DNA from: Paenibacillus sp. NAIST15-1
GTDB taxonomy: Bacteria > Bacillota > Bacilli > Paenibacillales > Paenibacillaceae
Length of the DNA: 64,000 nucleotides
Direction: 5' to 3'
NCBI RefSeq assembly: GCF_001894745.1
Contig: NZ_BBYF01000012.1
Coordinates: forward strand, 62,001 to 126,000
The notes under the pieces were generated by a model, which was given only the letters and a program-made list of their open reading frames with translations, had not been told where the DNA came from and did not search any database. How positions within the stretch are numbered: position 1 is the stretch's first letter; each line of letters opens with the position of its first letter. Below are positions 1-64,000 of this stretch, one piece after another. The translations under genes were made by a program, and so were the position numbers.

Positions 1-901
1 TGCCAGGGAACGCTGGCATTTCAACAGTCCCGAAATCAACCTTCGCTTCCTTAAACCCGTCTAGCGGCCATACACCGCTCTCCCACATTCCGATTTTACC
101 AGCTTTGAAGATGTCGTTACCGCCAAGCTGCGTTTTTCCTCCTACGAGGACTCCGTATCCGTCCTTCACCATATTCCCGAACATTTGAACAGCCGCTACC
201 GTATCCGGCCCGTTCATAATGCCTTCAATCGTCTTGCCGTCTTCGCTGATGAAGCTGCCCCCATTACTCCAGATGAATCCTTGCAGATCATACGGGTCGT
301 TCTCAGCACGGACACCGAATCCATACTGCTTCTTCGATTTATCTGTCAGCTTCGTTGCAATATCCTTGAAGTCATCCCATGTCCAGCCATCTTTCGGATA
401 TGGGACTCCCATTGCGTCGAACACTTTCTTGTTGTAATACATAGCCCGTGTCGTGAAGCCCGCAGGCATACCATACGTCTTGCCATCTACCTTCACATAA
501 TTGAACAAGCCATCATATATATCGTCTAATTTCAGGCTTGCATCTTTCTCCGTAAAGGCATCCAGCGGCTCCAAGTTCGAATGGTATGTTGGGAAATCCC
601 ACATCAACATCACATCAGGCGGGTTGCTCGCACCGAACGATGCCGCCAGCTTCTGATCGAAGCCGTCTGCATAAGGTTCAATTTGTACTTTGACGCCTGT
701 ATGGGATTTTTCGAACGCCTTCGCGATATTTTCTTGAACCTTCAGCTTCTCTCCAGTATCCCATGTTGCAAAACGCAAAACGGTTTGTTTCCCCTTGTCT
801 TCCCCGGAGGAGGAACCTTGTTCTCCAGATCCTCCGCCACAGCCAGCAAGCATAAGTGCAAAGACCGTTAACAGAATAACCAATCTTGACGTTCTCTTCA
901 T
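1..901 (-). CDS. Sugar ABC transporter substrate-binding lipoprotein (partial, C-terminus beyond left edge)
   Basis: Family 1 extracellular solute-binding protein that would deliver a carbohydrate to membrane permeases. The N-terminus is a lipoprotein signal: basic residues, a hydrophobic stretch, then lipobox LAGC with the lipidated Cys at about residue 21, followed by a Gly/Ser-rich linker. The mature part carries the usual features of the family (a TVLRFATWD-type first strand, then NPPDVMLMWD and YGMPAGFTTRAMYYNKKVF). About 300 residues are visible and the frame is open at base 1. The ATG at 901 is preferred because a GGGGGA Shine-Dalgarno lies 9 nt upstream; an in-frame ATG at 910 abuts it. 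It lies 138 bp downstream of the YesN-type regulator and probably serves the permeases at 9949-11698. A cre-like site lies upstream at 957-970. Confidence 0.88.
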   Translation of the reverse strand, partial: MKRTSRLVILLTVFALMLAGCGGGSGEQGSSSGEDKGKQTVLRFATWDTGEKLKVQENIAKAFEKSHTGVKVQIEPYADGFDQKLAASFGASNPPDVMLMWDFPTYHSNLEPLDAFTEKDASLKLDDIYDGLFNYVKVDGKTYGMPAGFTTRAMYYNKKVFDAMGVPYPKDGWTWDDFKDIATKLTDKSKKQYGFGVRAENDPYDLQGFIWSNGGSFISEDGKTIEGIMNGPDTVAAVQMFGNMVKDGYGVLVGGKTQLGGNDIFKAGKIGMWESGVWPLDGFKEAKVDFGTVEMPAFPG

Positions 902-956
902 CTTGCTCATTCCCCCCAAATGGTTGCATCTCAAACATACCTTCACTTTAAAGACA

Positions 957-970
957 ATAAAGCGTTTTCA
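957..970. promoter_or_regulatory. cre-like (CcpA) site upstream of the sugar-binding protein
   Basis: Read on the minus strand this is TGAAAACGCTTTAT, which matches the catabolite-responsive element TGWAANCGNTNNCA except for the last two bases. It lies about 60 bp upstream of the binding-protein start, where CcpA could act. Only a motif match; no binding evidence. Confidence 0.4.
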
Positions 971-1012
971 AAACGGCGAATTGTTCCGAATATGGGGTGA
1001 TTTTGTTCGGTG

Positions 1013-1038
1013 AAAGGGCGTAATATCGTACGCCCTTC
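1013..1038 (-). terminator. Hairpin after the YesN-type regulator
   Basis: Inverted repeat AAGGGCGTA / TACGCCCTT directly after the regulator stop codon. The T tract is short, so it is a weak intrinsic terminator or an RNA processing/stability hairpin. Confidence 0.45.
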
Positions 1039-1039
1039 G

Positions 1040-2284
1040 TCATTTTTGAGCAAAATGTTCTCCCTTTTGTCCGCTTCGGTATTGACTCGGTGTCATTCCA
1101 CAGCAGCGTTTGAACCATTTGCTAACATATTTTCCATCCACCATGCCGATCCGCTCAGCGATATCCTGCAGCGTCATCGTTGTATTCAGAAGCAAATCCT
1201 GCGCTGTCTTAAGCCGCATACGGTATAAGAAGGAGACAAAATTCTCTCCAGTTACCTTCTTAAATAAAGTACTGAAATGACTTCGACTCAATCCAACTCG
1301 ATGTGCTACATCACTGACGGACCAAGGCTCACTCACATTCTCTGCTACCAAGAGCACCGATCGCATCACCGTTTCCGGCCATGAATTGACTCGCAGCTCA
1401 AATTTGCGCTCCAACTCCGCCGCTCGGTGCAGCTCCTGAACCGCCTCCAGCCAGCCGTCCATGCCCTTTAACGGGCCACGACTGCTCCAATGCAGCTGCG
1501 GACAAGATGCTTTGCTCTCTTTCAACAGCCGTTCCACCTTCAGGCGAGCTGTAGGACGATAGAAATAGAAACATCGTTCTACACCGCAGGGAATATAGGC
1601 GCACGGGCCTTCCGTTTCTTGCAGCAGCTTATCGCCAAGATACTTCCAGTACTCCCCTCCACGGTTGGATGATTTGATAGCGGCAGGGAGCGATTGCTCG
1701 GAACTGTCGAATATTTTAACCAATATAATCTCATGAGGTTCATTCAACCAATACCATTGCGTCTCCCAGCGCAGTTTCAGCTCGCCTTGGAAGTTGTTGC
1801 GGAAGCCGCATAACCAGGCATAGAACGCCGCATTCCACTGTGCATCCTCTTCGTTAGAATTTGCAGTGCGAACCGCTGGAGGAGGCTCCGAATTCCCAGC
1901 CAGCTCCTCCCCGAACTTTTGAAGATAATAATCCAGTTCCTCATCTTCGAAAGCCGTTTTCAACAAATAACCGGAAGCCCCAAGCATCATTCCCTTTTGT
2001 GCATATTCGAAATCTCGATGACAGCTCAGCAGCAAGACCCGAGTATGCGGCGACTTTTCCTTCACTCGCTTGGCGAGTTCGATTCCATCCATCTCCGGCA
2101 TCACGATATCTGTAATGACCACCTCCGGCTCATGGAGAAGGAATGCTTCCCATGCCTTCTGACCATTTGGGGCATCGGCTACGACTACCATGTTGAATCT
2201 GCTCCAATTTACCGTTGCCATCAAGCCTCTGCGAACAATGCTCTCATCATCCGCGATTAGTACTTTAATAGGGTTGTCTGTCAT
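1040..2284 (-). CDS. YesN-type response regulator with AraC HTH
   Basis: Cytosolic response regulator of 414 residues. The N-terminal receiver domain (about residues 5-120) has the acidic pocket ADDE, phospho-acceptor Asp in VVITDIVMPEMDG and the later conserved Lys region. The C-terminal 100 residues are a double helix-turn-helix of the AraC family (SDVAHRVGLSRSHFSTLFKK and DIAERIGMVDGKYVSKWFK). It pairs with the YesM-type kinase just upstream; the two genes overlap by 20 nt, so they are translationally coupled. The start at 2284 has AAAGGAGG at good spacing; a longer in-frame start at 2320 lacks one. By family it should activate the neighbouring sugar transporter genes in response to an extracellular sugar. 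Confidence 0.9.
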   Translation of the reverse strand: MTDNPIKVLIADDESIVRRGLMATVNWSRFNMVVVADAPNGQKAWEAFLLHEPEVVITDIVMPEMDGIELAKRVKEKSPHTRVLLLSCHRDFEYAQKGMMLGASGYLLKTAFEDEELDYYLQKFGEELAGNSEPPPAVRTANSNEEDAQWNAAFYAWLCGFRNNFQGELKLRWETQWYWLNEPHEIILVKIFDSSEQSLPAAIKSSNRGGEYWKYLGDKLLQETEGPCAYIPCGVERCFYFYRPTARLKVERLLKESKASCPQLHWSSRGPLKGMDGWLEAVQELHRAAELERKFELRVNSWPETVMRSVLLVAENVSEPWSVSDVAHRVGLSRSHFSTLFKKVTGENFVSFLYRMRLKTAQDLLLNTTMTLQDIAERIGMVDGKYVSKWFKRCCGMTPSQYRSGQKGEHFAQK

Positions 2285-4067
2285 CGGATTCCTCCTCCTT
2301 TTTGGGCCAGCGTATCGCAATCGTTGTACCGTTTCCTAACTGGGATTCGATGCTTAATCCATATTCGGAACCAAAGTGCAGCTTGAACTTCTGATCCACA
2401 TTGTACATCCCGAGACCATGTCTCTGATTGTGGTCTTTCGGAGCCTGCAGCAGAGAGATTCGACGCTCTTCGCTCATCCCTTTACCATTGTCCGATAAGG
2501 TTAAATACAGCTCTGACCCGGTATCTACTAGGCGGAGTGCAATTGTGCCATACCCATCCTCGAAGGCGTAGAAAAAGATATTCTCAAACAGCGGCTGCAA
2601 GCTCATACGCGGGATGACTGCTGCCAGCGCACTTGTTGCAATTTCAGACTCATATATAAATTCACCTTCATAACGAACCTGCTGGATTTGCAGAAAATGA
2701 TCAATAAGCTCCAGCTCTTTCGATATCGGTACCAGTTCACGCGTCACGTCTAAGTTGGCTTCTAACACGATCGTTAAGTGAGCGATCATTTTCCTTATAT
2801 CATCATTGCCCTGCAGCCTAGCCTTCCACTGTATGGAGTTCAACGTATTGAACAATAAATGGGGATTGATCTGATAATGAAATGCTCGCAATTCGGCTTC
2901 CTTCTTGAGCTGCTCCTTAGCCGCTATTTCCTTCACAAGCTCTTCGATCTGTCCGATCATCTTATTGAAGCTATTCGCAAGCGTCCCCAGCTCGTCCTCA
3001 TCCTGAACTTGGATTCGGGTCTTCAAGCGACCAGCTCCTGCGGAGTTCATCGATTCCTTGATCCGTTTAATCCTGCCCGTTACACGAGTGGAGAACAAGT
3101 AGGCGAGCAGAAGAGCGAGAAAGCCTGACAAGCCTAAACCAAGTAAGGTATAAAACTTGATAACACTTGATGGCTGATTAAAATATTCATAGGGCAGTCT
3201 AGCTTCTATCGTCCAATCATTTATTTTCAAGTTCTGCTTCCACACGATATCATTTTCTTGCGCAGTATAATTGCCCGGCGAGTGATAGATCGTCTGACCA
3301 CTTGCACTTTGCACCGTCACAATCGACTTCGTATCCTGTTCGAACATACGGAACAGTTCGATCAGCTTATCTGCCTTCATTTCAATAAGGATTTTGCTGT
3401 CCTGCAAGGGTCCTGCCTGATTGCGGATCGGCACAACCAAGCCAAGCAGCTTCTGATCCGGTGTATCCTTCTCATCGCGATAATGCAGTGGAGGGTAGAA
3501 TCCTGCCCAATACTCTCCTGCATGATCGGCAGGGATCCGCTTCCACCATGGCTGTTCAACCAGAACATCTACATTCAAGATGCTGTCCCCGTAATAATAG
3601 CCAGATTTCGTAATAATGAATATCCCGCGATCATGCAGCCTTTTAAGCGCTTTCAAGAAATCTTCCATGTTGTTCTTATCCTGCACTTGCGAATACGTCT
3701 TCGGAATCTCCGCATTGATGACACTCTTATATGGATTAAGCAAATATGAATAAATATAACCCGCAATCATGCTCATCTGATTTAATTCCGTATCCAGCTG
3801 ATACTGCAGCTGATTGACACTGTTCTGACCATATTTGCCGAACTGCTCTTGCAGAAGGCGTGAGGATTGTTGATAAGATAGCACACCCTGAATCATGAGC
3901 GGAAGCAGTGATGCCGCCAAGAAGAACAGCACGAGCTTCAAGCGAAGACTTCGCCTCGGATTGGGCGGCATATTGGCCATCCATTGCTGTAGCCGATGCA
4001 AGACACCCGATTGTGTCACATGGGTTAATCCAGTAAGAGTTTCACGTGGCTCTGCGATAAGAATCAT
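2265..4067 (-). CDS. YesM-type sensor histidine kinase
   Basis: Membrane sensor kinase of 600 residues. Transmembrane segments lie near residues 43-63 and 306-326 and enclose an extracellular Cache-like sensor domain. A HAMP segment follows, then the His_kinase region with INPHLLFNTL (phospho-accepting His), and an ATPase domain with DNGKGM and GLGMYNV. This layout is typical of YesM/LytS-like kinases that watch extracellular carbohydrates. The start at 4067 has only a weak purine tract (AGGGG) next to it; a later ATG in the cytoplasmic N-tail is possible. It has its own promoter at 4122-4150, separate from the upstream glycosidase gene, which ends in a terminator. Confidence 0.9.
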   Translation of the reverse strand: MILIAEPRETLTGLTHVTQSGVLHRLQQWMANMPPNPRRSLRLKLVLFFLAASLLPLMIQGVLSYQQSSRLLQEQFGKYGQNSVNQLQYQLDTELNQMSMIAGYIYSYLLNPYKSVINAEIPKTYSQVQDKNNMEDFLKALKRLHDRGIFIITKSGYYYGDSILNVDVLVEQPWWKRIPADHAGEYWAGFYPPLHYRDEKDTPDQKLLGLVVPIRNQAGPLQDSKILIEMKADKLIELFRMFEQDTKSIVTVQSASGQTIYHSPGNYTAQENDIVWKQNLKINDWTIEARLPYEYFNQPSSVIKFYTLLGLGLSGFLALLLAYLFSTRVTGRIKRIKESMNSAGAGRLKTRIQVQDEDELGTLANSFNKMIGQIEELVKEIAAKEQLKKEAELRAFHYQINPHLLFNTLNSIQWKARLQGNDDIRKMIAHLTIVLEANLDVTRELVPISKELELIDHFLQIQQVRYEGEFIYESEIATSALAAVIPRMSLQPLFENIFFYAFEDGYGTIALRLVDTGSELYLTLSDNGKGMSEERRISLLQAPKDHNQRHGLGMYNVDQKFKLHFGSEYGLSIESQLGNGTTIAIRWPKKEEESDDRQPY

Positions 4068-4121
4068 CCCCTGTTGCTTATTGGACTAGTCATGATGCTG
4101 CGAAGCGTTGATGTATCAGAA

Positions 4122-4150
4122 GTGTAACATAACCAATTTTAATCTGACAA
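4122..4150 (-). promoter_or_regulatory. SigA-type promoter for the yesM/yesN-like pair
   Basis: On the minus strand, TTGTCA (4145-4150) and TTACAC (4122-4127) are separated by 17 bp, about 55 bp upstream of the kinase start and after the terminator of the upstream gene. Confidence 0.5.
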
Positions 4151-4210
4151 TGGAGACGGAAGCACCGATTTGTCCTCATCGAGACATCGATTAGGCGGGG
4201 AGATCACAAA

Positions 4211-4255
4211 GATAACAAAACAGCTCCCTTACGCGCTAAGCGGCAGGGAGCCTGT
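4211..4255 (-). terminator. Intrinsic terminator after the GH63-like gene
   Basis: Stem ACAGGCTCCCT / AGGGAGCTGT followed by TTTTGTTATC on the minus strand. It separates the permease-SDR-GcvP-glycosidase transcript from the two-component genes. Confidence 0.8.
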
Positions 4256-4265
4256 TCCACCTCGT

Positions 4266-6020
4266 CTATTGAGCTGGCTGCATTACATATTCATTCGCTA
4301 ATATGAGGAACACACTCGACGTCCACGTAAATGCCCGATCGCGAAGTCCGCACCCTGTCTGTGCATCAAAATTCTCTGCCATGCCGCTGCGAGCAGCCAT
4401 GCGGCAGAATCGCGTCGCTGCTTCTTGTGCCACTCCCCGCTCCCCACTGCGCTGCAAACCGTCGATCAGCAGCATCATGACTGGAGCCCAGATTGGCCCA
4501 AGCCAATAGCCGTCCGGTTCATAGAACGGACTGTTCAGGCTTTCTGTGGCGAATCCATTCGGACTGAAGAACCGCTCTTCATCGGCAACTGCCTTCACAA
4601 GCGCTTTGCGCACCGATTCCGGCAGACGATCACCTAGCAAGATCGGCATAAACGGAATCAAGCTGTCTCCTTGCGCCGGCTCATGTGTGCCTGAACGAAC
4701 CGCCTTGAACTGGCCGTCATGCCAGAAATGCTCCAGCATGCGTCCGAGCAGGCTATCCGCAGCATTGAGCCATTCCTGCGCCTCGTATGGCTTGCCCAAT
4801 TGATCGGCAATCTCCGCAAGAACCTCGAATTGGATAGTTAAATAAGCAGATAAATCCGGACTCTCAATAGGTCCCACACTGCGGAAAATCGTGCTATTAT
4901 CCCAGCCGCTGTCATTGCCATGATTGTACTGGGGTATCCCGTCCCGATCGTCATCACGGCAATTCATCCACCATTTGCTCCACTGTGCAAGCGGTCCATA
5001 GATTTCACGCAAGCGATCGGCATGGCTGAACCACTCATTACGCTCCATCATCCAGCGCAGCGTCCAGCCATGGATAGGCGGCTTGCAGCAATTCCACAAG
5101 GCGTACTTGTCATTGACGAAGTCCGGAAGCTGACCAGATTCATCCTGCTTGTCGAACATGATCATGAACTGATCCCAAGCCAGCTCTGGCTGATTCGCCG
5201 CGAGCGCCATTGCATTAAAGCAATGATCCCAGCTCCAAATGTTCGTCATCCAATTTTTCGACATGTACATCGCGGGACGAGACAAATGTCCGGCCTCAGG
5301 CACCACACAGGACCATGTGATGTATGCAGCCAAGATGCGCGCCTGTTCCAACTCTTCCAAGGCAGCAGGCAGACTCTTATCGAGCCATACAGCAAATTCC
5401 TTCTCCACGCTGGCAGCAGCCTCGTCGAAGGAAACCAGCGACTCGAATGGACGAATGGATGGCGGCTCTATCCGATACTCTTCAAGCATGAGCTCTGCTT
5501 CAACTGCTTTGTCTTGGTTATCCCCACCTGGGAAGCATTCCACCACCGCATATTTGCATCTGGAACGTTCCCATGGAGCTTCGACCGTAAGCTTCCCTTG
5601 AAGCGAAGTCAACATAAAGCGCATTTCCGTAGTAAAATGATTCACCTCGTAACGTCCATCCTGACGTGGAAGCACATAATCATAAGTACCCGCAACTAAT
5701 GTCAGACGGATTCCCGCTTCGCGCACACGTATCCGCATCGCTTCCGGCTCCGACAGGCATAGTTCCGCCTTCCCTTGTCCGCCTTCTCCAATAAGGGTTA
5801 AGGAGGATGGCGCGCTATGAACTGAATAAGGTACAACCTCGCCGCCAGCTACCAGCTCTAGGCGGAATACTGCACCGCTCGTCTCGTCACCACCGCGAAC
5901 GGTGCGCAAATACAAGCCTTCCTCTCGCTTGCCATTCTGCGGCAAATGCGATACCGTCAGAAAAGATCCAAATCGGCTAAATGGAATGTGCTGAATATCA
6001 AATGTAATCATTGCCGACAT
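4266..6020 (-). CDS. GH63/trehalase-like glycoside hydrolase
   Basis: A 584-residue intracellular protein (no signal peptide) with an N-terminal beta-sandwich region (about 1-220) and an (alpha/alpha)6-barrel catalytic half. Key segments are NIWSWDHCFNAMAL, a DESGQLPDF loop, YNHGNDSGWDNSTIF and GPIWAPVMMLLIDG, which match the GH63 group that includes mannosylglycerate and glucosylglycerate hydrolases; genomes often label it amylo-alpha-1,6-glucosidase or trehalase-like. The Asp in WSWD and the acidic residues in the barrel are likely catalytic. It starts 3 nt after the GcvPB-like stop codon with AAGGAG upstream, so it is in the same operon. Hydrolysis of an imported glucoside or glyceric-acid glycoside is plausible; the substrate cannot be read from the sequence. 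Confidence 0.8.
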   Translation of the reverse strand: MSAMITFDIQHIPFSRFGSFLTVSHLPQNGKREEGLYLRTVRGGDETSGAVFRLELVAGGEVVPYSVHSAPSSLTLIGEGGQGKAELCLSEPEAMRIRVREAGIRLTLVAGTYDYVLPRQDGRYEVNHFTTEMRFMLTSLQGKLTVEAPWERSRCKYAVVECFPGGDNQDKAVEAELMLEEYRIEPPSIRPFESLVSFDEAAASVEKEFAVWLDKSLPAALEELEQARILAAYITWSCVVPEAGHLSRPAMYMSKNWMTNIWSWDHCFNAMALAANQPELAWDQFMIMFDKQDESGQLPDFVNDKYALWNCCKPPIHGWTLRWMMERNEWFSHADRLREIYGPLAQWSKWWMNCRDDDRDGIPQYNHGNDSGWDNSTIFRSVGPIESPDLSAYLTIQFEVLAEIADQLGKPYEAQEWLNAADSLLGRMLEHFWHDGQFKAVRSGTHEPAQGDSLIPFMPILLGDRLPESVRKALVKAVADEERFFSPNGFATESLNSPFYEPDGYWLGPIWAPVMMLLIDGLQRSGERGVAQEAATRFCRMAARSGMAENFDAQTGCGLRDRAFTWTSSVFLILANEYVMQPAQ

Positions 6021-6023
6021 CCT

Positions 6024-7607
6024 TTACTCCTTATCCGGCAGGCCGTTCGACTGTCCCGTCTTTTTCAAGTAAGCTCGCCATGTAATGCACCATTCAGCCG
6101 GTTCATCCAGCGATTCCTCGATATTCCGATGTACCGTGCTGTGATGTGGTGCTGACTTGACGATCTCCGGTACGCTGCGAGCTTCTTCTGCAATATGGGC
6201 TAACGCTTGAATATATTCATCCAAGTCATCCTTGGAGTATGATTCCGTTGGTTCCAAGGTGAAAGGCTGCGGTACAATATAAGGATGATGACTCGTCCAG
6301 TAATGCAAGCCGAAATCACACATTCTGCGCTGAATATCTTCGGTCGTCACTCCTGTCTCACGCGTCAGCTGCTCCCAGCTATAGCGTACCTGCTCAAGCC
6401 GTCCCCCTTTTACATAAGGAGCGCTTGCACCAGAAATCTGTAATATTTTATGGTACAAATAGTTATTGTTCAATACCGCAATTTCCGCAACATCCCGCAG
6501 CCCTCTTGCCCCCAAGCTGCGAATCCAAGCATACGCCCGCACAATCGTCTGCGCAACACCATGGAAGCTTCTTACCTTGCCAATGCTCAGCTCTTGATTC
6601 GAGCGCAGCACGAATTGATCGCCATCGCGCTCAACAATAGGGCCTGGTAAAAATGGCTTCAGCTGCTCCGTAACGCCCAGAGCCCCTGCCGCAGGGCCGC
6701 CGCACATATGAGGCGCCGCGAACGTCTTGTGCAGATTGAAGAAGCACATATCAAATCCCGCTTCCTTCGCACGAGCGATGCCAAGAAGGCCGTTCGCGTT
6801 AGCTTGGTCGTAATAGCAAATGCCTCCTGCCGCATGTACAATGTCCGTGAACTCTTTAATGCGTGAATTAAAGATCCCTGTATCTTCAGGATTCGCTACC
6901 ACGAAGCCTGCTGTTCGATTCGATACCACCTGCTTGAGCTTCTTAATATCCGGGAATCCATCCTCGTCCGGATGTAGGGTAATGATCTTATATCCCTTCA
7001 CCGCTGCGGTTGCGGCTTGAGAAGGATGAGAGAAGATCGTTGTAATAATCTCATCACGCTGCTCGCCTTCTCCATTCGCCTCATGATACGCACGTACGAT
7101 GGAGGCCATTGCGAACAATGCTTGTGTTCCGCTTCCAGGCTGGAAGGAGAAGGCGTCCATGCCCGAAATCTCACGCATCGCCTCATCCAGTCGATAGGTG
7201 ATTTCCAGCATGCCCTGTACCGTGCTTACATCCTGCAATGGATGCAGCTCCGTCAGCTGCGGATTGCGAACGAGCAGCTCATTGACGCGCGGAATGTATT
7301 TCATCGTGCAGGTTCCCTGACCGATTTCTACATTTAGATCGCTGCCGAGTGTCTCCTGCGACAAGCGCAAGTAATGGCGAAGCACCTTGGCCTGACCGAT
7401 CTCAGGCAGCTGCGGCGCTTTGGCTCGCTGCATCGAGGCCGGAATGCTTGATACGACGTCACCAACAGCTTCAACAAGCTCCTGCTCCGCTTCTGGAACG
7501 AGAACGCCGCGCTCTCCTTCTCGATGCAGTTCAAATATTACCGGTTCATCCCATTTCGCTTGATGAAATTGTCTGACTGTACGATCCTTCCGAACGATTT
7601 GTTGCAT
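6024..7607 (-). CDS. Divergent glycine dehydrogenase subunit 2-like PLP decarboxylase (GcvPB-like)
   Basis: PLP-dependent fold-type I protein of 527 residues, homologous to the C-terminal half (subunit 2) of glycine decarboxylase P-protein. The Schiff-base Lys is kept in NLHKTF (about residue 293), as are the QPGSGTQALFAMASI and GTCTMKYIPR segments. The housekeeping enzyme usually has HKTFSTPHGGGGPG; here the segment is HKTFAAPHMCGGPAAG, so the glycine-rich loop near the cofactor has changed. It lies 6 nt after the GcvPA-like gene, with GGGGGTG as ribosome binding site, and 3 nt before the glycosidase. No gcvT, gcvH or lipoamide dehydrogenase is nearby. I infer a paralogue with a different amino-acid substrate; ordinary glycine cleavage cannot be excluded. 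Confidence 0.85.
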   Translation of the reverse strand: MQQIVRKDRTVRQFHQAKWDEPVIFELHREGERGVLVPEAEQELVEAVGDVVSSIPASMQRAKAPQLPEIGQAKVLRHYLRLSQETLGSDLNVEIGQGTCTMKYIPRVNELLVRNPQLTELHPLQDVSTVQGMLEITYRLDEAMREISGMDAFSFQPGSGTQALFAMASIVRAYHEANGEGEQRDEIITTIFSHPSQAATAAVKGYKIITLHPDEDGFPDIKKLKQVVSNRTAGFVVANPEDTGIFNSRIKEFTDIVHAAGGICYYDQANANGLLGIARAKEAGFDMCFFNLHKTFAAPHMCGGPAAGALGVTEQLKPFLPGPIVERDGDQFVLRSNQELSIGKVRSFHGVAQTIVRAYAWIRSLGARGLRDVAEIAVLNNNYLYHKILQISGASAPYVKGGRLEQVRYSWEQLTRETGVTTEDIQRRMCDFGLHYWTSHHPYIVPQPFTLEPTESYSKDDLDEYIQALAHIAEEARSVPEIVKSAPHHSTVHRNIEESLDEPAEWCITWRAYLKKTGQSNGLPDKE

Positions 7608-7613
7608 CGCTTG

Positions 7614-9089
7614 TCACACCCCCTCTGCCATATTCACTGTCTCCGAAACCCCTGCTGCAGCTACTCCTGCAAGCGAACCATTTTCCTGCTCAGCATCCGC
7701 ACTCAGCACAGCTCGAAGCTCTTCCACCAGATGATCGATCTGTTCCTTCGACATGACCTCAGTGACACAGAACAACGCGCTCTGTCCAAGTTCAGGGAAC
7801 GTTCTAGACAAATCCAGACCGCCAAAGATGTTCTTGGTAAGCAAGTATTCATTGATCTCACTCACCGTCCGGCCTGTTGCGGTAAAGTCAATGACGAACT
7901 CCTTGAAGAAGGAATTTTCATAACGCAGATTTACGCCAGGCAATGCGTTCAATGCATTCGCTGCATAGCGGGATTTCTGCATAATCGTCTCGCCAACTTC
8001 GCGCATGCCATGTGGGCCAAGCAAGGCCAAATATACGCCTGCCGTAATCCCCCATAGTGCCGTCTGTGTGCCTACAGACTCCTTGCCCTGCTCGCGCTGT
8101 GCGAAGGAGGTACGTTCATAGGCAACGTCACCGAAGCCATACTCGCCTTCTACAACGGTCGGCACGATGCCGAACAAGCGGGATGGGTATTCCATGACGA
8201 ACCGCTCATCATCATGAGTTGCGATAAATCCTGACTGGCCACCTCCGTAGTTCATACGAATACCGAGCGGCTGCAAATCGCCACATACGATATCTGCGCC
8301 ATAGCCGCTTGGCGGCGTCAGTACCCCAAGTGATATCGGATCAACGCCTACTACGCTGATGGACCCATATTCATGAGCTAAGCGGCTAATTTCCTCGCCT
8401 TGCTGCTCAATGACACCGAAATAATTCGGATTTTCTATATAGACAGCTGCTGTCTGATCAGACAGCTTGCTCTTTAGATCGTTCAAATCCAGAAGCCCGC
8501 TATCCGACTCGGCTTGAACTGGGATAACGCGGATTTGTGGATGCAAATAATTTTCAATAATCATGCGCTTATCAGGGCAGAGAATCTCCGGCACGAGCAC
8601 CTCTGTACGCCCTGTCATTCTGGCAGCCATCCGCAGTGCGGTCGAAGCAGCCTGCGGCCAGTCGAATGTCGGTACGTTGACGACATCCATATCAACCAGT
8701 TCAGCGACAAGACTCTGGTATTCGAACAAGGCCTGGAATCGTCCATGATCCTCGTAAGGCTCTCCCGCGTAGGCTGTTACGAATTCCGATCGTTGATTGA
8801 TCTCATCGCATACAGCAGGCACGAAGTGCTGCCAGCAGCCTCCACCCAAGAAGCTGGTTGCCTGCGAAGTACTCACATTCGCCGCAAGCAGTCGTTCAAT
8901 ATGACGCTTCAGCTCATACTCATTCAATGCTGGCGGCATCTCCATCTCTGACTGCATCCGCAAATGCTCCGGAATATCCCGATACAGCTCGTCGATATTC
9001 GCAATGCCGATCTCCTGCATCATCTGAGCTTTGACTTCTGGAACCGTGTTCGGAATATAAGGGTGCACATTCGATTGACGTTCCTTCAT
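7614..9089 (-). CDS. Divergent glycine dehydrogenase subunit 1-like protein (GcvPA-like)
   Basis: A 491-residue partner of the preceding PLP subunit. Family hallmarks are present: PNTVPEVKAQMMQEIG and DELYRDIPEHLR near the N-terminus, SFLGGGCWQHFVPA, and a fold-type I core. The active-site stretch that normally reads TAYTPYQPEISQG is TAYAGEPYEDHGR (about residues 103-116), and the usual NASMYDGATA segment is NVPTFDWPQAAS. These residues line the cofactor and substrate site in P-proteins, so specificity has probably changed. The last 30 residues are an Ala/Glu/Val-rich tail. It follows the SDR gene by 37 nt; GGGAGAG precedes the ATG. Confidence 0.85.
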   Translation of the reverse strand: MKERQSNVHPYIPNTVPEVKAQMMQEIGIANIDELYRDIPEHLRMQSEMEMPPALNEYELKRHIERLLAANVSTSQATSFLGGGCWQHFVPAVCDEINQRSEFVTAYAGEPYEDHGRFQALFEYQSLVAELVDMDVVNVPTFDWPQAASTALRMAARMTGRTEVLVPEILCPDKRMIIENYLHPQIRVIPVQAESDSGLLDLNDLKSKLSDQTAAVYIENPNYFGVIEQQGEEISRLAHEYGSISVVGVDPISLGVLTPPSGYGADIVCGDLQPLGIRMNYGGGQSGFIATHDDERFVMEYPSRLFGIVPTVVEGEYGFGDVAYERTSFAQREQGKESVGTQTALWGITAGVYLALLGPHGMREVGETIMQKSRYAANALNALPGVNLRYENSFFKEFVIDFTATGRTVSEINEYLLTKNIFGGLDLSRTFPELGQSALFCVTEVMSKEQIDHLVEELRAVLSADAEQENGSLAGVAAAGVSETVNMAEGV

Positions 9090-9126
9090 GACCTACGTTC
9101 TCTCCCTTCATAATTCGGATCAAGTG

Positions 9127-9909
9127 TTACGCCAGTCCTCCGCCATCCACAACCAATACACTGCCGCTAATCCACTGGGACAGATCACTAGCCAAGAACA
9201 GCACGGCATTCGCAATATCCTGCGGTGTACCAATGCGCTCCAAAGGTCTTCCTACCGCGGAGGAAGCAAGGAATGCTCCTTCTTCAACAGCCAGCTGAAC
9301 CGCCTCTTCACGCAGCAGCGGCGTATCTGTATCGCCCGGACATACGCAGTTGACACGAATATTGTCCTTGCCGAAGTCAATCGCCATCGCCTTGGTCAAG
9401 TTCACAACCCCTGCCTTCGCAGCACAATACGCCGCAGCTTGGTCGCCGCCCTTCAAGCCCCATCCGGAACCTGTATTAATAATGCTCCCGCCTCCTCCAG
9501 CAGCCATTACCGGAATCGCGTATTTAGACAGCAGGTATGCCCCCTTCAGGGACACGTCTATGACCAAATCCCAATCCTGTTCCTCCAGCTCAACGACCGT
9601 CTTGCGGCGAATGACGCCTGCATTATTAAACAGAATATCAATGCCTCCATACCATTCCTGCGTCATGCGAGCTGCACGCTCACAGTCTTCGGCCTTCGTT
9701 ACATTGCAGGACACAAACTGTGCTTCTCCCCCGGCATTCCGAATCTCTTCGACTGTCTCCTGCCCTTGCTTTTCCCCAATATCAGCGATAACTACATTCG
9801 CTCCGAAGCGCGCCAAGCATTGTGCCGTAGCACGTCCGATACCGGATGCTCCTCCTGTAATGATCGCTGTCTTGCCTTTCAGGCCAAATACATCTATCTG
9901 CTGCGTCAT
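9127..9909 (-). CDS. SDR family oxidoreductase
   Basis: Classical short-chain dehydrogenase of 260 residues. It has the NAD(P) motif TGGASGIG, the NNAG motif, catalytic Ser in INTGSGW, YCAAK for the Tyr/Lys pair, and the C-terminal SGSVLVVDGGG. Asp in VVIADIG after the second strand favours NAD(H). It lies between the transporter permeases and the GcvP-like pair with short gaps, so it probably oxidises or reduces an intermediate of the imported compound. The ATG at 9909 has GGAGG 8 nt upstream. Confidence 0.9.
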   Translation of the reverse strand: MTQQIDVFGLKGKTAIITGGASGIGRATAQCLARFGANVVIADIGEKQGQETVEEIRNAGGEAQFVSCNVTKAEDCERAARMTQEWYGGIDILFNNAGVIRRKTVVELEEQDWDLVIDVSLKGAYLLSKYAIPVMAAGGGGSIINTGSGWGLKGGDQAAAYCAAKAGVVNLTKAMAIDFGKDNIRVNCVCPGDTDTPLLREEAVQLAVEEGAFLASSAVGRPLERIGTPQDIANAVLFLASDLSQWISGSVLVVDGGGLA

Positions 9910-9948
9910 TCATAATCCCTCCGTTATCTGCGTTATGTGCTCAAGTTG

Positions 9949-10761
9949 TTAGCCCTTCATGCCTGTTGTTGCAATTCCCGTTACGATATAACGCTGTGCT
10001 GCGAAGAAGATCGCAAGCGGTGGCAAGCAAATCATGCTTGTTACGGCCATGATCGCATCCATCTTCACCTCATACATCCCTTTGAACTGCGACAAGCCCA
10101 GCGTCAGCGTGTACTTGCTCTGATCGTTCAAGAAAATGAGCGGACCCAAATAGTCGTTCCATGTGCCGAGGAAGTTGAACACCGCAACCAGAATCAATGC
10201 TGGAGCCATGAGCGGCACAATGAGACGTATGAACGATTGCAGCGGATTAGCGCCATCGATACGGGCTGCTTCCTCTAGTTCCGGCGGAATCGTCATAATG
10301 AACTGACGAAGCAGGAAAATATAAAATGCTGAGCCGAAGAAAGAAGGAACAATCAACGGCTTCAACGTATTGATCCAACCAAGTGCGTTAAACTCCATAT
10401 ACAGCGGAATCATCGTCACTTCCCAAGGAATCATCATGGATGCTAGCAAAATAATGAATAATACTTTGCTGCCCTTGAACCGGAATCTGGCAAATCCATA
10501 AGCAACCAGTGCAGAGGATACAACCTGACCAATAAGTGACATAACCGATACAATCAATGAATTTTGTAAAAACACGTCAAACGGCTGTGAATTCCATGCT
10601 TTTGCAAAGTTGCCGAAATTCAAGGTACTCGGAATCCATTGCGGTGGGAACAAGAACAATTCTTCGGGCGACTTCAATGATGTTGAGAGCATCCAATAGA
10701 AGGGCGCCAAGAACAACACGGTAAAAAAGATGAGCAGTGCGTAAGTTATTATTTTTTTCAT
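9949..10761 (-). CDS. Carbohydrate ABC transporter permease (MalG type)
   Basis: Inner-membrane permease of 270 residues with six predicted membrane segments. The EAA loop that contacts the ATPase reads EELEEAARIDGANPLQSF. The N-terminus (about residues 5-25) is the first membrane helix, followed by YWMLSTSLKSPEEL typical of MalG-type subunits. It lies 16 nt after the MalF-type gene with GAGGAGGGGGAGA as ribosome binding site. No ATPase gene is present here; Bacillales importers of this class usually share the MsmX ATPase. Confidence 0.92.
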   Translation of the reverse strand: MKKIITYALLIFFTVLFLAPFYWMLSTSLKSPEELFLFPPQWIPSTLNFGNFAKAWNSQPFDVFLQNSLIVSVMSLIGQVVSSALVAYGFARFRFKGSKVLFIILLASMMIPWEVTMIPLYMEFNALGWINTLKPLIVPSFFGSAFYIFLLRQFIMTIPPELEEAARIDGANPLQSFIRLIVPLMAPALILVAVFNFLGTWNDYLGPLIFLNDQSKYTLTLGLSQFKGMYEVKMDAIMAVTSMICLPPLAIFFAAQRYIVTGIATTGMKG

Positions 10762-10777
10762 CAGAATCTCCCCCTCC

Positions 10778-11698
10778 TCAGCCTTTGCCGCCCTTCATTT
10801 CACCTTCGTAATACACCCATGCCGACGAAGAGCGGAACACGAGCATCGTCAGAACAAGCACAATCGCGAACATGAACCATGCATTCGCAGAAGCGTAGCC
10901 CATCTTGGAATATTTGAAGGCATTTTCGTACATATACATCGCATAGAAATACGTGGAATTGAGCGGGCCTCCACCCGTTAACACCAAGGCGAGCGTCAAC
11001 TGCTGGAACGCAGAAATAATCGTTGTAATCAAGTTAAATAAGATGGTCGGACTAAGCATAGGCAGCGTAATCCGGAAAAATTGCGATACCGTCCCTGCAC
11101 CATCAATGGCGGAAGCCTCATACAGCTCACGAGGGATGTTCTTAAGCCCCGCCAAGAAAATGAGCATCATGGAACCCTGTCCCCACAGGCTGGCGAACAC
11201 CATCGCTACGAGAGACCATTTCGGGTCGTTCAGCCAGTTCGGCCCTTCTACCCCTATCAGCGATAAGGCATAGTTCAAAATTCCATATTCTCCGTCGTAC
11301 ACCCACGACCAAATCATCGCCAGCGCGACACCGGAAATAACGGAAGGTACATAGAACGCTGTACGGAAAAATCCACTGCCCCGCACGTTGCGGTTCAGCA
11401 GTATCGCAAGTCCAAGCGCAATTAGAATGTTAACGGGCACAAATATAATGGCGAACTTCACCGTAACCGTCAGTGATGTCCAGAATAACGGATCATCCGT
11501 GAACATGTTAATAAAGTTATCCAAGCCGACAAACGTCTTCTCCCCAACAATTGGCCAATCAAAGAAGCTGATAATGAAAGAAAAAATGAGTGGGCCGAGC
11601 GTAAATGCGAGAAAGCCAATAATCCATGGCATAATGAATAAATAAGGCACGGCTGAATGCATGCGAAGCGAAAACGATCGTTTTTTTCTTATTTCCAT
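10778..11698 (-). CDS. Sugar ABC transporter permease (MalF/UgpA type)
   Basis: Inner-membrane permease of 306 residues with six or more hydrophobic helices starting at PYLFIMPWIIGFLAF. The EAA loop is RELYEASAIDGAGTVSQFF. It is the first gene of the operon. The ATG at 11698 is preferred because AAAGGAA lies 10 nt upstream; an in-frame ATG at 11734 has no ribosome binding site. Confidence 0.92.
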   Translation of the reverse strand: MEIRKKRSFSLRMHSAVPYLFIMPWIIGFLAFTLGPLIFSFIISFFDWPIVGEKTFVGLDNFINMFTDDPLFWTSLTVTVKFAIIFVPVNILIALGLAILLNRNVRGSGFFRTAFYVPSVISGVALAMIWSWVYDGEYGILNYALSLIGVEGPNWLNDPKWSLVAMVFASLWGQGSMMLIFLAGLKNIPRELYEASAIDGAGTVSQFFRITLPMLSPTILFNLITTIISAFQQLTLALVLTGGGPLNSTYFYAMYMYENAFKYSKMGYASANAWFMFAIVLVLTMLVFRSSSAWVYYEGEMKGGKG

Positions 11699-11834
11699 AG
11701 GGGCTTCGTTCCTTTCTTTGTTGTTCGTGATCATAGGTTGCAGTGCAACAGGCGCTGCCGTACGATAATGTTGAGACTGGATGATCGGCTCTTTCTATAA
11801 CACAGCTCGAATTGATGGGCACATCGTAGGTATC

Positions 11835-11863
11835 ATTGTAGATGAGATGTAAGCGTTTTTACA
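11835..11863 (-). promoter_or_regulatory. Putative promoter with cre-like palindrome for the permease operon
   Basis: A perfect inverted repeat TGTAA-N6-TTACA (11848-11863) contains AAAACGCTTACA on the minus strand, a near match to a CcpA or LacI-type operator. Eight bases further on, TACAAT (11835-11840) could be the -10 element; no good -35 is visible, so binding here would overlap the -35 position. Confidence 0.45.
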
Positions 11864-12091
11864 CGGAAGGCTGTTTCTCATTGGGGGGGACTTTGTTTGA
11901 ACATCCGCTCAATCATCTAGGTGTGGGGGTGTATTTGTTTGCAATGTGACGTCATTTTGTTCGATTGCAAGAAGATTGATAGGAGGAAGATCAACTCACT
12001 CACGATTCGCCATCGAAAAGATCACACTGCTGCCTCGCGGTAATCATGAGGAGAGAAGGACATTTAGCTTGATGGAGAAAGGGTTTGTACA

Positions 12092-12493
12092 ATGGGAATT
12101 CGATATGAAATGGAGCTTCCTACAGCAGGGGAGATTTACGAGTTGTATGAACATCTTCAATGGAACACATATTTGGGGCTGTCACAAGAAAAGCTGCTAA
12201 AGGCGATGCAGCAAAGCTACTGCGCTATTTACGCCTATCATGAGGATCAGTTGATCGGCACGGGAAGAATTATTTCAGATGGGATAATAAATGCGTACTT
12301 GTGTGGGCTGGGCGTTCATCCAGACTATCGAGGCCAAGGGATTGGAACTGCAATCAGTCGGTTGCTGATGGAGCAGTGCAGCAATCATAACCTGCATCTT
12401 CAATTTTTCTGTGAAGAAGGACTCATTCCATACTATGAAAGGTTAGGCTTTACCGTATTTGCCGTGGGGATGAAGCCTGCGAATAAGAGATAA
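12092..12493 (+). CDS. GNAT family N-acetyltransferase
   Basis: A 133-residue single-domain acetyltransferase. The acetyl-CoA binding motif A is VHPDYRGQGIGTAI, preceded by the usual beta-4 strand (INAYLCGLGV) and followed by PYYERLGF near the end. The substrate is unknown. GGAGAAAGG precedes the ATG. The gene stands alone and ends at a strong hairpin at 12534-12577. Confidence 0.85.
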   Translation: MGIRYEMELPTAGEIYELYEHLQWNTYLGLSQEKLLKAMQQSYCAIYAYHEDQLIGTGRIISDGIINAYLCGLGVHPDYRGQGIGTAISRLLMEQCSNHNLHLQFFCEEGLIPYYERLGFTVFAVGMKPANKR

Positions 12494-12533
12494 TGCGCAG
12501 TGGGTGCTTCGTTCGGAGAGCCCTCTACAAAAA

Positions 12534-12577
12534 AACATGACTGAGGCAGCCAGTGAGCCAAGACCTCAGTCATGTTT
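12534..12577. terminator. Bidirectional intrinsic terminator
   Basis: A 14-bp stem, AACATGACTGAGG / CCTCAGTCATGTT, with A-rich and T-rich flanks. It closes the acetyltransferase transcript. Confidence 0.8.
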
Positions 12578-12734
12578 CATACAGCATCGCTCTATCAGAG
12601 TGCTGGAGGAGACAGCGGCCGACCTCGCGCTTGGCTTATTCTATCTGGCGTTGCCGCTGGATCTTGTATGGCATGCGCAGACTGCACCAGTACAGCAGAA
12701 GCAGGAAGCCTCGTTTTTCACAGTAATGAATGTT

Positions 12735-12808
12735 TTCGCAAAAGCAAGCGTTAATAACGCTTGTTGCGAAAAAGGCCCGGTCAAGGTTTACCTTGTCAGG
12801 CCTTTTTT
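12735..12808. terminator. Two adjacent strong hairpins, the second a terminator in both directions
   Basis: The first hairpin (12735-12770) pairs TTCGCAA and CAAGCGTTA with TAACGCTTG and TTGCGAA. The second (12770-12808) pairs AAAGGCC / GGCCTTTTTT around an inner AAGG / CCTT. The minus strand also ends in a T run, so it could serve the remnant frame at 12822-13067. The stretch 12578-12734 holds no recognisable gene. Confidence 0.7.
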
Positions 12809-12821
12809 ATGTCGCGCAATA

Positions 12822-13067
12822 TCATTTTGGCTCTCTCTTGATGAAGAACGATGCGATAATCAAAACGATGGCGAGCCCAATTTCAATTTTGAACATCGTC
12901 CAAAAACTGTCGTTAATATAGTAGAAAGGTTGGTTTATTGCGCTTTTCGTATCTTTCAGCGTGCTCATGTATACGTAATCATTCCAAAACATAACCAGCA
13001 ACAGATGCGTAAAAGCCCCATATAGAAGCGCTACTCCACACTTAAAAATAAAATCGCCTCCCCAAAA
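12822..13067 (-). pseudogene. Remnant of a small membrane protein
   Basis: The minus strand has an open stretch of about 80 codons ending in TGA at 12822-12824. It encodes two hydrophobic stretches, around GAFTHLLLVMFW and IEIGLAIVLIIASFF, with a polar part between and a KREPK tail. No ATG, GTG or TTG with a Shine-Dalgarno opens it: GGGGAGG lies near 13060, but the frame behind it stops within eight codons. This fits a membrane protein that has lost its start by a frameshift or truncation. Family not recognised. Confidence 0.4.
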
Positions 13068-13208
13068 TTACGATTGAAAATCTTTTCCCGTTCCATCTTC
13101 GATGATTAAATTGATTTTTTTGATGATAATCTCAAAAAGAATATAGCATATTTTCCCAATACGTGATAGAGTAAATGTTTTCCAAATATAAGGAGATTAA
13201 ATTAAAAA

Positions 13209-13850
13209 ATGAGAAAAATGATTCTTTTTTCCATCTCATTCACCCTGTTTCTTGGCATGTTCGCCGTCCCCCTGAACAACAACGCATTCGCCAGCGAAAT
13301 GAATGTGAACATGACTCAGCCTGATAAGATTGAATATATCACAAGCCAGAATGGAAAAATCATCCCTGTTATTTACATCAGCGATCCGGTTAAAGCTCAC
13401 AAATATATGGAGCAGCATGGACTTAAAAAAGAAGACCGTTTTCAAGTGAACAACTTCGCATTTGCTTCAGGGTATTCATATGTTGGATATAGCGGTACAT
13501 TCAATTATGACTACAAGGTGGACTATACTGAAAATAGAACAAAGAAAGATTTCGTATGGAAGCGCACAGTGACTAGGAAGTCTACTGGAAAAACAACAGT
13601 CTCCGTAGGGGCTGATTTCGCTAAATTTTTTAAAGCCTCTGTCAATAAGGAATGGGGAAAAGAAATGTCCTATGAAGATAAATTTGAAGTAGAAATCCCG
13701 CCGAACAAGCAAGGAGAAATTTGGACATGGAATGTTGCCGAAAGCTATACTTTCAAATCTGGGAACGATCAATTTAGTGCAATAAGACCAACAGATAACT
13801 TTGGTAATAGTATTTTGATTACTAATTTTAGAGATCCGGTTAACGGTTAG
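13209..13850 (+). CDS. Secreted protein of unknown family
   Basis: A 213-residue protein with a clear Sec signal peptide: MRKM, a hydrophobic core of about 15 residues, and a likely cleavage site after NNAFA-S near residue 29. The mature part is rich in Lys, Tyr, Thr and aromatic residues. It has alternating polar/hydrophobic stretches such as KTTVSVGADFAKFFKASVNK and FEVEIPPNKQGEIWTW, which suggest a beta-rich fold. I do not recognise the family; an aerolysin-like or other beta-pore module is one guess with no firm support. The gene is more AT-rich than its neighbours and lies between a degraded gene and non-coding sequence, which suggests horizontal gain. AAGGAG is 13 nt from the ATG, longer than usual. 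Confidence 0.75.
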   Translation: MRKMILFSISFTLFLGMFAVPLNNNAFASEMNVNMTQPDKIEYITSQNGKIIPVIYISDPVKAHKYMEQHGLKKEDRFQVNNFAFASGYSYVGYSGTFNYDYKVDYTENRTKKDFVWKRTVTRKSTGKTTVSVGADFAKFFKASVNKEWGKEMSYEDKFEVEIPPNKQGEIWTWNVAESYTFKSGNDQFSAIRPTDNFGNSILITNFRDPVNG

Positions 13851-13886
13851 TTGAAATCTTAAGGATTATAAATTCGAGAAACATGT

Positions 13887-13925
13887 AACAGCATTGCGGG
13901 ACAAGCCCAGCAATGCTGTTTTTCT
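13887..13925 (+). terminator. Intrinsic terminator of the secreted-protein gene
   Basis: Stem ACAGCATTGC / GCAATGCTGT followed by TTTTCTTTATT, 36 bp after the stop codon. Confidence 0.85.
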
Positions 13926-14302
13926 TTATTACAATTTCAACATTAAGCATGCCGCCAACCAGTTGTCGCACCATTCTCCGCCTTCCTGTGTCTTTACCAA
14001 GGCGAAGTAACCTCCTTATAGACAGTCTCCCCTTCCTTTCGCTCACTTTCTCCCTCCTCAGGAACGTTTCCCCGCTCTAAATTTCCCCGGATCATCTCCC
14101 ATACATACAGAAGGCTTCAAGCGGCCATCCCGCTGGACACGTTCCCTTCTCGTCAGGGACGTATGACAACATCGATTCTGAGCGATGGGGAGATTGCTTA
14201 TTAGGTGCTCGGTGCTCCGTATCCCTGCCTAGTGGGGCAAAGCCGCCGATTCCAGGGCCAAGCTTAAGTCCATTACGTCAACCGGAACTGTCGGAACCGG
14301 CT
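13926..14302. other. Non-coding stretch, no gene recognised
   Basis: About 380 bp without a supported frame on either strand. A minus-strand frame near 13840-14046 begins with a basic stretch but has no homologue I recognise. The sequence is GC-richer than the preceding gene and may be decayed mobile DNA, but no terminal repeats or transposase motifs are visible. Confidence 0.5.
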
Positions 14303-14341
14303 CGAAAAAAGAAGCCTTGCAGCAACAACCTGCAAGGCTTC
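14303..14341 (-). terminator. Intrinsic terminator of uvrC
   Basis: Minus strand GAAGCCTTGCA / TGCAAGGCTTC stem followed by TTTTTT, just after the uvrC stop codon. Confidence 0.85.
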
Positions 14342-14352
14342 CAGCTTTTCTT

Positions 14353-16494
14353 TTATTCATCATTGTTCACGTCATTATCCGTATGGGCAGCCTCCATGTC
14401 TGGGGCATCCGGCTCGGCTTCCTGTGGTTCCTTTTCTTGCCGGAGAGAGGCCATGATCGTATTCGCCAACTTCTCGCCAATCCCGATTTGCTGGAATTCC
14501 TCGACCGAAGCCTCGCGAATCTTCTTCAACGAGCCGAAGTGCTTCAACAGATGCTTGCGCCGTTTCTCGCCTATACCTGGAATTGAATCGAGCGCTGACG
14601 CGACCATAGACTTCGCACGCCGCTCCCGATGGAACGAGATTGCGAAGCGGTGAACTTCCTCCTGAATGCGCTGCAGCATATAGAATTCTTGGCTGTCTCG
14701 TCCAAGTGCCACAATTTCAGGCGGATCACCCGCCATCAATTGCGCTGTCTTATGCTTATTGTCCTTCACCAGGCCGCACACTGGTATAGTCAAGCCAAGC
14801 TCGTTCTCCAGCACATCAAGGGCAGCGGACATCTGGCCTTTCCCACCGTCCACAATAATCAGATCAGGCATGTCGAGCTGTTCTTTCAAGACCCGCTCAT
14901 ACCGTCTGCGGATGACCTCGCGCATCGTTTCATAATCATCCGGCCCTTGCACTGTGCGTACCTTGTACTTCCGGTATTCTTTCTTCGCGGGTTTGCCATC
15001 GATAAAGACCACCATAGCCGATACCGGGTCTGAGCCTTGAATATTCGAGTTGTCAAAAGCCTCAATACGGCGGGCATTGTCGATGCCAAGCGCTTCTCCG
15101 AGTCGTTCAGCAGCACGCAACGTACGATCCTCATTGCGTTCCTGCATCTTGAACTTCTCATCGAGCGCAACACGCGCATTTTCCATCGCCATCGAAATCA
15201 TCTGCTTCTTCAGCCCGCGCTTCGGAATGTGCACTTTGACGTTCAGCCACTGCTGAAGCTCCTCGGCACCCGCTATACTGCCATCCGAGCCGCCATCCAC
15301 TTCCTCATCGATAGACTCCGCCTGCGTAGGCTCATGCTCATCCTGAATTGCAGCATCTTGTGCATGCTCATCAGCATCTACGCTGCCCGCGTCCTTCTCT
15401 CCTCCATCTTCCTTGCGAGTGAATAGTCCAAGGCGATCCGAATTAGGGAGCAGTATTTCCTTCGGCAGCGCAGGATTCTCACTATAAAATTGGGTAACGA
15501 ACGACATAAAGTCTGCATAAGGTTCCCCATAGAATGGGAATTTGGTTGCATGCCGCTCAATCATTTTGCCCTGGCGAACATATAGAATTTGAACGCACAT
15601 CCAGCCTTTATCTACGGCAAAGCCAAATACGTCGCGATCAAGCTGATCAGACGTATTAATGTTCTGCTTTTCCATAATGGCACGAATCGCGATCAACTGA
15701 TCCCGATATTCCTTAGCACGCTCGAATTGCATCTCTTCAGCGGCTTCTTCCATCTTCCGCTGCAGTTCCTTCTTAATTTCCTCATGTCCACCGCTTAAGA
15801 ACTTCGCGATTTCCTGCACCATCTCTTCATACTGTGCCTCTGTTACCTCGTATACACAAGGCGCAAGGCATTGTCCAATATGGTGGTACAAACACACTCG
15901 ATCCGGCAATGTATTGCACTTGCGAAGCGGATATAAGCGATCAAGCAGCTTCTTGGTCTGTGTTGCAGCGAAGGAGTTCGGGTATGGGCCGAAATACTTC
16001 GCTTTGTCCTTTAGCACACGACGCGTAACCTCAAGCCGTGGATGGCGCTCATTCGTAATTTTAATATATGGGAACGTCTTATCATCCTTGAGCAGCACAT
16101 TATATCTAGGATGATGCTGCTTAATTAGATTACATTCCAAAATGAGGGCTTCCATGTTACTGGAAGTGACGATATATTCAAAGTCGCGAATTTCCGAGAC
16201 CAGCCGCTGTGTCTTGCCATCATGGCTGCCATTGAAATAAGAACGCACTCGGTTCTTCAACACTTTGGCCTTACCGACATAAATAATGGTTCCCTCATGG
16301 TTCTTCATAAGATAGCATCCTGGCGAATCAGGAAGCAAAGCCAGCTTATTCCGTATTCGCTCCAATGCCTGTTCCCGTTCTGCAAGTTCCTCTGGCGACA
16401 GCTCCTGCTGCTCGTCCGTAGAATAACGTTCGTTCCAACGCTCCTTCCAGCGAACTGCCCGCCAATTGGATTGGTTGTTGTCTATTTCGCTCAT
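14353..16494 (-). CDS. uvrC: Excinuclease ABC subunit C
   Basis: Nucleotide-excision repair endonuclease that cuts on both sides of a UvrB-bound lesion; 713 residues, about 100 longer than usual. Order: N-terminal extension, GIY-YIG nuclease ([20 protein letters not shown]), UVR motif that binds UvrB (about residues 210-245), RNase H-like nuclease ([20 protein letters not shown]) and C-terminal helix-hairpin-helix ([19 protein letters not shown]). An acidic low-complexity insert of roughly 50 residues (about 357-408, rich in Asp, Glu, Gly, Ala) separates the two nuclease halves, and the C-terminus ends in a second acidic tail. The ATG at 16494 is chosen for GGGGGAGG upstream; the longer frame to 16641 lacks one. 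Confidence 0.95.
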
Positions 16495-16556
16495 CGTCCT
16501 CCCCCTTTCTTCTATAATACGAATATATGATCCTATTGTATACGAGCGGAGACATA

Positions 16557-16588
16557 AGAAAAAGCCCTCCCACAACGGGAAGGGCTGG
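16557..16588 (-). terminator. Intrinsic terminator between trxA and uvrC
   Basis: Minus strand AGCCCTTCCC / GGGAGGGCT stem followed by TTTTTCTT. trxA is therefore a separate unit from uvrC. Confidence 0.85.
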
Positions 16589-16684
16589 CAATCTATAGCT
16601 TGCGCTTCGACCACATCAAGCTCATTCAAGCTGTTCCGCAACAGAACAGACCTTCTATAGGTTGTCCTCTGTGGACAAACTCGA

Positions 16685-17005
16685 TTATTGATGCTTGCTG
16701 ATCAAGTTCTTCAATGCATCCTTGGAGTTCAAGCCTACAACCTTATCAACAGGTTGGCCGTCCTTGAACACGATGATTGTAGGGATGCTCATTACGCCAA
16801 AGCGAGATGCGGATTCAGGATTCTCATCCACGTTCACTTTTGCAACAGTCGCTTGACCGTTTACTTCGCTTTCCAATTCATCAAGAATAGGAGCAAGCAT
16901 TTTACAAGGGCCGCACCATGGCGCCCAAAAATCGACCAATACAACGCCTTGCTGACCTTCAACTTCAGTCTTGAACGTTTGGTCGGATACGTTAACGATA
17001 GCCAT
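16685..17005 (-). CDS. trxA: Thioredoxin
   Basis: Cytosolic disulfide reductase of 106 residues, the normal size. The active site is [11 protein letters not shown], the cis-Pro loop is GVMSIPTII, and [12 protein letters not shown] follows. It accepts electrons from thioredoxin reductase and serves ribonucleotide reductase and other targets. AAAGGAGG precedes the ATG and a SigA promoter lies at 17056-17085. Confidence 0.97.
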
Positions 17006-17055
17006 ATTTGGTTCCTCCTTTATGTGAGAAGCTTACAATTTGAGTCAACATGTAA

Positions 17056-17085
17056 AGTATACCACAGTTCAAGGTTTTATGTGAA
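17056..17085 (-). promoter_or_regulatory. SigA promoter of trxA
   Basis: TTCACA (17080-17085) and TATACT (17056-17061), 18 bp apart, about 50 bp upstream of the trxA ribosome binding site. Confidence 0.6.
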
Positions 17086-17252
17086 ATTCGCACCTCATTT
17101 TTGCATCCAATTTGTCACATCCTAAGAGAGCGCTGTCTTTACAGTAACGACGCAGTTCGGTATACTAAAAACGATAAGAAATTGGGTGAAAATACCTGTC
17201 GCTGCCATGACATACGTCATTGCAACAGACATGTAAGATAGGAGGCCCCTTG

Positions 17253-17402
17253 ATGGAAGCGAGAGCAATTGATCCGCGTGAGCATGTGAACGAGGAACCG
17301 CGCAACGATTTCTCCGATCTGATGTTCGGGTTCGGTGCAATGGCCGGATTTATGACGGTTGTCTTCTTCGGCATGGTTATCGTGAAGTTCATCATCTCCT
17401 AA
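17253..17402 (+). CDS. Small YqzM-like membrane protein
   Basis: A 49-residue protein: a charged N-terminus (DPREHVNEEPRNDFSD) and one long hydrophobic helix ending in VIVKFIIS, as in the YqzM family of Bacillales. Function unknown. ATAGGAGG lies 7 nt upstream of the ATG, which decides this start over an in-frame ATG at 17220. It stands alone, convergent with dnaI. Confidence 0.65.
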   Translation: MEARAIDPREHVNEEPRNDFSDLMFGFGAMAGFMTVVFFGMVIVKFIIS

Positions 17403-17412
17403 CCCTGGCTAC

Positions 17413-17438
17413 GGTGCGTTCCCTTCGTGGAACGCACC
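17413..17438 (+). terminator. Hairpin after the yqzM-like gene
   Basis: Stem GGTGCGTTCC / GGAACGCACC with loop CTTCGT; no T run, so a first part of a two-hairpin terminator region. Confidence 0.5.
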
Positions 17439-17464
17439 ACAGTGGTATCCACAGCTCGTGAAAT

Positions 17465-17500
17465 AAGCCCGGTTCGCACTAGATGCGACCGGGCTTTATT
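17465..17500. terminator. Bidirectional terminator between the yqzM-like gene and dnaI
   Basis: Stem AAGCCCGGT / ACCGGGCTT with T-rich flank on both strands. Confidence 0.75.
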
Positions 17501-17560
17501 GTAATTTGTATGGAGCCACTGAAACAAGGCTCGTATACAACACTCATTGGATAATCCACT

Positions 17561-18508
17561 TTACTTTCCACGCTTGTTCCGACCTTGTACGTGCACCTCT
17601 TTGACAAATGGAGCGATCCGATTCATCAGTCGCTCGGCCTTATGGACATCCTCACCTTCACGCGTGAAGCTAAAGTGCTTCTGCAAGGCTTCCATATCAT
17701 AATTCGACGTATAGAACGTAGGCTTGCGGTTCATCCGATAATTCAAGATCGAGCCAAGCACATGATCCCGAACCCATGGCGTTATATTCTCAGCACCAAT
17801 ATCATCGAATACGAGCAGATCGGTTTCCTTCATCATCTCAATGGTCTCCCGCAGCCTTTGCGGCTCCTGGAACATCGACTTGAGCTCTTCCACGAACTCA
17901 GGCATATATACGATAACCCCCGTATAGTTGGCACGGGCAAGCTCATACAATACATAGCTCATCAAGAAGGTCTTGCCGGTTCCGAACGATCCTACGAGAT
18001 ACAGTCCCTCTGGCATTAAGCCTTCACTCTTCGTCTTCTCAATATATTCAATGATGCTTAAAACAGCAGGCGTCCGTTCAATATCATTCTCCAGTATTTC
18101 GGATGCCGAATACCCCCGCTTCAATGCAGTCTCGTCCACATAGAAGGAGCGTACTCGATTATGAATCGCCTGCTGGCGTTCACTTGCCAGCAGCTTCTTG
18201 CAGGGCACCTTCCGATCATAGATATAATTGTGCCCATTCAAGTTGTCAGCGCTCAACATCGTGTAATGGCCATGGAAGTCATTTGGGCATTGATCCAAGC
18301 CCGGACAATGGGAACAATGATCATATTCCGTTACATACTGATACAGCTTGTTCATATTGATGCGAAGGTCGCGTTCCGTCAGCTCTGGATACTTGGAGCG
18401 AAATTGCATGACCTGCGGATCAGTAAGCAGCTTTTCAATTTTTTGTTCCGCATGAGCTCTGCGGGCATTAACCGGCAATTGCTTCAATATATCTCCGATT
18501 GATTCCAT
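17561..18508 (-). CDS. dnaI: Primosomal protein DnaI (helicase loader)
   Basis: AAA+ ATPase of 315 residues that loads the replicative helicase during initiation and restart. The N-terminal part has the zinc-binding Cys cluster HCSHCPGLDQCPNDFHGH; the C-terminal AAA+ part has Walker A GSFGTGKT, Walker B LLVFDDIG and sensor YTSNYD. The ATG at 18508 has GGAGGTG at good spacing. It directly follows dnaB, so the two form a primosome operon. Confidence 0.95.
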   Translation of the reverse strand: MESIGDILKQLPVNARRAHAEQKIEKLLTDPQVMQFRSKYPELTERDLRINMNKLYQYVTEYDHCSHCPGLDQCPNDFHGHYTMLSADNLNGHNYIYDRKVPCKKLLASERQQAIHNRVRSFYVDETALKRGYSASEILENDIERTPAVLSIIEYIEKTKSEGLMPEGLYLVGSFGTGKTFLMSYVLYELARANYTGVIVYMPEFVEELKSMFQEPQRLRETIEMMKETDLLVFDDIGAENITPWVRDHVLGSILNYRMNRKPTFYTSNYDMEALQKHFSFTREGEDVHKAERLMNRIAPFVKEVHVQGRNKRGK

Positions 18509-18538
18509 ACTTCGCACCTCCATTCTGATATCGCTCAA

Positions 18539-20053
18539 TTATACGCGCCCTTCGTCCAAGCGTCGCGCTAACTCACGTGCGCGCTCCAGCTCCTCAGGCG
18601 ACAATCCTGATCCAGATCCCGCTCCACTAGGCTGCACGACCGGAATCGAAGGCTTGGCGGCTTTGTTATTATAGCGGCCGCGCGAACGAGGCTGTCTGCT
18701 TGCATCTGCACGAGAGGCTTGTGTTCGGCCTGCTCCATTCACCTGCGTCTGCTCACGCGTATACGTAACTGCTTGTTCATACGTACGAATCTGCTTGACC
18801 AGCATATTGGACACAATCGCCTCAACGAAGTTCCGGTTCAATCTGTGCTCCGATCCGCTTACCAGCATCGTCATCAAATAATGAATAAGAACATTGATAA
18901 CCTCATCAGGCATCTTATAATTCAAGTCCATCTTGGTAAACATATCAAGGAATGAGTCCGGAACAGCACCCGGGAAGAACTTCTCAAGCAGCTGCGTATA
19001 CGGTGTATTGCGAAGCAGCATATTGTATTGATGAATATCGCATTTATCACGGAATTGCGGCGGCACTTCTACATAGAATTCCATTTGCACCGCGACTTCC
19101 TCTTCATGCTCTTCCTTCACTTGCTCCTTCTGCTCAATTCGATGCTGCACTCGCTCACGATGTTCGCTTCTTCGCTTGTTCTGACGGAAGTGAAGGTGGG
19201 CCCGGTGCTGAAGTTCCTCCAGTGCAACTACCCCATCCTGCGAGAAGACACCGTCTTCATCCAGCAAGCGGCACAGTTCCTGTAGAGTCAGCTCGAACTT
19301 GCGGACAACGTAATTAATTGTGCCCATACTTTCTTTATTGTATCGAAGTTGTTCTACGAACTTCCGATTATAGGATTGCTTCGGGAACCGCATAATAATA
19401 TCTGCATAATTGATGTCAACGGATTCTGGATCGGAATCTGAAATTGTCGTTCGGCTCGGGGCTACTTCTTGAAGCGCCTGTTCCAGCTCGAAATCAATGA
19501 CATGCGTATTTAATCGGAACAGTTCATAGAAAGGAACAGATATGTTCTCCCGCTGTATATTGGAGGCGACTCCTTCATAGGGATCTTCCGTCGTAAACTG
19601 CTGGCGCAAGGATAGCACCGCATATTTGCCGACCTTATCCCGTAAGAGAAGCGTCAAATGCTGTGTCTCGAAAAATTCCTTCGGAGACAGCGGACACTGC
19701 ATCTCATACTCATACATACAATCATCCATATCAGGCAGCATCACTCTTGACGTGTTCAACAAACCTACAGCTTCAAGCTTGGAGGCTTGCTCTATGAAAT
19801 ACGTACGCCCCTTCTCACTTGGCTCCAATCCAAGAAGAAGGAACAACCGGCGCTGCGCATCTATTGCTGAATACCCCGTCTTGTCCGATGCTACATGCTG
19901 GCAGAGAAGCTGATACATGCCGATCGCAAATGCCCCCACCATTGGCTGATACACATGGGACAGCATCTTCTGATCCAACTCGCTTAAGCTAAATTCCCGG
20001 TAAGTCACATAACGATGATGTTCTGTAAAATGGTGCATATTCGACATCCGCAT
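18539..20053 (-). CDS. dnaB: Replication initiation and membrane attachment protein DnaB
   Basis: Gram-positive primosome protein of about 504 residues that acts with DnaD and DnaI to load helicase at the origin. It has the N-terminal winged-helix DDBH1 region, a central charged coiled-coil-like stretch (HRERVQHRIEQKEQVKEEHE), and the C-terminal DDBH2 domain (YNMLLRNTPYTQLLEKFFPG ... EVINVLIHYLM). The C-terminus is basic and low-complexity (ASRQPRSRGRYNN). The start is uncertain: ATG at 20053 has AAGGAG 14 nt upstream; an upstream in-frame start at 20191 would add a hydrophobic stretch not usual for the family. Confidence 0.92.
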   Translation of the reverse strand: MRMSNMHHFTEHHRYVTYREFSLSELDQKMLSHVYQPMVGAFAIGMYQLLCQHVASDKTGYSAIDAQRRLFLLLGLEPSEKGRTYFIEQASKLEAVGLLNTSRVMLPDMDDCMYEYEMQCPLSPKEFFETQHLTLLLRDKVGKYAVLSLRQQFTTEDPYEGVASNIQRENISVPFYELFRLNTHVIDFELEQALQEVAPSRTTISDSDPESVDINYADIIMRFPKQSYNRKFVEQLRYNKESMGTINYVVRKFELTLQELCRLLDEDGVFSQDGVVALEELQHRAHLHFRQNKRRSEHRERVQHRIEQKEQVKEEHEEEVAVQMEFYVEVPPQFRDKCDIHQYNMLLRNTPYTQLLEKFFPGAVPDSFLDMFTKMDLNYKMPDEVINVLIHYLMTMLVSGSEHRLNRNFVEAIVSNMLVKQIRTYEQAVTYTREQTQVNGAGRTQASRADASRQPRSRGRYNNKAAKPSIPVVQPSGAGSGSGLSPEELERARELARRLDEGRV

Positions 20054-20170
20054 CGTCGTATCTTTCTCTCCTTCCGCTCTTATCAGTCCACCTATTGTAA
20101 CATAAATGGGGTCTGCTCGTCCGACAAAATCGTGGTAAAAAAGACACGCTATACCGATCGCAAACAGCAT

Positions 20171-20210
20171 TAAAAAAAGCGCAGAGAGCAAGTTATATGC
20201 TCATCTGCGC
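20171..20210 (-). terminator. Intrinsic terminator of the phosphotransferase gene
   Basis: Minus strand GCGCAGATGAGCA / TGCTCTCTGCGC stem followed by TTTTTTTAA. Confidence 0.85.
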
Positions 20211-20327
20211 AGGTCGAAATATGAATATATTCTATTCATGATTCATGATTGTCTGCTCAAACAAAATCACGTTAAAAGGCGATCGATCACTTTCAATGAA
20301 CGCTCCTGAATTGTGTAATTACTTTAT

Positions 20328-21134
20328 TCAATCCGATATCCAATCATCGAAATGATCGGATACAAACTGAATTTCGCTTTCATAATGCGCTAAATGTCCT
20401 TCTTCCACCATTTTTTGAAAGGCAGGATTTCCATCAGCGGCCCCCGTTCTCAATGTATGGCACAGCGCAGTCAAACGCTCAATAATCCACCGCCGCAAAT
20501 CGTTAGGCACCGGACTCCCATACGCTTCAAGAAACAAATGAATTCGCCGACGGCGCTCTACAGCGTGTAAATCTGCTTGGTATGCTACTGTATTACCAAT
20601 ACAATGATCCGGCGCGAAACTGGAAAGCGGAACCGATGTGTATAGAGAATACGCAATGTCCCACATACGCGGACCAGGTCCGGCCATGTCAAAATCAATT
20701 AGCGCCACAGGCGCCTCCTGTTGAAAGACTACATTATACAATGCAGCATCATTATGACAGATTACTTCATGCTCGCCTTCATCAGGATAGCTGAGCTGCC
20801 ATTTGCCCCCTCTTAGGAAAGCGAACCCTTCTGTCGCATCATGGAACCGGCGCTGAAGACGCGCCAAGCCTACAAGCGTCTCGTCCGACCACATGTATGG
20901 TTCAAGGTCAGGGTAGTTGTTTCCTGGAACTTCTCCAGAAATAAATGACAAGATTTCACGATCAGAGTCATCGATTCCGAGAAATCTGGGCGCCCCCTCA
21001 AAACCTTGCTGCTCCAAATGTAGCAGCAGTTCATGTACAAACGGACTCCAATAGCCTGTTGGGCGGCGAACCGTGTTCGCCATGCGCACAATATGATTCA
21101 CATTGCCGCCTGTTAATACTTCCTCCTGCGTCAC
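20328..21134 (-). CDS. Aminoglycoside phosphotransferase-fold kinase
   Basis: A 268-residue protein of the APH/choline kinase family. The catalytic loop is CHNDAALYNVVF (His-x-Asp plus Asn) and the metal-binding segment is ALIDFDMAGPGPRMWDIAY. These transfer phosphate from ATP to a small hydroxylated molecule; the family includes homoserine, choline, fructosamine and antibiotic kinases, and the substrate cannot be told here. GTG start at 21134 with TGAGG upstream. Single-gene unit with its own terminator. Confidence 0.85.
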   Translation of the reverse strand: MTQEEVLTGGNVNHIVRMANTVRRPTGYWSPFVHELLLHLEQQGFEGAPRFLGIDDSDREILSFISGEVPGNNYPDLEPYMWSDETLVGLARLQRRFHDATEGFAFLRGGKWQLSYPDEGEHEVICHNDAALYNVVFQQEAPVALIDFDMAGPGPRMWDIAYSLYTSVPLSSFAPDHCIGNTVAYQADLHAVERRRRIHLFLEAYGSPVPNDLRRWIIERLTALCHTLRTGAADGNPAFQKMVEEGHLAHYESEIQFVSDHFDDWISD

Positions 21135-21220
21135 TTGCCTATTACCTCATTTCTAGTACGCTGCACATTGATGTAAACCATCCGTTATATTAGATGGCAA
21201 TGACCGCTATTCACGTTCTG

Positions 21221-23068
21221 CTAATCTACATTTTCTGCCGCAACTGCTGACACCGCTTCTTGTTCATGATGTCGCTTCAGGAATTCGACGATGCCTCGAT
21301 AGACACGCATCTCATTTTCTTTCTTAGAGAATCCATGTCCTTCATCATCCAGTACAATATATTCCACCTCGCGCCCAAGCTGGCGAAGTTTCTCAACAAT
21401 CTGATCAGACTCTTCCTTCACAACGCGAGGATCATTCGCCCCTTGAATAACCAGCATCGGATTCGTCATGCTCTCTAAGTACGTAATCGGAGAATCCGTG
21501 ATGAAGCGTTCCTTATCCTGTTCCGGATCCCCTACCCATTGCTTCATAATCGGCTTCCAATGATCTGGTACAGAATTGTAGAACGTGAATAAGTTGCTGA
21601 CACCGAAAATATCGACAGCAGCTCGGAAGTAATCGGCATGTCGTCCAGCTAGCAGAAGCGTCATATAACCTCCATAGCTGCCACCTACCACGAAGAGGCG
21701 CTCTTTCGAAGAGATGCCCTGCTCGAACAACCACTCCATCCCTGCCACACAATCGAGACGTGGCCCTTCACCCCAGTCGCCTTCGACAAGCTTGACGAAG
21801 GAACTGCCGTAGCCCGTGCTGCCGCGGAAGTTCGGTGCAAATACATGGTACCCTTGTGCAAGGAAGTATTGGAACATACTGCGGAAAAAGCGGCGTTCTG
21901 CGGACTGAGGCCCGCCATGCGGCCAGAAAATCGTATAACCGTTCGCCAGTTCATCCTTCGCACGGAACAACAGAGCCTCAATCTCCATCCCATCGAAGGA
22001 GGAATAGGACACAACCTCAGGATCAACTAATTGCTCAGATGTTAGACCAACCGGCATATTTTGCGTAAGCTGCACCCAAGTTGTGCCTTCTTCCAGCTTA
22101 TAGATATTGGTCGGCGTAACCGCACCACGATTGAGGATGTACAAGGCTCCCGACTTCGCAACATGAAGCTGATTCAAAATTGGCGTCGGCATCTCGATTG
22201 CCTCTGGCGTGCCTGTATCAAGAGGAATACGGTACAATCTATCCTCTACTCCGACCTCTGTCACGAGATAAAGCGTCCGTGTATCCTTATGCCACTTGAG
22301 TTCCATGCCGCTCTCATGCTCAATTCGGCACAATTCAGCATATTGCTGGGTAGGAATATGGTAGGTAGCCACATAAGCGAACTCTGCCTTGTAGTCTGTC
22401 AAGAAGGCGACCGTATCCTCATCGACAAAGACCGCGCTCAAGCTCAGGTGCACCTCATCCGCCCCAGCTTGAGGAACAAGAGGGAAGTCCCCCTCTTCCG
22501 TGTGTACGTAGCAAACTTGATAGGTGTTGCCGTAAGACTTGGCATACACGAACCGCTTCTCACTCGGACTTACTGACTCCAGCTGATGCAGAGCATCCTG
22601 CCCCTCAATAAGCAGCTCATCCTGCTTCGTACGGAGATTGTATACACGAGCATTCAAAAAGGACGGGTTATTCCGGCTCGTGCAATAATAGACACGCTCC
22701 CCGTCATCAGACAAATGTGCAAAATAGAACTTATCTTTTTCATCTGCCTCAAGCAATGGCAGAGGCTTTCCTCCCTCTGTCGGAAGCGCATACATATGAT
22801 AGTTCTCATCGCCATCTCTATCGAAGCCGCATAGGATATGACGCTGCTGCGGATCAATCGAGATAAAATTGCTTACTTGATCGTTATACGTTAATGGATA
22901 TGGGAATGATGGCTTGCCTTGATTCAAATCTATGGCCCACAAGTTGTAATGACCATTCAAGTTGCTGCTGAATATAAGCTTTGTCTCGTCCAGGCTCACC
23001 GTGAACTGGCGGATGACTGTCGATTGAAAATATTGTTCAACATCAGGTTTTGGAAATTGCAACAACAT
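21221..23068 (-). CDS. S9 family (prolyl oligopeptidase-type) peptidase
   Basis: Cytosolic serine peptidase of 615 residues. The first 350 residues form a beta-propeller with repeats of the FSSNLNGHYNLWAID and YYCTSRNN kind; the last 250 are an alpha/beta hydrolase with nucleophile GGSYGGYM, Asp in QGANDPRV and His in DDEGHGF. No signal peptide. AAGGAGG lies 7 nt before the ATG. By family it releases amino acids or dipeptides from short peptides; an acylaminoacyl-peptidase role is also possible. Confidence 0.93.
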   Translation of the reverse strand: MLLQFPKPDVEQYFQSTVIRQFTVSLDETKLIFSSNLNGHYNLWAIDLNQGKPSFPYPLTYNDQVSNFISIDPQQRHILCGFDRDGDENYHMYALPTEGGKPLPLLEADEKDKFYFAHLSDDGERVYYCTSRNNPSFLNARVYNLRTKQDELLIEGQDALHQLESVSPSEKRFVYAKSYGNTYQVCYVHTEEGDFPLVPQAGADEVHLSLSAVFVDEDTVAFLTDYKAEFAYVATYHIPTQQYAELCRIEHESGMELKWHKDTRTLYLVTEVGVEDRLYRIPLDTGTPEAIEMPTPILNQLHVAKSGALYILNRGAVTPTNIYKLEEGTTWVQLTQNMPVGLTSEQLVDPEVVSYSSFDGMEIEALLFRAKDELANGYTIFWPHGGPQSAERRFFRSMFQYFLAQGYHVFAPNFRGSTGYGSSFVKLVEGDWGEGPRLDCVAGMEWLFEQGISSKERLFVVGGSYGGYMTLLLAGRHADYFRAAVDIFGVSNLFTFYNSVPDHWKPIMKQWVGDPEQDKERFITDSPITYLESMTNPMLVIQGANDPRVVKEESDQIVEKLRQLGREVEYIVLDDEGHGFSKKENEMRVYRGIVEFLKRHHEQEAVSAVAAENVD

Positions 23069-23190
23069 GCTTCTTCCTCCTTATATGCCCAAACATTGGG
23101 TTAAGTGGTATATGAATATTCTAGATGTATAATAGTTCCATCATAACGTTTTCGTTGATCGTGGTAAAGTCCCGTCCATAGCACGCACAA

Positions 23191-23220
23191 GCCGCAGCAC
23201 CTCCTTGCAGGTGCTGCGGC
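23191..23220. repeat. Strong GC-rich inverted repeat downstream of the ABC-F gene
   Basis: Perfect 12-bp arms GCCGCAGCACCT / AGGTGCTGCGGC around CCTTGC, 90 bp after the ABC-F stop codon. No T run follows on either strand, so it may stabilise the 3' end or act with Rho rather than as a classical terminator. Confidence 0.6.
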
Positions 23221-23307
23221 GGTTCTGGTTGAGTGTGCTTCACTGCATTGGCTAAGGATAGTAAAGTCATTCCCGATTAGCGAATTACGAACTGTTAAGC
23301 TCCTTGC

Positions 23308-25047
23308 TTATAGCTGCTTGCGCCGCTTAAGCAGCTCCGTATATTGCCGTTCCAGCTCTTCGATGTTATCCCCCTTGCGCGGAGCAGACAAACGTCCCAT
23401 CAAGTCCGCCCATTCCAGATCCAGCTTCAATCGCTCCTCAGCCGACATCGATGTGAACGATTGTTCATTTTTCATAGCTTCCTGTGCAAGTACAAATTCT
23501 GAAGAGCCTCCTGCCTCAGCAGGTCGAGGGCGCTGTCGCTCACGAAATGCTTCAATCGTCATCCATTCCAGCTCTCCGTCACGGAACACAATCGTATGGG
23601 TAGCCGTTCGATTCAGCAGCATGCGATCATGCGTCGCGAACAGGATCGTCCCCGGATACTCAAGCAGTACACGCTCCAGCTCCTCACGCGTGTCGATATC
23701 CAAATAGTTCGTCGGCTCATCAAGCAGCAGCATATTTGCTTCGCTCATGAACAGTTTGGCGAGCTGTGTCTTCACCTTCTCGCCCCCACTTAGCTGCCAT
23801 ACCGGCTTCAAAGCCTCATCCCGGCGCAGTCTAAGCCTAGCCAATACCGTCCGCACCATCGTCTGATCATAGGCGCTCGACTTCAATACATTATCCAGTA
23901 CACTGGCCTGCAGATCTAAGGCATACAGCTTCTGATCGAAATACGCCATTCGCGCACTAGGAGAGAAGCGAATTCGCCCTTCCTCCATCGTCGCATCTCG
24001 CTCTCCTGCAGTTCTCAGCTCATAGGCCTCCACCAATCGACGGAGTAAGGTTGTCTTCCCAGCTCCATTCGAACCGACTAAGGCCACACGCATATTCGGC
24101 CGAATGCTGAAGGAACTGCTCTGTAACAACTCACGGTCGCCTGCACGCAGCGCAAGCCCTTGAACCTCCACAGCCTGCTTGCTGCGAATCGGAGCATGGC
24201 ATTCCGCATTGAACAACACCTGCACCTGCTCAAATGGCTTTTCCACGACCTCCAACTGATCAAGACGCTTCTCTATCGCTTTAACCGTCTTCTCTACCTT
24301 CGCCTGCTTGCGATTGAAGTGTGGACGCGCAAGCCTCATTTCCTTACTGGTCAACCCCTTCTTAGGCCTGCTGACCTTACTTGCCTGTTCCTTCTTCTCT
24401 ACAATCGCTTCCTGCAATCGGCCTCTCTCCGCGACATAATTGTCATACGAGCGTTGGTGCTCCAGCCGCAGTCGTTCCTTTTCCCTGCGATAATCCTCAT
24501 ATCCACCAGTAAAGACATGAATCTGTTCGTTCTCCACTTCCCAGATTCTCGTTGCCACATGATTGAGCAGCGTTCGGTCATGTGAAATGAACAATAACGC
24601 GCCTGTTCTGGAATATTCGATCATTCGATCCTCAAGCCACTCCATTCCTTCCACATCCAAATGGCTTGTCGGTTCATCGAGCATCAACAGTCCTGCACCT
24701 GCGTTCATGGCCTCATTCAATCGGCGCTTCGTCCGTTCGCCGCCACTTAATGTTACTTCCTCTGCTTCTTCCTCCCGCACATCATCTAGTTGTGGCACGA
24801 AGGATGTTACCACATTGCAGACTACGTTTCCTTCATCCGGCTCTACCATGCCAGCCAATATACGCTGCAATGTCGTCTTCCCGACTCCGTTGGCGCCAAT
24901 AAGGCCGATTCGATCTCCTGCATAAATGCGAAGAGAACCGTCCGTGCGGAACAAGCGGCGATCGGCTACATAGGCCGCCAATTGATGGGCTTCCAATACA
25001 AGATGCCCCGATTTATTTTTGAATTGTGCTATATGGTTGATAGTCAT
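23308..25047 (-). CDS. ABC-F type ribosomal protection protein
   Basis: Soluble twin-ATPase of 579 residues without membrane segments. The first ABC domain has GANGVGKTT and LSGGERTKRR with DEPTSHLD; the second has GSNGAGKTT, LSGGEKVKTQ and DEPTNYLD. Between them is a long charged linker (EKKEQASKVSRPKKGLTSKE onwards) as in Vga/Msr/VmlR antibiotic-resistance factors, which bind the E site and displace drugs from the peptidyl transferase centre. The drug class cannot be read from sequence. The ATG at 25047 has GGGAGG upstream, and this Shine-Dalgarno is part of a terminator hairpin; together with the overlapping leader ORF this indicates drug-inducible attenuation. Confidence 0.9.
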   Translation of the reverse strand: MTINHIAQFKNKSGHLVLEAHQLAAYVADRRLFRTDGSLRIYAGDRIGLIGANGVGKTTLQRILAGMVEPDEGNVVCNVVTSFVPQLDDVREEEAEEVTLSGGERTKRRLNEAMNAGAGLLMLDEPTSHLDVEGMEWLEDRMIEYSRTGALLFISHDRTLLNHVATRIWEVENEQIHVFTGGYEDYRREKERLRLEHQRSYDNYVAERGRLQEAIVEKKEQASKVSRPKKGLTSKEMRLARPHFNRKQAKVEKTVKAIEKRLDQLEVVEKPFEQVQVLFNAECHAPIRSKQAVEVQGLALRAGDRELLQSSSFSIRPNMRVALVGSNGAGKTTLLRRLVEAYELRTAGERDATMEEGRIRFSPSARMAYFDQKLYALDLQASVLDNVLKSSAYDQTMVRTVLARLRLRRDEALKPVWQLSGGEKVKTQLAKLFMSEANMLLLDEPTNYLDIDTREELERVLLEYPGTILFATHDRMLLNRTATHTIVFRDGELEWMTIEAFRERQRPRPAEAGGSSEFVLAQEAMKNEQSFTSMSAEERLKLDLEWADLMGRLSAPRKGDNIEELERQYTELLKRRKQL

Positions 25048-25196
25048 AAAAAAACCTCCCTGGATAACCCAGAGAGGATAGTGTGCATACGGCTGCAAGC
25101 CTGCGCTTCACTTATGATATGGAATCGAACAAGTATGCTATGCACGTGTCTATACACATATGCTACAGCAATCCGTTCTAAGCAGTGATGCATCAC
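25044..25196 (-). CDS. Putative leader ORF of the ABC-F gene
   Basis: A 50-codon frame that starts with GTG at 25196 (GAGGAG 9 nt upstream; ATG at 25193 is the next codon) and stops in the overlap ATGA with the ABC-F start. It encodes a His-, Arg- and Val-rich peptide (MMHHCLERIAVAYVYRHV...) with no similarity I recognise. A six-codon ORF (MRRYGK) just before it ends in the overlap TGATG. Ribosomes stalled here by an antibiotic could change RNA folding and let transcription reach the resistance gene. That role is inferred from position and structure. Confidence 0.55.
   Translation of the reverse strand: MMHHCLERIAVAYVYRHVHSILVRFHIISEAQACSRMHTILSGLSREVFL
25048..25077 (-). terminator. Attenuator terminator overlapping the ABC-F ribosome binding site
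   Basis: Minus-strand RNA CCUCUCUGG / CCAGGGAGG (9 bp with one U-G pair) with a short loop, directly followed by seven U. The 3' arm contains the GGGAGG ribosome binding site, so this hairpin can block both transcription and translation. Confidence 0.75.
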
Positions 25197-25338
25197 TTCC
25201 CGTATCTCCTCATTCAAAATTGACACTGAGGTAGTGAGTACAAGTGCAGCACCGTGCGTTATTCCTTTACAAAATAAGTGATAAATGATGCAAGCTATAA
25301 ATATAACGGCCGATATCAATCTGCGAAAATGGGCAGAT

Positions 25339-25350
25339 CTATCCTCTCTG
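25339..25350 (-). promoter_or_regulatory. Candidate anti-terminator arm for the ABC-F leader
   Basis: On the minus strand CAGAGAGGATAG, the exact 12-nt complement of CTATCCTCTCTG at 25070-25081, which forms the 5' arm of the attenuator. Pairing would free the ribosome binding site. Upstream, TTGACA (25375-25380) and a poor -10 TACGTT (25351-25356) are 18 bp apart; if that promoter is used, transcription would begin inside this arm, so a more distal start is needed for full pairing. Confidence 0.5.
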
Positions 25351-25527
25351 AACGTACATTTTGAAATATAAAGCTGTCAAAATGACTTCTATCAGATCAG
25401 ATTAGTTCTCCATCGCAGTAGATACCTTGCCCTTTCATTCGAATAAAATCTTACGCATCGAAAAGTTCTGATGCGATCTGTATCATTGTATGCCAATTTA
25501 CTCAAATTTATCAAGTACCATTTTACA

Positions 25528-25824
25528 TTAAAACATCTGATACCCGCTCTTGCGTAAGAAATAAATCGTCTTCCCGCTAATATATGCCCCTGCAAGTCCA
25601 GCAATCGCCGTTAAATATCCCTGCAAGCCGATGCCTGCCAAATTGTCCATAATCGAGGCATCCTGCTTCCACAACATAATAACCATTGCTGGCAGCAATA
25701 CGACTAAATAGATGCCGATCGGGAACCACGTTGTCTTCATCAGCATGTTCAGAATAAAGCCTATGCCGAACATCATCACAAAGAATAGCACCATTAATAT
25801 GAAGACCATTATCCAGCCCAACAT
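25528..25824 (-). CDS. yuiB: YuiB-like small membrane protein
   Basis: A 98-residue protein with three or four hydrophobic helices, starting MLGWIMVFILMVLFFVMM and including FGIGFILNMLMKTTWFPIG, the segment typical of the YuiB family. Function unknown; in Bacillus the gene lies near the same yumB/yumC genes. AGGAGG lies 11 nt upstream of the ATG. A weak hairpin (25450-25475) lies downstream. Confidence 0.75.
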   Translation of the reverse strand: MLGWIMVFILMVLFFVMMFGIGFILNMLMKTTWFPIGIYLVVLLPAMVIMLWKQDASIMDNLAGIGLQGYLTAIAGLAGAYISGKTIYFLRKSGYQMF

Positions 25825-26071
25825 GTTGCAACCCGCCTCCTGCTTCGCTTTGCACAATCTATTATTATCCAATTAAATATCCATATTTCGCTAATTCCTG
25901 AATAGTCTTAGTGTACTTGTACCAAGGCCAAAAATCAACGAACATTCAGTGACATTTATCACCTCTTAGTTGAATGCACTGCAAATAATAGCTACAATGA
26001 CTTTAGTATGGCGATTTACACAAAAGTGGTTGTGGTACACAATCTTTTATGATAACGGAGGATAACGCGAT

Positions 26072-26824
26072 ATGAATGAAGCTGCTTTAACGCTCGACGG
26101 TTGGTATGCACTCCATGATTTCCGCACGATCAACTGGGCTCAATGGAAAAAAGCGGACGATGAAGAGCGTGCGCATGCGCTTGAGGAATTGCAAACGTTA
26201 TGGTCGGAATGGTCCGAAACGGAAGCAGATAAGAAGGGCAGCACTGTCGTATACAGCATCGTAGGCCAAAAAGCCGACTTTGTCATTTTCCACCTTCGTG
26301 AAACACTCGAAGAGCTTAACGCGCTTGAAAATGCGCTGAATAAAACGTCTTTCGCTCAATTTACAACACCAACTTATTCCTATGTCAGCATCGTTGAATT
26401 AAGCAATTATATGACGAAGCCAGGATCGACCGAAGATCCAATGGAGAATCCGGAAATTATCGCGCGGCTGAAGCCAACCTTGCCGCAGAGCAAGCACATC
26501 TGCTTCTATCCAATGAACAAGAAGCGTGACTTGGCCGACAACTGGTACATGCTGTCCATGGAGGAGCGCCGCAATATGATGCGCAGCCATGGCATGATCG
26601 GCCGAGGCTATGCGGGTAAAGTGAAGCAAATCATCACAGGCTCGGTAGGTCTGGATGATTGGGAATGGGGCGTTACGTTATTCAGTGACGATCCGCTTCA
26701 GTTCAAGAAGCTCATTTATGAAATGCGCTTCGACGAAGTGAGCGCCCGCTTCGGCGAGTTCGGCTCCTTCTATGTAGGCAACCTGCTTACACCAGATACC
26801 CTGAATGATATGATGAAAATTTAA
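26072..26824 (+). CDS. hemQ: Coproheme decarboxylase HemQ
   Basis: Chlorite-dismutase-like enzyme of 250 residues that makes heme b from coproheme III in the last step of the coproporphyrin-dependent pathway of Gram-positive bacteria. The catalytic Tyr lies in [10 protein letters not shown], followed by [22 protein letters not shown], which holds the proximal His. Length and motifs are full. GGAGG lies upstream. It has its own terminator at 26872-26908. Its product also feeds the heme A synthase encoded at 50311. Confidence 0.95.
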
Positions 26825-26871
26825 GATAAGATTTTGAGATTCATCCGTATGGAATGCCAATTCCGGCATCG

Positions 26872-26908
26872 AAAGGCCTGTATGATTGCGATCATGCAGG
26901 CCTTTTGC
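26872..26908 (+). terminator. Intrinsic terminator of hemQ
   Basis: Stem AAAGGCCTGTATGAT / ATCATGCAGGCCTTTT. Confidence 0.85.
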
Positions 26909-26932
26909 GTCTCTGCTTGTCATATGGCAGCA

Positions 26933-26980
26933 AACAAAAAGCCGCTGGTATCCCCGATTAAAGACCGAAGATGCAGCGGC
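26933..26980 (-). terminator. Intrinsic terminator of the NDH-2 gene
   Basis: Minus strand GCCGCTGCATC / GATACCAGCGGC stem followed by TTTTTGTTTG. Confidence 0.75.
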
Positions 26981-27040
26981 ATATATTTGATTTAACACTA
27001 TGATCTTAACCAATCAACCGTAAAACGGGTCACGTTCTTC

Positions 27041-28237
27041 TTACAGGAATTTACCTTTGCGAAGAGCAAGAGAAATTCCGCCAATGATGAACAACCAACG
27101 AATATCGATGACTTTTTTCAATTGGGCAGCCCAGAAGCCTTTCAGCTTCTTCTTACCCACTACGCCGATCGCTTCGCCTTTACCCAAGGAAGCAACTGTA
27201 CCTTTGTTGTGGTACTCGAACTTCTTAAGCGGCTGGTTGCGAATTGAAGCAACGATGTTGCTCGCGCATACCGGACCTTGCTGCATCGCCATTTGCGCTG
27301 TAGGCGGATATGGACGATCAATTGCCGGATTAATCATGAGCGAGTTGTCCCCAATAATGAAGACATTATCATGACCTGGCGCTCTCAAGAATTCATCAAC
27401 CTTCACACGACCGCGCATTGCCTCGAAGCCTGCTTGCTCGATGAGACGGTTACCACGAATACCGCCTGTCCATACAACCGTAGAAGACTTGATTTCTTCT
27501 CCAGTTGCAAGTAGAACACCTTCAGGTGTGCATTCCTTGATCGCTGTTGCCAGCTTGAATGTAACGCCTTTTTTCTTCAATACATTCATTGCATATTCAA
27601 CAAGCTCAGGATCGAAGCCTGGAAGTGCTGTTGGCGCCGCTTCCACGTTATAAATATTGACCAATTTTGGATCGACATCAAACTGCTTGCACAGCATAGG
27701 AATGCGATCGGACAATTCACCGATGAACTCGATGCCTGTGAAGCCTGCGCCACCTACAACGAAATTCAGACGATCAGCACGAGTCTCATCTTGCTTATAT
27801 AGAGCAAATTGATGTTCGATATGCTCACGGATTACGCGAACAGAGTTGATGCTGCGAATGCTGAACGCATACTCGCCAAGTCCAGGAATACCGAATGTTT
27901 CAGGCTCCCCACCAACACCAATCACCAAGTAATCATAAGACAAAGTTCCGTCCTCAAGAATGACTTTCTTATCTTGAATACGAATTTCCTTCACCGAAGA
28001 CTTCACAAAGTCAATTTTGAACTCATCGATCAACTTCGAGATAGACACTCGAGCATTCTCATAGGAATCCGTACCAGCAGCAGGCATATGCAAATGAGTT
28101 GTGAAGTAATGATAGTCATGTTTGCTGACTAATGTTACGTCTGCTTCATTATAGTTTAATTCTTTCTGAAGACGTTGCGCTGCCATGATGCCGCCGTAAC
28201 CCGCGCCTAGGATTACGATTTTAGGAATGTTACTCAT
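27041..28237 (-). CDS. yumB: NAD(P)/FAD-dependent oxidoreductase, NDH-2 type (YumB-like)
   Basis: Type II NADH dehydrogenase-like flavoprotein of 398 residues. FAD motif ILGAGYGG at the N-terminus, NADH motif VVGGAGFTGIE in the middle, and FIIGDNS plus PPTAQMAMQQ near the second FAD contact. The C-terminus is basic and partly hydrophobic (DIRWLFIIGGISLALRKG), fitting membrane attachment. It would pass electrons from NADH to menaquinone. GGAAGGAG precedes the ATG. Divergent from yumC, sharing a 519-bp intergenic region. Confidence 0.9.
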   Translation of the reverse strand: MSNIPKIVILGAGYGGIMAAQRLQKELNYNEADVTLVSKHDYHYFTTHLHMPAAGTDSYENARVSISKLIDEFKIDFVKSSVKEIRIQDKKVILEDGTLSYDYLVIGVGGEPETFGIPGLGEYAFSIRSINSVRVIREHIEHQFALYKQDETRADRLNFVVGGAGFTGIEFIGELSDRIPMLCKQFDVDPKLVNIYNVEAAPTALPGFDPELVEYAMNVLKKKGVTFKLATAIKECTPEGVLLATGEEIKSSTVVWTGGIRGNRLIEQAGFEAMRGRVKVDEFLRAPGHDNVFIIGDNSLMINPAIDRPYPPTAQMAMQQGPVCASNIVASIRNQPLKKFEYHNKGTVASLGKGEAIGVVGKKKLKGFWAAQLKKVIDIRWLFIIGGISLALRKGKFL

Positions 28238-28511
28238 CTTTCATTAGCTCCTTCCAAATCGGGTCAATCATTTTGTGTAGGTTGGTAATAACATGTTACA
28301 ACTTGAATATGAATACCCTTGTTCTAGAAACCCGCGTATATACATCAATCTTGTGAAGTTGTGAAAAACCCCACAAAAAACAACAAACGAAATCTAGGTA
28401 CCTATACATTATACAACTGGTAATCATTTTTATTATGGTCTAAATGATTGAAAGTAACTCATTCAGATAGATCCATAATCACGTGCACATCGCATTATGC
28501 CCAACATCGAC

Positions 28512-28527
28512 AAATTGTCGACAATTT
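28512..28527. promoter_or_regulatory. Perfect 16-bp palindrome between yumB and yumC
   Basis: AAATTGTCGACAATTT is a perfect inverted repeat in AT-rich intergenic DNA, a candidate operator for a dimeric regulator controlling one or both flavoprotein genes. It does not match Rex or Fur consensus. Confidence 0.4.
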
Positions 28528-28658
28528 ACAAACAATTCAACTGCAATGATATCGAGTTTCCAATTAAATTACAAGCACCTTTTTTGTAGAACAATGTATG
28601 AAAGCGTTTAATTTTGATAATTTTCACATTTATATCGAAATCCCTGGAAAATGTACGG

Positions 28659-28687
28659 TTTCCTTCTTGTCGAGCACCGTTTATAAT
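28659..28687 (+). promoter_or_regulatory. Putative SigA promoter of yumC
   Basis: TATAAT (28682-28687) with a weak -35 TTTCCT (28659-28664), 17 bp apart, about 70 bp upstream of the start codon. Confidence 0.5.
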
Positions 28688-28756
28688 GATAGATGTGCCA
28701 AAACACACAATGACCATGATCACATGGTCAGACATCGCCATTGGAGGTGCTCTGCC

Positions 28757-29764
28757 TTGAATTCACAACTTGTATCACAACAAGATGTAGTAGATATTTT
28801 AATTATTGGGGGCGGGCCTGCCGGCATGTTCGCTGCATTCTATGGCGGCATGCGACAAGCTTCCGTTCGTCTTATTGAAAGCATGCCTCAATTAGGAGGC
28901 CAATTAGCAGCATTATACCCGGAAAAGTACATCTATGACGTTGCCGGATTCCCGAAAGTAACAGCGCAAGAACTTGTTGATTCCTTGAAAAAGCAAATGG
29001 AACATTTCAATCCTGATGTTCGCTTGGAAGAGAAGGTTCAGGGAGTAGAGAAGCTCGACGAGCGTCTATTCGCCGTTACTACAGATAAAAGCGTTCATCA
29101 CGCAAAATCCGTTATCGTAACAGCTGGTGTAGGTGCATTCGAACCACGCCGCTTGGAGCTGCCTGAAGCAGCCCAATACGAGAAATCGAACCTGCACTAC
29201 TTCGTTAGCGATCTGCAGCAGTTCAAAGGCCAGCGCGTGCTGATCAGCGGCGGCGGAGACTCTGCTGTCGATTGGGCACTCATGCTGGAGCCTATTGCTG
29301 AACAAGTTACACTTATTCATCGCCGCGACAAATTCCGCGCGCATGAACATAGTGTTGAACAATTGATGAATTCCAAGGTTCAAGTGATTACGCCTACAGA
29401 AATTACCGCTTTGCATGGTGATTCTAGTCGAATTGAGCGCGTAACACTGACTAACACCAAATCAAAAGAAGCAATGGATATCGATGTCGATGCAGTTATC
29501 GTCAACTTCGGCTTCGTGTCCTCCCTCGGACCAATATCTGAATGGGGCCTTAACATCGAGGGCGGTTCCATCGTTGTTGATTCTCGTATGGAGACGAACA
29601 TTCCAGGCTTGTTCGCTGCTGGCGACATTACGACTTACCCAGGCAAGCTGAAGCTCATCGCTGTCGGTTTTGGCGAGGCACCAACCGCTATCAATAACGC
29701 TAAGGTGTATATTGATCCATCAGCTAAGCTGTCTCCTGGACACAGCAGCAGCATGAAAATGTAA
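28757..29764 (+). CDS. yumC: Ferredoxin/flavodoxin-NADP reductase (thioredoxin-reductase-like, YumC)
   Basis: Homodimeric FAD enzyme of 335 residues that passes electrons from NADPH to ferredoxin or flavodoxin. FAD motif [20 protein letters not shown] motif [14 protein letters not shown], then [12 protein letters not shown] and the closing GLFAAGDI. It lacks the CxxC of thioredoxin reductase, as expected for this group. The TTG at 28757 is the start: GGAGGTG lies 7 nt upstream, and the longer frame back to 28598 has no ribosome binding site. Confidence 0.92.
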
Positions 29765-29780
29765 CTAAATAAACGAAAGA

Positions 29781-29829
29781 AAGGGTATCCTATCTCCAAC
29801 ATCTTTATCTAACGGAGGAGGATACCCTT
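29781..29829 (+). terminator. Hairpin after yumC that overlaps the next ribosome binding site
   Basis: Stem AAGGGTATCCT (29781-29791) / AGGATACCCTT (29819-29829). The 3' arm includes part of the GGAGGAGG ribosome binding site and the TTG start of the small zinc-ribbon gene, so it may end yumC transcripts and also mask translation of the next frame. Confidence 0.55.
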
Positions 29830-30103
29830 GTTTCATGTTTGTCCACTATGCAATGGCATGATCAGTCCCGAATTTCAATGTCCGAACTGTTTGAACCCAA
29901 CCACTGACAGCGGCAAACTGGAAGATTATGTTGGACCTTACGCCCCATATCAGCCAGACGATTCCGTATCCCATCAAACGATGCTGGATGATAGTTCTGT
30001 ATCTAGTTCTGTATCTAGTTCTGTATCCATGCAGTGCCTGCATATAATCTATTGTGAGCACTGCCACGCAACCACTTATGTGAACGGACTGGCTTGGGAG
30101 TAA
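29828..30103 (+). CDS. Small zinc-ribbon protein with Ser/Val repeat
   Basis: A 91-residue protein with CPLC and CPNC near the N-terminus and YCEHCH near the C-terminus, likely a split zinc ribbon. Between them is a Ser/Val repeat (SSVSSSVSSSVS) encoded by three exact 12-bp DNA repeats. TTG start with GGAGGAGG 6 nt upstream. I do not recognise the family. Confidence 0.6.
   Translation: MFHVCPLCNGMISPEFQCPNCLNPTTDSGKLEDYVGPYAPYQPDDSVSHQTMLDDSSVSSSVSSSVSMQCLHIIYCEHCHATTYVNGLAWE
29992..30027 (+). repeat. Three tandem copies of a 12-bp repeat inside the zinc-ribbon gene
   Basis: TAGTTCTGTATC repeated exactly three times. Because 12 is a multiple of 3, copy-number change would keep frame and vary the Ser/Val linker. 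Confidence 0.9.
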
Positions 30104-30123
30104 AGCCTCGGCATGCCGGTCAT

Positions 30124-30279
30124 CTATGTGCACACCGGTATTCGGAAGAGGGTCGGACAAAGGCAGCGCCTTTTCATTTCCTCAAGCAGCAACGCGATGA
30201 ATTCTTCATCCAATCGGAGCCTGATTGCCTGCTCATAGGAATCGATAAGCAGTTCATCGGAAAGCAAAGCCATCTGCAT
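30124..30279 (-). CDS. sda: Sporulation inhibitor Sda
   Basis: A 51-residue checkpoint protein. LSDELLIDSYEQAIRLRLDE followed by EFIALLLEEMKRR matches the helical hairpin of Sda, which binds sporulation kinases such as KinA and stops their autophosphorylation when replication initiation or DNA integrity is disturbed. The ATG at 30279 has AGGAAAGG 5 nt upstream; ATG at 30273 is possible. In Bacillus subtilis sda is controlled by DnaA, and a cluster of DnaA-box-like sequences lies upstream here (30350-30448). Confidence 0.85.
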   Translation of the reverse strand: MQMALLSDELLIDSYEQAIRLRLDEEFIALLLEEMKRRCLCPTLFRIPVCT

Positions 30280-30349
30280 CACAACCTTTCCTAAACTTTC
30301 CTGCCGCATTCATCATATCACGGCCTCAGAAAGCAGAACAAGCGTTCCA

Positions 30350-30448
30350 ATATCCACAGGCGTTTGTGGAAAAATTGTGAATAATTTGTTGATAAACGTC
30401 AAAAAACGCTATCTATCAGTGGGGATGATGTGGATATAATTATTCACA
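30350..30448. promoter_or_regulatory. Cluster of six DnaA-box-like 9-mers upstream of sda
   Basis: Within 99 bp: ATATCCACA (30350), TGTGGAAAA (30365), TGTGAATAA (30376), TGTTGATAA (30387), TGTGGATAT (30429) and TTATTCACA (30440). Each differs by one base from TTATCCACA or its complement. Such a cluster fits DnaA control of sda. Confidence 0.75.
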
Positions 30449-30544
30449 TCTTTTTGGATTGTTTTTCTAATAAAAATGTTTAATCATTTTCCAATCTCTA
30501 GTAAATCTAATCTATCAAATCCCACTTCCAACGTAGACTGCCCC

Positions 30545-31207
30545 TTACTGCGGTCTTGTGTTCACCTCGAATATCCAGATATGACCGGAGCGATCAATGC
30601 CATAATCGAAGCCGAGCTGGCCAATCCCTGGATATTTCCTCTCTAATAGCGATGTGCAGATCCGTGTCAAATATCTCATCTTACTCTTCTTGGCGCGGAC
30701 GCTCTGTCCAGAGAGCGATCTTGCAATTCCTTGTGCTGCGGTTACCATCGTACCTCCTTTGCACAAGTTCGTCACGAACAAGCCTCTTCTCGCCAAGCGC
30801 CCAACCATCGAGCGTACACCCCATTTGCCATTTGACTTCACTACTTTAACCCGGTAATCGATCGGTCTTCCATTAATCGTAGCTAGATGGATTCCCCGCT
30901 GAATCAGGTAGGTACGCTTCTTTTTCGTACCGGACAATGATCGCACCATGGCATCGAAATCTCCAAAGCTGCGTGTATTGGCCTGATACGTATATCGATA
31001 AGTCGATCCGCTCTTCGTTACTTTAATAACACCGGCACCGCCAGAACCAACGACAGGCTTGATGACGACGAAGCCGTGTATGTTTAACATTTCATGGAGA
31101 TTAGACGTATTGTATATACGCGTTGCCGGAATATGCCCTGCTACACGTGAATCCGATATTAGCGCCGCGGTTTTCAACCATTTGCTGGCTAACTGTCTGC
31201 CTTCCAT
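30545..31207 (-). CDS. YheC/YheD family ATP-grasp protein
   Basis: A 220-residue protein with an ATP-grasp fold: VVIKPVVGSGGAGVIKV is the nucleotide-binding strand-loop, DYRVKVVKSNGKW and FDYGIDRSGHIWIFEVNTRPQ the later catalytic strands. The family is called endospore coat-associated in Bacillus, but the reaction is unknown. It is shorter than the typical YheC/D and seems to hold only the ATP-grasp part. GGGGAG precedes the ATG. Confidence 0.8.
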   Translation of the reverse strand: MEGRQLASKWLKTAALISDSRVAGHIPATRIYNTSNLHEMLNIHGFVVIKPVVGSGGAGVIKVTKSGSTYRYTYQANTRSFGDFDAMVRSLSGTKKKRTYLIQRGIHLATINGRPIDYRVKVVKSNGKWGVRSMVGRLARRGLFVTNLCKGGTMVTAAQGIARSLSGQSVRAKKSKMRYLTRICTSLLERKYPGIGQLGFDYGIDRSGHIWIFEVNTRPQ

Positions 31208-31404
31208 TCGCCACTCCCCTTTCGTCCTTAATACTTATACATACTCATGGCTCCCAACCGATTCTTGTATGATTGTCCATGGCATGTGCCTGATTTGCAC
31301 AAGACTAGATCAAGTTGGACGCATAGTGCTTGTCTTTTTCAAGATTGGGATGGTATCGTATAAGGGATAATAATGGATGGATATAAAGGATGGGAGCGAC
31401 CGTC

Positions 31405-31611
31405 ATGTCAACTGCAGCTGTATATGAAGCGTTGTACTGGATTGCGATCGTATCTATGTCTGTCGTACTCGTGCTTGCCAATGTAGGTATACTTGCGATC
31501 GGTTTTCAATTTTGGAGAAAGCATAGACGGGTACTTGGAACAGCGTGCTGGCTGTTTTCAGTATTTTGTTTTTATTTGATCTCCATCATGATCAACAAGA
31601 CGTTCTTATAA
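31405..31611 (+). CDS. Small membrane protein of unknown function
   Basis: A 68-residue protein with two hydrophobic helices (ALYWIAIVSMSVVLVLANVG and ACWLFSVFCFYLISIMI) joined by a basic loop (WRKHRRV). GGGAG lies 9 nt before the ATG at 31405; the in-frame ATG at 31390 sits too close to its AAAGG. Followed by a terminator at 31672-31718. Confidence 0.65.
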   Translation: MSTAAVYEALYWIAIVSMSVVLVLANVGILAIGFQFWRKHRRVLGTACWLFSVFCFYLISIMINKTFL

Positions 31612-31671
31612 TTGTCAGTTCTGATCATCTAGGAAGACTTGATCGACTCCCGCAAGACGGACAATGGGGCA

Positions 31672-31718
31672 AAATCCTTGGACTTCGCGCTTGGCGCCTG
31701 CTCCAGGGATTTTTGTTT
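31672..31718 (+). terminator. Intrinsic terminator after the small membrane protein
   Basis: Stem AAATCCTTGGA / TCCAGGGATTT followed by TTGTTTTTG. Confidence 0.65.
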
Positions 31719-31781
31719 TTGTGCTTTTCCCCTCATAATTAGACCTGATCACTCCCCACCTTGGAATGGAGGTAAATCGCA

Positions 31782-32462
31782 TTGATCATTCATGTACTCG
31801 TTGCGGATGATGACCCGAATATTGTAACGATGCTGCGGCTTGTGCTCGAATCTGAGCAGTATCATGTGTTCGACGCGAGTGATGGACAAGCTGCAGCACA
31901 ACTATTGGAGCAGGAAACCATTCATATTGCGATCGTAGATGTCATGATGCCAGTGAAGGATGGCTGGACATTATGCGCCGAAATTAGACAGCAATATGAT
32001 ATCCCGGTGATTATGCTCACCGCGCTCGGCGAACTTGAAGATAAGGAGCAAGGCTTCGCAGCCGGCACCGATGACTATATGGTGAAGCCCTTCGAGCCGA
32101 AGGAGCTGCTATTCCGCATGAAGGCGCTGCTTCGGAGGTATCAGATCGTATCTGACAGCCTCATACGCCTTGGTGCAACAACTATCGACCGCAAGAGCTA
32201 TACCGTTGCAGCCTCCGGCGAAGAACTGACTCTTCCCCGCAAGGAGTTTGAGCTATTAGCGCAGCTTGCTTCCTATCCAGGGCGCATCTTCACACGCGAA
32301 CAGCTGCTGGCTTGGATATGGGGTACTGACTACGAAGGGGACAGCCGAACCATTGACGTGCATATTAAGCGTCTTCGGGAGCGTTTTCCTGAGAATGCAA
32401 GTGGATTCCGAATCACTACAATCCGAGGCCTTGGCTACAAATTGGAGGTTCCTGAACCTTGA
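31782..32462 (+). CDS. OmpR-family response regulator
   Basis: A 226-residue regulator with a receiver domain (ADDD pocket, phospho-Asp in AIVDVMMPVKDG, Lys in MVKPF) and a C-terminal winged helix (DSRTIDVHIKRLRERF, TIRGLGYKLE). TTG start with GGAGGT 8 nt upstream. It overlaps the kinase gene by 4 nt. Two GTTCATA direct repeats 11 bp apart in front of the DUF2871 gene are its most likely target. Confidence 0.92.
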   Translation: MIIHVLVADDDPNIVTMLRLVLESEQYHVFDASDGQAAAQLLEQETIHIAIVDVMMPVKDGWTLCAEIRQQYDIPVIMLTALGELEDKEQGFAAGTDDYMVKPFEPKELLFRMKALLRRYQIVSDSLIRLGATTIDRKSYTVAASGEELTLPRKEFELLAQLASYPGRIFTREQLLAWIWGTDYEGDSRTIDVHIKRLRERFPENASGFRITTIRGLGYKLEVPEP

Positions 32463-33853
32463 AGACACTGTATACACGAATCGTGTTTTTCTCAGCTGTA
32501 ATCGTATTTATCAGCTTCGTATGCGGCGTCTTTCTGGCGAATATCGCGCACAATCAAGCGATCTCCAGTCATTACGAGCAGAAGATGGAGAAGGTTGGGC
32601 ACGCGCTGGCGCGCATGAACAACATGTTATCGTCTGGTGAAGACACGGTTGACGAGGCGTTAACGAATCTCGCTGAACTGGGCTATCAGCTGTACCTTAT
32701 CGCTCCTGATCATCATGTGAAGACATTCGGCAGACCATTCAAGAATGCTGATCTTGCTCCTGAAGCGATTGACAGCGTTCTTCAAGGGAATACGTATCGC
32801 GGCATGCTTCAGCAAAGAGCATGGAGCAGCTTCTTCGTCCCCGCTATATTCGAGAATCGACTTGCCTTGAGCCACGGTATCCCGCTCACAGTTAATGGCG
32901 TGCAGCACGCTATGTTCATTCGCCCAGATATGGTGCAGCAGACCGAAGAAGTGCGCGTTCTCATTGCGGTACTACTCGTCTCTACCTTCGTTATCAGCCT
33001 AGTGCTCATTTCCGTGAAGACACGCTATCTCGTTAAGCCGCTGCAGCGGTTAACCCGAGCCACTATGGAACTGGAAAAAGGCAATTACGAAGTTAAGCTG
33101 GATCTCCACCGCAATGATGAAATTGGTGAGCTTGCAAGACGATTCACCGTAATGGCTGAAGCTCTTGGGCAACTGGACGCCGTACAGAAGCAGTTCGTCG
33201 CGAATGTGTCCCATGAGATTCAATCTCCCTTGACTTCGATCCAAGGATTAGCGCAGCAGCTCATGGATCACCCGCTGCCGCCCGAACAAGAACGACGCTA
33301 TTTGCACATCATTGCAGATGAGTCGCGGCGGTTATCCGGGATAAGTCGGCAATTGCTGACGCTCGCCTCCTTGGAACGAGGAAGCGAGATGATGAAGCAA
33401 GCTTCTATCCGACTAGATGAACAGCTGCGAGAAGTCATCATACTACTTGAGCCGCAATGGAGCGTGAAAGACATCGAACTGGATCTTCAGCTCGATAGCG
33501 TGAAGTTAACGGGAGATACAGGATTGCTGTATCAAGCATGGACAAATCTGCTAACGAATGCGATTAAATTCACTGCGTCGCAAGGAACCATCGGGATACA
33601 ATGCAAACAACAAGGAGAAGACATTATCGTAGTTGTATCTGATACGGGGAGAGGTATTCCAGAAGATGTACTGCCACATATCTTCGAGCGATTTTACAAA
33701 TACAGTGAGCTTGCTGAACCAGGACAGAGCCAGCATGGAACAGGGCTTGGCTTAGCCATCGTAAAGCGAATCATTGAATTGCACAACGGAACGATCCGCG
33801 TGTCTAGCGAAGTAGGACAAGGAACCATATTTACGATCCGATTCCCTAAATAG
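32459..33853 (+). CDS. Sensor histidine kinase
   Basis: A 464-residue membrane kinase with helices near residues 7-27 and 170-190 around an extracellular loop domain, a HAMP segment, HisKA with VANVSHEIQSPLTSIQGLA (phospho-His) and an ATPase with NLLTNAIKF, DTGRGI and GTGLGLAIVK. Gln replaces the usual Leu/Arg after HEI, a minor variation. TTG start, translationally coupled to the regulator. The signal is unknown; the downstream DUF2871 gene suggests an envelope-related response. Confidence 0.92.
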   Translation: MKTLYTRIVFFSAVIVFISFVCGVFLANIAHNQAISSHYEQKMEKVGHALARMNNMLSSGEDTVDEALTNLAELGYQLYLIAPDHHVKTFGRPFKNADLAPEAIDSVLQGNTYRGMLQQRAWSSFFVPAIFENRLALSHGIPLTVNGVQHAMFIRPDMVQQTEEVRVLIAVLLVSTFVISLVLISVKTRYLVKPLQRLTRATMELEKGNYEVKLDLHRNDEIGELARRFTVMAEALGQLDAVQKQFVANVSHEIQSPLTSIQGLAQQLMDHPLPPEQERRYLHIIADESRRLSGISRQLLTLASLERGSEMMKQASIRLDEQLREVIILLEPQWSVKDIELDLQLDSVKLTGDTGLLYQAWTNLLTNAIKFTASQGTIGIQCKQQGEDIIVVVSDTGRGIPEDVLPHIFERFYKYSELAEPGQSQHGTGLGLAIVKRIIELHNGTIRVSSEVGQGTIFTIRFPK

Positions 33854-33861
33854 CGTATAAG

Positions 33862-33890
33862 CAGAACATGACCCCGTTGTCATGTTCTGT
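33862..33890 (+). terminator. Hairpin after the kinase gene
   Basis: Stem CAGAACATGAC / GTCATGTTCTG; the following T tract is weak. Confidence 0.65.
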
Positions 33891-33921
33891 TCATATTGGG
33901 TTCATACAACTGCGGTACACT
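33889..33921 (+). promoter_or_regulatory. Direct repeats and -10 element before the DUF2871 gene
   Basis: Two GTTCATA repeats begin at 33889 and 33900, one helical turn apart, as for OmpR-family dimers. TACACT (33916-33921) could be the -10; the -35 is poor and overlaps the repeats, fitting an activated promoter. Confidence 0.5.
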
Positions 33922-33964
33922 CCTATCATCCATGCGAATGACGAAACAAAGGAGAGAGTTTACT

Positions 33965-34363
33965 GTGAAAAAACTGTATTACACTTCATTCTTCTATGCC
34001 ATTCTTGGCCTCATATCGGGTATCTTTTACCGGGAGTTCACCAAAATAAATGATTTCACAGCTTACACAGCATTAAAACCGCTGCACACCCATATTCTCG
34101 TTCTCGGCTTCCTGTTCTTCCTGCTTCTCACCTTGCTTGCGAAGCAGTTCCGCGTGCATGAAGTCCGTTCATTCAAAGGTTGGTACTATGTATATAATAT
34201 CGGTCTGATGCTAAGTCTTGCAGCGATGACGGTTCGCGGCATCCTTCAGGTTAACGGAACTGATATGAAGGGCTTGAGCCACATGGCAGGCCTTGGTCAT
34301 GCAGTCCTCGGAGCAAGCATCATTTGGTTCATGATCCTGCTAGGCAAACGAGTGAAGGAATAA
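33965..34363 (+). CDS. DUF2871 membrane protein
   Basis: A 132-residue protein with four hydrophobic helices: YYTSFFYAILGLISGIFY, HTHILVLGFLFFLLLTLLA, YYVYNIGLMLSLAAMTVRG and MAGLGHAVLGASIIWFMILL. Conserved His residues (LHTH, LSHMAGLGH) lie in or next to the helices, which hints at metal or heme contact, but no function is established. GTG start with AAAGGAG upstream. Probably controlled by the preceding two-component system. Confidence 0.8.
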   Translation: MKKLYYTSFFYAILGLISGIFYREFTKINDFTAYTALKPLHTHILVLGFLFFLLLTLLAKQFRVHEVRSFKGWYYVYNIGLMLSLAAMTVRGILQVNGTDMKGLSHMAGLGHAVLGASIIWFMILLGKRVKE

Positions 34364-34385
34364 ACTGACCCTAACAGGCATATCC

Positions 34386-34432
34386 GAAGGCTGCACCTGC
34401 TCTTCTTATAAGAGTAAGGGCAGCCTTCTTCA
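34386..34432 (+). terminator. Intrinsic terminator of the DUF2871 gene
   Basis: Stem GAAGGCTGC / GCAGCCTTC with an inner CTCTT / AGAG pairing, followed by TTCAGTT. Confidence 0.75.
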
Positions 34433-34459
34433 GTTGAGCAGAATAGATGGCTGCACAGC

Positions 34460-34490
34460 TTCTGTGTTCTGTGTTCTGTGTTCTGTGTTC
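34460..34490. repeat. Four tandem copies of the 7-bp repeat TTCTGTG
   Basis: TTCTGTG occurs four times in a row (34460-34487) plus a partial TTC, in non-coding DNA between convergent genes. Likely a slippage-prone microsatellite. Confidence 0.9.
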
Positions 34491-34513
34491 AATTCGTCCT
34501 ATCCTCACGTAAA

Positions 34514-34735
34514 TTAACAGCTGCCTGAACTCTCAATAACGGTAGCTCCCGTGGTTCCTGCATGGTACGTATTGTTGTGATTCTGGGCATCCCTCGTTGA
34601 ATCTTGACGGGAATCATAGCAAGTCCCATGCCACCCTCCTGGACATTCCGAGCAATACGCTCTATAAGACACCAGCAGTGTACGGTCTACATCAGTGGAT
34701 TGCTGTACTTGATGTGCATCATGATGTTCATTCAT
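34514..34735 (-). CDS. Small Cys/His-containing hypothetical protein
   Basis: A 73-residue frame with an excellent ribosome binding site (AGGAGGTGATACCT before the ATG). Features: polar His/Gln-rich N-terminus, then YCSECPGGWHGTCYDS, which could bind a metal or form a disulfide, a His/Asn-rich stretch, and a terminal SSGSC. No family recognised. It lies behind the yutM terminator, so it needs its own promoter. Confidence 0.55.
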   Translation of the reverse strand: MNEHHDAHQVQQSTDVDRTLLVSYRAYCSECPGGWHGTCYDSRQDSTRDAQNHNNTYHAGTTGATVIESSGSC

Positions 34736-34827
34736 AGGTATCACCTCCTGCTCGTTATAAGGTTCGCCGAAACAATTTGCAGTATGATTAGAAATATTAG
34801 GATTAGCGCTATAGACGCTAAAAACAG

Positions 34828-34880
34828 CAAAAAAACCTCTTACAAGGTAGCGATGCTCAACTCTACCGTAATAAGAGGTC
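34828..34880 (-). terminator. Intrinsic terminator of the IscA-type gene
   Basis: Minus strand ACCTCTTATTAC and GGTAG pair with CTACC and GTAAGAGGT, followed by TTTTTTT. Confidence 0.8.
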
Positions 34881-34991
34881 TTCTATATTTCATTATCATC
34901 TAATCACGAAGTCTAATCGCAATTATCGAATCGAATGGAATCAGAATGTATCATTCATCTATATATAAGGTATCATGCAAATAAGTGGAGA

Positions 34992-35351
34992 CTAGTCGTC
35001 GCACTTCTCCGCTTTTCCCTCATTTGTTGCTGTACGGAAGCTGGAGCCGCAGCCGCAAGTTGCTACCGCATTCGGGTTGTCGATCGTGAAGCCGCCAGAC
35101 ATGCCGGATTCCTTGTAGTCGATTGTAAGTCCACTCAGATGAGGAACACTTTCCTTATCGATGACGACCTTCATGCCGCCAATCTCCAAATGCACATCTT
35201 CCTCAGTCTCTTCATCGTCAAATCCCATACCATAAGAGAATCCACTGCAACCGCCTGGACGAACACCGACGCGCAGGAACATATTTTCATTTTCCTCTTG
35301 CGCAATCATTTCCTTTATCTTCTCAATCGCTTCATCGCTGATTGTAATCAT
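34992..35351 (-). CDS. yutM: IscA/ErpA-type iron-sulfur assembly protein (YutM)
   Basis: A 119-residue A-type carrier protein. The three cluster-ligand Cys lie in VRPGGCSGFSYGM and VATCGCGSSF; the acidic stretch DDEETEEDV is typical. It delivers or stores Fe-S clusters. The ATG at 35351 has GAGGAGGGTGA upstream. It lies near yuzB and yutI, as in Bacillus, so this region groups Fe-S assembly functions with Fe-S and flavin enzymes. Confidence 0.92.
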   Translation of the reverse strand: MITISDEAIEKIKEMIAQEENENMFLRVGVRPGGCSGFSYGMGFDDEETEEDVHLEIGGMKVVIDKESVPHLSGLTIDYKESGMSGGFTIDNPNAVATCGCGSSFRTATNEGKAEKCDD

Positions 35352-35452
35352 TCTAATCACCCTCCTCGTATTACTAAGTATAACCATCCCCTTCGGCATA
35401 TACAAGAGAACATCGCTGCTGGTAATTTGCACCTTTACTTCCTGTAGACGTA

Positions 35453-35480
35453 TTGCCCCACCTCTTATGCGAATGTATAA
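35453..35480 (+). promoter_or_regulatory. SigA promoter of mqnE
   Basis: TTGCCC (35453-35458) and TATAAT (35475-35480), 16 bp apart, about 140 bp upstream of mqnE. Confidence 0.55.
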
Positions 35481-35520
35481 TGGAACTGACATCAATTAAT
35501 GTGATTCGTTTCACTGCAAT

Positions 35521-35553
35521 CTCCGACGGAACTTATCCGCCGCGGAGTTTTTT
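35521..35553 (+). terminator. Intrinsic terminator inside the mqnE 5' leader
   Basis: CTCCG / CGGAG stem with inner CGG / CCG pairs, followed by TTTTTTATTT. It lies between the promoter and the mqnE start with no gene before it, so it looks like an attenuator. Confidence 0.55.
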
Positions 35554-35618
35554 ATTTGTCAACAACAGCATATTGTGCTGAATTGTAAAAAGATACCTTA
35601 CCTGAAAGGGGCCTGTGT

Positions 35619-36725
35619 ATGACTACAGTCATGACGCGTCATGCCGATCCACGTATGGCCGAAATCGCAGATAAAGTCGAACGCGGTGAGCGCCTGACGC
35701 TTGAGGATGGCGTTTACTTGTATGAAACGGACGACCTGTTGACCTTGGGTCAATTGGCAAATCTTGCGAACATGCGCAAGAACGGCAAAAATGTTTATTT
35801 TATTGAAAATATGTCCCTATACTTCACGAACGTATGCGAAGCGCACTGCGCATTTTGCAACTTCCGTAAAGATCAAGGAGACGAAGGTGCTTATACATTA
35901 TCCGGTCAAGAAATGATTGACTTCGTAGATCAGCACATCCATCCGGGCGTACGCGAGTTCCATATCGTTGGCGGACACAACCCGCATGTACCGTTCTCTT
36001 ATTATGTAGATTCGCTTCGTGCACTGAACGAGAAGTATCCAGACGTCACACTTAAGGCGTACACAGCAGCTGAAATTGATTTCTTCACACGCATCAGCGG
36101 CTTGAGCATTGAAGAGGTGCTTAAAGAGCTAATGAATGCCGGACTGGAATCTCTGACAGGTGGAGGAGCAGAAATTCTATCCGATGAATATCGGAAGAAG
36201 ATGCGTGTCGAGAAAGCTGGCGTTGAGCGCTATCTCGAAGTTCACCGTACGGCACATCAACTTGGCATGAAGACACATACAACGATGCTGTACGGCGCAA
36301 TCGAATCGCATGAGGATCGTATTCGCCATATGATCTCGATCCGCGAACTTCAAGATGAGACGAATGGCTTCCAAGTATTCATCCCATTGTCTATGCAGCC
36401 GAAGAGTCCTAAAGCCAGCATCAAGCGCCGCAACTCCGCTTATGAAGACTTGAAGACAATTGCGATCAGCCGCCTTATGCTGGACAACATTCAACATATT
36501 AAAGCGTACTTCATCAATATCGGAACCCAGTTGACACAAGTTGCACTTACGTTCGGTGCTTCCGACGTGCACGGCACGCTTGTGAAGGAACGCATCAGTC
36601 ATGCAGCCGGCGCGCTTACACCGGAAGGTTTGACGCGCGATGAACTCGTATGGCTCATTAAGGGAGCAGGCCGTACGCCAATCGAACGCGATACGTTCTA
36701 CAATCCGATTAAGATATACGAGTAA
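35619..36725 (+). CDS. mqnE: Aminofutalosine synthase MqnE
   Basis: Radical SAM enzyme of 368 residues. The 4Fe-4S motif is CEAHCAFCNF, with GGHNP and AYTAAEIDFF typical of the MqnE/CofH group. It joins the radical from SAM with 3-[(1-carboxyvinyl)oxy]benzoate to make aminofutalosine in the futalosine route to menaquinone. AAAGGGG precedes the ATG. The UbiD-type decarboxylase at 47900 is another likely member of the route, and the NDH-2 enzyme uses the product. Confidence 0.9.
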   Translation: MTTVMTRHADPRMAEIADKVERGERLTLEDGVYLYETDDLLTLGQLANLANMRKNGKNVYFIENMSLYFTNVCEAHCAFCNFRKDQGDEGAYTLSGQEMIDFVDQHIHPGVREFHIVGGHNPHVPFSYYVDSLRALNEKYPDVTLKAYTAAEIDFFTRISGLSIEEVLKELMNAGLESLTGGGAEILSDEYRKKMRVEKAGVERYLEVHRTAHQLGMKTHTTMLYGAIESHEDRIRHMISIRELQDETNGFQVFIPLSMQPKSPKASIKRRNSAYEDLKTIAISRLMLDNIQHIKAYFINIGTQLTQVALTFGASDVHGTLVKERISHAAGALTPEGLTRDELVWLIKGAGRTPIERDTFYNPIKIYE

Positions 36726-36964
36726 TGTCGATGTAATTGATCATTGAGCATATTAGAGAGATAGAGGTAATGCATGACCCTATTGGATCATACAACAGAG
36801 AATCAGCAACCGCGGGCACGATTCATAACACCGAAGACATGACTTCCAGCTGGCTTCACGGAATCGCGTCCCAGGCAAATGAGTGGAGCCATACGACGTA
36901 ATCGCCGCTTGCGGCGCAGCACCTACCATCTTAATTTTTCGGCAACATGGGGGGAGTCGAACAG

Positions 36965-38038
36965 ATGAAACGATACGTCATACTCGGTGGCGGCTACGGA
37001 GGATTGGCCATCATTAGTCGGTTGTTGGAGGGCGAGCTGCCTTCCGATGTACAACTTGTATTAGTTGACCGCATGCCTTATCAAGGCCTCAAGACGGAGT
37101 ATTATGCACTAGCAGCTGGAACGGTGTCGGATATGGACATTCGCGTGTCCTTCCCGGATGATCCGCGCGTGCACCTGCATTATGGGAATGTTCAATCCAT
37201 TGACTTGGACGGGCAGTTTGTCCACTTCTCGGATGGAGATGCACTCGCCTATGATCATCTAGTCATCGGTCTGGGTTGCACGGATAAGTATCATGGCATT
37301 CCAGGCGCCGAGCAGTTCGGCAACAGCATTCAATCACTCGCCAGTACAAGACGCACCTATCAATTGCTAAATGACATCCGTCCATACGGACATGTAAGCA
37401 TTGTGGGCGGTGGGCTTAGCGGTGTTGAAATGGCGGCAGAGCTGCGTGAGAGCCGACCTGATCTCAATATCCGGATTCTGGATCGGGGATCGCGCGTGCT
37501 ATCTGCGTTCCCGGAGAAGCTCTCTCACTTTGTCTCTGGCTGGTTCCTTGAGCACCATATTGAGCTTCGTTCTTTTGTGAATGTGAGCCACCTCGAGGAA
37601 GGGGTCATCTATAACCGGAAAGAAGAATTCGAAGAAGAGATTTTGTCGGACGTTACCGTATGGACTGCCGGCATTCAGCCTGTTGCTCCGGTACAGCAGC
37701 TCCAAGTTGCGAAGGATCCACAGGGTCGTGTCATCATTAACGAATATCATCACATTCCCGAATATCCGAATGTGTTCGTTGTAGGAGATTGCGCAAGCCT
37801 CCCGTTCTCGCCTAGCGCACAAGCAGCAGGCGCCCAAGGGGAGCAGATCGCGGATGTCATTCGGGCGAAATGGAACGGGGAAACTCCTCGCTTAGGCAAA
37901 ATTAAGCTGAAGGGCGTGCTAGGTGCATTAGGTAAAAAATCCGGCTTCGGCGTTGTTGGCAAGCGTGCCGTTGTAGGGTATGTGCCTCGCGTCATTAAGA
38001 GCGGTGTATTATGGATGTCTAAGAACCATTTCGGATAA
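36965..38038 (+). CDS. yutJ: NADH dehydrogenase-like flavoprotein (YutJ)
   Basis: A 357-residue two-dinucleotide-binding flavoprotein. FAD motif ILGGGYGGLAI, NAD motif SIVGGGLSGVEMA and VFVVGDCASL near the second FAD contact. Related to the NDH-2 at 27041 but shorter. The ATG at 36965 has GGGGGGAG 8 nt upstream. The preceding 239 bp hold a short GC hairpin (CGCCGC / GCGGCG near 36903) and no supported gene. Confidence 0.88.
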   Translation: MKRYVILGGGYGGLAIISRLLEGELPSDVQLVLVDRMPYQGLKTEYYALAAGTVSDMDIRVSFPDDPRVHLHYGNVQSIDLDGQFVHFSDGDALAYDHLVIGLGCTDKYHGIPGAEQFGNSIQSLASTRRTYQLLNDIRPYGHVSIVGGGLSGVEMAAELRESRPDLNIRILDRGSRVLSAFPEKLSHFVSGWFLEHHIELRSFVNVSHLEEGVIYNRKEEFEEEILSDVTVWTAGIQPVAPVQQLQVAKDPQGRVIINEYHHIPEYPNVFVVGDCASLPFSPSAQAAGAQGEQIADVIRAKWNGETPRLGKIKLKGVLGALGKKSGFGVVGKRAVVGYVPRVIKSGVLWMSKNHFG

Positions 38039-38084
38039 TATATGCAATGATTCTACTCTATAACAAAGCATGGGAGCAGCGGCA

Positions 38085-38339
38085 TCAATCGATGTCCAGC
38101 TGCTCCCATGCTTTTATTTCCTCTATTTTGATCATAATTTTGTCATATAACTCATCTGCCGTTTCCCCAGCAACGATTTCACCATTTACTAATGCAAACG
38201 GAAACATGTAGCACTCCCCGCAATTCCCGAGACAACCATACTCCAGTACGTCATACTCCGGGTTGCCTTCTAGGCGCTTCATGACATTATCTGTCCCGTG
38301 ATGCATATTATTCACACAAAATTCTATGATTGGTCGCAT
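38085..38339 (-). CDS. yuzB: YuzB family protein (DUF1450)
   Basis: An 84-residue protein beginning MRPIIEFCVNNMHHG, then YGCLGNCGECYMFPFALVNG, with Cys residues spaced as in the DUF1450/YuzB family, and a charged helical end. Role unknown; usually next to yutI and yutJ. The ATG at 38339 has GGGGGA 8 nt upstream; ATG at 38345 is too close. Confidence 0.88.
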   Translation of the reverse strand: MRPIIEFCVNNMHHGTDNVMKRLEGNPEYDVLEYGCLGNCGECYMFPFALVNGEIVAGETADELYDKIMIKIEEIKAWEQLDID

Positions 38340-38430
38340 TGACATTATCCCCCGCTTTCATGTTGCGCCTTTGAATTCGGATAGCTTTATAATATAATAA
38401 AATCAGCATGGATGAAAGGAGTTGTCATAG

Positions 38431-38676
38431 ATGAGTGAAAATGCACAAAGCACAGTTTACGATGAAGTGCTGGAAGTGTTGGATAAACTGCGCCCGTTCT
38501 TGCAGCGCGATGGCGGCGACGTTGAATTGGTTGATGTTGAAGACGGCATCGTTAAGCTTCGCCTGATGGGCGCTTGCGGCAGCTGCCCAAGCTCCACGAT
38601 CACATTGAAAGCGGGTATTGAGCGCGCTTTGGTGGAAGAAGTGGAAGGCATTACAGAAGTCGTACAAGTATTCTAA
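38431..38676 (+). CDS. yutI: NifU-like Fe-S scaffold protein (YutI)
   Basis: An 81-residue NifU C-terminal-domain protein. [19 protein letters not shown] and the cluster motif ACGSCPSS identify it. It probably carries or transfers Fe-S clusters. AAAGGAG precedes the ATG; a terminator follows at 38704-38748. Confidence 0.93.
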
Positions 38677-38703
38677 ATTGAATAATTGGACTTCATAAGA
38701 AGG

Positions 38704-38748
38704 AAGGCTGTCACCAGCAGTTGAATCTGCCGGGGACAGCCTTTTTTC
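38704..38748 (+). terminator. Intrinsic terminator of yutI
   Basis: Stem AAGGCTGTC / GGACAGCCTT followed by TTTTC. Confidence 0.8.
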
Positions 38749-38873
38749 AATCCCGAATCATTTCATTGCGTTAACTTATCACTGCTAAATAATAGGTACA
38801 GCGACATTGCTGGATAGCTGCTACTGCTGCGGCTGCTTCGCTTAACTGCAGCTTGTTCCCCATCATTCTTCCG

Positions 38874-40016
38874 TTATTTCAACTGAATTCCAAGCTTCAA
38901 GGCCATGCCGATATTATAAGCAGTTCGCTCCATATTGTCAGCAGCTTGTCCTAAGGCCTCCTCCAATGTCGTAACTCCCGGAACAATCGTGAACACCATA
39001 TCGATACCGTGCTCATGAACCACTTCATGTCCAGCTGCAAGCGTACCTGCAATACCGATAACTGGTACTCCATGCAGCTTCGCCGTCTTCGCTACGCCGA
39101 TTGGCGTCTTGCCGTAAATGGTCTGCCCGTCAATCTTGCCTTCACCAGTAATGACCACATCAGCATCAACTGCATGATCTGCTAAGCCGGTTGCGTCGAT
39201 GACAATATCTACTCCTCGCTTCAATTCAGCTTGCAGAAAAGCCACCACGCCTGCCCCAAGCCCTCCGGCCGCCCCAGCGCCTGGCATATGGGCGACATCA
39301 CAACCGACGTCCTCCCGTAGCTTCGCCGCATAGAGCGCCAAGTTCACATCCAGCTGTTTCACCATCTCCGGCGTAGCCCCCTTCTGAGGGCCAAATACTG
39401 CTGATGCTCCCCGCTCTCCGATAAGCGGGTTGTCAACATCGCAGGCCGCTACGAATTTCACCTTCGCAAGCCGAGGGTCAACACCGCTCAAATCGATATG
39501 TGCAATGCGGCCGACCTCTTCGCCTCCATCACCAATTTCCGTTCCATCCTCAGCTAACAGCCGAATACCAAGCGCTTGAGCCATCCCAGCGCCGCCATCA
39601 TTCGTAGCGCTGCCTCCAAGCCCCAGGATAATCGTCTCTACCCCCTCATTCAATGCGGATAGGATTAGCTCTCCCATCCCCCGCGTCGTCGTAACGAGTG
39701 GATTCCGCTGTGCCGGTGGAACAAGCGCCAGTCCCGATGCCGCAGCCATCTCAATAACTGCGGATTTGCCATCACCCAAGACGCCATAGAACCCTTCCAC
39801 AGGTGTTCCAAGCGGCCCTGTTACTGTCGTCCGTACAATTCGGCCGCTTGTCGCATCTACAAGCGACTGCACGGTCCCTTCTCCGCCATCTGCCATCGGT
39901 ACATATACGAGTTCCGCCTCCGGGAATACCCGCCCCAAGCCGCGGCCAATCGCCTGACATGCTTCCCACGCAGACAAACTTTCTTTAAAAGAGTCTGGAG
40001 CAATTACGAATTTCAT
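38874..40016 (-). CDS. glxK: Glycerate kinase
   Basis: GK-type-1 glycerate kinase of 380 residues. MKFVIAPDSFKESLSA at the start, YVPMADGGEGTV, GLGGSATNDGGAG and EGKIDGQT are the family motifs. It phosphorylates D-glycerate, by family usually at position 2. It lies behind a GntP permease and a CdaR regulator, so this is a glycerate or sugar-acid uptake and use operon. AGGAG lies 9 nt before the ATG. Confidence 0.92.
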   Translation of the reverse strand: MKFVIAPDSFKESLSAWEACQAIGRGLGRVFPEAELVYVPMADGGEGTVQSLVDATSGRIVRTTVTGPLGTPVEGFYGVLGDGKSAVIEMAAASGLALVPPAQRNPLVTTTRGMGELILSALNEGVETIILGLGGSATNDGGAGMAQALGIRLLAEDGTEIGDGGEEVGRIAHIDLSGVDPRLAKVKFVAACDVDNPLIGERGASAVFGPQKGATPEMVKQLDVNLALYAAKLREDVGCDVAHMPGAGAAGGLGAGVVAFLQAELKRGVDIVIDATGLADHAVDADVVITGEGKIDGQTIYGKTPIGVAKTAKLHGVPVIGIAGTLAAGHEVVHEHGIDMVFTIVPGVTTLEEALGQAADNMERTAYNIGMALKLGIQLK

Positions 40017-40151
40017 ACTGATCCACTCCTATCCATGCAATCTGACTTTCTCTCTTTCTCGCCGAGTTGTGCATTAGCTGTTTCAAAGTTATACCTGACT
40101 TGCGAAATTTACGGCCTTGTCCCAGCACATTGTATTGTCCTTGTCCTTGGC

Positions 40152-41420
40152 TTACAAGAACCAGCCGAAGACACCGAATACGAGCGTAGATACGATAGCG
40201 AGCACGAGACCGATTAGCGTTTCATAGGGGATAAGACGAAGACGTTCCTTCATCGCCATATTCACGCTGCCGCCAGTGGCATGGAAGAAGCTGCCGTGCG
40301 GCATATGGTCGAACACCGTAGCACCCGCATGTATCATTGCCGCTGCCCCTAAGGATGCGACGCCAAGCTCCATAATGGTCGAACCGAATACCGAGCTTGC
40401 TACCGCAGTACCTGCAGTTGTGGACGCTGTCGCCAGAGACATCAAGGCACCACTGATTGGTGCAAGTAAATAGGCTGGCAAGCCTGAAGCCGTCAGGCCA
40501 TCGATAATAACATCCTTCAACTGTGAGTTCGAAATAATTCCAGCAAGTGTCCCCGTCCCGATAAGCATGACGGCAACACCCGTCATTTTGCCAAGTCCAG
40601 AGGTTGCATATCGGTTAATCTGTGTAATGCGTCCCATACAGAGTGCCCCTACTAAACCACCAACAGGGAGAGCGATAATGGGGTCAATGGCGATGCCTGC
40701 AATCGGGCGCAAGGCCAGCAATGCAATTGCTGTTATTGGCGCCATCATTGCAGCAAGAAAGCTAGGAAGCTGCTCCTTGCTATCCTCCACCTGCTCTACA
40801 CCTGCTACCTTCGTTCCTTTATGAGACAACTTTTTCGCAATCCAATACGTTACGAACAAACCAATCAAAGCTGGGATAATTCCTGCTGCCATTATCGAAG
40901 TCAACGGGATATGGAAAGCATCCGCCGCAGAAATCGCGTTCGGGTTCGGCGACATAATGTTGCCTGCCTTGCCTCCCCCAATCATAGCGAGCAATATCGC
41001 CATACGGGACAAGTCTGCACGCTGCGCAATTGCAAGTGCGATTGGAGCCACCGTAATGACCGCCACGTCGATAAATACACCAACAGCTGTCAACACCATC
41101 GTTGCAAAAGCTAGTGCGAACAATGCGCGAGTCTCGCCTACCTTGCGTACTAATGTCTCTGCAATCGTCTTCGCTCCGCCTGATTCAATCAATACGCCTG
41201 CAAGAACACCTGCTGCTAATATTCGCAGCACTGCTGGAATCATCGTCTTGGCTCCATCCATCATTAGCGTTACGGAGTCAATTAAACCAATTCCTCCGAC
41301 TACGCCGCCTACCAGCGCGCCAATCATCATACCGTACGCCGGTGGGACTTTTCGTAAAATAAGCACGATAGCAACCACTAAAGCCGCCAGTGCACCAAGT
41401 ACAGATACCGTTACTGTCAT
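40152..41420 (-). CDS. GntP family gluconate/glycerate permease
   Basis: A 422-residue membrane protein with about 12 hydrophobic helices and the family segments RKVPPAYGMMIGALVGG, GGGKAGNIMSPNPNAISAAD and ATASTTAGTAVASSV. Such proteins import gluconate, glycerate or related acids with protons. The neighbouring glycerate kinase favours glycerate. The ATG at 41420 has AAGGAGG 9 nt upstream; the longer frame is non-coding leader containing the operators at 41481-41525. Confidence 0.9.
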   Translation of the reverse strand: MTVTVSVLGALAALVVAIVLILRKVPPAYGMMIGALVGGVVGGIGLIDSVTLMMDGAKTMIPAVLRILAAGVLAGVLIESGGAKTIAETLVRKVGETRALFALAFATMVLTAVGVFIDVAVITVAPIALAIAQRADLSRMAILLAMIGGGKAGNIMSPNPNAISAADAFHIPLTSIMAAGIIPALIGLFVTYWIAKKLSHKGTKVAGVEQVEDSKEQLPSFLAAMMAPITAIALLALRPIAGIAIDPIIALPVGGLVGALCMGRITQINRYATSGLGKMTGVAVMLIGTGTLAGIISNSQLKDVIIDGLTASGLPAYLLAPISGALMSLATASTTAGTAVASSVFGSTIMELGVASLGAAAMIHAGATVFDHMPHGSFFHATGGSVNMAMKERLRLIPYETLIGLVLAIVSTLVFGVFGWFL

Positions 41421-41480
41421 AGTCCCCATCCTCCTTGAAGATGCAGTGTGTCGTTGTTGTACCTTTACTTTACCTCCAAT

Positions 41481-41525
41481 ATGAAAGCGCTTCATCATGC
41501 ATAAACATGAAATGAAGCGCTTTAA
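41481..41525. promoter_or_regulatory. Paired palindromic operators before the permease gene
   Basis: ATGAAAGCGCTTCAT (41481-41495) and AATGAAGCGCTTTAA (41511-41525) share TGAAGCGCTTT in opposite orientation, 30 bp apart. Both resemble cre. A third copy (TTTGAAGCGCTCAAA) lies before the SDR gene of the same cluster. Confidence 0.6.
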
Positions 41526-41649
41526 AAAGTGTATTTTTTGTTCAATTGCACAATACAAGATCCATCAACCTTTGTCTTGCTGCTATCAGGCCGGTATGTG
41601 AAATAAGATACATGCAATAGACATGCTCAGCCTTTCCGTTGTTAACTGG

Positions 41650-42807
41650 CTAAGACTCATTACTGCGCAGCATCGCGTGAATCCACCACGCCGACATTAA
41701 CGTAAACAAATCGCGAAAGCTCTTGGGATCCTTGCCTGTCACATCCGCAATCCGCTGAAGACGATAACGGAGCGTGTTGCGATGGATGGCCAGCCGCTGT
41801 GCAATCCGCTGCTGCTCGCCGCTCTCCTCATAATACACCTGCAGAGTCTGCCTCAATTCCCCGCTCCGATCCTCTTGGATGAATCGCTGCCACATCTGCT
41901 CCATTTCATCCGTAACCCAGCTGCGGCCCACATTCGCCAGCACCGTCTCATTTGGCATATCCTCACTATAATAGACCGTATGCTCAGGAAGGATTGCTTG
42001 ACCCGCGCGCATCGTATCTTGAGCAGAGCGATAGGATGCGATGAGCCCATCGATTCCTGAATAAGCCTTGCCCACCGCGATACGAAGAGGTGCGATCTGC
42101 TTCTCTTCCAGCAACTTCCGAATTTGCCGTATTCCCTCGCATATATCCATATTCGGCTTCCGTGGGTGCAAATGCGGCTTGAATAGGACGATTTGCCGCG
42201 TATTCCGTATCGCGATAAGATCAATTGTCGGCCGCCCTTCCAACAGTTCTACAACTCTGCGCAGTGTAGGCACTGAATCCGCATCCTGTTCATCCGTAAG
42301 CTCCAGAATACAAGCAACACGAGGCTTGTCCGGCTTCAGGCCTATTTGTTCCGCCTGCAGGCGAAGCATGGCTTGATCTCCCGGTTCCGCATGAATGACC
42401 GATAAGAGGAAATCCTCCTTCATCCGCTTATCCCAGCGCGCCTTTTCCAACAAATCCGCCTGCTCCAAATACATCTCAGCTGTCATCTTGACAAGTTCCC
42501 CATACTTCGTCACTTCAGCAGGATCTCCCGTAATCCCGATAACACCGACAACTTCTCCGCGAAATTGAATAACAAGATTCGTCCCCGGCATAACTCCATG
42601 AAGATTGCGTGCACTCTCTTTATCGATCTCGAACCTTCCCTTGCGCTCAATGGCAATGAGTGCCCCTTCATGCTTTTGATTAATGCGGGACAGGTCGCCC
42701 GAGCCAATGATCCGCCCACGCTCATCCATCACATTTACATTGTACCCAATGACCTGCATCGTCCGTGAGACGATTGCTTGCGCCAATTGCTTGGTCAGCC
42801 AACTCAT
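41650..42807 (-). CDS. CdaR family sugar-diacid/glycerate regulator
   Basis: A 385-residue transcription regulator. The N-terminal ligand domain (MSWLTKQLAQAIVSRTMQ to about residue 135) contains NVMDERGRIIGSGD and GEVVGVIGITGDP, typical of CdaR. A middle domain follows, then a PucR-like HTH (AQRLAIHRNTLRYRLQRIAD). By family it activates glycerate, galactarate or glucarate use. The start at 42807 has AGGTGG upstream. Confidence 0.9.
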   Translation of the reverse strand: MSWLTKQLAQAIVSRTMQVIGYNVNVMDERGRIIGSGDLSRINQKHEGALIAIERKGRFEIDKESARNLHGVMPGTNLVIQFRGEVVGVIGITGDPAEVTKYGELVKMTAEMYLEQADLLEKARWDKRMKEDFLLSVIHAEPGDQAMLRLQAEQIGLKPDKPRVACILELTDEQDADSVPTLRRVVELLEGRPTIDLIAIRNTRQIVLFKPHLHPRKPNMDICEGIRQIRKLLEEKQIAPLRIAVGKAYSGIDGLIASYRSAQDTMRAGQAILPEHTVYYSEDMPNETVLANVGRSWVTDEMEQMWQRFIQEDRSGELRQTLQVYYEESGEQQRIAQRLAIHRNTLRYRLQRIADVTGKDPKSFRDLFTLMSAWWIHAMLRSNES

Positions 42808-42956
42808 ATCTTCATACCACCTATCACGCGAAATCAGAAAGAGGTTAGGACATCCCGCATCCCGTCCATCCTTCTTCTCCAAAATATGAAAACGCCCTCG
42901 TTCCAACAGGGCACAGCAACCGCTGTGTCTGTCAGCCGACGGGCGTACATGCAGCA

Positions 42957-43739
42957 TTAGGATTTCGAGCTAATCGTTGTACGAATAGGATCGAGTCCGC
43001 CTGAGACATTAATAATATTACCAGTTATAAAGTCAGAAGCATCCTCACATAGGAAGCGGATGACTCGTGTCACATCTTCACCACTACCGGGACGGCCGCG
43101 CGGCGTTTCATCATCGGTTAGATGAAGTACATCCTCGATTTTTCGCTCCTTGTTGTCACCACGAATATCGCCAGGGCAAATCATATTCACCGTAATGCCA
43201 TTCTGTGCTTCCTCTACCGCCAGTGTCTTCGTGAAAGACACTAGTCCCACCTTGGCTGCGGCATACACCGCCCGATGCGGCCAAGAACGCGCCTCAGACG
43301 CATGGCCGAAGCCATAATGGATAATGCGCCCCCATCCCTTCTTCCGCATCGATCCGAGCAGCAAATGATCGAGCAGTATGACACCACTTAGATTCCCATT
43401 CAATAAATACATAATGTCCTCTTCCGAGTAATCCGCGAACAATCTCCGCTCTCTGATGAACGGCCCAGCATTGTTCACCACAATATCAGCCATACCGATG
43501 CGTTCATTCATTTTAGTAACGAGCCGCTTCACTTCCTCCGGCTTGGAAATATCCGCGCGAATGGCAATACACCGTATTCCCGTCTTCTCGAGCTGGAGCC
43601 GCAGTGCTTCAGCCTCTGCCTCGCTATGTACATAATTTAAGACAATATCATGCCCGGCTTCGGCCAATGTCATAGCTGTCATCTTCCCGAGGCCTTTGGC
43701 GCTCCCCGTAATAAGAGCAATTTTACGCTGCTGTTCCAC
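42957..43739 (-). CDS. SDR family oxidoreductase
   Basis: A 260-residue short-chain dehydrogenase with TGSAKGLG (NADP motif), NNAG, catalytic YAAAK and ITGNIINVSGG at the end. The usual catalytic Ser position reads RIIHYGFGH, so the canonical Ser may be missing or shifted. GTG start with GGAGG 8 nt upstream; a palindrome TTTGAAGCGCTCAAA lies just before the ribosome binding site. It may make or use the sugar acid handled by the downstream genes. Confidence 0.85.
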   Translation of the reverse strand: MEQQRKIALITGSAKGLGKMTAMTLAEAGHDIVLNYVHSEAEAEALRLQLEKTGIRCIAIRADISKPEEVKRLVTKMNERIGMADIVVNNAGPFIRERRLFADYSEEDIMYLLNGNLSGVILLDHLLLGSMRKKGWGRIIHYGFGHASEARSWPHRAVYAAAKVGLVSFTKTLAVEEAQNGITVNMICPGDIRGDNKERKIEDVLHLTDDETPRGRPGSGEDVTRVIRFLCEDASDFITGNIINVSGGLDPIRTTISSKS

Positions 43740-43753
43740 GTCGTAATCCTCCT

Positions 43754-43768
43754 TTTGAGCGCTTCAAA
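43754..43768. promoter_or_regulatory. Palindromic operator immediately before the SDR gene
   Basis: Minus strand TTTGAAGCGCTCAAA shares TGAAGCGCT with the two operators before the GntP gene. Its position against the ribosome binding site suggests repression. Confidence 0.5.
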
Positions 43769-43890
43769 GAACTTCCACGTTCAGTATAAGATATTTGCCT
43801 TGGCAGAACAACTTTGCATTGGACAATGATGTAGACAGACTGTCCCGCTCCGCAATGCAATGTACTTGTATCCCTTCCACCTAGATTACA

Positions 43891-43955
43891 GAAAAAAAAG
43901 CCCTAGCAGCAAGCTCCACCTTTCTTATCGAAAGACAGCTTGCCTCTAGGGCTTC
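43891..43955 (-). terminator. Intrinsic terminator of metNIQ
   Basis: Minus strand AGCCCTAG and GGCAAGCT pair with AGCTTGC and CTAGGGCT, followed by eight T. Confidence 0.85.
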
Positions 43956-43977
43956 TCTCATTGAAAGTATTCTACAA

Positions 43978-44823
43978 TTAGAATGCAGGTACGATCGAAC
44001 CTTGGTATTTATCTTCAATAAATTTCTTCACATCGTCAGACTGCAAAGCTGCAAGCAATTTCTTCACAGCATCACTATCCTTGTTATCCTCGCGAGCCGT
44101 CAAGATGTTCGCATACGGAGAATCCTTATCTTCAATGAACAACGCATCCTTCGTAGGATTCAAGTTCGCTTGCAGTGCATAGTTCGTATTGATAAGCGAG
44201 AAGTCAACTTCATCCAGCGTACGAGGCAGCATTGCAGCTTCCAGCTCTTTGAACTTCAAGTTCTTCGGATTCTCAGCAATGTCGTTAACCGTTGCTTCCA
44301 GACCTACGCCATCCTTCAACTTAATAATGCCCTGCTTCTCCAGCAAGAGCAGCGCACGTCCGCCATTTGTTGCATCGTTCGGAATCGATACCGTTGCGCC
44401 ATCTGCAATTTCACTAACCGACTTAATCTTCTTGGAGTAACCTCCGAAAGGCTCAACGTGAATATTGCCTACAGTTACAAGGTTGTATCCCTTCGTCTTC
44501 ACTTCATTGTCCAAGTACGGCTTATGTTGGAAGAAGTTCGCATCAAGCTGCTTCTCGTGTACTTGTACGTTCGGCTGAACATAATCCGTGAACTCCTTAA
44601 CTTCCAACTCAATCCCTTGCTCAGCCAGCTTCGGCTTGATATGATTCAGTATTTCTGCATGAGGCACCGGTGTTGCACCTACGACAAGCTTCACTTTTTC
44701 TGTGCCAGACTTGCCTGCCTCACCAGATGCGTTCGTGTTATCGCCTGCTGTATTTTTGTTGCCGCAAGCAGCGAGTACCGCTACGAGTGTAATAAGCGTT
44801 AATACAAAAGTCCACTTTTTCAT
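43978..44823 (-). CDS. metQ: Methionine ABC transporter substrate-binding lipoprotein
   Basis: NlpA/MetQ family lipoprotein of 281 residues. Signal peptide with lipobox LAAC (Cys about residue 19), then an Asn/Gly/Ser linker, VVGATPVPHAEIL, DANFFQHKPYL and SIPNDATNGGRALLLLEKQG, all family marks. It binds methionine outside the membrane. The ATG at 44823 has AAGGAG 11 nt upstream. Third gene of the metNIQ operon. Confidence 0.93.
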   Translation of the reverse strand: MKKWTFVLTLITLVAVLAACGNKNTAGDNTNASGEAGKSGTEKVKLVVGATPVPHAEILNHIKPKLAEQGIELEVKEFTDYVQPNVQVHEKQLDANFFQHKPYLDNEVKTKGYNLVTVGNIHVEPFGGYSKKIKSVSEIADGATVSIPNDATNGGRALLLLEKQGIIKLKDGVGLEATVNDIAENPKNLKFKELEAAMLPRTLDEVDFSLINTNYALQANLNPTKDALFIEDKDSPYANILTAREDNKDSDAVKKLLAALQSDDVKKFIEDKYQGSIVPAF

Positions 44824-45038
44824 GTCATTCACTACTCCTTCCAAGATCCCCATTTTAATTGATGAATATTTGTAAGTTGAAGCTCCTAAGAGCGTGCTTC
44901 CTATGCCTATTAGGTTTTGATTCAAATGATCATTTCATCCAACTCGTAACTGCCGATAATTCCAATTGAATTACTGGGATTATATCATATTTTGTGCTGC
45001 CGTCAACCATGAAATGACCGACTCAGCACAATATTTTT

Positions 45039-45704
45039 TTATTTTCTTGTATAGCGGCGAACAAATGCATCGCCAATCCATTGCAGCACCTGTACGAGTA
45101 TAACCATAATAACGATCGCCACGATCATCATTTCAATCTCATAGCGATGGTATCCGTAGCGAATCGCTAGGTCACCGAGACCGCCGCCGCCAATGAGACC
45201 TGACATCGCTGTATACGATACGAGCGTAACCGCCGTTATCGTCGTCCCTGCAATCAAGCCTGGCATCGCTTCGGGCAGCAGAACCTTATATACAATCTGC
45301 CAAGTGGATGCTCCCATTGCCTGTGCTGCCTCAATAACGCCCCGATCAACCTCACGCAATGACGTCTCCACGAGACGAGCGAAGAATGGTGCAGCCGCGA
45401 TAACGAGCGGCGGGATTGTTCCTTCTACACCGATAGATGTGCCTACTACAATTCGTGTAATCGGTATGATCGCAATCATTAGAATAACGAACGGTACTGA
45501 ACGCAGCACGTTCACAATGAATGACAAGATACTATATACGATCTTCCCAGCTCTGCTACCCGTACGCCCAGTTAAATACAAGAGCACGCCTAGCGGCAAG
45601 CCAACAAGGAAGGTGAATAGTACAGAGAACAGCATCATCTGCAATGTTTCTCCAGTAGCCGAAGACACATCGCTCCAATTGACAGTAGAGAAATCGAAAT
45701 TCAT
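45039..45704 (-). CDS. metI: Methionine ABC transporter permease
   Basis: A 221-residue membrane protein with five or six helices and the EAA-type loop REVDRGVIEAAQAMGAST. Start codon ATG at 45704 overlaps the metN stop (TGATG); GGAGGTG lies 8 nt upstream. Confidence 0.94.
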   Translation of the reverse strand: MNFDFSTVNWSDVSSATGETLQMMLFSVLFTFLVGLPLGVLLYLTGRTGSRAGKIVYSILSFIVNVLRSVPFVILMIAIIPITRIVVGTSIGVEGTIPPLVIAAAPFFARLVETSLREVDRGVIEAAQAMGASTWQIVYKVLLPEAMPGLIAGTTITAVTLVSYTAMSGLIGGGGLGDLAIRYGYHRYEIEMMIVAIVIMVILVQVLQWIGDAFVRRYTRK

Positions 45705-46729
45705 CACGCAATCACCTCCACTTCAAGACCCTGCGCCCGGAGAGAAGATAATGATTGCTCTACAGCACTTGTGTCGCCATCTAGACGAACGACCAATTGG
45801 CCGTAAGGAGTATCCTTCATCCGAGAGATCGTTCCCTGCAGTATTGCGAAGCTGACGCCCGCTTCCGTAAGGACACGATGCAGCACCGGCTCATACGTGA
45901 CATCACCCAAATAGTTGATCTTCACAACACGGGAATGCTCAGCAGCCTGGCTCTTGAATGCCGCCCAAGGCTGAATATCCGCATCGCTGCGCTCTTCAAG
46001 AATGAATTCGCGCGTTACCGGATGCTGAGGCTTCAAGAACACGTCTACAACCTTGCCTGCCTCAGCAATCTTCCCGCCATGAATAACGGCAACTTTGTCG
46101 CATATCGCTTGGATGACGTGCATCTCATGGGTGATTAGCACGATCGTAATTCCGAACTTGCGGTTAATATCGAGCAGCAGCTCCAAGATCGCATTCGTCG
46201 TCTGCGGATCTAGCGCCGAGGTTGCTTCATCACAGAGCAGCACCTTCGGATCATTCGCAAGCGCACGCGCAATCCCTACGCGCTGCTTTTGTCCACCGGA
46301 CAATTGAGCCGGGTATTTATGCTTGTGTTCTTCCAAACCAACAAGCCTAATCAACTCATTTACTTTCTTCTCTACTTTATCCTTGGATGTTCCCGCCAGG
46401 CGCATCGGAAATGCAATATTGTCATATACCGTTGCTGAACTGAGCAGGTTAAAATGCTGAAAAATCATCCCGATTTTGCGCCGCTGCTGCTGCAGCGCCG
46501 ACTTCGACAGCTTCGTTAAGTTAACGCCGTCTACCTCAACTATGCCTGCCGTAGGCCGCTCAAGCAGGTTAATGCTGCGCAGCAGCGTACTCTTCCCTGC
46601 ACCTGAATGGCCGATAATGCCATAAATCTCGCCAGATTCAACCGACAGACTCACATCATCCAGTGCCAGCAGCCCTTGCACCTTGCCGTTAGCACCATAT
46701 TGCTTACTTATATGTTCCAACCGAATCAA
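45704..46729 (-). CDS. metN: Methionine ABC transporter ATP-binding protein
   Basis: A 341-residue ATPase with Walker A GHSGAGKST, LSGGQKQRVGIARAL, DEATSALD and a C-terminal NIL domain (about residues 265-341) that senses methionine. The TTG at 46729 gives MIRLEHISKQY, the usual MetN N-terminus, with GGAAGGTGA 8 nt upstream; a GTG at 46741 is possible but sits against its Shine-Dalgarno. Expression is set by the SAM-I riboswitch upstream. Confidence 0.93.
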   Translation of the reverse strand: MIRLEHISKQYGANGKVQGLLALDDVSLSVESGEIYGIIGHSGAGKSTLLRSINLLERPTAGIVEVDGVNLTKLSKSALQQQRRKIGMIFQHFNLLSSATVYDNIAFPMRLAGTSKDKVEKKVNELIRLVGLEEHKHKYPAQLSGGQKQRVGIARALANDPKVLLCDEATSALDPQTTNAILELLLDINRKFGITIVLITHEMHVIQAICDKVAVIHGGKIAEAGKVVDVFLKPQHPVTREFILEERSDADIQPWAAFKSQAAEHSRVVKINYLGDVTYEPVLHRVLTEAGVSFAILQGTISRMKDTPYGQLVVRLDGDTSAVEQSLSSLRAQGLEVEVIA

Positions 46730-46892
46730 CGGAATCGTCACCTTCCTTCATGCTAGCTACATTCTAGAATAGATAGGCGCTACAGCCTTATCTTCATCTA
46801 TTCGTATGCTGTATCCTCTCAATAACTGTCGCCAAATATACCACATTGCCTTGGCTGCCTTCACTTCTCCATTTTGGGGCCGCTCGTTCATG

Positions 46893-46928
46893 CAAAAAGC
46901 CCCCTCTTGGCAGATGCCAAAAGGGGGC
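46893..46928 (-). terminator. Terminator of the SAM-I riboswitch
   Basis: Minus strand GCCCCCTTTTGGCA / TGCCAAGAGGGGGC stem followed by TTTTTG. It stops transcription of metNIQ when SAM is bound. Confidence 0.9.
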
Positions 46929-46979
46929 GAACGTTCGGTATTCTGTGAAGAAACCAGATGAAAAATCGACTCTCCCTTT

Positions 46980-47120
46980 CTTATCTGCCAGAACATTACG
47001 TTCTGAAGGAATTAGCACCATTGACATCTTGCAATCACATAACTTATTGTTATGCATCCGGGTTGCAAGATCGGTTGCCGGGCTTCGCAGGGCCTGTCCC
47101 TCCGCCACTCTTGATAAGAA
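46980..47120 (-). ncRNA. SAM-I (S-box) riboswitch aptamer
   Basis: The minus strand shows the S-box signature in order: CTTATCAAGAG, GGCGGAGGGACAGGCCC, GAAGCCCGGCAACC, a variable arm, GGTGCTAATTCC, and closing GATAAGA that pairs with the first CTTATC (P1). A terminator follows at 46893-46928 and the target is the methionine importer. Confidence 0.95.
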
Positions 47121-47142
47121 AACAGTTATGAAATTTAAATTG

Positions 47143-47171
47143 AGTATAATGCAGCGGGTGAAAGTTGTCAA
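47143..47171 (-). promoter_or_regulatory. SigA promoter of the metNIQ transcript
   Basis: TTGACA (47166-47171) and TATACT (47143-47148) with an ideal 17-bp spacer, just upstream of the riboswitch. Confidence 0.85.
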
Positions 47172-47198
47172 TTAACTTTTATTCCCTTTTCAATTCCA

Positions 47199-47894
47199 TT
47201 ACTTGACGGGAAGCAGTCGAAACACATGGATTAATGCACCACACACCATCTCCAGACCATGCTGCAAATCTGCCACATTGGCCTGAATATCCTCAAGCTT
47301 AATTTTGTCATTCAAGCTGCGATGCCGCTGCCATAAATCATCCTGCATTTCTGGGTTCATATGATGAATCTCCATATTGCGTCGCTTGCGCAGCCGCTGA
47401 AGCGCATCTTCATGCTGCTCCTTCAATGCCAGCAGGGCATGTTCCAATTCAGGATGCTGTCCCTTGAAGCGCAATTGGCGAAGCACCGTAAAGTAAGAGA
47501 AATGATGCTTCACCCTTTCGGTCTCCAAGGACAGCACTGTATTCAGCAGCGTTCCAAGCTTGTCCAAAATCGAGAACACGCGAATAAATCCATTTTTATA
47601 AAAATAGACGTACCGGTAATAATCATCCTGCTCCGATTCAGACATCTCGGCCTCATAATGCTTCGACACACGATCGGCGAACTTGTCAGACGCATATACG
47701 CTTTGTTCCAGTTCATCCAAGGAGGTCTTCAGTCCGACTGTCCATACTTCTATCTTGCGCCAGAAGTGATCGGGATCGCCTGTTCCCTCCATGCGACTGC
47801 GTATTGCTTCCAAATAATTGTCCATCCCCGCCATTGCATCCTTCAACGTTCCGCTGTCAACACGGGGCGGCTCCCCGAACAAGCTGCGCAGCAT
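47199..47894 (-). CDS. HEPN-domain protein (Cthe_2314 type)
   Basis: An all-helical 231-residue protein that resembles the HEPN family named after Cthe_2314. The segment RKRRNMEIHHMNPEMQ holds an R-x4-H motif like that of HEPN ribonucleases. No nucleotidyltransferase (MNT) antitoxin partner is next to it. The ATG at 47894 has GGGGGTG upstream; a GTG at 47903 overlaps the UbiD stop codon as GTGA. Translational coupling to the decarboxylase gene is clear, but no shared function is known. Confidence 0.7.
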   Translation of the reverse strand: MLRSLFGEPPRVDSGTLKDAMAGMDNYLEAIRSRMEGTGDPDHFWRKIEVWTVGLKTSLDELEQSVYASDKFADRVSKHYEAEMSESEQDDYYRYVYFYKNGFIRVFSILDKLGTLLNTVLSLETERVKHHFSYFTVLRQLRFKGQHPELEHALLALKEQHEDALQRLRKRRNMEIHHMNPEMQDDLWQRHRSLNDKIKLEDIQANVADLQHGLEMVCGALIHVFRLLPVK

Positions 47895-47899
47895 GGAAC

Positions 47900-49693
47900 T
47901 CACCCCCGCTTAAATCCGTTTGGGAAATAGTCTTTCCAACGGCGGTCGACCAATTCCACAATATCCTCACGCGGGAATAACTCATCTGGGTAGCCTGGCT
48001 TCATGCGGGCATCGATAACAATTGGCAATTTATACGAGAGATGGTGATTACGGACTTCCATTGCCGCGTATATATCTGATGCGGGGTTAAATCGCGTAAA
48101 TACCGTCCACAAGAACGACAACTGCGTATTGGCAACCTGAGCGTCGTCAACGAGGAAGACGAGCGGCCACTTCGTCTCTTGTGCAGCAAGACGATGTAGC
48201 AATCGTTCCGCCAGCTGTGGTTCTGCTTCATACGAAGCACCTGACATTGTCAAGCAGCCACGGCAAAATACAGCCACATCGTTAATCTCATCGATCGGGC
48301 CTTCTTCGTACACGCCAGGCAATTCACGGACTACATCGCCTACACCGAGCAATATCCCCTTGCTGCCATGGTTCAGCTTATGCCCCGTATAGTCAAGTGT
48401 GTCATGGGACGTATTATTAATCACATACAGATCCGTCTCTGGCTTGAAGCGCTCTAGCACCGCTTCCGTAAGCTCTGCAAAGTTCTCTAAGTCAACCGGC
48501 TGATCCGTCAACATCAAGAACTTCGTCAAGCTAAGCTGCCCTTCGCCAAGAATACGGAAGCCAGACAGAAGTGCCTCACGAGAATAGCTCTCACGTACAA
48601 CAGCTGCGGCAAGCGAGTGAACGCCTGTTTCTGGATATGGATGTACCTTGCGTACCGCCGGCATCACCATCGGGAACGCTGGCGACAACAATCTAACCAG
48701 GTACTCGCCCAAATAGTAGTCTTCCTGACGCGGCTTGCCCACGATTGTAGCTGGGTAGATTGCATTCTTGCGGTGGTACATGTGCTTCACATTCAGGAAC
48801 GGGAACTCATGCGCCCATGAGTAATAGCCGTAGTGGTCGCCAAATGGCCCTTCCATGCGGCGCTCATGTGGTGGAACGTACCCTTGGATAACGAATTCTG
48901 CTTCTGCTGGGATGCGATGTCCTTCGAATCCGCTATCTACCACTGGAAGACGCTCACCCATGACGAATGAGGCCATCAACAGCTCCGGGAGCTTCTCCGG
49001 CAGTGGAGCGATCGCAGCCGCAATCAGCGCTGGCGGCCCGCCCACGATAACGGATACCGGAAGCGCTTCATTGCGCAGCTCAGCCTCATGATGATGGAGG
49101 CCGCCTCCCTTTTGAATTTGCCAATGCACGCCTGTCGTGCTGTCATCGTAAATTTGAATTCGGTACATACCGAGATTGTGATCAGCGCTCTTCAGCTCCG
49201 GATGTTCGGTATAGACCAATGGAAGTGTAATAAATGGACCTCCGTCCAGCTGCCAGCTCGTCAATGCCGGCAAGCCCTGCATTGGCTTGTCTGTACGCTT
49301 CACCTGCATAATTGGAGCTTGGGAAGAAGATACATCCTTCATGCCAACCTTCATCAGGCTAAGGAGCTCTTTCACCGTCGAACGCTCTTGCCACAGCTTC
49401 TTCGGCGATGGAGGCATTAGACGGTTTACGGCCTCTACGCACTTATTCGCGAGCTGTTCAGGACGCGTTCCGAACGCCATATCTACCCGACGCATCGTAC
49501 CGAACAGGTTCGTCGTCACTGCAAAGGGGCTGCCCTTCACATTGGTGAATAGAAGCGCAGGACCTCCCTCTTCAATGACGCGCCGATGAATTTCTGCAAT
49601 TTCCAAATACGGATCAACTTCCGCTTCAATAACGACGAGGTCATTCTCACGCTTCAGCGTGTCGACAAAGTCGCGTATATTCGTAAATGACAA
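47900..49693 (-). CDS. mqnL: UbiD-family decarboxylase, probably menaquinone pathway (MqnL-like)
   Basis: A 597-residue prenyl-FMN-dependent decarboxylase. Family segments are TTGVHWQIQKGGGLHHHEAE, EGPFGDHYGYYS and the DAR-M near the C-terminus. Its length matches the long UbiD branch that decarboxylates 1,4-dihydroxy-6-naphthoate in the futalosine menaquinone route, and mqnE is present at 35619; so this assignment is likely but not certain. TTG start with AAGGAGG 8 nt upstream. A UbiX partner is not in the window. Confidence 0.82.
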   Translation of the reverse strand: MSFTNIRDFVDTLKRENDLVVIEAEVDPYLEIAEIHRRVIEEGGPALLFTNVKGSPFAVTTNLFGTMRRVDMAFGTRPEQLANKCVEAVNRLMPPSPKKLWQERSTVKELLSLMKVGMKDVSSSQAPIMQVKRTDKPMQGLPALTSWQLDGGPFITLPLVYTEHPELKSADHNLGMYRIQIYDDSTTGVHWQIQKGGGLHHHEAELRNEALPVSVIVGGPPALIAAAIAPLPEKLPELLMASFVMGERLPVVDSGFEGHRIPAEAEFVIQGYVPPHERRMEGPFGDHYGYYSWAHEFPFLNVKHMYHRKNAIYPATIVGKPRQEDYYLGEYLVRLLSPAFPMVMPAVRKVHPYPETGVHSLAAAVVRESYSREALLSGFRILGEGQLSLTKFLMLTDQPVDLENFAELTEAVLERFKPETDLYVINNTSHDTLDYTGHKLNHGSKGILLGVGDVVRELPGVYEEGPIDEINDVAVFCRGCLTMSGASYEAEPQLAERLLHRLAAQETKWPLVFLVDDAQVANTQLSFLWTVFTRFNPASDIYAAMEVRNHHLSYKLPIVIDARMKPGYPDELFPREDIVELVDRRWKDYFPNGFKRG

Positions 49694-49999
49694 CTACGAG
49701 CCCTCCTTGAAAAAAATAAGCATATCTGTGTTGCTGTACTTGAACAGTTACATGGATGCCGCAGGATGTCTGCAATAATTTGCGTTCACAAGCGGGCTTT
49801 GATGACAAACGAAAACTTCCTCTTCTGTAGTATAGCTGTTTTTTTGATGAACCTAAAGCCTGACCGAGCAGACAACTTACGACATTATTACGACATTGTA
49901 AGATAGCCGTAAGCCGATTACATGGTACGAGCAGAATGTCTACAGGTATAATGAGATCATCCAAGGGGACACATCATAAATAGTTGGAGGTAGAATGAT
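49694..49999. other. Intergenic region between the decarboxylase and a small ORF
   Basis: 306 bp without a gene. It includes a TATAAT at 49947-49952 facing the small ORF, with no good -35, and a short direct repeat TTACGACATT near 49880. Nothing else is recognised. Confidence 0.5.
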
Positions 50000-50134
50000 A
50001 TGAAAAACAACAATCAAGTTATCGTACGCAAGCCGTGGAATGTTCGCTGGTTGGCAGCAGCAAAGGCTGCCGCATCTATCGTATTGCTCGGTGCGCACTC
50101 GAATGAAACACAGCAAGTAAAGGAAGGCGCCTAA
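50000..50134 (+). CDS. 44-residue peptide of unknown function
   Basis: ATG at 50000 with GGAGG 9 nt upstream; ends TAA at 50134. The peptide has a basic N-terminus, a moderately hydrophobic Ala-rich centre (WLAAAKAAASIVLLGA) and a polar tail (HSNETQQVKEGA). This resembles a short signal-peptide-like or exported peptide, but no family is recognised. Followed by a bidirectional terminator. Confidence 0.55.
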   Translation: MKNNNQVIVRKPWNVRWLAAAKAAASIVLLGAHSNETQQVKEGA

Positions 50135-50157
50135 TCCAATGAATGTTTCTCAGAGAA

Positions 50158-50226
50158 AAAGAAGCAGCTCGCTTGCCTCTCGTTGACAATCTCCATTGTC
50201 CAACAGTAAGCGATCTGCTTCTTTAT
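50158..50226. terminator. Bidirectional terminator between the small ORF and ctaA
   Basis: Stem AAAGAAGCAG / CTGCTTCTTTA with inner CGCTT / AAGCG and TTGACAAT / ATTGTCCAA pairings; T-rich on both exits. Confidence 0.7.
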
Positions 50227-50310
50227 TTATAACCACTGTGTCCATTCTATAACTCAAACTCAATCTTCTTCGGTTCTTCTTACCACCATCACAGCCAAGA
50301 AAAACGATCC

Positions 50311-51246
50311 TTATTTTTGCCGCAGCTGCCAGACACGGATGCTCATATAACAGAGTACACTGAACAGTCCACAAATCAATACCGTATGTAATAAGCTTGC
50401 AAATAGGAATAAGTCAGGATTCGTGATCGTACTCGAAACGACCGCGCCGCTTGCAATCTGTGCTGCACATAGGATAAGCGCCCAAATGCCGCACAACTGA
50501 ATCTCGCGATTGTCCTTATGTTTGTGGTAAGCAAAATGTGACATAATCGCGATTACAACAAATAATAGTGCTGCTGCAACACGATGCATGAAGGCAATTC
50601 CTGTCCCACCCGACAGCTCCGGAATCAACTCCCCGTTGCACAGCGGCCAGCCCATGCATGCCCCTGAAGAGTCCGTGTGCCTAACAAATGCCCCTACGTA
50701 TATTACGATATACGTATATAGAAGTGTGAACCATACCCCATACCGAAATTCTGCACGAACGGAGTTTACAACAGATGTAGAATCGATGCCGCGTTCGTAG
50801 CGCCTTGCCACTACACTCATCATGAAGGAAGAAGCGAACGCCAGCAGCGAGAATCCGAAGTGAAGCGCCATAACAGGCGGAGACTGGGTAAAGACTACCG
50901 CAAGCGCTCCCATAATTGCTTGTATAATGGTAAATAATAAGGTGAGAGAAGAGTAATATAGAGCCTCACGATGATGCTTCGCATAGCGAAGAACGTAGAT
51001 GAACAAGGCCAGAACAAGCAATCCTACAACACCCGTCACAGATCGGTGAGAATATTCGATCATGGATTCGATCGTATATGCCGGAACAAACTTGCCATTG
51101 CATAGCGGCCAATCCGTGCCGCAGCCACTTCCGGAGCCTGTCTTCGTTACAAGCGCCCCGTTTAACACCACGATAAACATACCGATGCAAACCGCGTAAG
51201 ATAACCGCCTCAATATCCGGTAGATGTTCGCGTTCACTAGTTTCAC
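50311..51246 (-). CDS. ctaA: Heme A synthase
   Basis: COX15/CtaA membrane protein of 311 residues with about eight helices. Two repeats each carry a Cys pair and a PLCNG segment: GSGSGCGTDWPLCNGKFVP and SSGACMGWPLCNGELIP, plus His-containing helices (IEYSHRSVTGVVG, AFMHRVAAALLF). It converts heme O to heme A for aa3 oxidases. The start is uncertain: GTG at 51246 or GTG at 51237 (AGGTG upstream). Confidence 0.92.
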   Translation of the reverse strand: MKLVNANIYRILRRLSYAVCIGMFIVVLNGALVTKTGSGSGCGTDWPLCNGKFVPAYTIESMIEYSHRSVTGVVGLLVLALFIYVLRYAKHHREALYYSSLTLLFTIIQAIMGALAVVFTQSPPVMALHFGFSLLAFASSFMMSVVARRYERGIDSTSVVNSVRAEFRYGVWFTLLYTYIVIYVGAFVRHTDSSGACMGWPLCNGELIPELSGGTGIAFMHRVAAALLFVVIAIMSHFAYHKHKDNREIQLCGIWALILCAAQIASGAVVSSTITNPDLFLFASLLHTVLICGLFSVLCYMSIRVWQLRQK

Positions 51247-51472
51247 CTGACCCGTTGTTCAATTTTTTGCCATTACAAATTATGAAAACAGTTCCAATCG
51301 TCCTCCATTATACAAGATTTCCTAGCTGAGTGTACGGCTAAATTGTGACAAATATTACATCTTTCTTTTCTTAATCGATGCACCAAACCCCCTTACCTCA
51401 TGTACAAGATTAACTTCAGATAATATCGGCTTGCTTCGGCTGTACATCGTTCTGCACTCCCTTTCAAGGCAA

Positions 51473-51501
51473 TAAAAAAACCGCCCCACCAGCGGGACGG
51501 T
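51473..51501 (-). terminator. Intrinsic terminator of the thioredoxin-like gene
   Basis: Minus strand ACCGTCCCGCT / GGGGCGGT stem followed by TTTTTTTATT. Confidence 0.8.
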
Positions 51502-51533
51502 TCTCATATGTGCATCGAGTGACTATTCACTTA

Positions 51534-51872
51534 TTATACAGCTGCAGATACTGCAATAGCCCGATCAACGAACTGCTCGATTTCAGGACGAGTCTTGCGC
51601 AGCTTGTTGACGAAACGAATGGTTTCCTTGCCACCCTTGAAGGCTACGAAGCTTGGAATACCAAGAATGTGGTATTGCTGTGCAACATCAAGGAGCTTCT
51701 CCGAATCGATTTCAACGAACGTCACCTTACCTGCATAATTCGTCTCCAATTCAGGCATGAAAGGATCGATGAAGTGGCAATCTGGGCACCAGGATGTCTT
51801 AAATACCGCAACAACTGGCTCCTCTTGTGCAATGATCTCATTGAACCGCTCAACTGTTTCTATTCTTTCCAT
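51534..51872 (-). CDS. Thioredoxin family protein
   Basis: A 112-residue cytosolic thioredoxin-fold protein with the active site SWCPDCHF and cis-Pro loop LGIPSFVAF. The WCPDC site differs from the classical WCGPC in TrxA at 16685, so it is a specialised paralogue (YtpP-like). The ATG at 51872 has GGGAGTG 8 nt upstream. Confidence 0.85.
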   Translation of the reverse strand: MERIETVERFNEIIAQEEPVVAVFKTSWCPDCHFIDPFMPELETNYAGKVTFVEIDSEKLLDVAQQYHILGIPSFVAFKGGKETIRFVNKLRKTRPEIEQFVDRAIAVSAAV

Positions 51873-52098
51873 ACACGCTTCACTCCCTACTAAGTTCACA
51901 GAATCTAACATGGAACTTCTCTTATCCAACATCCAGCAGATGTATTCTGATACTTCTGCTTTCTTGAACTTATAACATTTGGAGAATGGAAAAGTCAAAC
52001 CCCACACATGAACGTCTACGGCTGTTTTTGGGCATACTATGAAGAAAATCAATGAAATCGGTCACGTATCGTCGTCTCGAAATGGAGGGGAACAATCG

Positions 52099-53370
52099 AT
52101 GCTGTCCAATCTGTCCAAGCGCATGCGCCACGCGATACAGCTGATGCGCCACTCGTTCGATACGGCATATAGTGTCGTCCGTTCAACTTGGAATGAACTT
52201 TATCAACAACTCTTACAATGGCGGGAACGCCCGTCGTTTGATTGGAATCGCGCCGCAGCGAAACGTGCGGAAGAGCAGGCCAGTCGACTGCTGAACGAGA
52301 AAGTACGTCAGCAAGGTACAGTCAGCAGCTTTCGAGAGCGAGGAGATACGGAATTCTCAGCAGAGGAATGGCGGATCATCCGGCAAATTCAAAGCTCTGT
52401 TCGTACAGCCAATCGCAACAACATTACACGCACTGCTGCCTATGCGCGAATCTATCAGTCTTATCCAGAGCTGCATTGGGCCCTGCTCGCGCATATGGTC
52501 TCACGAAATGGCGGCTGGAGTATGACTGATTTGCAGGGAGAATGGCTGCCCCGCATTATGAGTGCGAATCATAGATTATGGACCTACCGAGTGCTGGAAC
52601 GATCAAATGCACTCATATTCCATGATGCCTATCCGCAGCTGCTGCTGTATGCAGCCAGCCGCCGAGCCGGCAAAAGCCTGTTCCATCTGCTTCCTGCTTT
52701 TGGCGTATCTGCCTTCATGACCCCATTCTGGGACGGCTTCTGGGTACAGCAGACAAGTTCGCTGCTCACGACAGCACTTATTATTAACGAACAGAACGTC
52801 ATTGAAGGCAGAGTCATGCGCAATCCCACCTACCGGGCGCATGTGCTTAATGAATGGGATTTCCAATTGCATGGTTGGCTGCAGATGAATCAAGTCATTT
52901 TCCCGCTCGGTGTTCCATCTCCCCGAGAGGAAGAAGCGATTCCGCTCGTTGGGCTTAATTTAGAGAACTTTACTGACTTAGATGAACGCATAGCATTCGG
53001 AGAGAAGCTGTATGCGCTGTTGTTCCATACACCCCATATTTATAATCATGCTGTTCGTTTCATGCGCGCGGCCCCTCATACGGGATCGAGAGCAGACTAT
53101 TGGCCGCACCGCTTTGTGAAGCAGGCGATCCCGCCCGATCGAACCGAACTATCTGTTTCATACCGCGCCTATAGTCCGGCCTTGACTGATGTCTGGAAGG
53201 ACGAGCCGGCACGGCAAATTGAAGAAGGCGATTGGTTCATAGATGAACGAATGTATCGGCATCTCCAACCGATTTCAGCTCCGTTGCAGGCTGACATGAC
53301 CAGCTCTCATGATCGGTTGTGGCGGGAGACTGCCTCGCTCGCTGGGTTCATTCATCCGAGCAAGGGATAA
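52099..53370 (+). CDS. DUF2515 family protein
   Basis: A 423-residue cytosolic protein. Conserved-looking parts include NRNNITRTAAYARIYQSYPE, HMVSRNGGWSMTDLQG, ERSNALIFHDAYPQL and LFHTPHIYNHA. Belongs to the DUF2515 group found in spore-forming Bacillales; function unknown. TGGAGGGG lies 8 nt before the ATG at 52099. It is divergent from the thioredoxin-like gene. Confidence 0.75.
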   Translation: MLSNLSKRMRHAIQLMRHSFDTAYSVVRSTWNELYQQLLQWRERPSFDWNRAAAKRAEEQASRLLNEKVRQQGTVSSFRERGDTEFSAEEWRIIRQIQSSVRTANRNNITRTAAYARIYQSYPELHWALLAHMVSRNGGWSMTDLQGEWLPRIMSANHRLWTYRVLERSNALIFHDAYPQLLLYAASRRAGKSLFHLLPAFGVSAFMTPFWDGFWVQQTSSLLTTALIINEQNVIEGRVMRNPTYRAHVLNEWDFQLHGWLQMNQVIFPLGVPSPREEEAIPLVGLNLENFTDLDERIAFGEKLYALLFHTPHIYNHAVRFMRAAPHTGSRADYWPHRFVKQAIPPDRTELSVSYRAYSPALTDVWKDEPARQIEEGDWFIDERMYRHLQPISAPLQADMTSSHDRLWRETASLAGFIHPSKG

Positions 53371-53397
53371 CGAAGCAGATTTTATAGGATTGCAGTC

Positions 53398-53433
53398 AAA
53401 GAAGGACACTTACTGGAGAAGTGTCCTTCTTCA
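53398..53433. terminator. Bidirectional terminator
   Basis: Stem AAGAAGGACACTT / AAGTGTCCTTCTT between the convergent DUF2515 and AraC-type genes. Confidence 0.8.
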
Positions 53434-53434
53434 T

Positions 53435-55675
53435 TCAGCCTGCCGATTCCATGTATTCATCCGGCTTAATGCCTTCATATCGTGTAAACGCACGTTTGAA
53501 CGAATATACGTTTTCGTAACCCACTCGGCGTGCAATGTCATCAATTCCGCATTTCTTTTCTCGCAGCAATTCCTTAGCCATTTCAATACGAAGCCGGCAT
53601 AAATAATCGTAGAAATTGATTCCGGTGACTTCCTTAAATAGTTTAGACGCCTTGGAGACCGACATCTGGAAGATTTCAGCAAGCTGTTTTAAGGATACGT
53701 CGGCACTCGTATAATTTTGGTTTACGTACTGCAGCAACTGACTTCCAGCTTCAATCGTCGATGACGTATTGGAGTACCGATTTCGCTCGCATAGTAACGT
53801 TCCCACTTCAAACACATAGCCCCACATTTCCTCCGTATTTTTGCCCTTTGCTCTATTGGCAAATTGTTTCGCGTAAATGCCCGTATCGAGATTGAGCTCA
53901 TGCAGCACTCTTAGCAGCGTTTCCATCAATAATGAAACGAGCTTGATCGTACTTGCTTCAGACAGGTTTCGTTTCCCGTTTTCCGCGCTGATTTCATAAA
54001 GAATCTGCATCGAGGTATCTAAATTCCCTATCTTCAAGTTATTAATCAACTGAACCTCCCAATCTGTCGGATAATAATAGTCAACGATGCTTGGAATGGT
54101 CTCCTCCGGCGCGACCCGTAGATGTTCCCGTGAGAACAACGTATACTGCAAACTTTCATTAGCCGTATAGTACGACTTACTAATGCCAACGAGCCCCTTC
54201 TCCATCGTTCCATACAGGACAAAAGGCTGGAAACCACATGTATGTTCAATTTCTTCCGTAACTCCTGCAGCAATTTGTTCCATCATGCCATCTTCTCCGA
54301 ATCGGTTTGTGGAGGATAGGATCAACGCTTTGTCCGCATTCGTCACTTCGAATAGCTCATAGTCCAGCCGATGACGGCTCATCACTTTTTCGATGATCAC
54401 CATCGTCATCATCTCGATTTTCCTGATCTTATCCAGATCGGAAAAATCACGGATGGCATGAAAGCTGATCAACATCGTGCAATAATGCATTTCCTCGGTA
54501 TAGCCGATACCGAATTTTTTCAATCCGTTCATATGCTGATCATCGGCGAAATACCCCTTGAGAAGCTGCAGGAACAAATTCGACTTCGCCGCTTTTTCGT
54601 AGTCCTGCATGGATTGCTGAAGCACCTGATTTTCACTCAACAGCCGGTCGAACGATTCCTCAATGTAATTGTATTCAGAGCCAGATACGGGACTATTATT
54701 GCCCTCCTCATAACGAATCCCTGCGGAGAGCTTGTGAAGCAAGGTTCCTAGAGGTCGGTAACTGACCTTGGCCAACAGAAAAGCCGACAACATGCCGAAT
54801 GCAATGGAGATCATGATAGCCAGCAGTGAACTGAACAAGTTATTGATACCGATGACACTGTTATCGAAGTAAGAGATTTTATATTGCAGACTGCTCTCTT
54901 GGGAAGGCACAACAAGCTCATAGGTCTGCTGATTTTCCTGAACCCCGTTATCCGGATTCCGGCTCTGCTTGAAAATAGGCGTCCCATGTGTCGTAATTAA
55001 GATGTCTTTGGATTCCACACTCCCGAAACGACGCATGTATTCCGAGAAGTAATCGCTGTCAATAAATAGAGCCAGTACGGCCCGCGGGTGATTGACCACC
55101 TCCAGACTTTGAAGGACAGGAATAACCCTCTTACTGCTGCCCCACAAATTGACCGTTGCTGGTGCCATTACTTTGAAATACTGTTGCTCCCGAAGAGCGC
55201 TTTGCAGCATCATTTGCCGTGTATCTCCATCAAATATAGCAATATTAGAGAAGAAGTGGTCTTCCGAAAATGTCCCCCATGTCGATAACATCTGTTGTTT
55301 ATCTGGAAAAATGACTGTGCCGAAAGATAGCACATTTGTAGAGTTAATTGAATTTTCGAAATTCCTTCGGATTTCGAGCATCTTCAACAAATCAAATTCA
55401 TCATCATAAACATCCGTATTCTGCATCATCTTCCGAAGCCATGATTCAATGCTAATCATCTTCGCTATATTTTTGAGCTCGCTTAATTTATTGTCGACAA
55501 CCGCCGCAATCCGATTTGCATCCGATACATGCTTCTCATGCAGCTTCTGACGCTCCTCCATGATGTTCCGCTGTACATTTAAGGTGCTGAACACGATGAT
55601 GGGGATGATCAAAATTGCAGTATAGGACAGAAAGATCTTTCGAAACGTGCCGCTCCCAAAGCTCCAATGTCGCAT
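53435..55675 (-). CDS. Membrane-bound AraC-family regulator of a sugar transporter
   Basis: A 746-residue protein with a membrane helix near residues 12-32, an extracellular sensing part, a second helix near 275-300, a cytoplasmic middle region and a C-terminal AraC DNA-binding domain (LKQLAEIFQMSVSKASKLFK, DDIARRVGYENVYSFKRAF). This one-component layout is common in Paenibacillus next to Lpl-type transporters. The ATG at 55675 has AAGGAGG 8 nt upstream. It lies downstream of the binding-protein gene and probably activates the transporter operon. Confidence 0.9.
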   Translation of the reverse strand: MRHWSFGSGTFRKIFLSYTAILIIPIIVFSTLNVQRNIMEERQKLHEKHVSDANRIAAVVDNKLSELKNIAKMISIESWLRKMMQNTDVYDDEFDLLKMLEIRRNFENSINSTNVLSFGTVIFPDKQQMLSTWGTFSEDHFFSNIAIFDGDTRQMMLQSALREQQYFKVMAPATVNLWGSSKRVIPVLQSLEVVNHPRAVLALFIDSDYFSEYMRRFGSVESKDILITTHGTPIFKQSRNPDNGVQENQQTYELVVPSQESSLQYKISYFDNSVIGINNLFSSLLAIMISIAFGMLSAFLLAKVSYRPLGTLLHKLSAGIRYEEGNNSPVSGSEYNYIEESFDRLLSENQVLQQSMQDYEKAAKSNLFLQLLKGYFADDQHMNGLKKFGIGYTEEMHYCTMLISFHAIRDFSDLDKIRKIEMMTMVIIEKVMSRHRLDYELFEVTNADKALILSSTNRFGEDGMMEQIAAGVTEEIEHTCGFQPFVLYGTMEKGLVGISKSYYTANESLQYTLFSREHLRVAPEETIPSIVDYYYPTDWEVQLINNLKIGNLDTSMQILYEISAENGKRNLSEASTIKLVSLLMETLLRVLHELNLDTGIYAKQFANRAKGKNTEEMWGYVFEVGTLLCERNRYSNTSSTIEAGSQLLQYVNQNYTSADVSLKQLAEIFQMSVSKASKLFKEVTGINFYDYLCRLRIEMAKELLREKKCGIDDIARRVGYENVYSFKRAFTRYEGIKPDEYMESAG

Positions 55676-55734
55676 AGTCCGCACCTCCTTCGGTTTGAAG
55701 ACCACTTCGCATGATGAAGCAATATGAAGAAAAC

Positions 55735-55768
55735 GGCGAACTCCTCTATGGAAGCCGAGGAGAACGCC
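55735..55768 (-). terminator. Intrinsic terminator of the binding-protein gene
   Basis: Minus strand GGCGTTCTCCTC / GAGGAGTTCGCC stem followed by GTTTTCTTC. Confidence 0.7.
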
Positions 55769-55793
55769 AATTTTCCGGATTATTGGTGCACTG

Positions 55794-57443
55794 TTACTGG
55801 ATGCTGTTGTATCTATCGAGCAGCTGCTGATCGATTTCCATTAATTCATCAAGTCCGAGCTTCTTCAGTTCGGAGATATATTGATCCCAATCGTCAAGCG
55901 ATTTTTGGCCTAGAGCAAGCTTGGTCGCAAGCTCCTGAGAGTACGTGTTCAAGTTAGTTAAAATTTTTGTTTTCTTCTCGAGCTGCTGATCATCAGGAAT
56001 GGCCAGATAGTTCAGGTTCATATTCACAAAATATGGTTTGTAATTTAAAATATTCAGCTCATGATCGGCTTTTGCTTTGGGCACACCAGAGAGCTCGAAT
56101 TCCAGATTGGCGAATTGAACACGCGGAAAAACCGTGTCCCCAAATAACGGACGCCCAGTAATTTGACCCGATTTAGCCAACTCTTCGTCTGAGCCATTAT
56201 TAATAAACACCTTCGCGCTGTTGCTGTCCTTCTTGTAAGTTTGCCCTTCGATTCCCCAATACAGAAGATCTGCATATTTTTCTGAGTAAATCGTATCGAA
56301 AAACTTGATGGCTGCTTCCACATCTTTGCAATCTTTTGTAATTGCATACTTCTGCCACACAAGGAAAGGAGGTTCCAACTGTGCTGCCGGAGTGATGCCG
56401 TCGACCGCCTTGAGCGGCATCAATGGGAAGAACTCCCCTCCACCGTTAATGGTAGGCTCCTGATAGGTCTCCAGATTATAATCACTCAATGAAGCAACCT
56501 GGTTTTCGGTCATTTTTTGTTGCTTTTGCTCCCCTGTCGCCCCAATCAGGCTTGTGTCGAGAATGCCCTCTTTTGTTAACTGCTGCAAGTAGCGGAAGTA
56601 ATCTTTAATTCCGTCTTGATACCAAGGGGATACTACCTTTTTGTTCTCAACATCTACTGCCGTGATATCTGTACCAAGCCCGAACCATTGCGCGATAGCG
56701 CCTTCAAATTTGCTTGGATCGTATACGAGCACTTCGTTTTGCTTGCCATCTCCGTTGGCATCCTGCTCCCGGAACGTCTTCAATGTTTGCAAATATTCTG
56801 CAGCTGTGTTTGGAACCGGGAGCTTCAGCTTATCAAGCCAGTCTTTACGAAGCAGCATCGTCAATGCAACCGGTGCTGGCGTTTTACCCTGATATGTTTT
56901 TTTATGAAGATTGCTGAACCAGTACATTTTGCCGTCAGGCGATGTTGTCGTCTTTTTGGCGTATGGGAATTCTTCATTGTACATTTTCTTAATGTTGCCG
57001 TTGCTGTACTTCTCAATCAGTGGATTCAGATCAAGCAGGACGCCCTGCTTCGCCAAATTCAACACTGTCGTATTATCTAGAGCCGAAATGTTCACGATGT
57101 CTGGAAGCGAGGAACCGGACGCCATTCTCGTTTGAACGACCACTTTATATTGCTCGCCTGGAACCATCTCATAGTCCAATTGCAGACCGGCATCTGTGAG
57201 CATCTTATCGACTTCTTTCCATACCGGATATTTTTCTCTCTCATCGAATTTGATATATTTGTTAGAACCTTGCGGCCCAAGCAGTTTTAACTTTTTGACT
57301 TCGGTAGAAGCAGATCCTCCTGCTTCCTCCTTCTTGTCATCGCCGCTGTTGGCGTTGTTGCTGGAGGTGCTGCATGCCGTGCTCGACCCAATCACGAGAA
57401 TTGCCGTTAATACGGAGATCATCGTTCTTTTCCATTGTTTCAT
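55794..57443 (-). CDS. LplA-type extracellular solute-binding lipoprotein
   Basis: A 549-residue sugar-binding lipoprotein. Signal peptide with lipobox SSTAC (Cys about residue 24) and a Ser/Asn-rich linker. The mature part has YPVWKEVDKMLTDAGLQLDY and WFSNLHKKTYQG, typical of the large binding proteins paired with LplB/YtcP permeases. The ATG at 57443 has GAGGGGGA upstream. It has its own promoter and cre box (57545-57567), which would raise its level above the permeases. Confidence 0.9.
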   Translation of the reverse strand: MKQWKRTMISVLTAILVIGSSTACSTSSNNANSGDDKKEEAGGSASTEVKKLKLLGPQGSNKYIKFDEREKYPVWKEVDKMLTDAGLQLDYEMVPGEQYKVVVQTRMASGSSLPDIVNISALDNTTVLNLAKQGVLLDLNPLIEKYSNGNIKKMYNEEFPYAKKTTTSPDGKMYWFSNLHKKTYQGKTPAPVALTMLLRKDWLDKLKLPVPNTAAEYLQTLKTFREQDANGDGKQNEVLVYDPSKFEGAIAQWFGLGTDITAVDVENKKVVSPWYQDGIKDYFRYLQQLTKEGILDTSLIGATGEQKQQKMTENQVASLSDYNLETYQEPTINGGGEFFPLMPLKAVDGITPAAQLEPPFLVWQKYAITKDCKDVEAAIKFFDTIYSEKYADLLYWGIEGQTYKKDSNSAKVFINNGSDEELAKSGQITGRPLFGDTVFPRVQFANLEFELSGVPKAKADHELNILNYKPYFVNMNLNYLAIPDDQQLEKKTKILTNLNTYSQELATKLALGQKSLDDWDQYISELKKLGLDELMEIDQQLLDRYNSIQ

Positions 57444-57544
57444 TTTTAGATTCCCCCTCGAATCGATAAAAACGAATTTCAAAATGATTTCACCGAAATC
57501 TGGCCCTTGTAGCTGAAATGCTAAAATCTTATCCCAAGATATGT

Positions 57545-57567
57545 TGCAAACGCTTTCAAATTGTCAA
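57545..57567 (-). promoter_or_regulatory. cre box overlapping the promoter of the LplA-type gene
   Basis: Minus strand TTGAAAGCGTTTGCA (57545-57559) fits the cre consensus WTGNAANCGNWNNCW at every position. It begins 3 bp after TTGACA (57562-57567), so CcpA binding would block this promoter. Confidence 0.75.
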
Positions 57568-57639
57568 AAACATTTTTTCTAGTCCATACCGCAATTCCCT
57601 TCGACATTAATTCGATCTGTTCCCTCAAAGAGTATAGTC

Positions 57640-58548
57640 CTACTCTTTTAAAGAACCAAGAAGCGCTCCCTTGATGAAATACTTTTGAAAAAATGGATAC
57701 GTAAATATGACAGGCAATGCTGTAAAAACGATAATCGCGTATTTTAACTGGATGTTGGTCAACATGTTCGCCACCGCATTTTTGGTATCTTCCAGCGATA
57801 ACATCTTTAGATCCACCGACTGTTGAACGACCACACGGTATAGATACATTTGAAGCGGATGAAGCTTTTCGTTCGGCAGATAGACAAGCGCGTCGAACCA
57901 GCTGTTCCAAATCCCGACAATCGAATAAATCGCAATAACGGCAAGAATCGGCTTGGAAATCGGCAATATAATCTTAAACAGCAGCTGCAGATGGGAAGCC
58001 CCGTCGATAAAAGCAGATTCCTTCAGACCATCTGGAATCGTCATAAAAAACGTCCTGACGAGGATAATATTCCAAATACTAACCATCCCAGGGATAATAA
58101 CTGCAAACATGGTATTGTACATCCCGAGCTTATTCACGAGCAGGTAGGAGGGAATTAATCCACCCCCGAAATACATCGGAATTAGTAGAAATACAACGAT
58201 CCATTTTCGCCCCTTCAGATTGCGTACCGTTAACGGGTATGCACCCAATACAGCCATTAAGCAGTTCAAAAGCGTACCTGCAGCAACGTAAATCAAAGTG
58301 TTCGAATACGCCCACCACATTTTCGCATCTCTTACGATCAATTCATATGAGCTTAGGTTAAAGCCTTTCGGAAACCAAACAACATTCATGGCGGCTACTT
58401 CCGAAGGCGAACTGATCGACATGATGATGACGAAATAAAACGGATACAGGGTGATTAAGCAAACGACGAGCGCGATCGCGTACAAGATAATGTCGACCAC
58501 GACAGATCCTTCCCTAATCTTGTTCGGATTTTTCCTGACCGAGGCCAT
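57640..58548 (-). CDS. Carbohydrate ABC transporter permease (LplC/YtcP type)
   Basis: A 302-residue membrane permease with six helices; EAA loop DGLKESAFIDGASHLQLLF. The ATG at 58548 has AAGGAGGAG 5 nt upstream, 11 nt after the preceding permease stop codon. Works with the 58560 permease and the 55794 binding protein; the ATPase is not encoded here. Confidence 0.92.
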   Translation of the reverse strand: MASVRKNPNKIREGSVVVDIILYAIALVVCLITLYPFYFVIIMSISSPSEVAAMNVVWFPKGFNLSSYELIVRDAKMWWAYSNTLIYVAAGTLLNCLMAVLGAYPLTVRNLKGRKWIVVFLLIPMYFGGGLIPSYLLVNKLGMYNTMFAVIIPGMVSIWNIILVRTFFMTIPDGLKESAFIDGASHLQLLFKIILPISKPILAVIAIYSIVGIWNSWFDALVYLPNEKLHPLQMYLYRVVVQQSVDLKMLSLEDTKNAVANMLTNIQLKYAIIVFTALPVIFTYPFFQKYFIKGALLGSLKE

Positions 58549-58559
58549 TGTACTCCTCC

Positions 58560-59492
58560 TTACCACAAGGCATAATCTGAATATTTACGGCTTAGCGTAT
58601 TTGCGAAATACAGCAGCGTGAAGTTAATGACCGATATGAACAGCCCAACTGCCGTTCCTAGGCTGAATTGTCCGCCAAGCAAGCCATCGCGGTACAAATA
58701 GGTGCCAATGACATCCGCCGTTTCATATACCATTGGGTTATAGATCAACAAAATAAACTCGCTGTTCGCTGAAAACAGACTGCCAATCGCGAATATAAGC
58801 AGGAATAAGATGGTCGGACGAATGGATGGCAACGAAATATGGAGGATTTGTTTAAAGCGGTTGGCTCCGTCCATCTTAGCAGCTTCGTATAAATGAGGAT
58901 CAACAGAGGACATGGCTGCCAAATACAAAATACTGCTCCAGCCAAATGATTTCCATATGCTCGTAATCGTATAAATGGCCGGAAAATACCCCGCTTCCGT
59001 GTTTAACGCGACCGGTGTCCCGCCGAACATCTTCACGATGGTATTAATGATTCCATCTGTATTGATGAATGACAACACCATGCCCGCAACGACGACGTTC
59101 GAAATAAAGTGAGGCAAGTAGCTTGCGGTCTGTACGTACTTCTTGAAGATGCCATTCTTCAGTTCGTTAAGCAATACCGCAAACAGAATGGGCACCCAGA
59201 AGCCAAACACCAGAAAATAAAAGCTGAGCGAGAACGTATTACGCATCAATCTTCCAAAATACGGACCATTAAAAAATTCAATAAAGTGTTTAAAACCTAC
59301 CCAATTCGTATCTGTAAATGAGAAAAAAGGTTTTCCCGGGAAATAATCTTGAAATGCGATGATTATCCCGTACATCGGAATATAACTGAAGATAAAAATA
59401 TGAAGTAGAACGGGAAGCATTATAAGGTAGAGTTGAGCATTTTCACGCAAGTGAAATGATCGGCGTCCCCCCGGTTGACTGTTCGTCTTCAT
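58560..59492 (-). CDS. Sugar ABC transporter permease (LplB type)
   Basis: A 310-residue membrane permease. YLIMLPVLLHIFIFSYIPMY is the first helix and PHLYEAAKMDGANRFKQIL the EAA loop. The ATG at 59492 has AAAGGGG 6 nt upstream; the frame open to 59549 lacks one. First gene of the Lpl-type operon. Confidence 0.92.
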   Translation of the reverse strand: MKTNSQPGGRRSFHLRENAQLYLIMLPVLLHIFIFSYIPMYGIIIAFQDYFPGKPFFSFTDTNWVGFKHFIEFFNGPYFGRLMRNTFSLSFYFLVFGFWVPILFAVLLNELKNGIFKKYVQTASYLPHFISNVVVAGMVLSFINTDGIINTIVKMFGGTPVALNTEAGYFPAIYTITSIWKSFGWSSILYLAAMSSVDPHLYEAAKMDGANRFKQILHISLPSIRPTILFLLIFAIGSLFSANSEFILLIYNPMVYETADVIGTYLYRDGLLGGQFSLGTAVGLFISVINFTLLYFANTLSRKYSDYALW

Positions 59493-59674
59493 GATCTTCC
59501 CCTTTCCATATCGATTGCGGTAATTTTTGGGCCCCTTCCGCAATTTCATGATAATCTCGCCCGGTTTTGTAAGGCAAGCAACATTTTTTGATAGCGCTCA
59601 CAATATTTTCGCTGCCTTGAAAATCACCTCGAACAGCCATTGCAGACGCAGGTGATGGAGGCGAAGCAGCAATA
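59493..59674 (-). promoter_or_regulatory. Leader of the Lpl-type operon with cre-like site
   Basis: Minus strand TTGTGAGCGCTATCA (59589-59603) is one base off the cre consensus. Downstream, TTGCCT and TTATCA 17 bp apart could be the promoter. No gene is supported in this stretch. Confidence 0.45.
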
Positions 59675-59722
59675 AAACAAAAGGTCGAGTTAGGGTACCA
59701 ACGTACCCCTTACTCGACCTTT
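59675..59722 (-). terminator. Intrinsic terminator of the CoA-transferase operon
   Basis: Minus strand AAGGTCGAGTAAGGGGTAC / GTACCCTAACTCGACCTT stem, about 18 bp, followed by TTGTTTTATT. Confidence 0.9.
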
Positions 59723-59802
59723 CACATTACCAGTTATCATCTTACAGGCAGTAAATCAGCCTCAGCTTATGAGACAGTCTCTATGACAGTCCATGACAGT
59801 CC

Positions 59803-61410
59803 CTATCGGAACAGATCCTCTCCCATCCATTTCAGCTGTGGACTAATGCGAGGCACGATGTCCATATTGGCTAGAATGTCTGCTTCTAGCGATAGTCCCT
59901 GTGCCATCTCGATAAGTTCAAGTTCCCCTGCATACAGCCGGAATACTGCGCGCTCTGTCACGTACAGCACTTCGATGCCACGTCGCTGTGCATAATCTGC
60001 GCAGAAGGTAAGCTGCTCTACCTGCCGAACGAACTTCCGGAAGCGTCCCTCTTGAAGGATACGAAGGCCCCCATCAGCTATCTCCATCTTCAGACCGCCA
60101 GCCGTAAAGGTGGAGCAGAAGACAAGCTTCTTCGCATTTTGGCTTATATTAATGAAGCCGCCGCAGCCTGTCAGCTTGCCTCCGTACAGACTCACATTCA
60201 CGTCTCCTCTTCCGTCTGCCTCTGCCATCCCCAGACAAGCAACATCAATCCCTCCTCCATCGAAGAAGTCGAATTGAGCTGGCTGATCAAGAATAGCTTC
60301 TGCAAACGCAGATGCGCCGAAGCTTAGCCCGCGTGCAGGTATGCCACCAACAGGGCCGGATTCAAGCAGCAGCGTCATATCTGTTCGTCCTGCTTCAAGT
60401 GCTGCATATCCAACTCCCTCAGGCAGACCGATACCGAGATTAACAACACTGCGTGAGGGGATTTCCTTGAGTGCTCGCCGTGCAATGACTAGCCGCTCAT
60501 CTCTTGCCATTGGAGGCACATATGCGGCGGACGATTCCTGCTGTATCTCCCCAGCATATGCGGGGTTGTATACCTCTGCGAACGTCATTGTATGCTCCTC
60601 TGGCCTAGCGACAACAACAGCATCGACCAGCATGCCTGGGATGACTACCTGCTTCGAATGCATGGTTCCGTGCGGCACGATGCGCTCTACCTGCGCAATC
60701 ACAATTCCTCCGCTGTTCCTCGCTGCTTGAGCAAGTGCCAGCATTTCTAACGTTACTGCCTCTCGCTCCATGGAGATATTGCCGCGCTCATCCGCAGTCG
60801 TGCCGCGCACGAAAGCGCAATGAATCGGAAAAGCTCGATAATAGAGCTGCTCTCGGCCTCCAAGCTGCACCAGCTCTACAAGCTCTTCCACCGTGCTTGC
60901 ATTCAGCCTGCCCCCTCCATTCCTCGGGTCGACAAAGGTATGAAGGCCGACATGGGTCAATGTCCCCGATCGGCCTGCAGCAATATCACGATAGAGATGT
61001 ACAATCACACCCTGTGGAAAGTTGTAGGCTTCAATCCGGTTATCGAGCGCAAGCGCGCCCAAACGCGGAGCAAGTCCCCAATGCCCTCCAATGACCCGCT
61101 TCACCATGCCTTCATATGCAAGATGGTTCACGCCGCGAACAACGCCATCCCCTTGTCCGGCTGCATACACAACTGTAAGCCCTGTCGGCGCCGCCTCGTT
61201 CAAGAAGCGGCGCTCCAGCGCTGACGTAAGTGCTTCTGGGTGAGCACATCCAACGAAGCCTCCCACAGCAACCGTTGCATCATTCGCAATAAGCTCCACC
61301 GCTTCATCCGCGCCCATAACCTGAGCGCAGCGGCGCGGGACAAGCGGTTGATTCAGCCGCTGATCGAAGCGGCTATCCACTGTGCTGTGACGAGCATCTA
61401 GTCCATTCAA
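59803..61410 (-). CDS. Acyl-CoA/acetate CoA-transferase (family I, fused alpha-beta)
   Basis: A 535-residue fused CoA-transferase of the YdiF/propionate-CoA-transferase type. The N-terminal half holds [20 protein letters not shown]; the C-terminal half has [11 protein letters not shown] and [15 protein letters not shown], with the Glu that forms the glutamyl-CoA thioester. It moves CoA between short acyl groups such as acetate, acetoacetate or 3-hydroxybutyrate. TTG start at 61410 overlaps the preceding TGA stop; GGAGGG lies 7 nt upstream. Last gene of the four-gene operon. Confidence 0.88.
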
Positions 61411-62156
61411 ATGGACAACCCTCCGTTCACTTCCAGCACTGTTCCATTTATATAATCAGCTGCATCCGAAGCGAGGAATAAATACGCTTGTGCAACTTCG
61501 TCCGGCCGTCCTAATCGGCGCAGCGGTACTTTTTCACGCATACTGTCAATAATCTTGTCCGGCATCTTGGCCACCATCTCCGTTGCGATGAAGCCTGGGG
61601 CAACCGCGTTCACACAGATCCCCTTATATCCTAGCTCCCGAGCCCATGTACGCGTCATGCCAATGACGCCTGCTTTGGTCGCAGCATAGTTCGTCTGTCC
61701 AATATTGCCTTGAACGCCAACAATCGATGAAGTATTAATGATTTTACCCTTGCCTTGCGCCGCCATATAAGGAGCTGCAAGACGCGTGCATAGAAACACT
61801 CCATTCAAATTCACATTGATAACATCCTGCCATTGTTCTGGGGTCATCTTCAGCAGCATCGCGTCACGTGTAATTCCAGCATTGTTGATCAGAATATCGA
61901 TAACGCTAAATGTTGCAACCGTCTGCTCCATCAGTTGCCGTACACTTTCTTCATCCGCTACATTCGTCTTCACGAATAACGCACGATCACGCTGTTCTCT
62001 TGTCAGCTCATCGATCACTTGCTGCCCCGCCGTCTCATTGAAGTCAGCGATAACAACATTCGCCCCTGCCTCAAGAAACAAGTGTACCGCTGCAAGCCCT
62101 ATGCCGCTTGCTCCGCCTGTAATGATTGCCGTTTTCCCTGTAAGCTTCATCGTCAT
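61407..62156 (-). CDS. FabG/PhaB-like 3-oxoacyl reductase (SDR)
   Basis: A 249-residue short-chain dehydrogenase: [42 protein letters not shown] with catalytic Ser, and [13 protein letters not shown]...M is typical of FabG and acetoacetyl-CoA reductases. It probably reduces a 3-oxoacyl thioester from the KAS III-like protein or runs in reverse. ATG at 62156, or at 62150 two codons later. Confidence 0.9.
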
Positions 62157-62175
62157 CGTCTTCCCGTGTCTCCCT

Positions 62176-63120
62176 TCAATCTGTATAGCCGGCCGATGCA
62201 GTTGACCCGCTAGGAGCTGCTTCTGATGAATCTCTCCCCAAGAAGGACTCGATTACATGCAGCAGCTGCGGAAGATCGTCAACTAACGGTGAGTGACCGC
62301 ATCCTGTCAATGGAACGAACTCCGCAATGTCTCCCAGATCAGCCAGCGTCTCTCTCGTCATCGCCTCAGTAATAACTAAATCCTGCATGCCCCGCAGAAC
62401 CAAAACGGGTGCTTTTATTCGTTTCACAGCCCCGCTTCCCGGAGATGCTTCATGATCAAATACACTCACGTTAAACGTGTTCAGCGCATGATACACATCC
62501 ATCAGATTACGCTGCGTCAAAATATCGTCTATATAGGTTTCGTATCTTGCCTCTTCCGGTTGATTCCGATCATAGATAACGGCCTCATACAATTGCTTCA
62601 TAAACCGGCGATCCCGACGTATGTTCGCAGATTCGATGAGGGTATTGCGAGCCAATGATCGAATACCTTCTATTGTCGTAATCCGGCGCGTAACATCTGG
62701 CATACCGTTCGATCCGTCCTCATAAAATGGATATCCACGAGTCGAGACGCTTGCCAGCAGCACCAGCCGTGTTACCTCATCAGGATAAGTGGCTGTATAC
62801 TCCATTGCCACCCCGCCACCAGTCGACCATCCAATGAGGGTGAAACGAGTTAGTCCGAGTAAATCGACCCATTGCTTCACATCTGCAGTGAAATCAGATA
62901 AGGATTCAATCGGCGTATGATAGGTAGAAATACCAAACCCACGCAGGTCGACCGCATACAGCTTATACCGAGCATCCATCTGTTCCAGCACGACATCCCA
63001 ATGGCAGGACGAATTCATGTTGCCATGAATCAGCACAACTACCTCATCGCCGCCATCACGTTCACGGTATCCGAGTGTTTCCCCATTTGGCAATTCAACG
63101 GCTTTTACATGAATCTTCAT
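62176..63120 (-). CDS. Alpha/beta hydrolase
   Basis: A 314-residue alpha/beta hydrolase without signal peptide. Oxyanion HGNMNSSCHWD, nucleophile GWSTGGGVA, Asp in RGMQDLVIT and His in TGCGHSPLVDD. Substrate unknown; in this operon a thioesterase or beta-keto ester/acid hydrolase role is plausible. The ATG overlaps the upstream TGA as ATGA and has GGGGGGA upstream. Confidence 0.88.
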   Translation of the reverse strand: MKIHVKAVELPNGETLGYRERDGGDEVVVLIHGNMNSSCHWDVVLEQMDARYKLYAVDLRGFGISTYHTPIESLSDFTADVKQWVDLLGLTRFTLIGWSTGGGVAMEYTATYPDEVTRLVLLASVSTRGYPFYEDGSNGMPDVTRRITTIEGIRSLARNTLIESANIRRDRRFMKQLYEAVIYDRNQPEEARYETYIDDILTQRNLMDVYHALNTFNVSVFDHEASPGSGAVKRIKAPVLVLRGMQDLVITEAMTRETLADLGDIAEFVPLTGCGHSPLVDDLPQLLHVIESFLGRDSSEAAPSGSTASAGYTD

Positions 63121-64000
63121 GCTTCGTCCCCCCATCTTAAGGTGAGTGCGCCCCACGCATACCCGATGCCCGCAGCTGCTAATACAACAATGCTGCCCGG
63201 TTGAATCAACTTCCGTCTTACGCCTAATTCCAGACATAGAATCGGATCGAATTGACCGATATGACCATAGTCCTCTAAATAAACGGAACGTTCTTCAGGA
63301 ATCCCTAAGGAGCGCAGCACGAATTCATGTGCGGATCGCTTCATATGAAGCAAGCCGATAAAACCAATATTCGAGACCGTATATCCACTACCCTGAATGG
63401 CTTGTTCCACCACCTGAGAGAATCGCTGCATCGACACCGCATCCAGTCGCGACTTCATCCGTTCTGGATCTGGGACTCGGAAGCAAGCCTGACCTTGCGC
63501 CAATAGCTCAGCCGTCAATGGCTGCTTCGTTCCCCCTGCTTGAATGATGACATCTTGCGCAAATGATCCATCCGTAATAATTGCTGAATCCAGCACCTCT
63601 GGATACGAAGGGCCAGCCCCACGCTGGAGCAGCATCGCTCCGCCGCCAGCACCCAAGTTCGCCATGAAGCGAGTGTTCGGATCCGTTAAGTCAATCAGGT
63701 CGCCGTTGCGATAGCCGCCAGCAAGCAGCACAGTGCGAATACGAGAATCCCCCAACATCATCGACTTCGCTGTCCGAACAGCCATAATTGCCGTACAGCA
63801 TCGGGAGCCCATATCGAAGCCCCACGCATTTACAGCTCCAATCTCATGCTGCAGTTGAAGAGCCGCCGTCCATACCGGGTATTCCTTGTATTCTTCACCG
63901 ATATATATAATGAGATCAATTTCCTCAGGCGCGATCTGGGCACGACGAATCGCTTCCTCCGCTGCTGCAACCCCCATCGCGCAGGGATGATCATCAGGCC
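63117..64000 (-). CDS. KAS III-like thiolase-fold protein (partial, N-terminus beyond right edge)
   Basis: Homologue of 3-oxoacyl-ACP synthase III; about 294 residues are visible and the frame is open through base 64000. DDHPCAMGVAAAEEAI and FDMGSRCCTAIMAV are present; the second Cys in RCC fits the catalytic position. The His region reads GLLHMKRSAHEF rather than HQAN, and where the catalytic Asn is expected the sequence is EDYGHIGQFDP. It may therefore do a different condensation, or transfer acyl groups without decarboxylation. First visible gene of the coupled operon. Confidence 0.8.
   Translation of the reverse strand, partial: PDDHPCAMGVAAAEEAIRRAQIAPEEIDLIIYIGEEYKEYPVWTAALQLQHEIGAVNAWGFDMGSRCCTAIMAVRTAKSMMLGDSRIRTVLLAGGYRNGDLIDLTDPNTRFMANLGAGGGAMLLQRGAGPSYPEVLDSAIITDGSFAQDVIIQAGGTKQPLTAELLAQGQACFRVPDPERMKSRLDAVSMQRFSQVVEQAIQGSGYTVSNIGFIGLLHMKRSAHEFVLRSLGIPEERSVYLEDYGHIGQFDPILCLELGVRRKLIQPGSIVVLAAAGIGYAWGALTLRWGDEA

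Follow-up and report, generated by a model that had tools for sequence, protein, structure and literature searches.

A probable ribosome-mediated attenuator with a conserved tripeptide uORF upstream of a Paenibacillus ABC-F gene

Introduction

How is the expression of an ABC-F ribosomal protection gene set by the RNA that precedes it? This question is raised by a locus within a 64,000-nucleotide stretch of Paenibacillus sp. NAIST15-1 DNA (the window), in which the ribosome-binding site of such a gene is embedded in a terminator-like hairpin. An initial annotation had placed an attenuator at 25044..25380, and its reason for novelty was a 50-codon leader peptide overlapping the gene start, which comparison of related sequences does not support. 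The leader is, very probably, a ribosome-mediated transcription attenuator of the vmlR/cplR kind, which probably acts on translation too and which drugs would induce. The mistaken leader ORF is replaced by a conserved tripeptide uORF, and a testable model for the switching of a Paenibacillus-type ABC-F gene can be formulated. The features of the locus are collected in Table 1.

Table 1. Features of the ABC-F locus in the order of transcription
Feature	Position in the window	Strand	Basis
Predicted leader promoter, TTGATA-18-TACAAT	25485..25514	-	10/12 consensus matches
Ribosome-binding site of the tripeptide uORF, AAAGGGCAAGG	25425..25435	-	sequence; AGGTA conserved
Tripeptide uORF ATG GAG AAC TAA (Met-Glu-Asn), predicted antibiotic-sensing leader ORF	25402..25413	-	
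Anti-antiterminator 5' strand CTAATCTGATCTGA, made up of uORF codon 3, stop and tail; partner of the 12-mer region	25392..25405	-	folding, pair counts
Hairpin CATTTTGA...TCAAAATG lying inside the anti-antiterminator	25357..25384	-	22-leader alignment, 63-leader pair counts
12-mer CAGAGAGGATAG, strand common to two alternative helices: with the uORF tail in the anti-antiterminator, with the terminator 5' arm in the antiterminator	25339..25350	-	
50-codon frame, rejected as leader ORF	25044..25193	-	open by chance, without conservation
Antiterminator 3' strand CTATCCTCTCTG, overlaps the terminator 5' arm	25070..25081	-	
Intrinsic terminator hairpin and 7 U; 3' arm carries the ABC-F ribosome-binding site	25048..25077	-	folding, conservation
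ABC-F ribosomal protection protein gene, 579 aa	23308..25047	-	profile and structure-chain matches

Results

The ABC-F gene and the terminator that precedes it

The window protein scores 422.2 bits against the NCBIfam model NF000355 (ribosomal protection ABC-F), above the curated cut-off of 380, and 463.8 bits against the Vga family model NF000170 (Vga_all), whose cut-off of 725 is not reached. The closest solved chains are 7nhl (2e-93) and 7nhn, which is Lmo0919 (4.5e-82). PADLOC matches of this protein were discarded as generic ATPase matches.

Sequence and fold bear out the 9-bp hairpin described by the initial annotation, CCTCTCTGG-GTTAT-CCAGGGAGG (25077-25055, minus strand; 9 pairs, -14.7 kcal/mol), which is followed by seven T (25054-25048) and by the ABC-F ATG (25047-25045). 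The ribosome-binding site of the gene, GGGAGG (25060-25055), sits inside the 3' arm and is thus hidden in the repressed fold, as it is in the terminator of cplR. This terminator pattern is present at 24 of the 30 fetched loci of relatives (window counted in). Twenty-two leaders were aligned (alignments A2 and A3), leaving aside L017 and L022, which carry the terminator and a tripeptide uORF MRN but whose 12-mer region is more distant; across these leaders, the terminator helix is paired in 198/198 cells, with two pairs changed on both sides, and the seven U directly behind the hairpin are invariant (22/22).

The perfect 12-nt complement to the terminator 5' arm, previously placed about 270 nt upstream, was also recovered: CAGAGAGGATAG (25350-25339) is perfectly complementary to CTATCCTCTCTG (25081-25070) at a distance of 269 nt, and when the leader was dinucleotide-shuffled 20,000 times, a complement of at least 12 nt to the terminator arm arose only 6 times. 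Loss of this complementarity in close relatives would have spoken against it; the 12-mers are retained there and covary. Within the antiterminator, 86.7% of 263 cells are paired, 15 cells are changed on both sides versus 7.9 in shuffles, and the covariation score is matched by 0/500 shuffles. Counted as whole pairs, such two-sided changes (3 versus 2.5; 249/500) are not beyond shuffles; the excess lies in the cells and the score. In one relative (L020), both antiterminator strands are altered together (GGATTCG with CGAATCC). When strands were swapped between lineages, some swapped pairs proved as good as or better than the native ones. Anatomy and covariation agree on an intrinsic terminator with a competing antiterminator, as in vmlR/cplR-type attenuators, which supports the earlier proposal of a VmlR/Vga-type element before this gene.

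A conserved tripeptide uORF inside an anti-antiterminator

Three parts upstream of 25380 had been missed: the likely promoter, the conserved uORF and the anti-antiterminator. The interval first proposed holds the terminator and both 12-mers; the functional 5' part (promoter and uORF; 25514-25402) falls outside it.

From the predicted promoter, the leader transcript is expected to start near 25478. A counterpart scoring at least 10/12 was found in 20/22 leaders, ending 45-75 nt before the uORF AUG, these counterparts being the best pair in 150 nt of each leader, taken with no shuffle control. Downstream of 25339, where a promoter with no read-through control would, according to the initial annotation, speak against the attenuator, a competing promoter-like sequence does exist (TTCGCA-16-TATATT, 25327-25300), which scores 9/12 against 10/12 for the upstream site. 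Another sequence that looked promoter-like by eye, TTGACA-18-TACGTT (25380-25351), was rejected; its position is that of the conserved hairpin CATTTTGA/TCAAAATG, and the promoter scan does not list it.

A very short uORF with its own ribosome-binding site is found near the 5' end of the window leader (MEN*, 25413-25402), its AUG lying 366 nt from the ABC-F start. All 24 leaders having the terminator pattern (window counted in) possess such a uORF of 3-4 codons, and the AGGTA of its ribosome-binding site is invariant in 22/22 aligned leaders. More broadly, ATG-x-x-TAA[TC] occurs at 113 of the 128 loci of the census described below; where MGG frames overlapped (five picks), the later frame was taken. 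Residue 2 is variable, with 10 kinds among the 113 picked tripeptides, as expected if stalling occurs at initiation. No variation occurs in the ATG, AA and TAAT across the 22 aligned leaders, which were chosen with such a pattern, as expected if codon 3 and the stop serve as an RNA pairing strand. Once the tripeptide proved conserved, a 12-codon GTG frame that had been spotted by eye in the window was left aside. Other candidate short ORFs (in L004, L010, L013, L019, L020 and L026) were discounted because they are not shared.

Folding and pair counts place the uORF within an anti-antiterminator helix, the competitor of the antiterminator, the pair counts resting on a 63-leader alignment fitted to a covariance model. 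In this alignment, the enclosed hairpin CATTTTGA...TCAAAATG has a change on both sides in 8/8 pairs, and helix 1 shows departures on one side in 55 cells and on both sides in 10, a further 32 cells being unpaired. The 63-leader structure as a whole has 11 pairs changed on both sides versus 9.2 in shuffles (55/500), which is not beyond shuffles. Strand swaps of the anti-antiterminator between lineages gave no clear preference for native partners, and the fold of this segment alone is not exceptional (z -1.4).

These observations bear on a simpler view, in which the leader is no more than a terminator/read-through element, or attenuates translation only; the hairpin would just hide the ribosome-binding site, the uORF being incidental. 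The position of this site within the hairpin fits such an arrangement, and in excerpts of PMC10201436, translation attenuation alone can suffice for cplR; the invariant U tract directly behind the hairpin and the conservation of both uORF and antiterminator nevertheless make it improbable.

The 50-codon overlapping frame

A further explanation, that of the initial annotation, is that a 50-codon leader peptide controls the attenuator, its translation and termination at ATGA being coupled to the ABC-F start. The frame exists (ATG at 25193, TGA at 25046-25044) and lies within a frame open for 330 nt in the window; its presence is no more than expected by chance. The same frame is open for only 69 nt in L002, which at 94% ABC-F identity is the closest relative found; in L003 and L004 (73% ABC-F identity) it spans 18 and 87 nt. 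This is the loss in close relatives that had been named as evidence against it. About 50 or more codons are in frame at 4/24 loci, the window and L014, L017 and L022 (52-90 codons in these three), and the frame is lost at the other 20. The four long frames look unrelated by eye, except for the tail encoded by the terminator itself. The ATGA overlap is incidental: the stop at +1, found in 20/24 loci (window counted in), follows from ABC-F codon 2 starting with A. Control by a long leader peptide is thus highly improbable.

Least credible of all is a ligand-binding riboswitch or protein-bound leader sensing the drug or another metabolite without the ribosome, for although the leader is long and structured (25360-25040, z -2.7), the 257 nt between the 12-mer and the terminator in the window are poorly conserved, the conserved part is a mini-ORF that can be translated from a ribosome-binding site of its own, and no Rfam riboswitch matches at the leader.

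Folding with and without a stalled ribosome, and a model for switching

The ribosome-mediated attenuator was further examined by folding the leader computationally, either free or under a ribosome mask. RNAalifold gave no pairs for the alignment of 22 leaders, and named structures and duplex swaps were used for this reason. At full-length equilibrium, the terminator of the window stays at 1.00 under the mask, and terminators fall below 0.5 in just 5/22 leaders, which implies that the switch must be kinetic. Folding at nascent lengths was taken up after this result. Before the 3' arm exists, the antiterminator of the window has a probability of 0.00 in the free leader, 1.00 with a ribosome on the AUG and 0.00 with a control mask. 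Among the 22 leaders, it exceeds 0.5 in 9 free, 21 stalled and 8 control cases; since 9 nascent leaders favour the antiterminator without a stall, folding alone gives no tight repression there.

Anatomy, conservation, covariation and these computed foldings were established here; promoter use, termination, inducing drugs and switching by stalling are inferred in the model that follows. In the absence of drug, ribosomes would translate the three-codon uORF and leave; its codon 3, stop and tail would pair with the 12-mer as the anti-antiterminator, letting the terminator form, and RNA polymerase would halt at the U tract. In any read-through message, the hairpin would still occlude the ABC-F ribosome-binding site. 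A drug of the peptidyl-transferase centre (PTC; lincosamide, pleuromutilin or streptogramin A, a class suggested by the gene family and the type of uORF) would stall a ribosome on the uORF AUG; the footprint of this ribosome would cover the uORF tail and free the 12-mer. The latter would then pair with the terminator 5' arm as the arm emerges, leading to polymerase read-through and an open ABC-F site.

Related leaders before other resistance genes

Two leader covariance models were built, R1 from 22 leaders and R2 from 63. The latter derives from 66 R1 loci taken forward (near-duplicates and some others left out), less L137, L183 and L185 (long insertions or untidy fit). The R2 match to the window leader (84.6 bits, E 1.1e-16) holds by construction, the window being in the training set. 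The census comprises 128 loci, one of 52 match rows (G783) being absent from it; the complement test left out six of the 128 loci (L144, L168, L187, L241, L243 and L249). Two matches were regarded as chance: a second, minus-strand match in L129 (E 0.033) was dropped, and that of L249 (E 9.1e-4), before an AraC-like protein, is probably fortuitous.

R1 and R2 also match 106 loci in genomes outside the training set of R1, vmlR-type leaders among them. The gene behind the leader encodes an ABC-F protein at 79 of these loci and another protein at 24 (MFS 13, Vat 4, Vgb 3, Lnu 1, Cfr 1, SDR 1, hydrolase 1), with none at 3; six rare gene classes are single loci that serve as their own blastp reference, their identity resting on NCBIfam/Pfam. 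The leader models alone thus pick out resistance genes of unrelated mechanism, so that drug-induced resistance genes could be reached through their switch instead of their protein. Among plasmids, the sole match was of 53 bases, in two Listeria records.

We lean slightly towards the view that the window leader is one instance of a single widespread and portable RNA element by which Bacilli sense ribosomes stalled by PTC drugs, placed before unrelated resistance families and shared rather than invented for each gene, the unknown genes behind it being candidates for new resistance or drug-response genes. The parts of such a sensor would be the tripeptide uORF, the anti-antiterminator and the antiterminator/terminator. 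The families concerned would be ABC-F, the Cfr rRNA methyltransferase, the Vat acetyltransferase, the Vgb lyase, the Lnu nucleotidyltransferase, and LmrB-like and other MFS exporters. If true, the SDR, the alpha/beta hydrolase and the MFS transporters behind the leader would be such candidates. The literature searched yielded no description of a single portable sensor serving unrelated resistance families.

Comparison with known attenuators

The locus is most likely another case of the published vmlR/cplR architecture, for which drug induction is inferred here. In excerpts of PMC9226507, the vmlR leader of Bacillus subtilis has a uORF MIN, proved there by toeprint and mutation, combines anti-antiterminator, antiterminator and terminator, and also relies on polymerase pausing. 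The window shares with it a tripeptide uORF inside the anti-antiterminator and an antiterminator strand common to anti-antiterminator and terminator. It differs in carrying its ribosome-binding site in the terminator, with 366 nt from uORF AUG to gene start and 257 nt between the 12-mers, whereas the vmlR leader is described in the same excerpts as 219 nt long with this site in a fourth hairpin. The vmlR leader proper also has a NusG-dependent TTNTTT pause after a pause hairpin. R1, trained on relatives of the window, finds vmlR-type leaders with the uORF MIN (L158 and L164). The protein of L158 matches chain 6ha8_V, which we take to be VmlR, with 759 bits.

The cplR leader of Clostridioides difficile, as portrayed in excerpts of PMC10201436, has a tripeptide uORF (MRI) and, like the window, a terminator hairpin that extends to the start codon and occludes the ribosome-binding site. 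The uORF consensus and the gene subfamily differ, cplR being compared here by its published description.

Among solved structures, the ABC-F proteins of the lmo0919/VgaL and vga(A) systems are the closest to the window protein. Vimberg et al. in 2020 are said to have treated their leaders as well. R2 matches, with a weak score, a leader of Listeria cornellensis that precedes an ABC-F gene (L072, 34.6 bits, E 1.6e-4). The lmo0919/VgaL and vga(A) leaders were described by Dar et al. (2016), as told in part of the review PMC5418344.

The Rfam family RF02452 (ncr1575, 'Bacillus sRNA') scores 17 bits on the window (E 7.7 at 25048-25220), below its cut-off of 60, and the genome search gave no match of this family at the window leader. 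The same family matches the vmlR-type leader L158 with 160 bits and the lnu(G) leader L147 with 139.6 bits (cut-off 60). The 'sRNA' of the ncr1575 label looks like a prematurely terminated attenuator, which suggests that this public family is an attenuator.

Structure of the leader and its conserved reading frame

The protein encoded by the ABC-F gene scores above the cut-off of the NCBIfam model of ribosomal protection ABC-F proteins; its top-scoring NCBIfam family is Vga, yet the score lies below the Vga cut-off. Among solved chains it matches 7nhl (lincosamide-streptogramin A resistance protein) and 7nhn (Lmo0919) best. As the initial annotation had described, a hairpin of 9 bp followed by seven T stands directly 5' of the ABC-F ATG, with the ribosome-binding site inside its 3' arm, and an upstream 12-mer has a perfect downstream complement, a complement of at least 12 nt arising in 6 shuffled leaders out of 20,000. 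P. profundus carries DNA that is 73-87% identical at this locus. Elsewhere in the same genome, two more ABC-F-like proteins (35% identity) are encoded at G000:C5:295632-297080, where the matched stretch contains a TAA, and G000:C2:783245-784588; neither region is matched by our covariance models of the leader, R1 (its 5' part, from 22 leaders) and R2 (from 63).

Features of the window (all on the minus strand)
Feature	Position	Remarks
ABC-F gene	25047 to 23308	579 aa
Complement of the 12-mer	25081-25070	
12-mer	25350-25339	
Tripeptide uORF	25413-25402	ATG GAG AAC TAA
Hairpin	25454-25475	CGCATCAGAACTTTTCGATGCG
Promoter-like pair	25514-25485	TTGATA-18-TACAAT, predicted
SAM riboswitch RF00162	46978-47120	85.5 bits

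The 50-codon leader ORF which had been proposed to overlap the ABC-F start is not real. Comparing this frame over 24 loci that share the terminator pattern (from 30 fetched, the window included) ruled it out: it is open for just 69 nt in the closest relative found (94%) and is closed by a stop at +1 in 20 of the 24, since codon 2 begins with A. Four loci, one of them in the window, have about 50 or more codons there, and the sequences of these frames look unrelated. All 24 loci instead carry, upstream of the interval initially annotated, an ORF of 3-4 codons with a ribosome-binding site, encoding M-x-N (18 loci), MEK (3) or MDNN (3). In our census of 128 leader loci from 113 genomes, an ATG-x-x-TAA[TC] uORF is found in 113, TAA being part of the pick criterion; residue 2 is of 10 kinds and residue 3 is mostly Asn (70) or Tyr (19). 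In four genomes of one genus from another family (loci L134-L137), the uORF stop is lost, giving 7-12 codons by eye (e.g., MDNESES), and the ATCC pairing stretch is retained, which would fit a leader in which chiefly the start codon and the RNA are important.

A promoter-like pair matching at least 10 of 12 positions ends 45-75 nt 5' of the uORF in 20 of 22 leaders, counted without a shuffle control. Just past the predicted transcript start of the window lies a hairpin, with a similar one by eye at locus L003, which is perhaps a 5' stability element.

Alternative pairings and order of synthesis

The GGAT(T)AG in the 12-mer region pairs with codon 3, stop and tail of the uORF (CTAATC...), and a hairpin lies between the two strands; the 12-mer can also pair with the terminator 5' arm. 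The terminator helix is paired in 198 of 198 cells, with two pairs changed on both sides (matched by 7/500 shuffles). The antiterminator implied by the initial annotation is upheld by covariation in relatives: in the register tested, the best by far, 86.7% of 263 cells are paired and 15 cells are changed on both sides vs 7.9 in shuffles (0/500), although the count of pairs so changed is three, a number which 249/500 shuffles attain. For the anti-antiterminator and its enclosed hairpin, 63 leaders in an alignment fitted to the model gave 89.1% of 824 cells paired, 116 cells changed on both sides vs 36 shuffled (0/500) and 11 of 15 pairs so changed (attained by 55/500). When strands were swapped across lineages, antiterminator energies averaged -16.2 vs -19.2 kcal/mol for native partners, some swaps being equal or better; swaps of the anti-antiterminator gave no clear preference for the native partner.

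Folding of the nascent window RNA, ending before the terminator 3' arm, gave an antiterminator probability of 0.00 for free RNA and likewise for RNA with a control mask, but 1.00 once a ribosome was placed on the uORF AUG. Across 22 leaders, this probability exceeded 0.5 in 9 free, 21 stalled and 8 control RNAs. A ribosome held on the uORF AUG would let the 12-mer pair with the terminator 5' arm before the 3' arm is made. At full-length equilibrium, the terminator of the window stays closed even with the ribosome mask, and terminator probability fell below 0.5 in 5 of the 22 leaders; the model therefore requires the order of synthesis. Nine leaders favor the antiterminator unstalled and could be tight only with some additional mechanism, for instance pausing as in vmlR.

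Distribution and downstream genes

The genome of the window has a single match with R1, and the same with R2. R1 matched 19 of 394 genomes in the family search: 18 belong to the genus, from which 19 members had been sampled, and all 18 had served in training; one is another genome. In the order it matched 23 of 392 (14 training) and in the class 46 of 398 (1 training). The genus member lacking an R1 match (G010) also gave no hit in an ABC-F search. With the wider R2, matches were obtained in 75 of 348 genomes in the class and in 11 of 398 in the phylum, some having served in its training. The genome samples overlap, more stringent filters applied to searches of more than 40 genomes, and the E-values are approximate. 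R2 was also run on 80 loci surrounding ABC-F relatives in named organisms and matched 10 at E <=0.5 and 7 at <=0.0014, including Sutcliffiella horikoshii, Sporosarcina psychrophila, Metabacillus niabensis and Listeria cornellensis.

In the census, the next gene encodes an ABC-F protein at 101 loci, an MFS transporter resembling that of L191 at 11 (L170, L179, L190, L191, L213-L215, L217, L221, L228, L235), Vat at 4, Vgb at 3 and, once each, Lnu, Cfr, an LmrB-like MFS, another MFS, an SDR oxidoreductase (L220) and an alpha/beta hydrolase (L159); three loci have none of these. With the 22 loci from genomes that trained R1 set aside, 106 are left; R1 found 59 of them (47 ABC-F, 5 MFS, 2 Vat, 1 Lnu, 1 Cfr, 1 hydrolase, 2 none), and the other 47 came from R2 only (32 ABC-F, 8 MFS, 3 Vgb, 2 Vat, 1 SDR, 1 none).

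Lnu(G), Cfr and three of four Vat (L169, L175, L232) exceed NCBIfam cut-offs, the fourth (L199) being assigned by blastp. All three Vgb pass Pfam PF24684 but fail the NCBIfam exception models, and the LmrB-like protein is under the Lmr(B) cut-off and over that of TIGR00711. The 11 related transporters, which we take to be DHA3-like, pass MFS_1 in the four scanned with Pfam and lie below the TIGR00900 cut-off in the seven scanned with NCBIfam. The hydrolase passes a PHA-depolymerase model and so may not be a resistance gene; it, the SDR and the 11 transporters, none of them named as a resistance gene, are candidate drug-response genes.

Genome G557 has three leaders, before Cfr (L183), the hydrolase and an ABC-F gene (L173). 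At L199 (G214), a leader match (E 0.0045) precedes the Vat-like gene, and a piece of Vgb_lyase follows at some distance, so that a single switch may govern an operon for streptogramin A+B resistance. At L187 (G652), perhaps a decayed leader copy, the uORF stop is altered and no gene of at least 140 codons follows directly.

For 122 loci, we measured the longest stretch downstream that is complementary to the 12-mer region and compared it with mononucleotide shuffles. It averages 7.6 nt vs 5.6 shuffled, reaching at least 8 nt at 57 loci (about 4 expected) and at most 6 nt at 51. By class, at least 8 nt is found for ABC-F in 46/98, DHA3-like MFS in 4/11, Vgb in 2/3 and 1/1 each for Lnu, SDR, hydrolase, LmrB-like and other MFS; it is absent in Vat (0/4, values 5-7) and Cfr (0/1, value 5), so this simple test does not show an antiterminator for every class. 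What links Vat and Cfr to the leader family is the match to the 5' model together with the uORF. This outcome makes it somewhat less likely, and only slightly more likely than not, that one portable sensor of drug-stalled ribosomes stands before several unrelated resistance families.

Comparison with known attenuators

In the available portions of open-access texts, which include PMC9226507, PMC10201436, PMC12421871, PMC6310831, PMC5418344 and PMC10219788, we found nothing that connects uORFs of this kind with Vat, Vgb, Lnu or Cfr, which does not prove absence from print; a search of the same literature for ncr1575 likewise gave no such link. Rfam RF02452, filed as the Bacillus sRNA ncr1575, matches a vmlR-type leader (L158, whose protein matches chain 6ha8_V, taken to be VmlR, with 759 bits) at 160 bits, and ncr1575 is probably the product of early termination in an attenuator and not an sRNA that acts in trans. 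RF02452 also matches the lnu(G) leader L147; by score, the window is not a member.

The window leader very probably belongs to the already known vmlR/cplR attenuator scheme. It has the anti-antiterminator, antiterminator and terminator of B. subtilis vmlR, for which PMC9226507 reports that toeprinting and mutation established the uORF MIN and that pausing is an extra device. Unlike in vmlR, as described there, the terminator of the window hides the ribosome-binding site and 257 nt separate its two 12-mers; the hiding of the gene's ribosome-binding site by the terminator itself is common to the window and cplR as described in PMC10201436.
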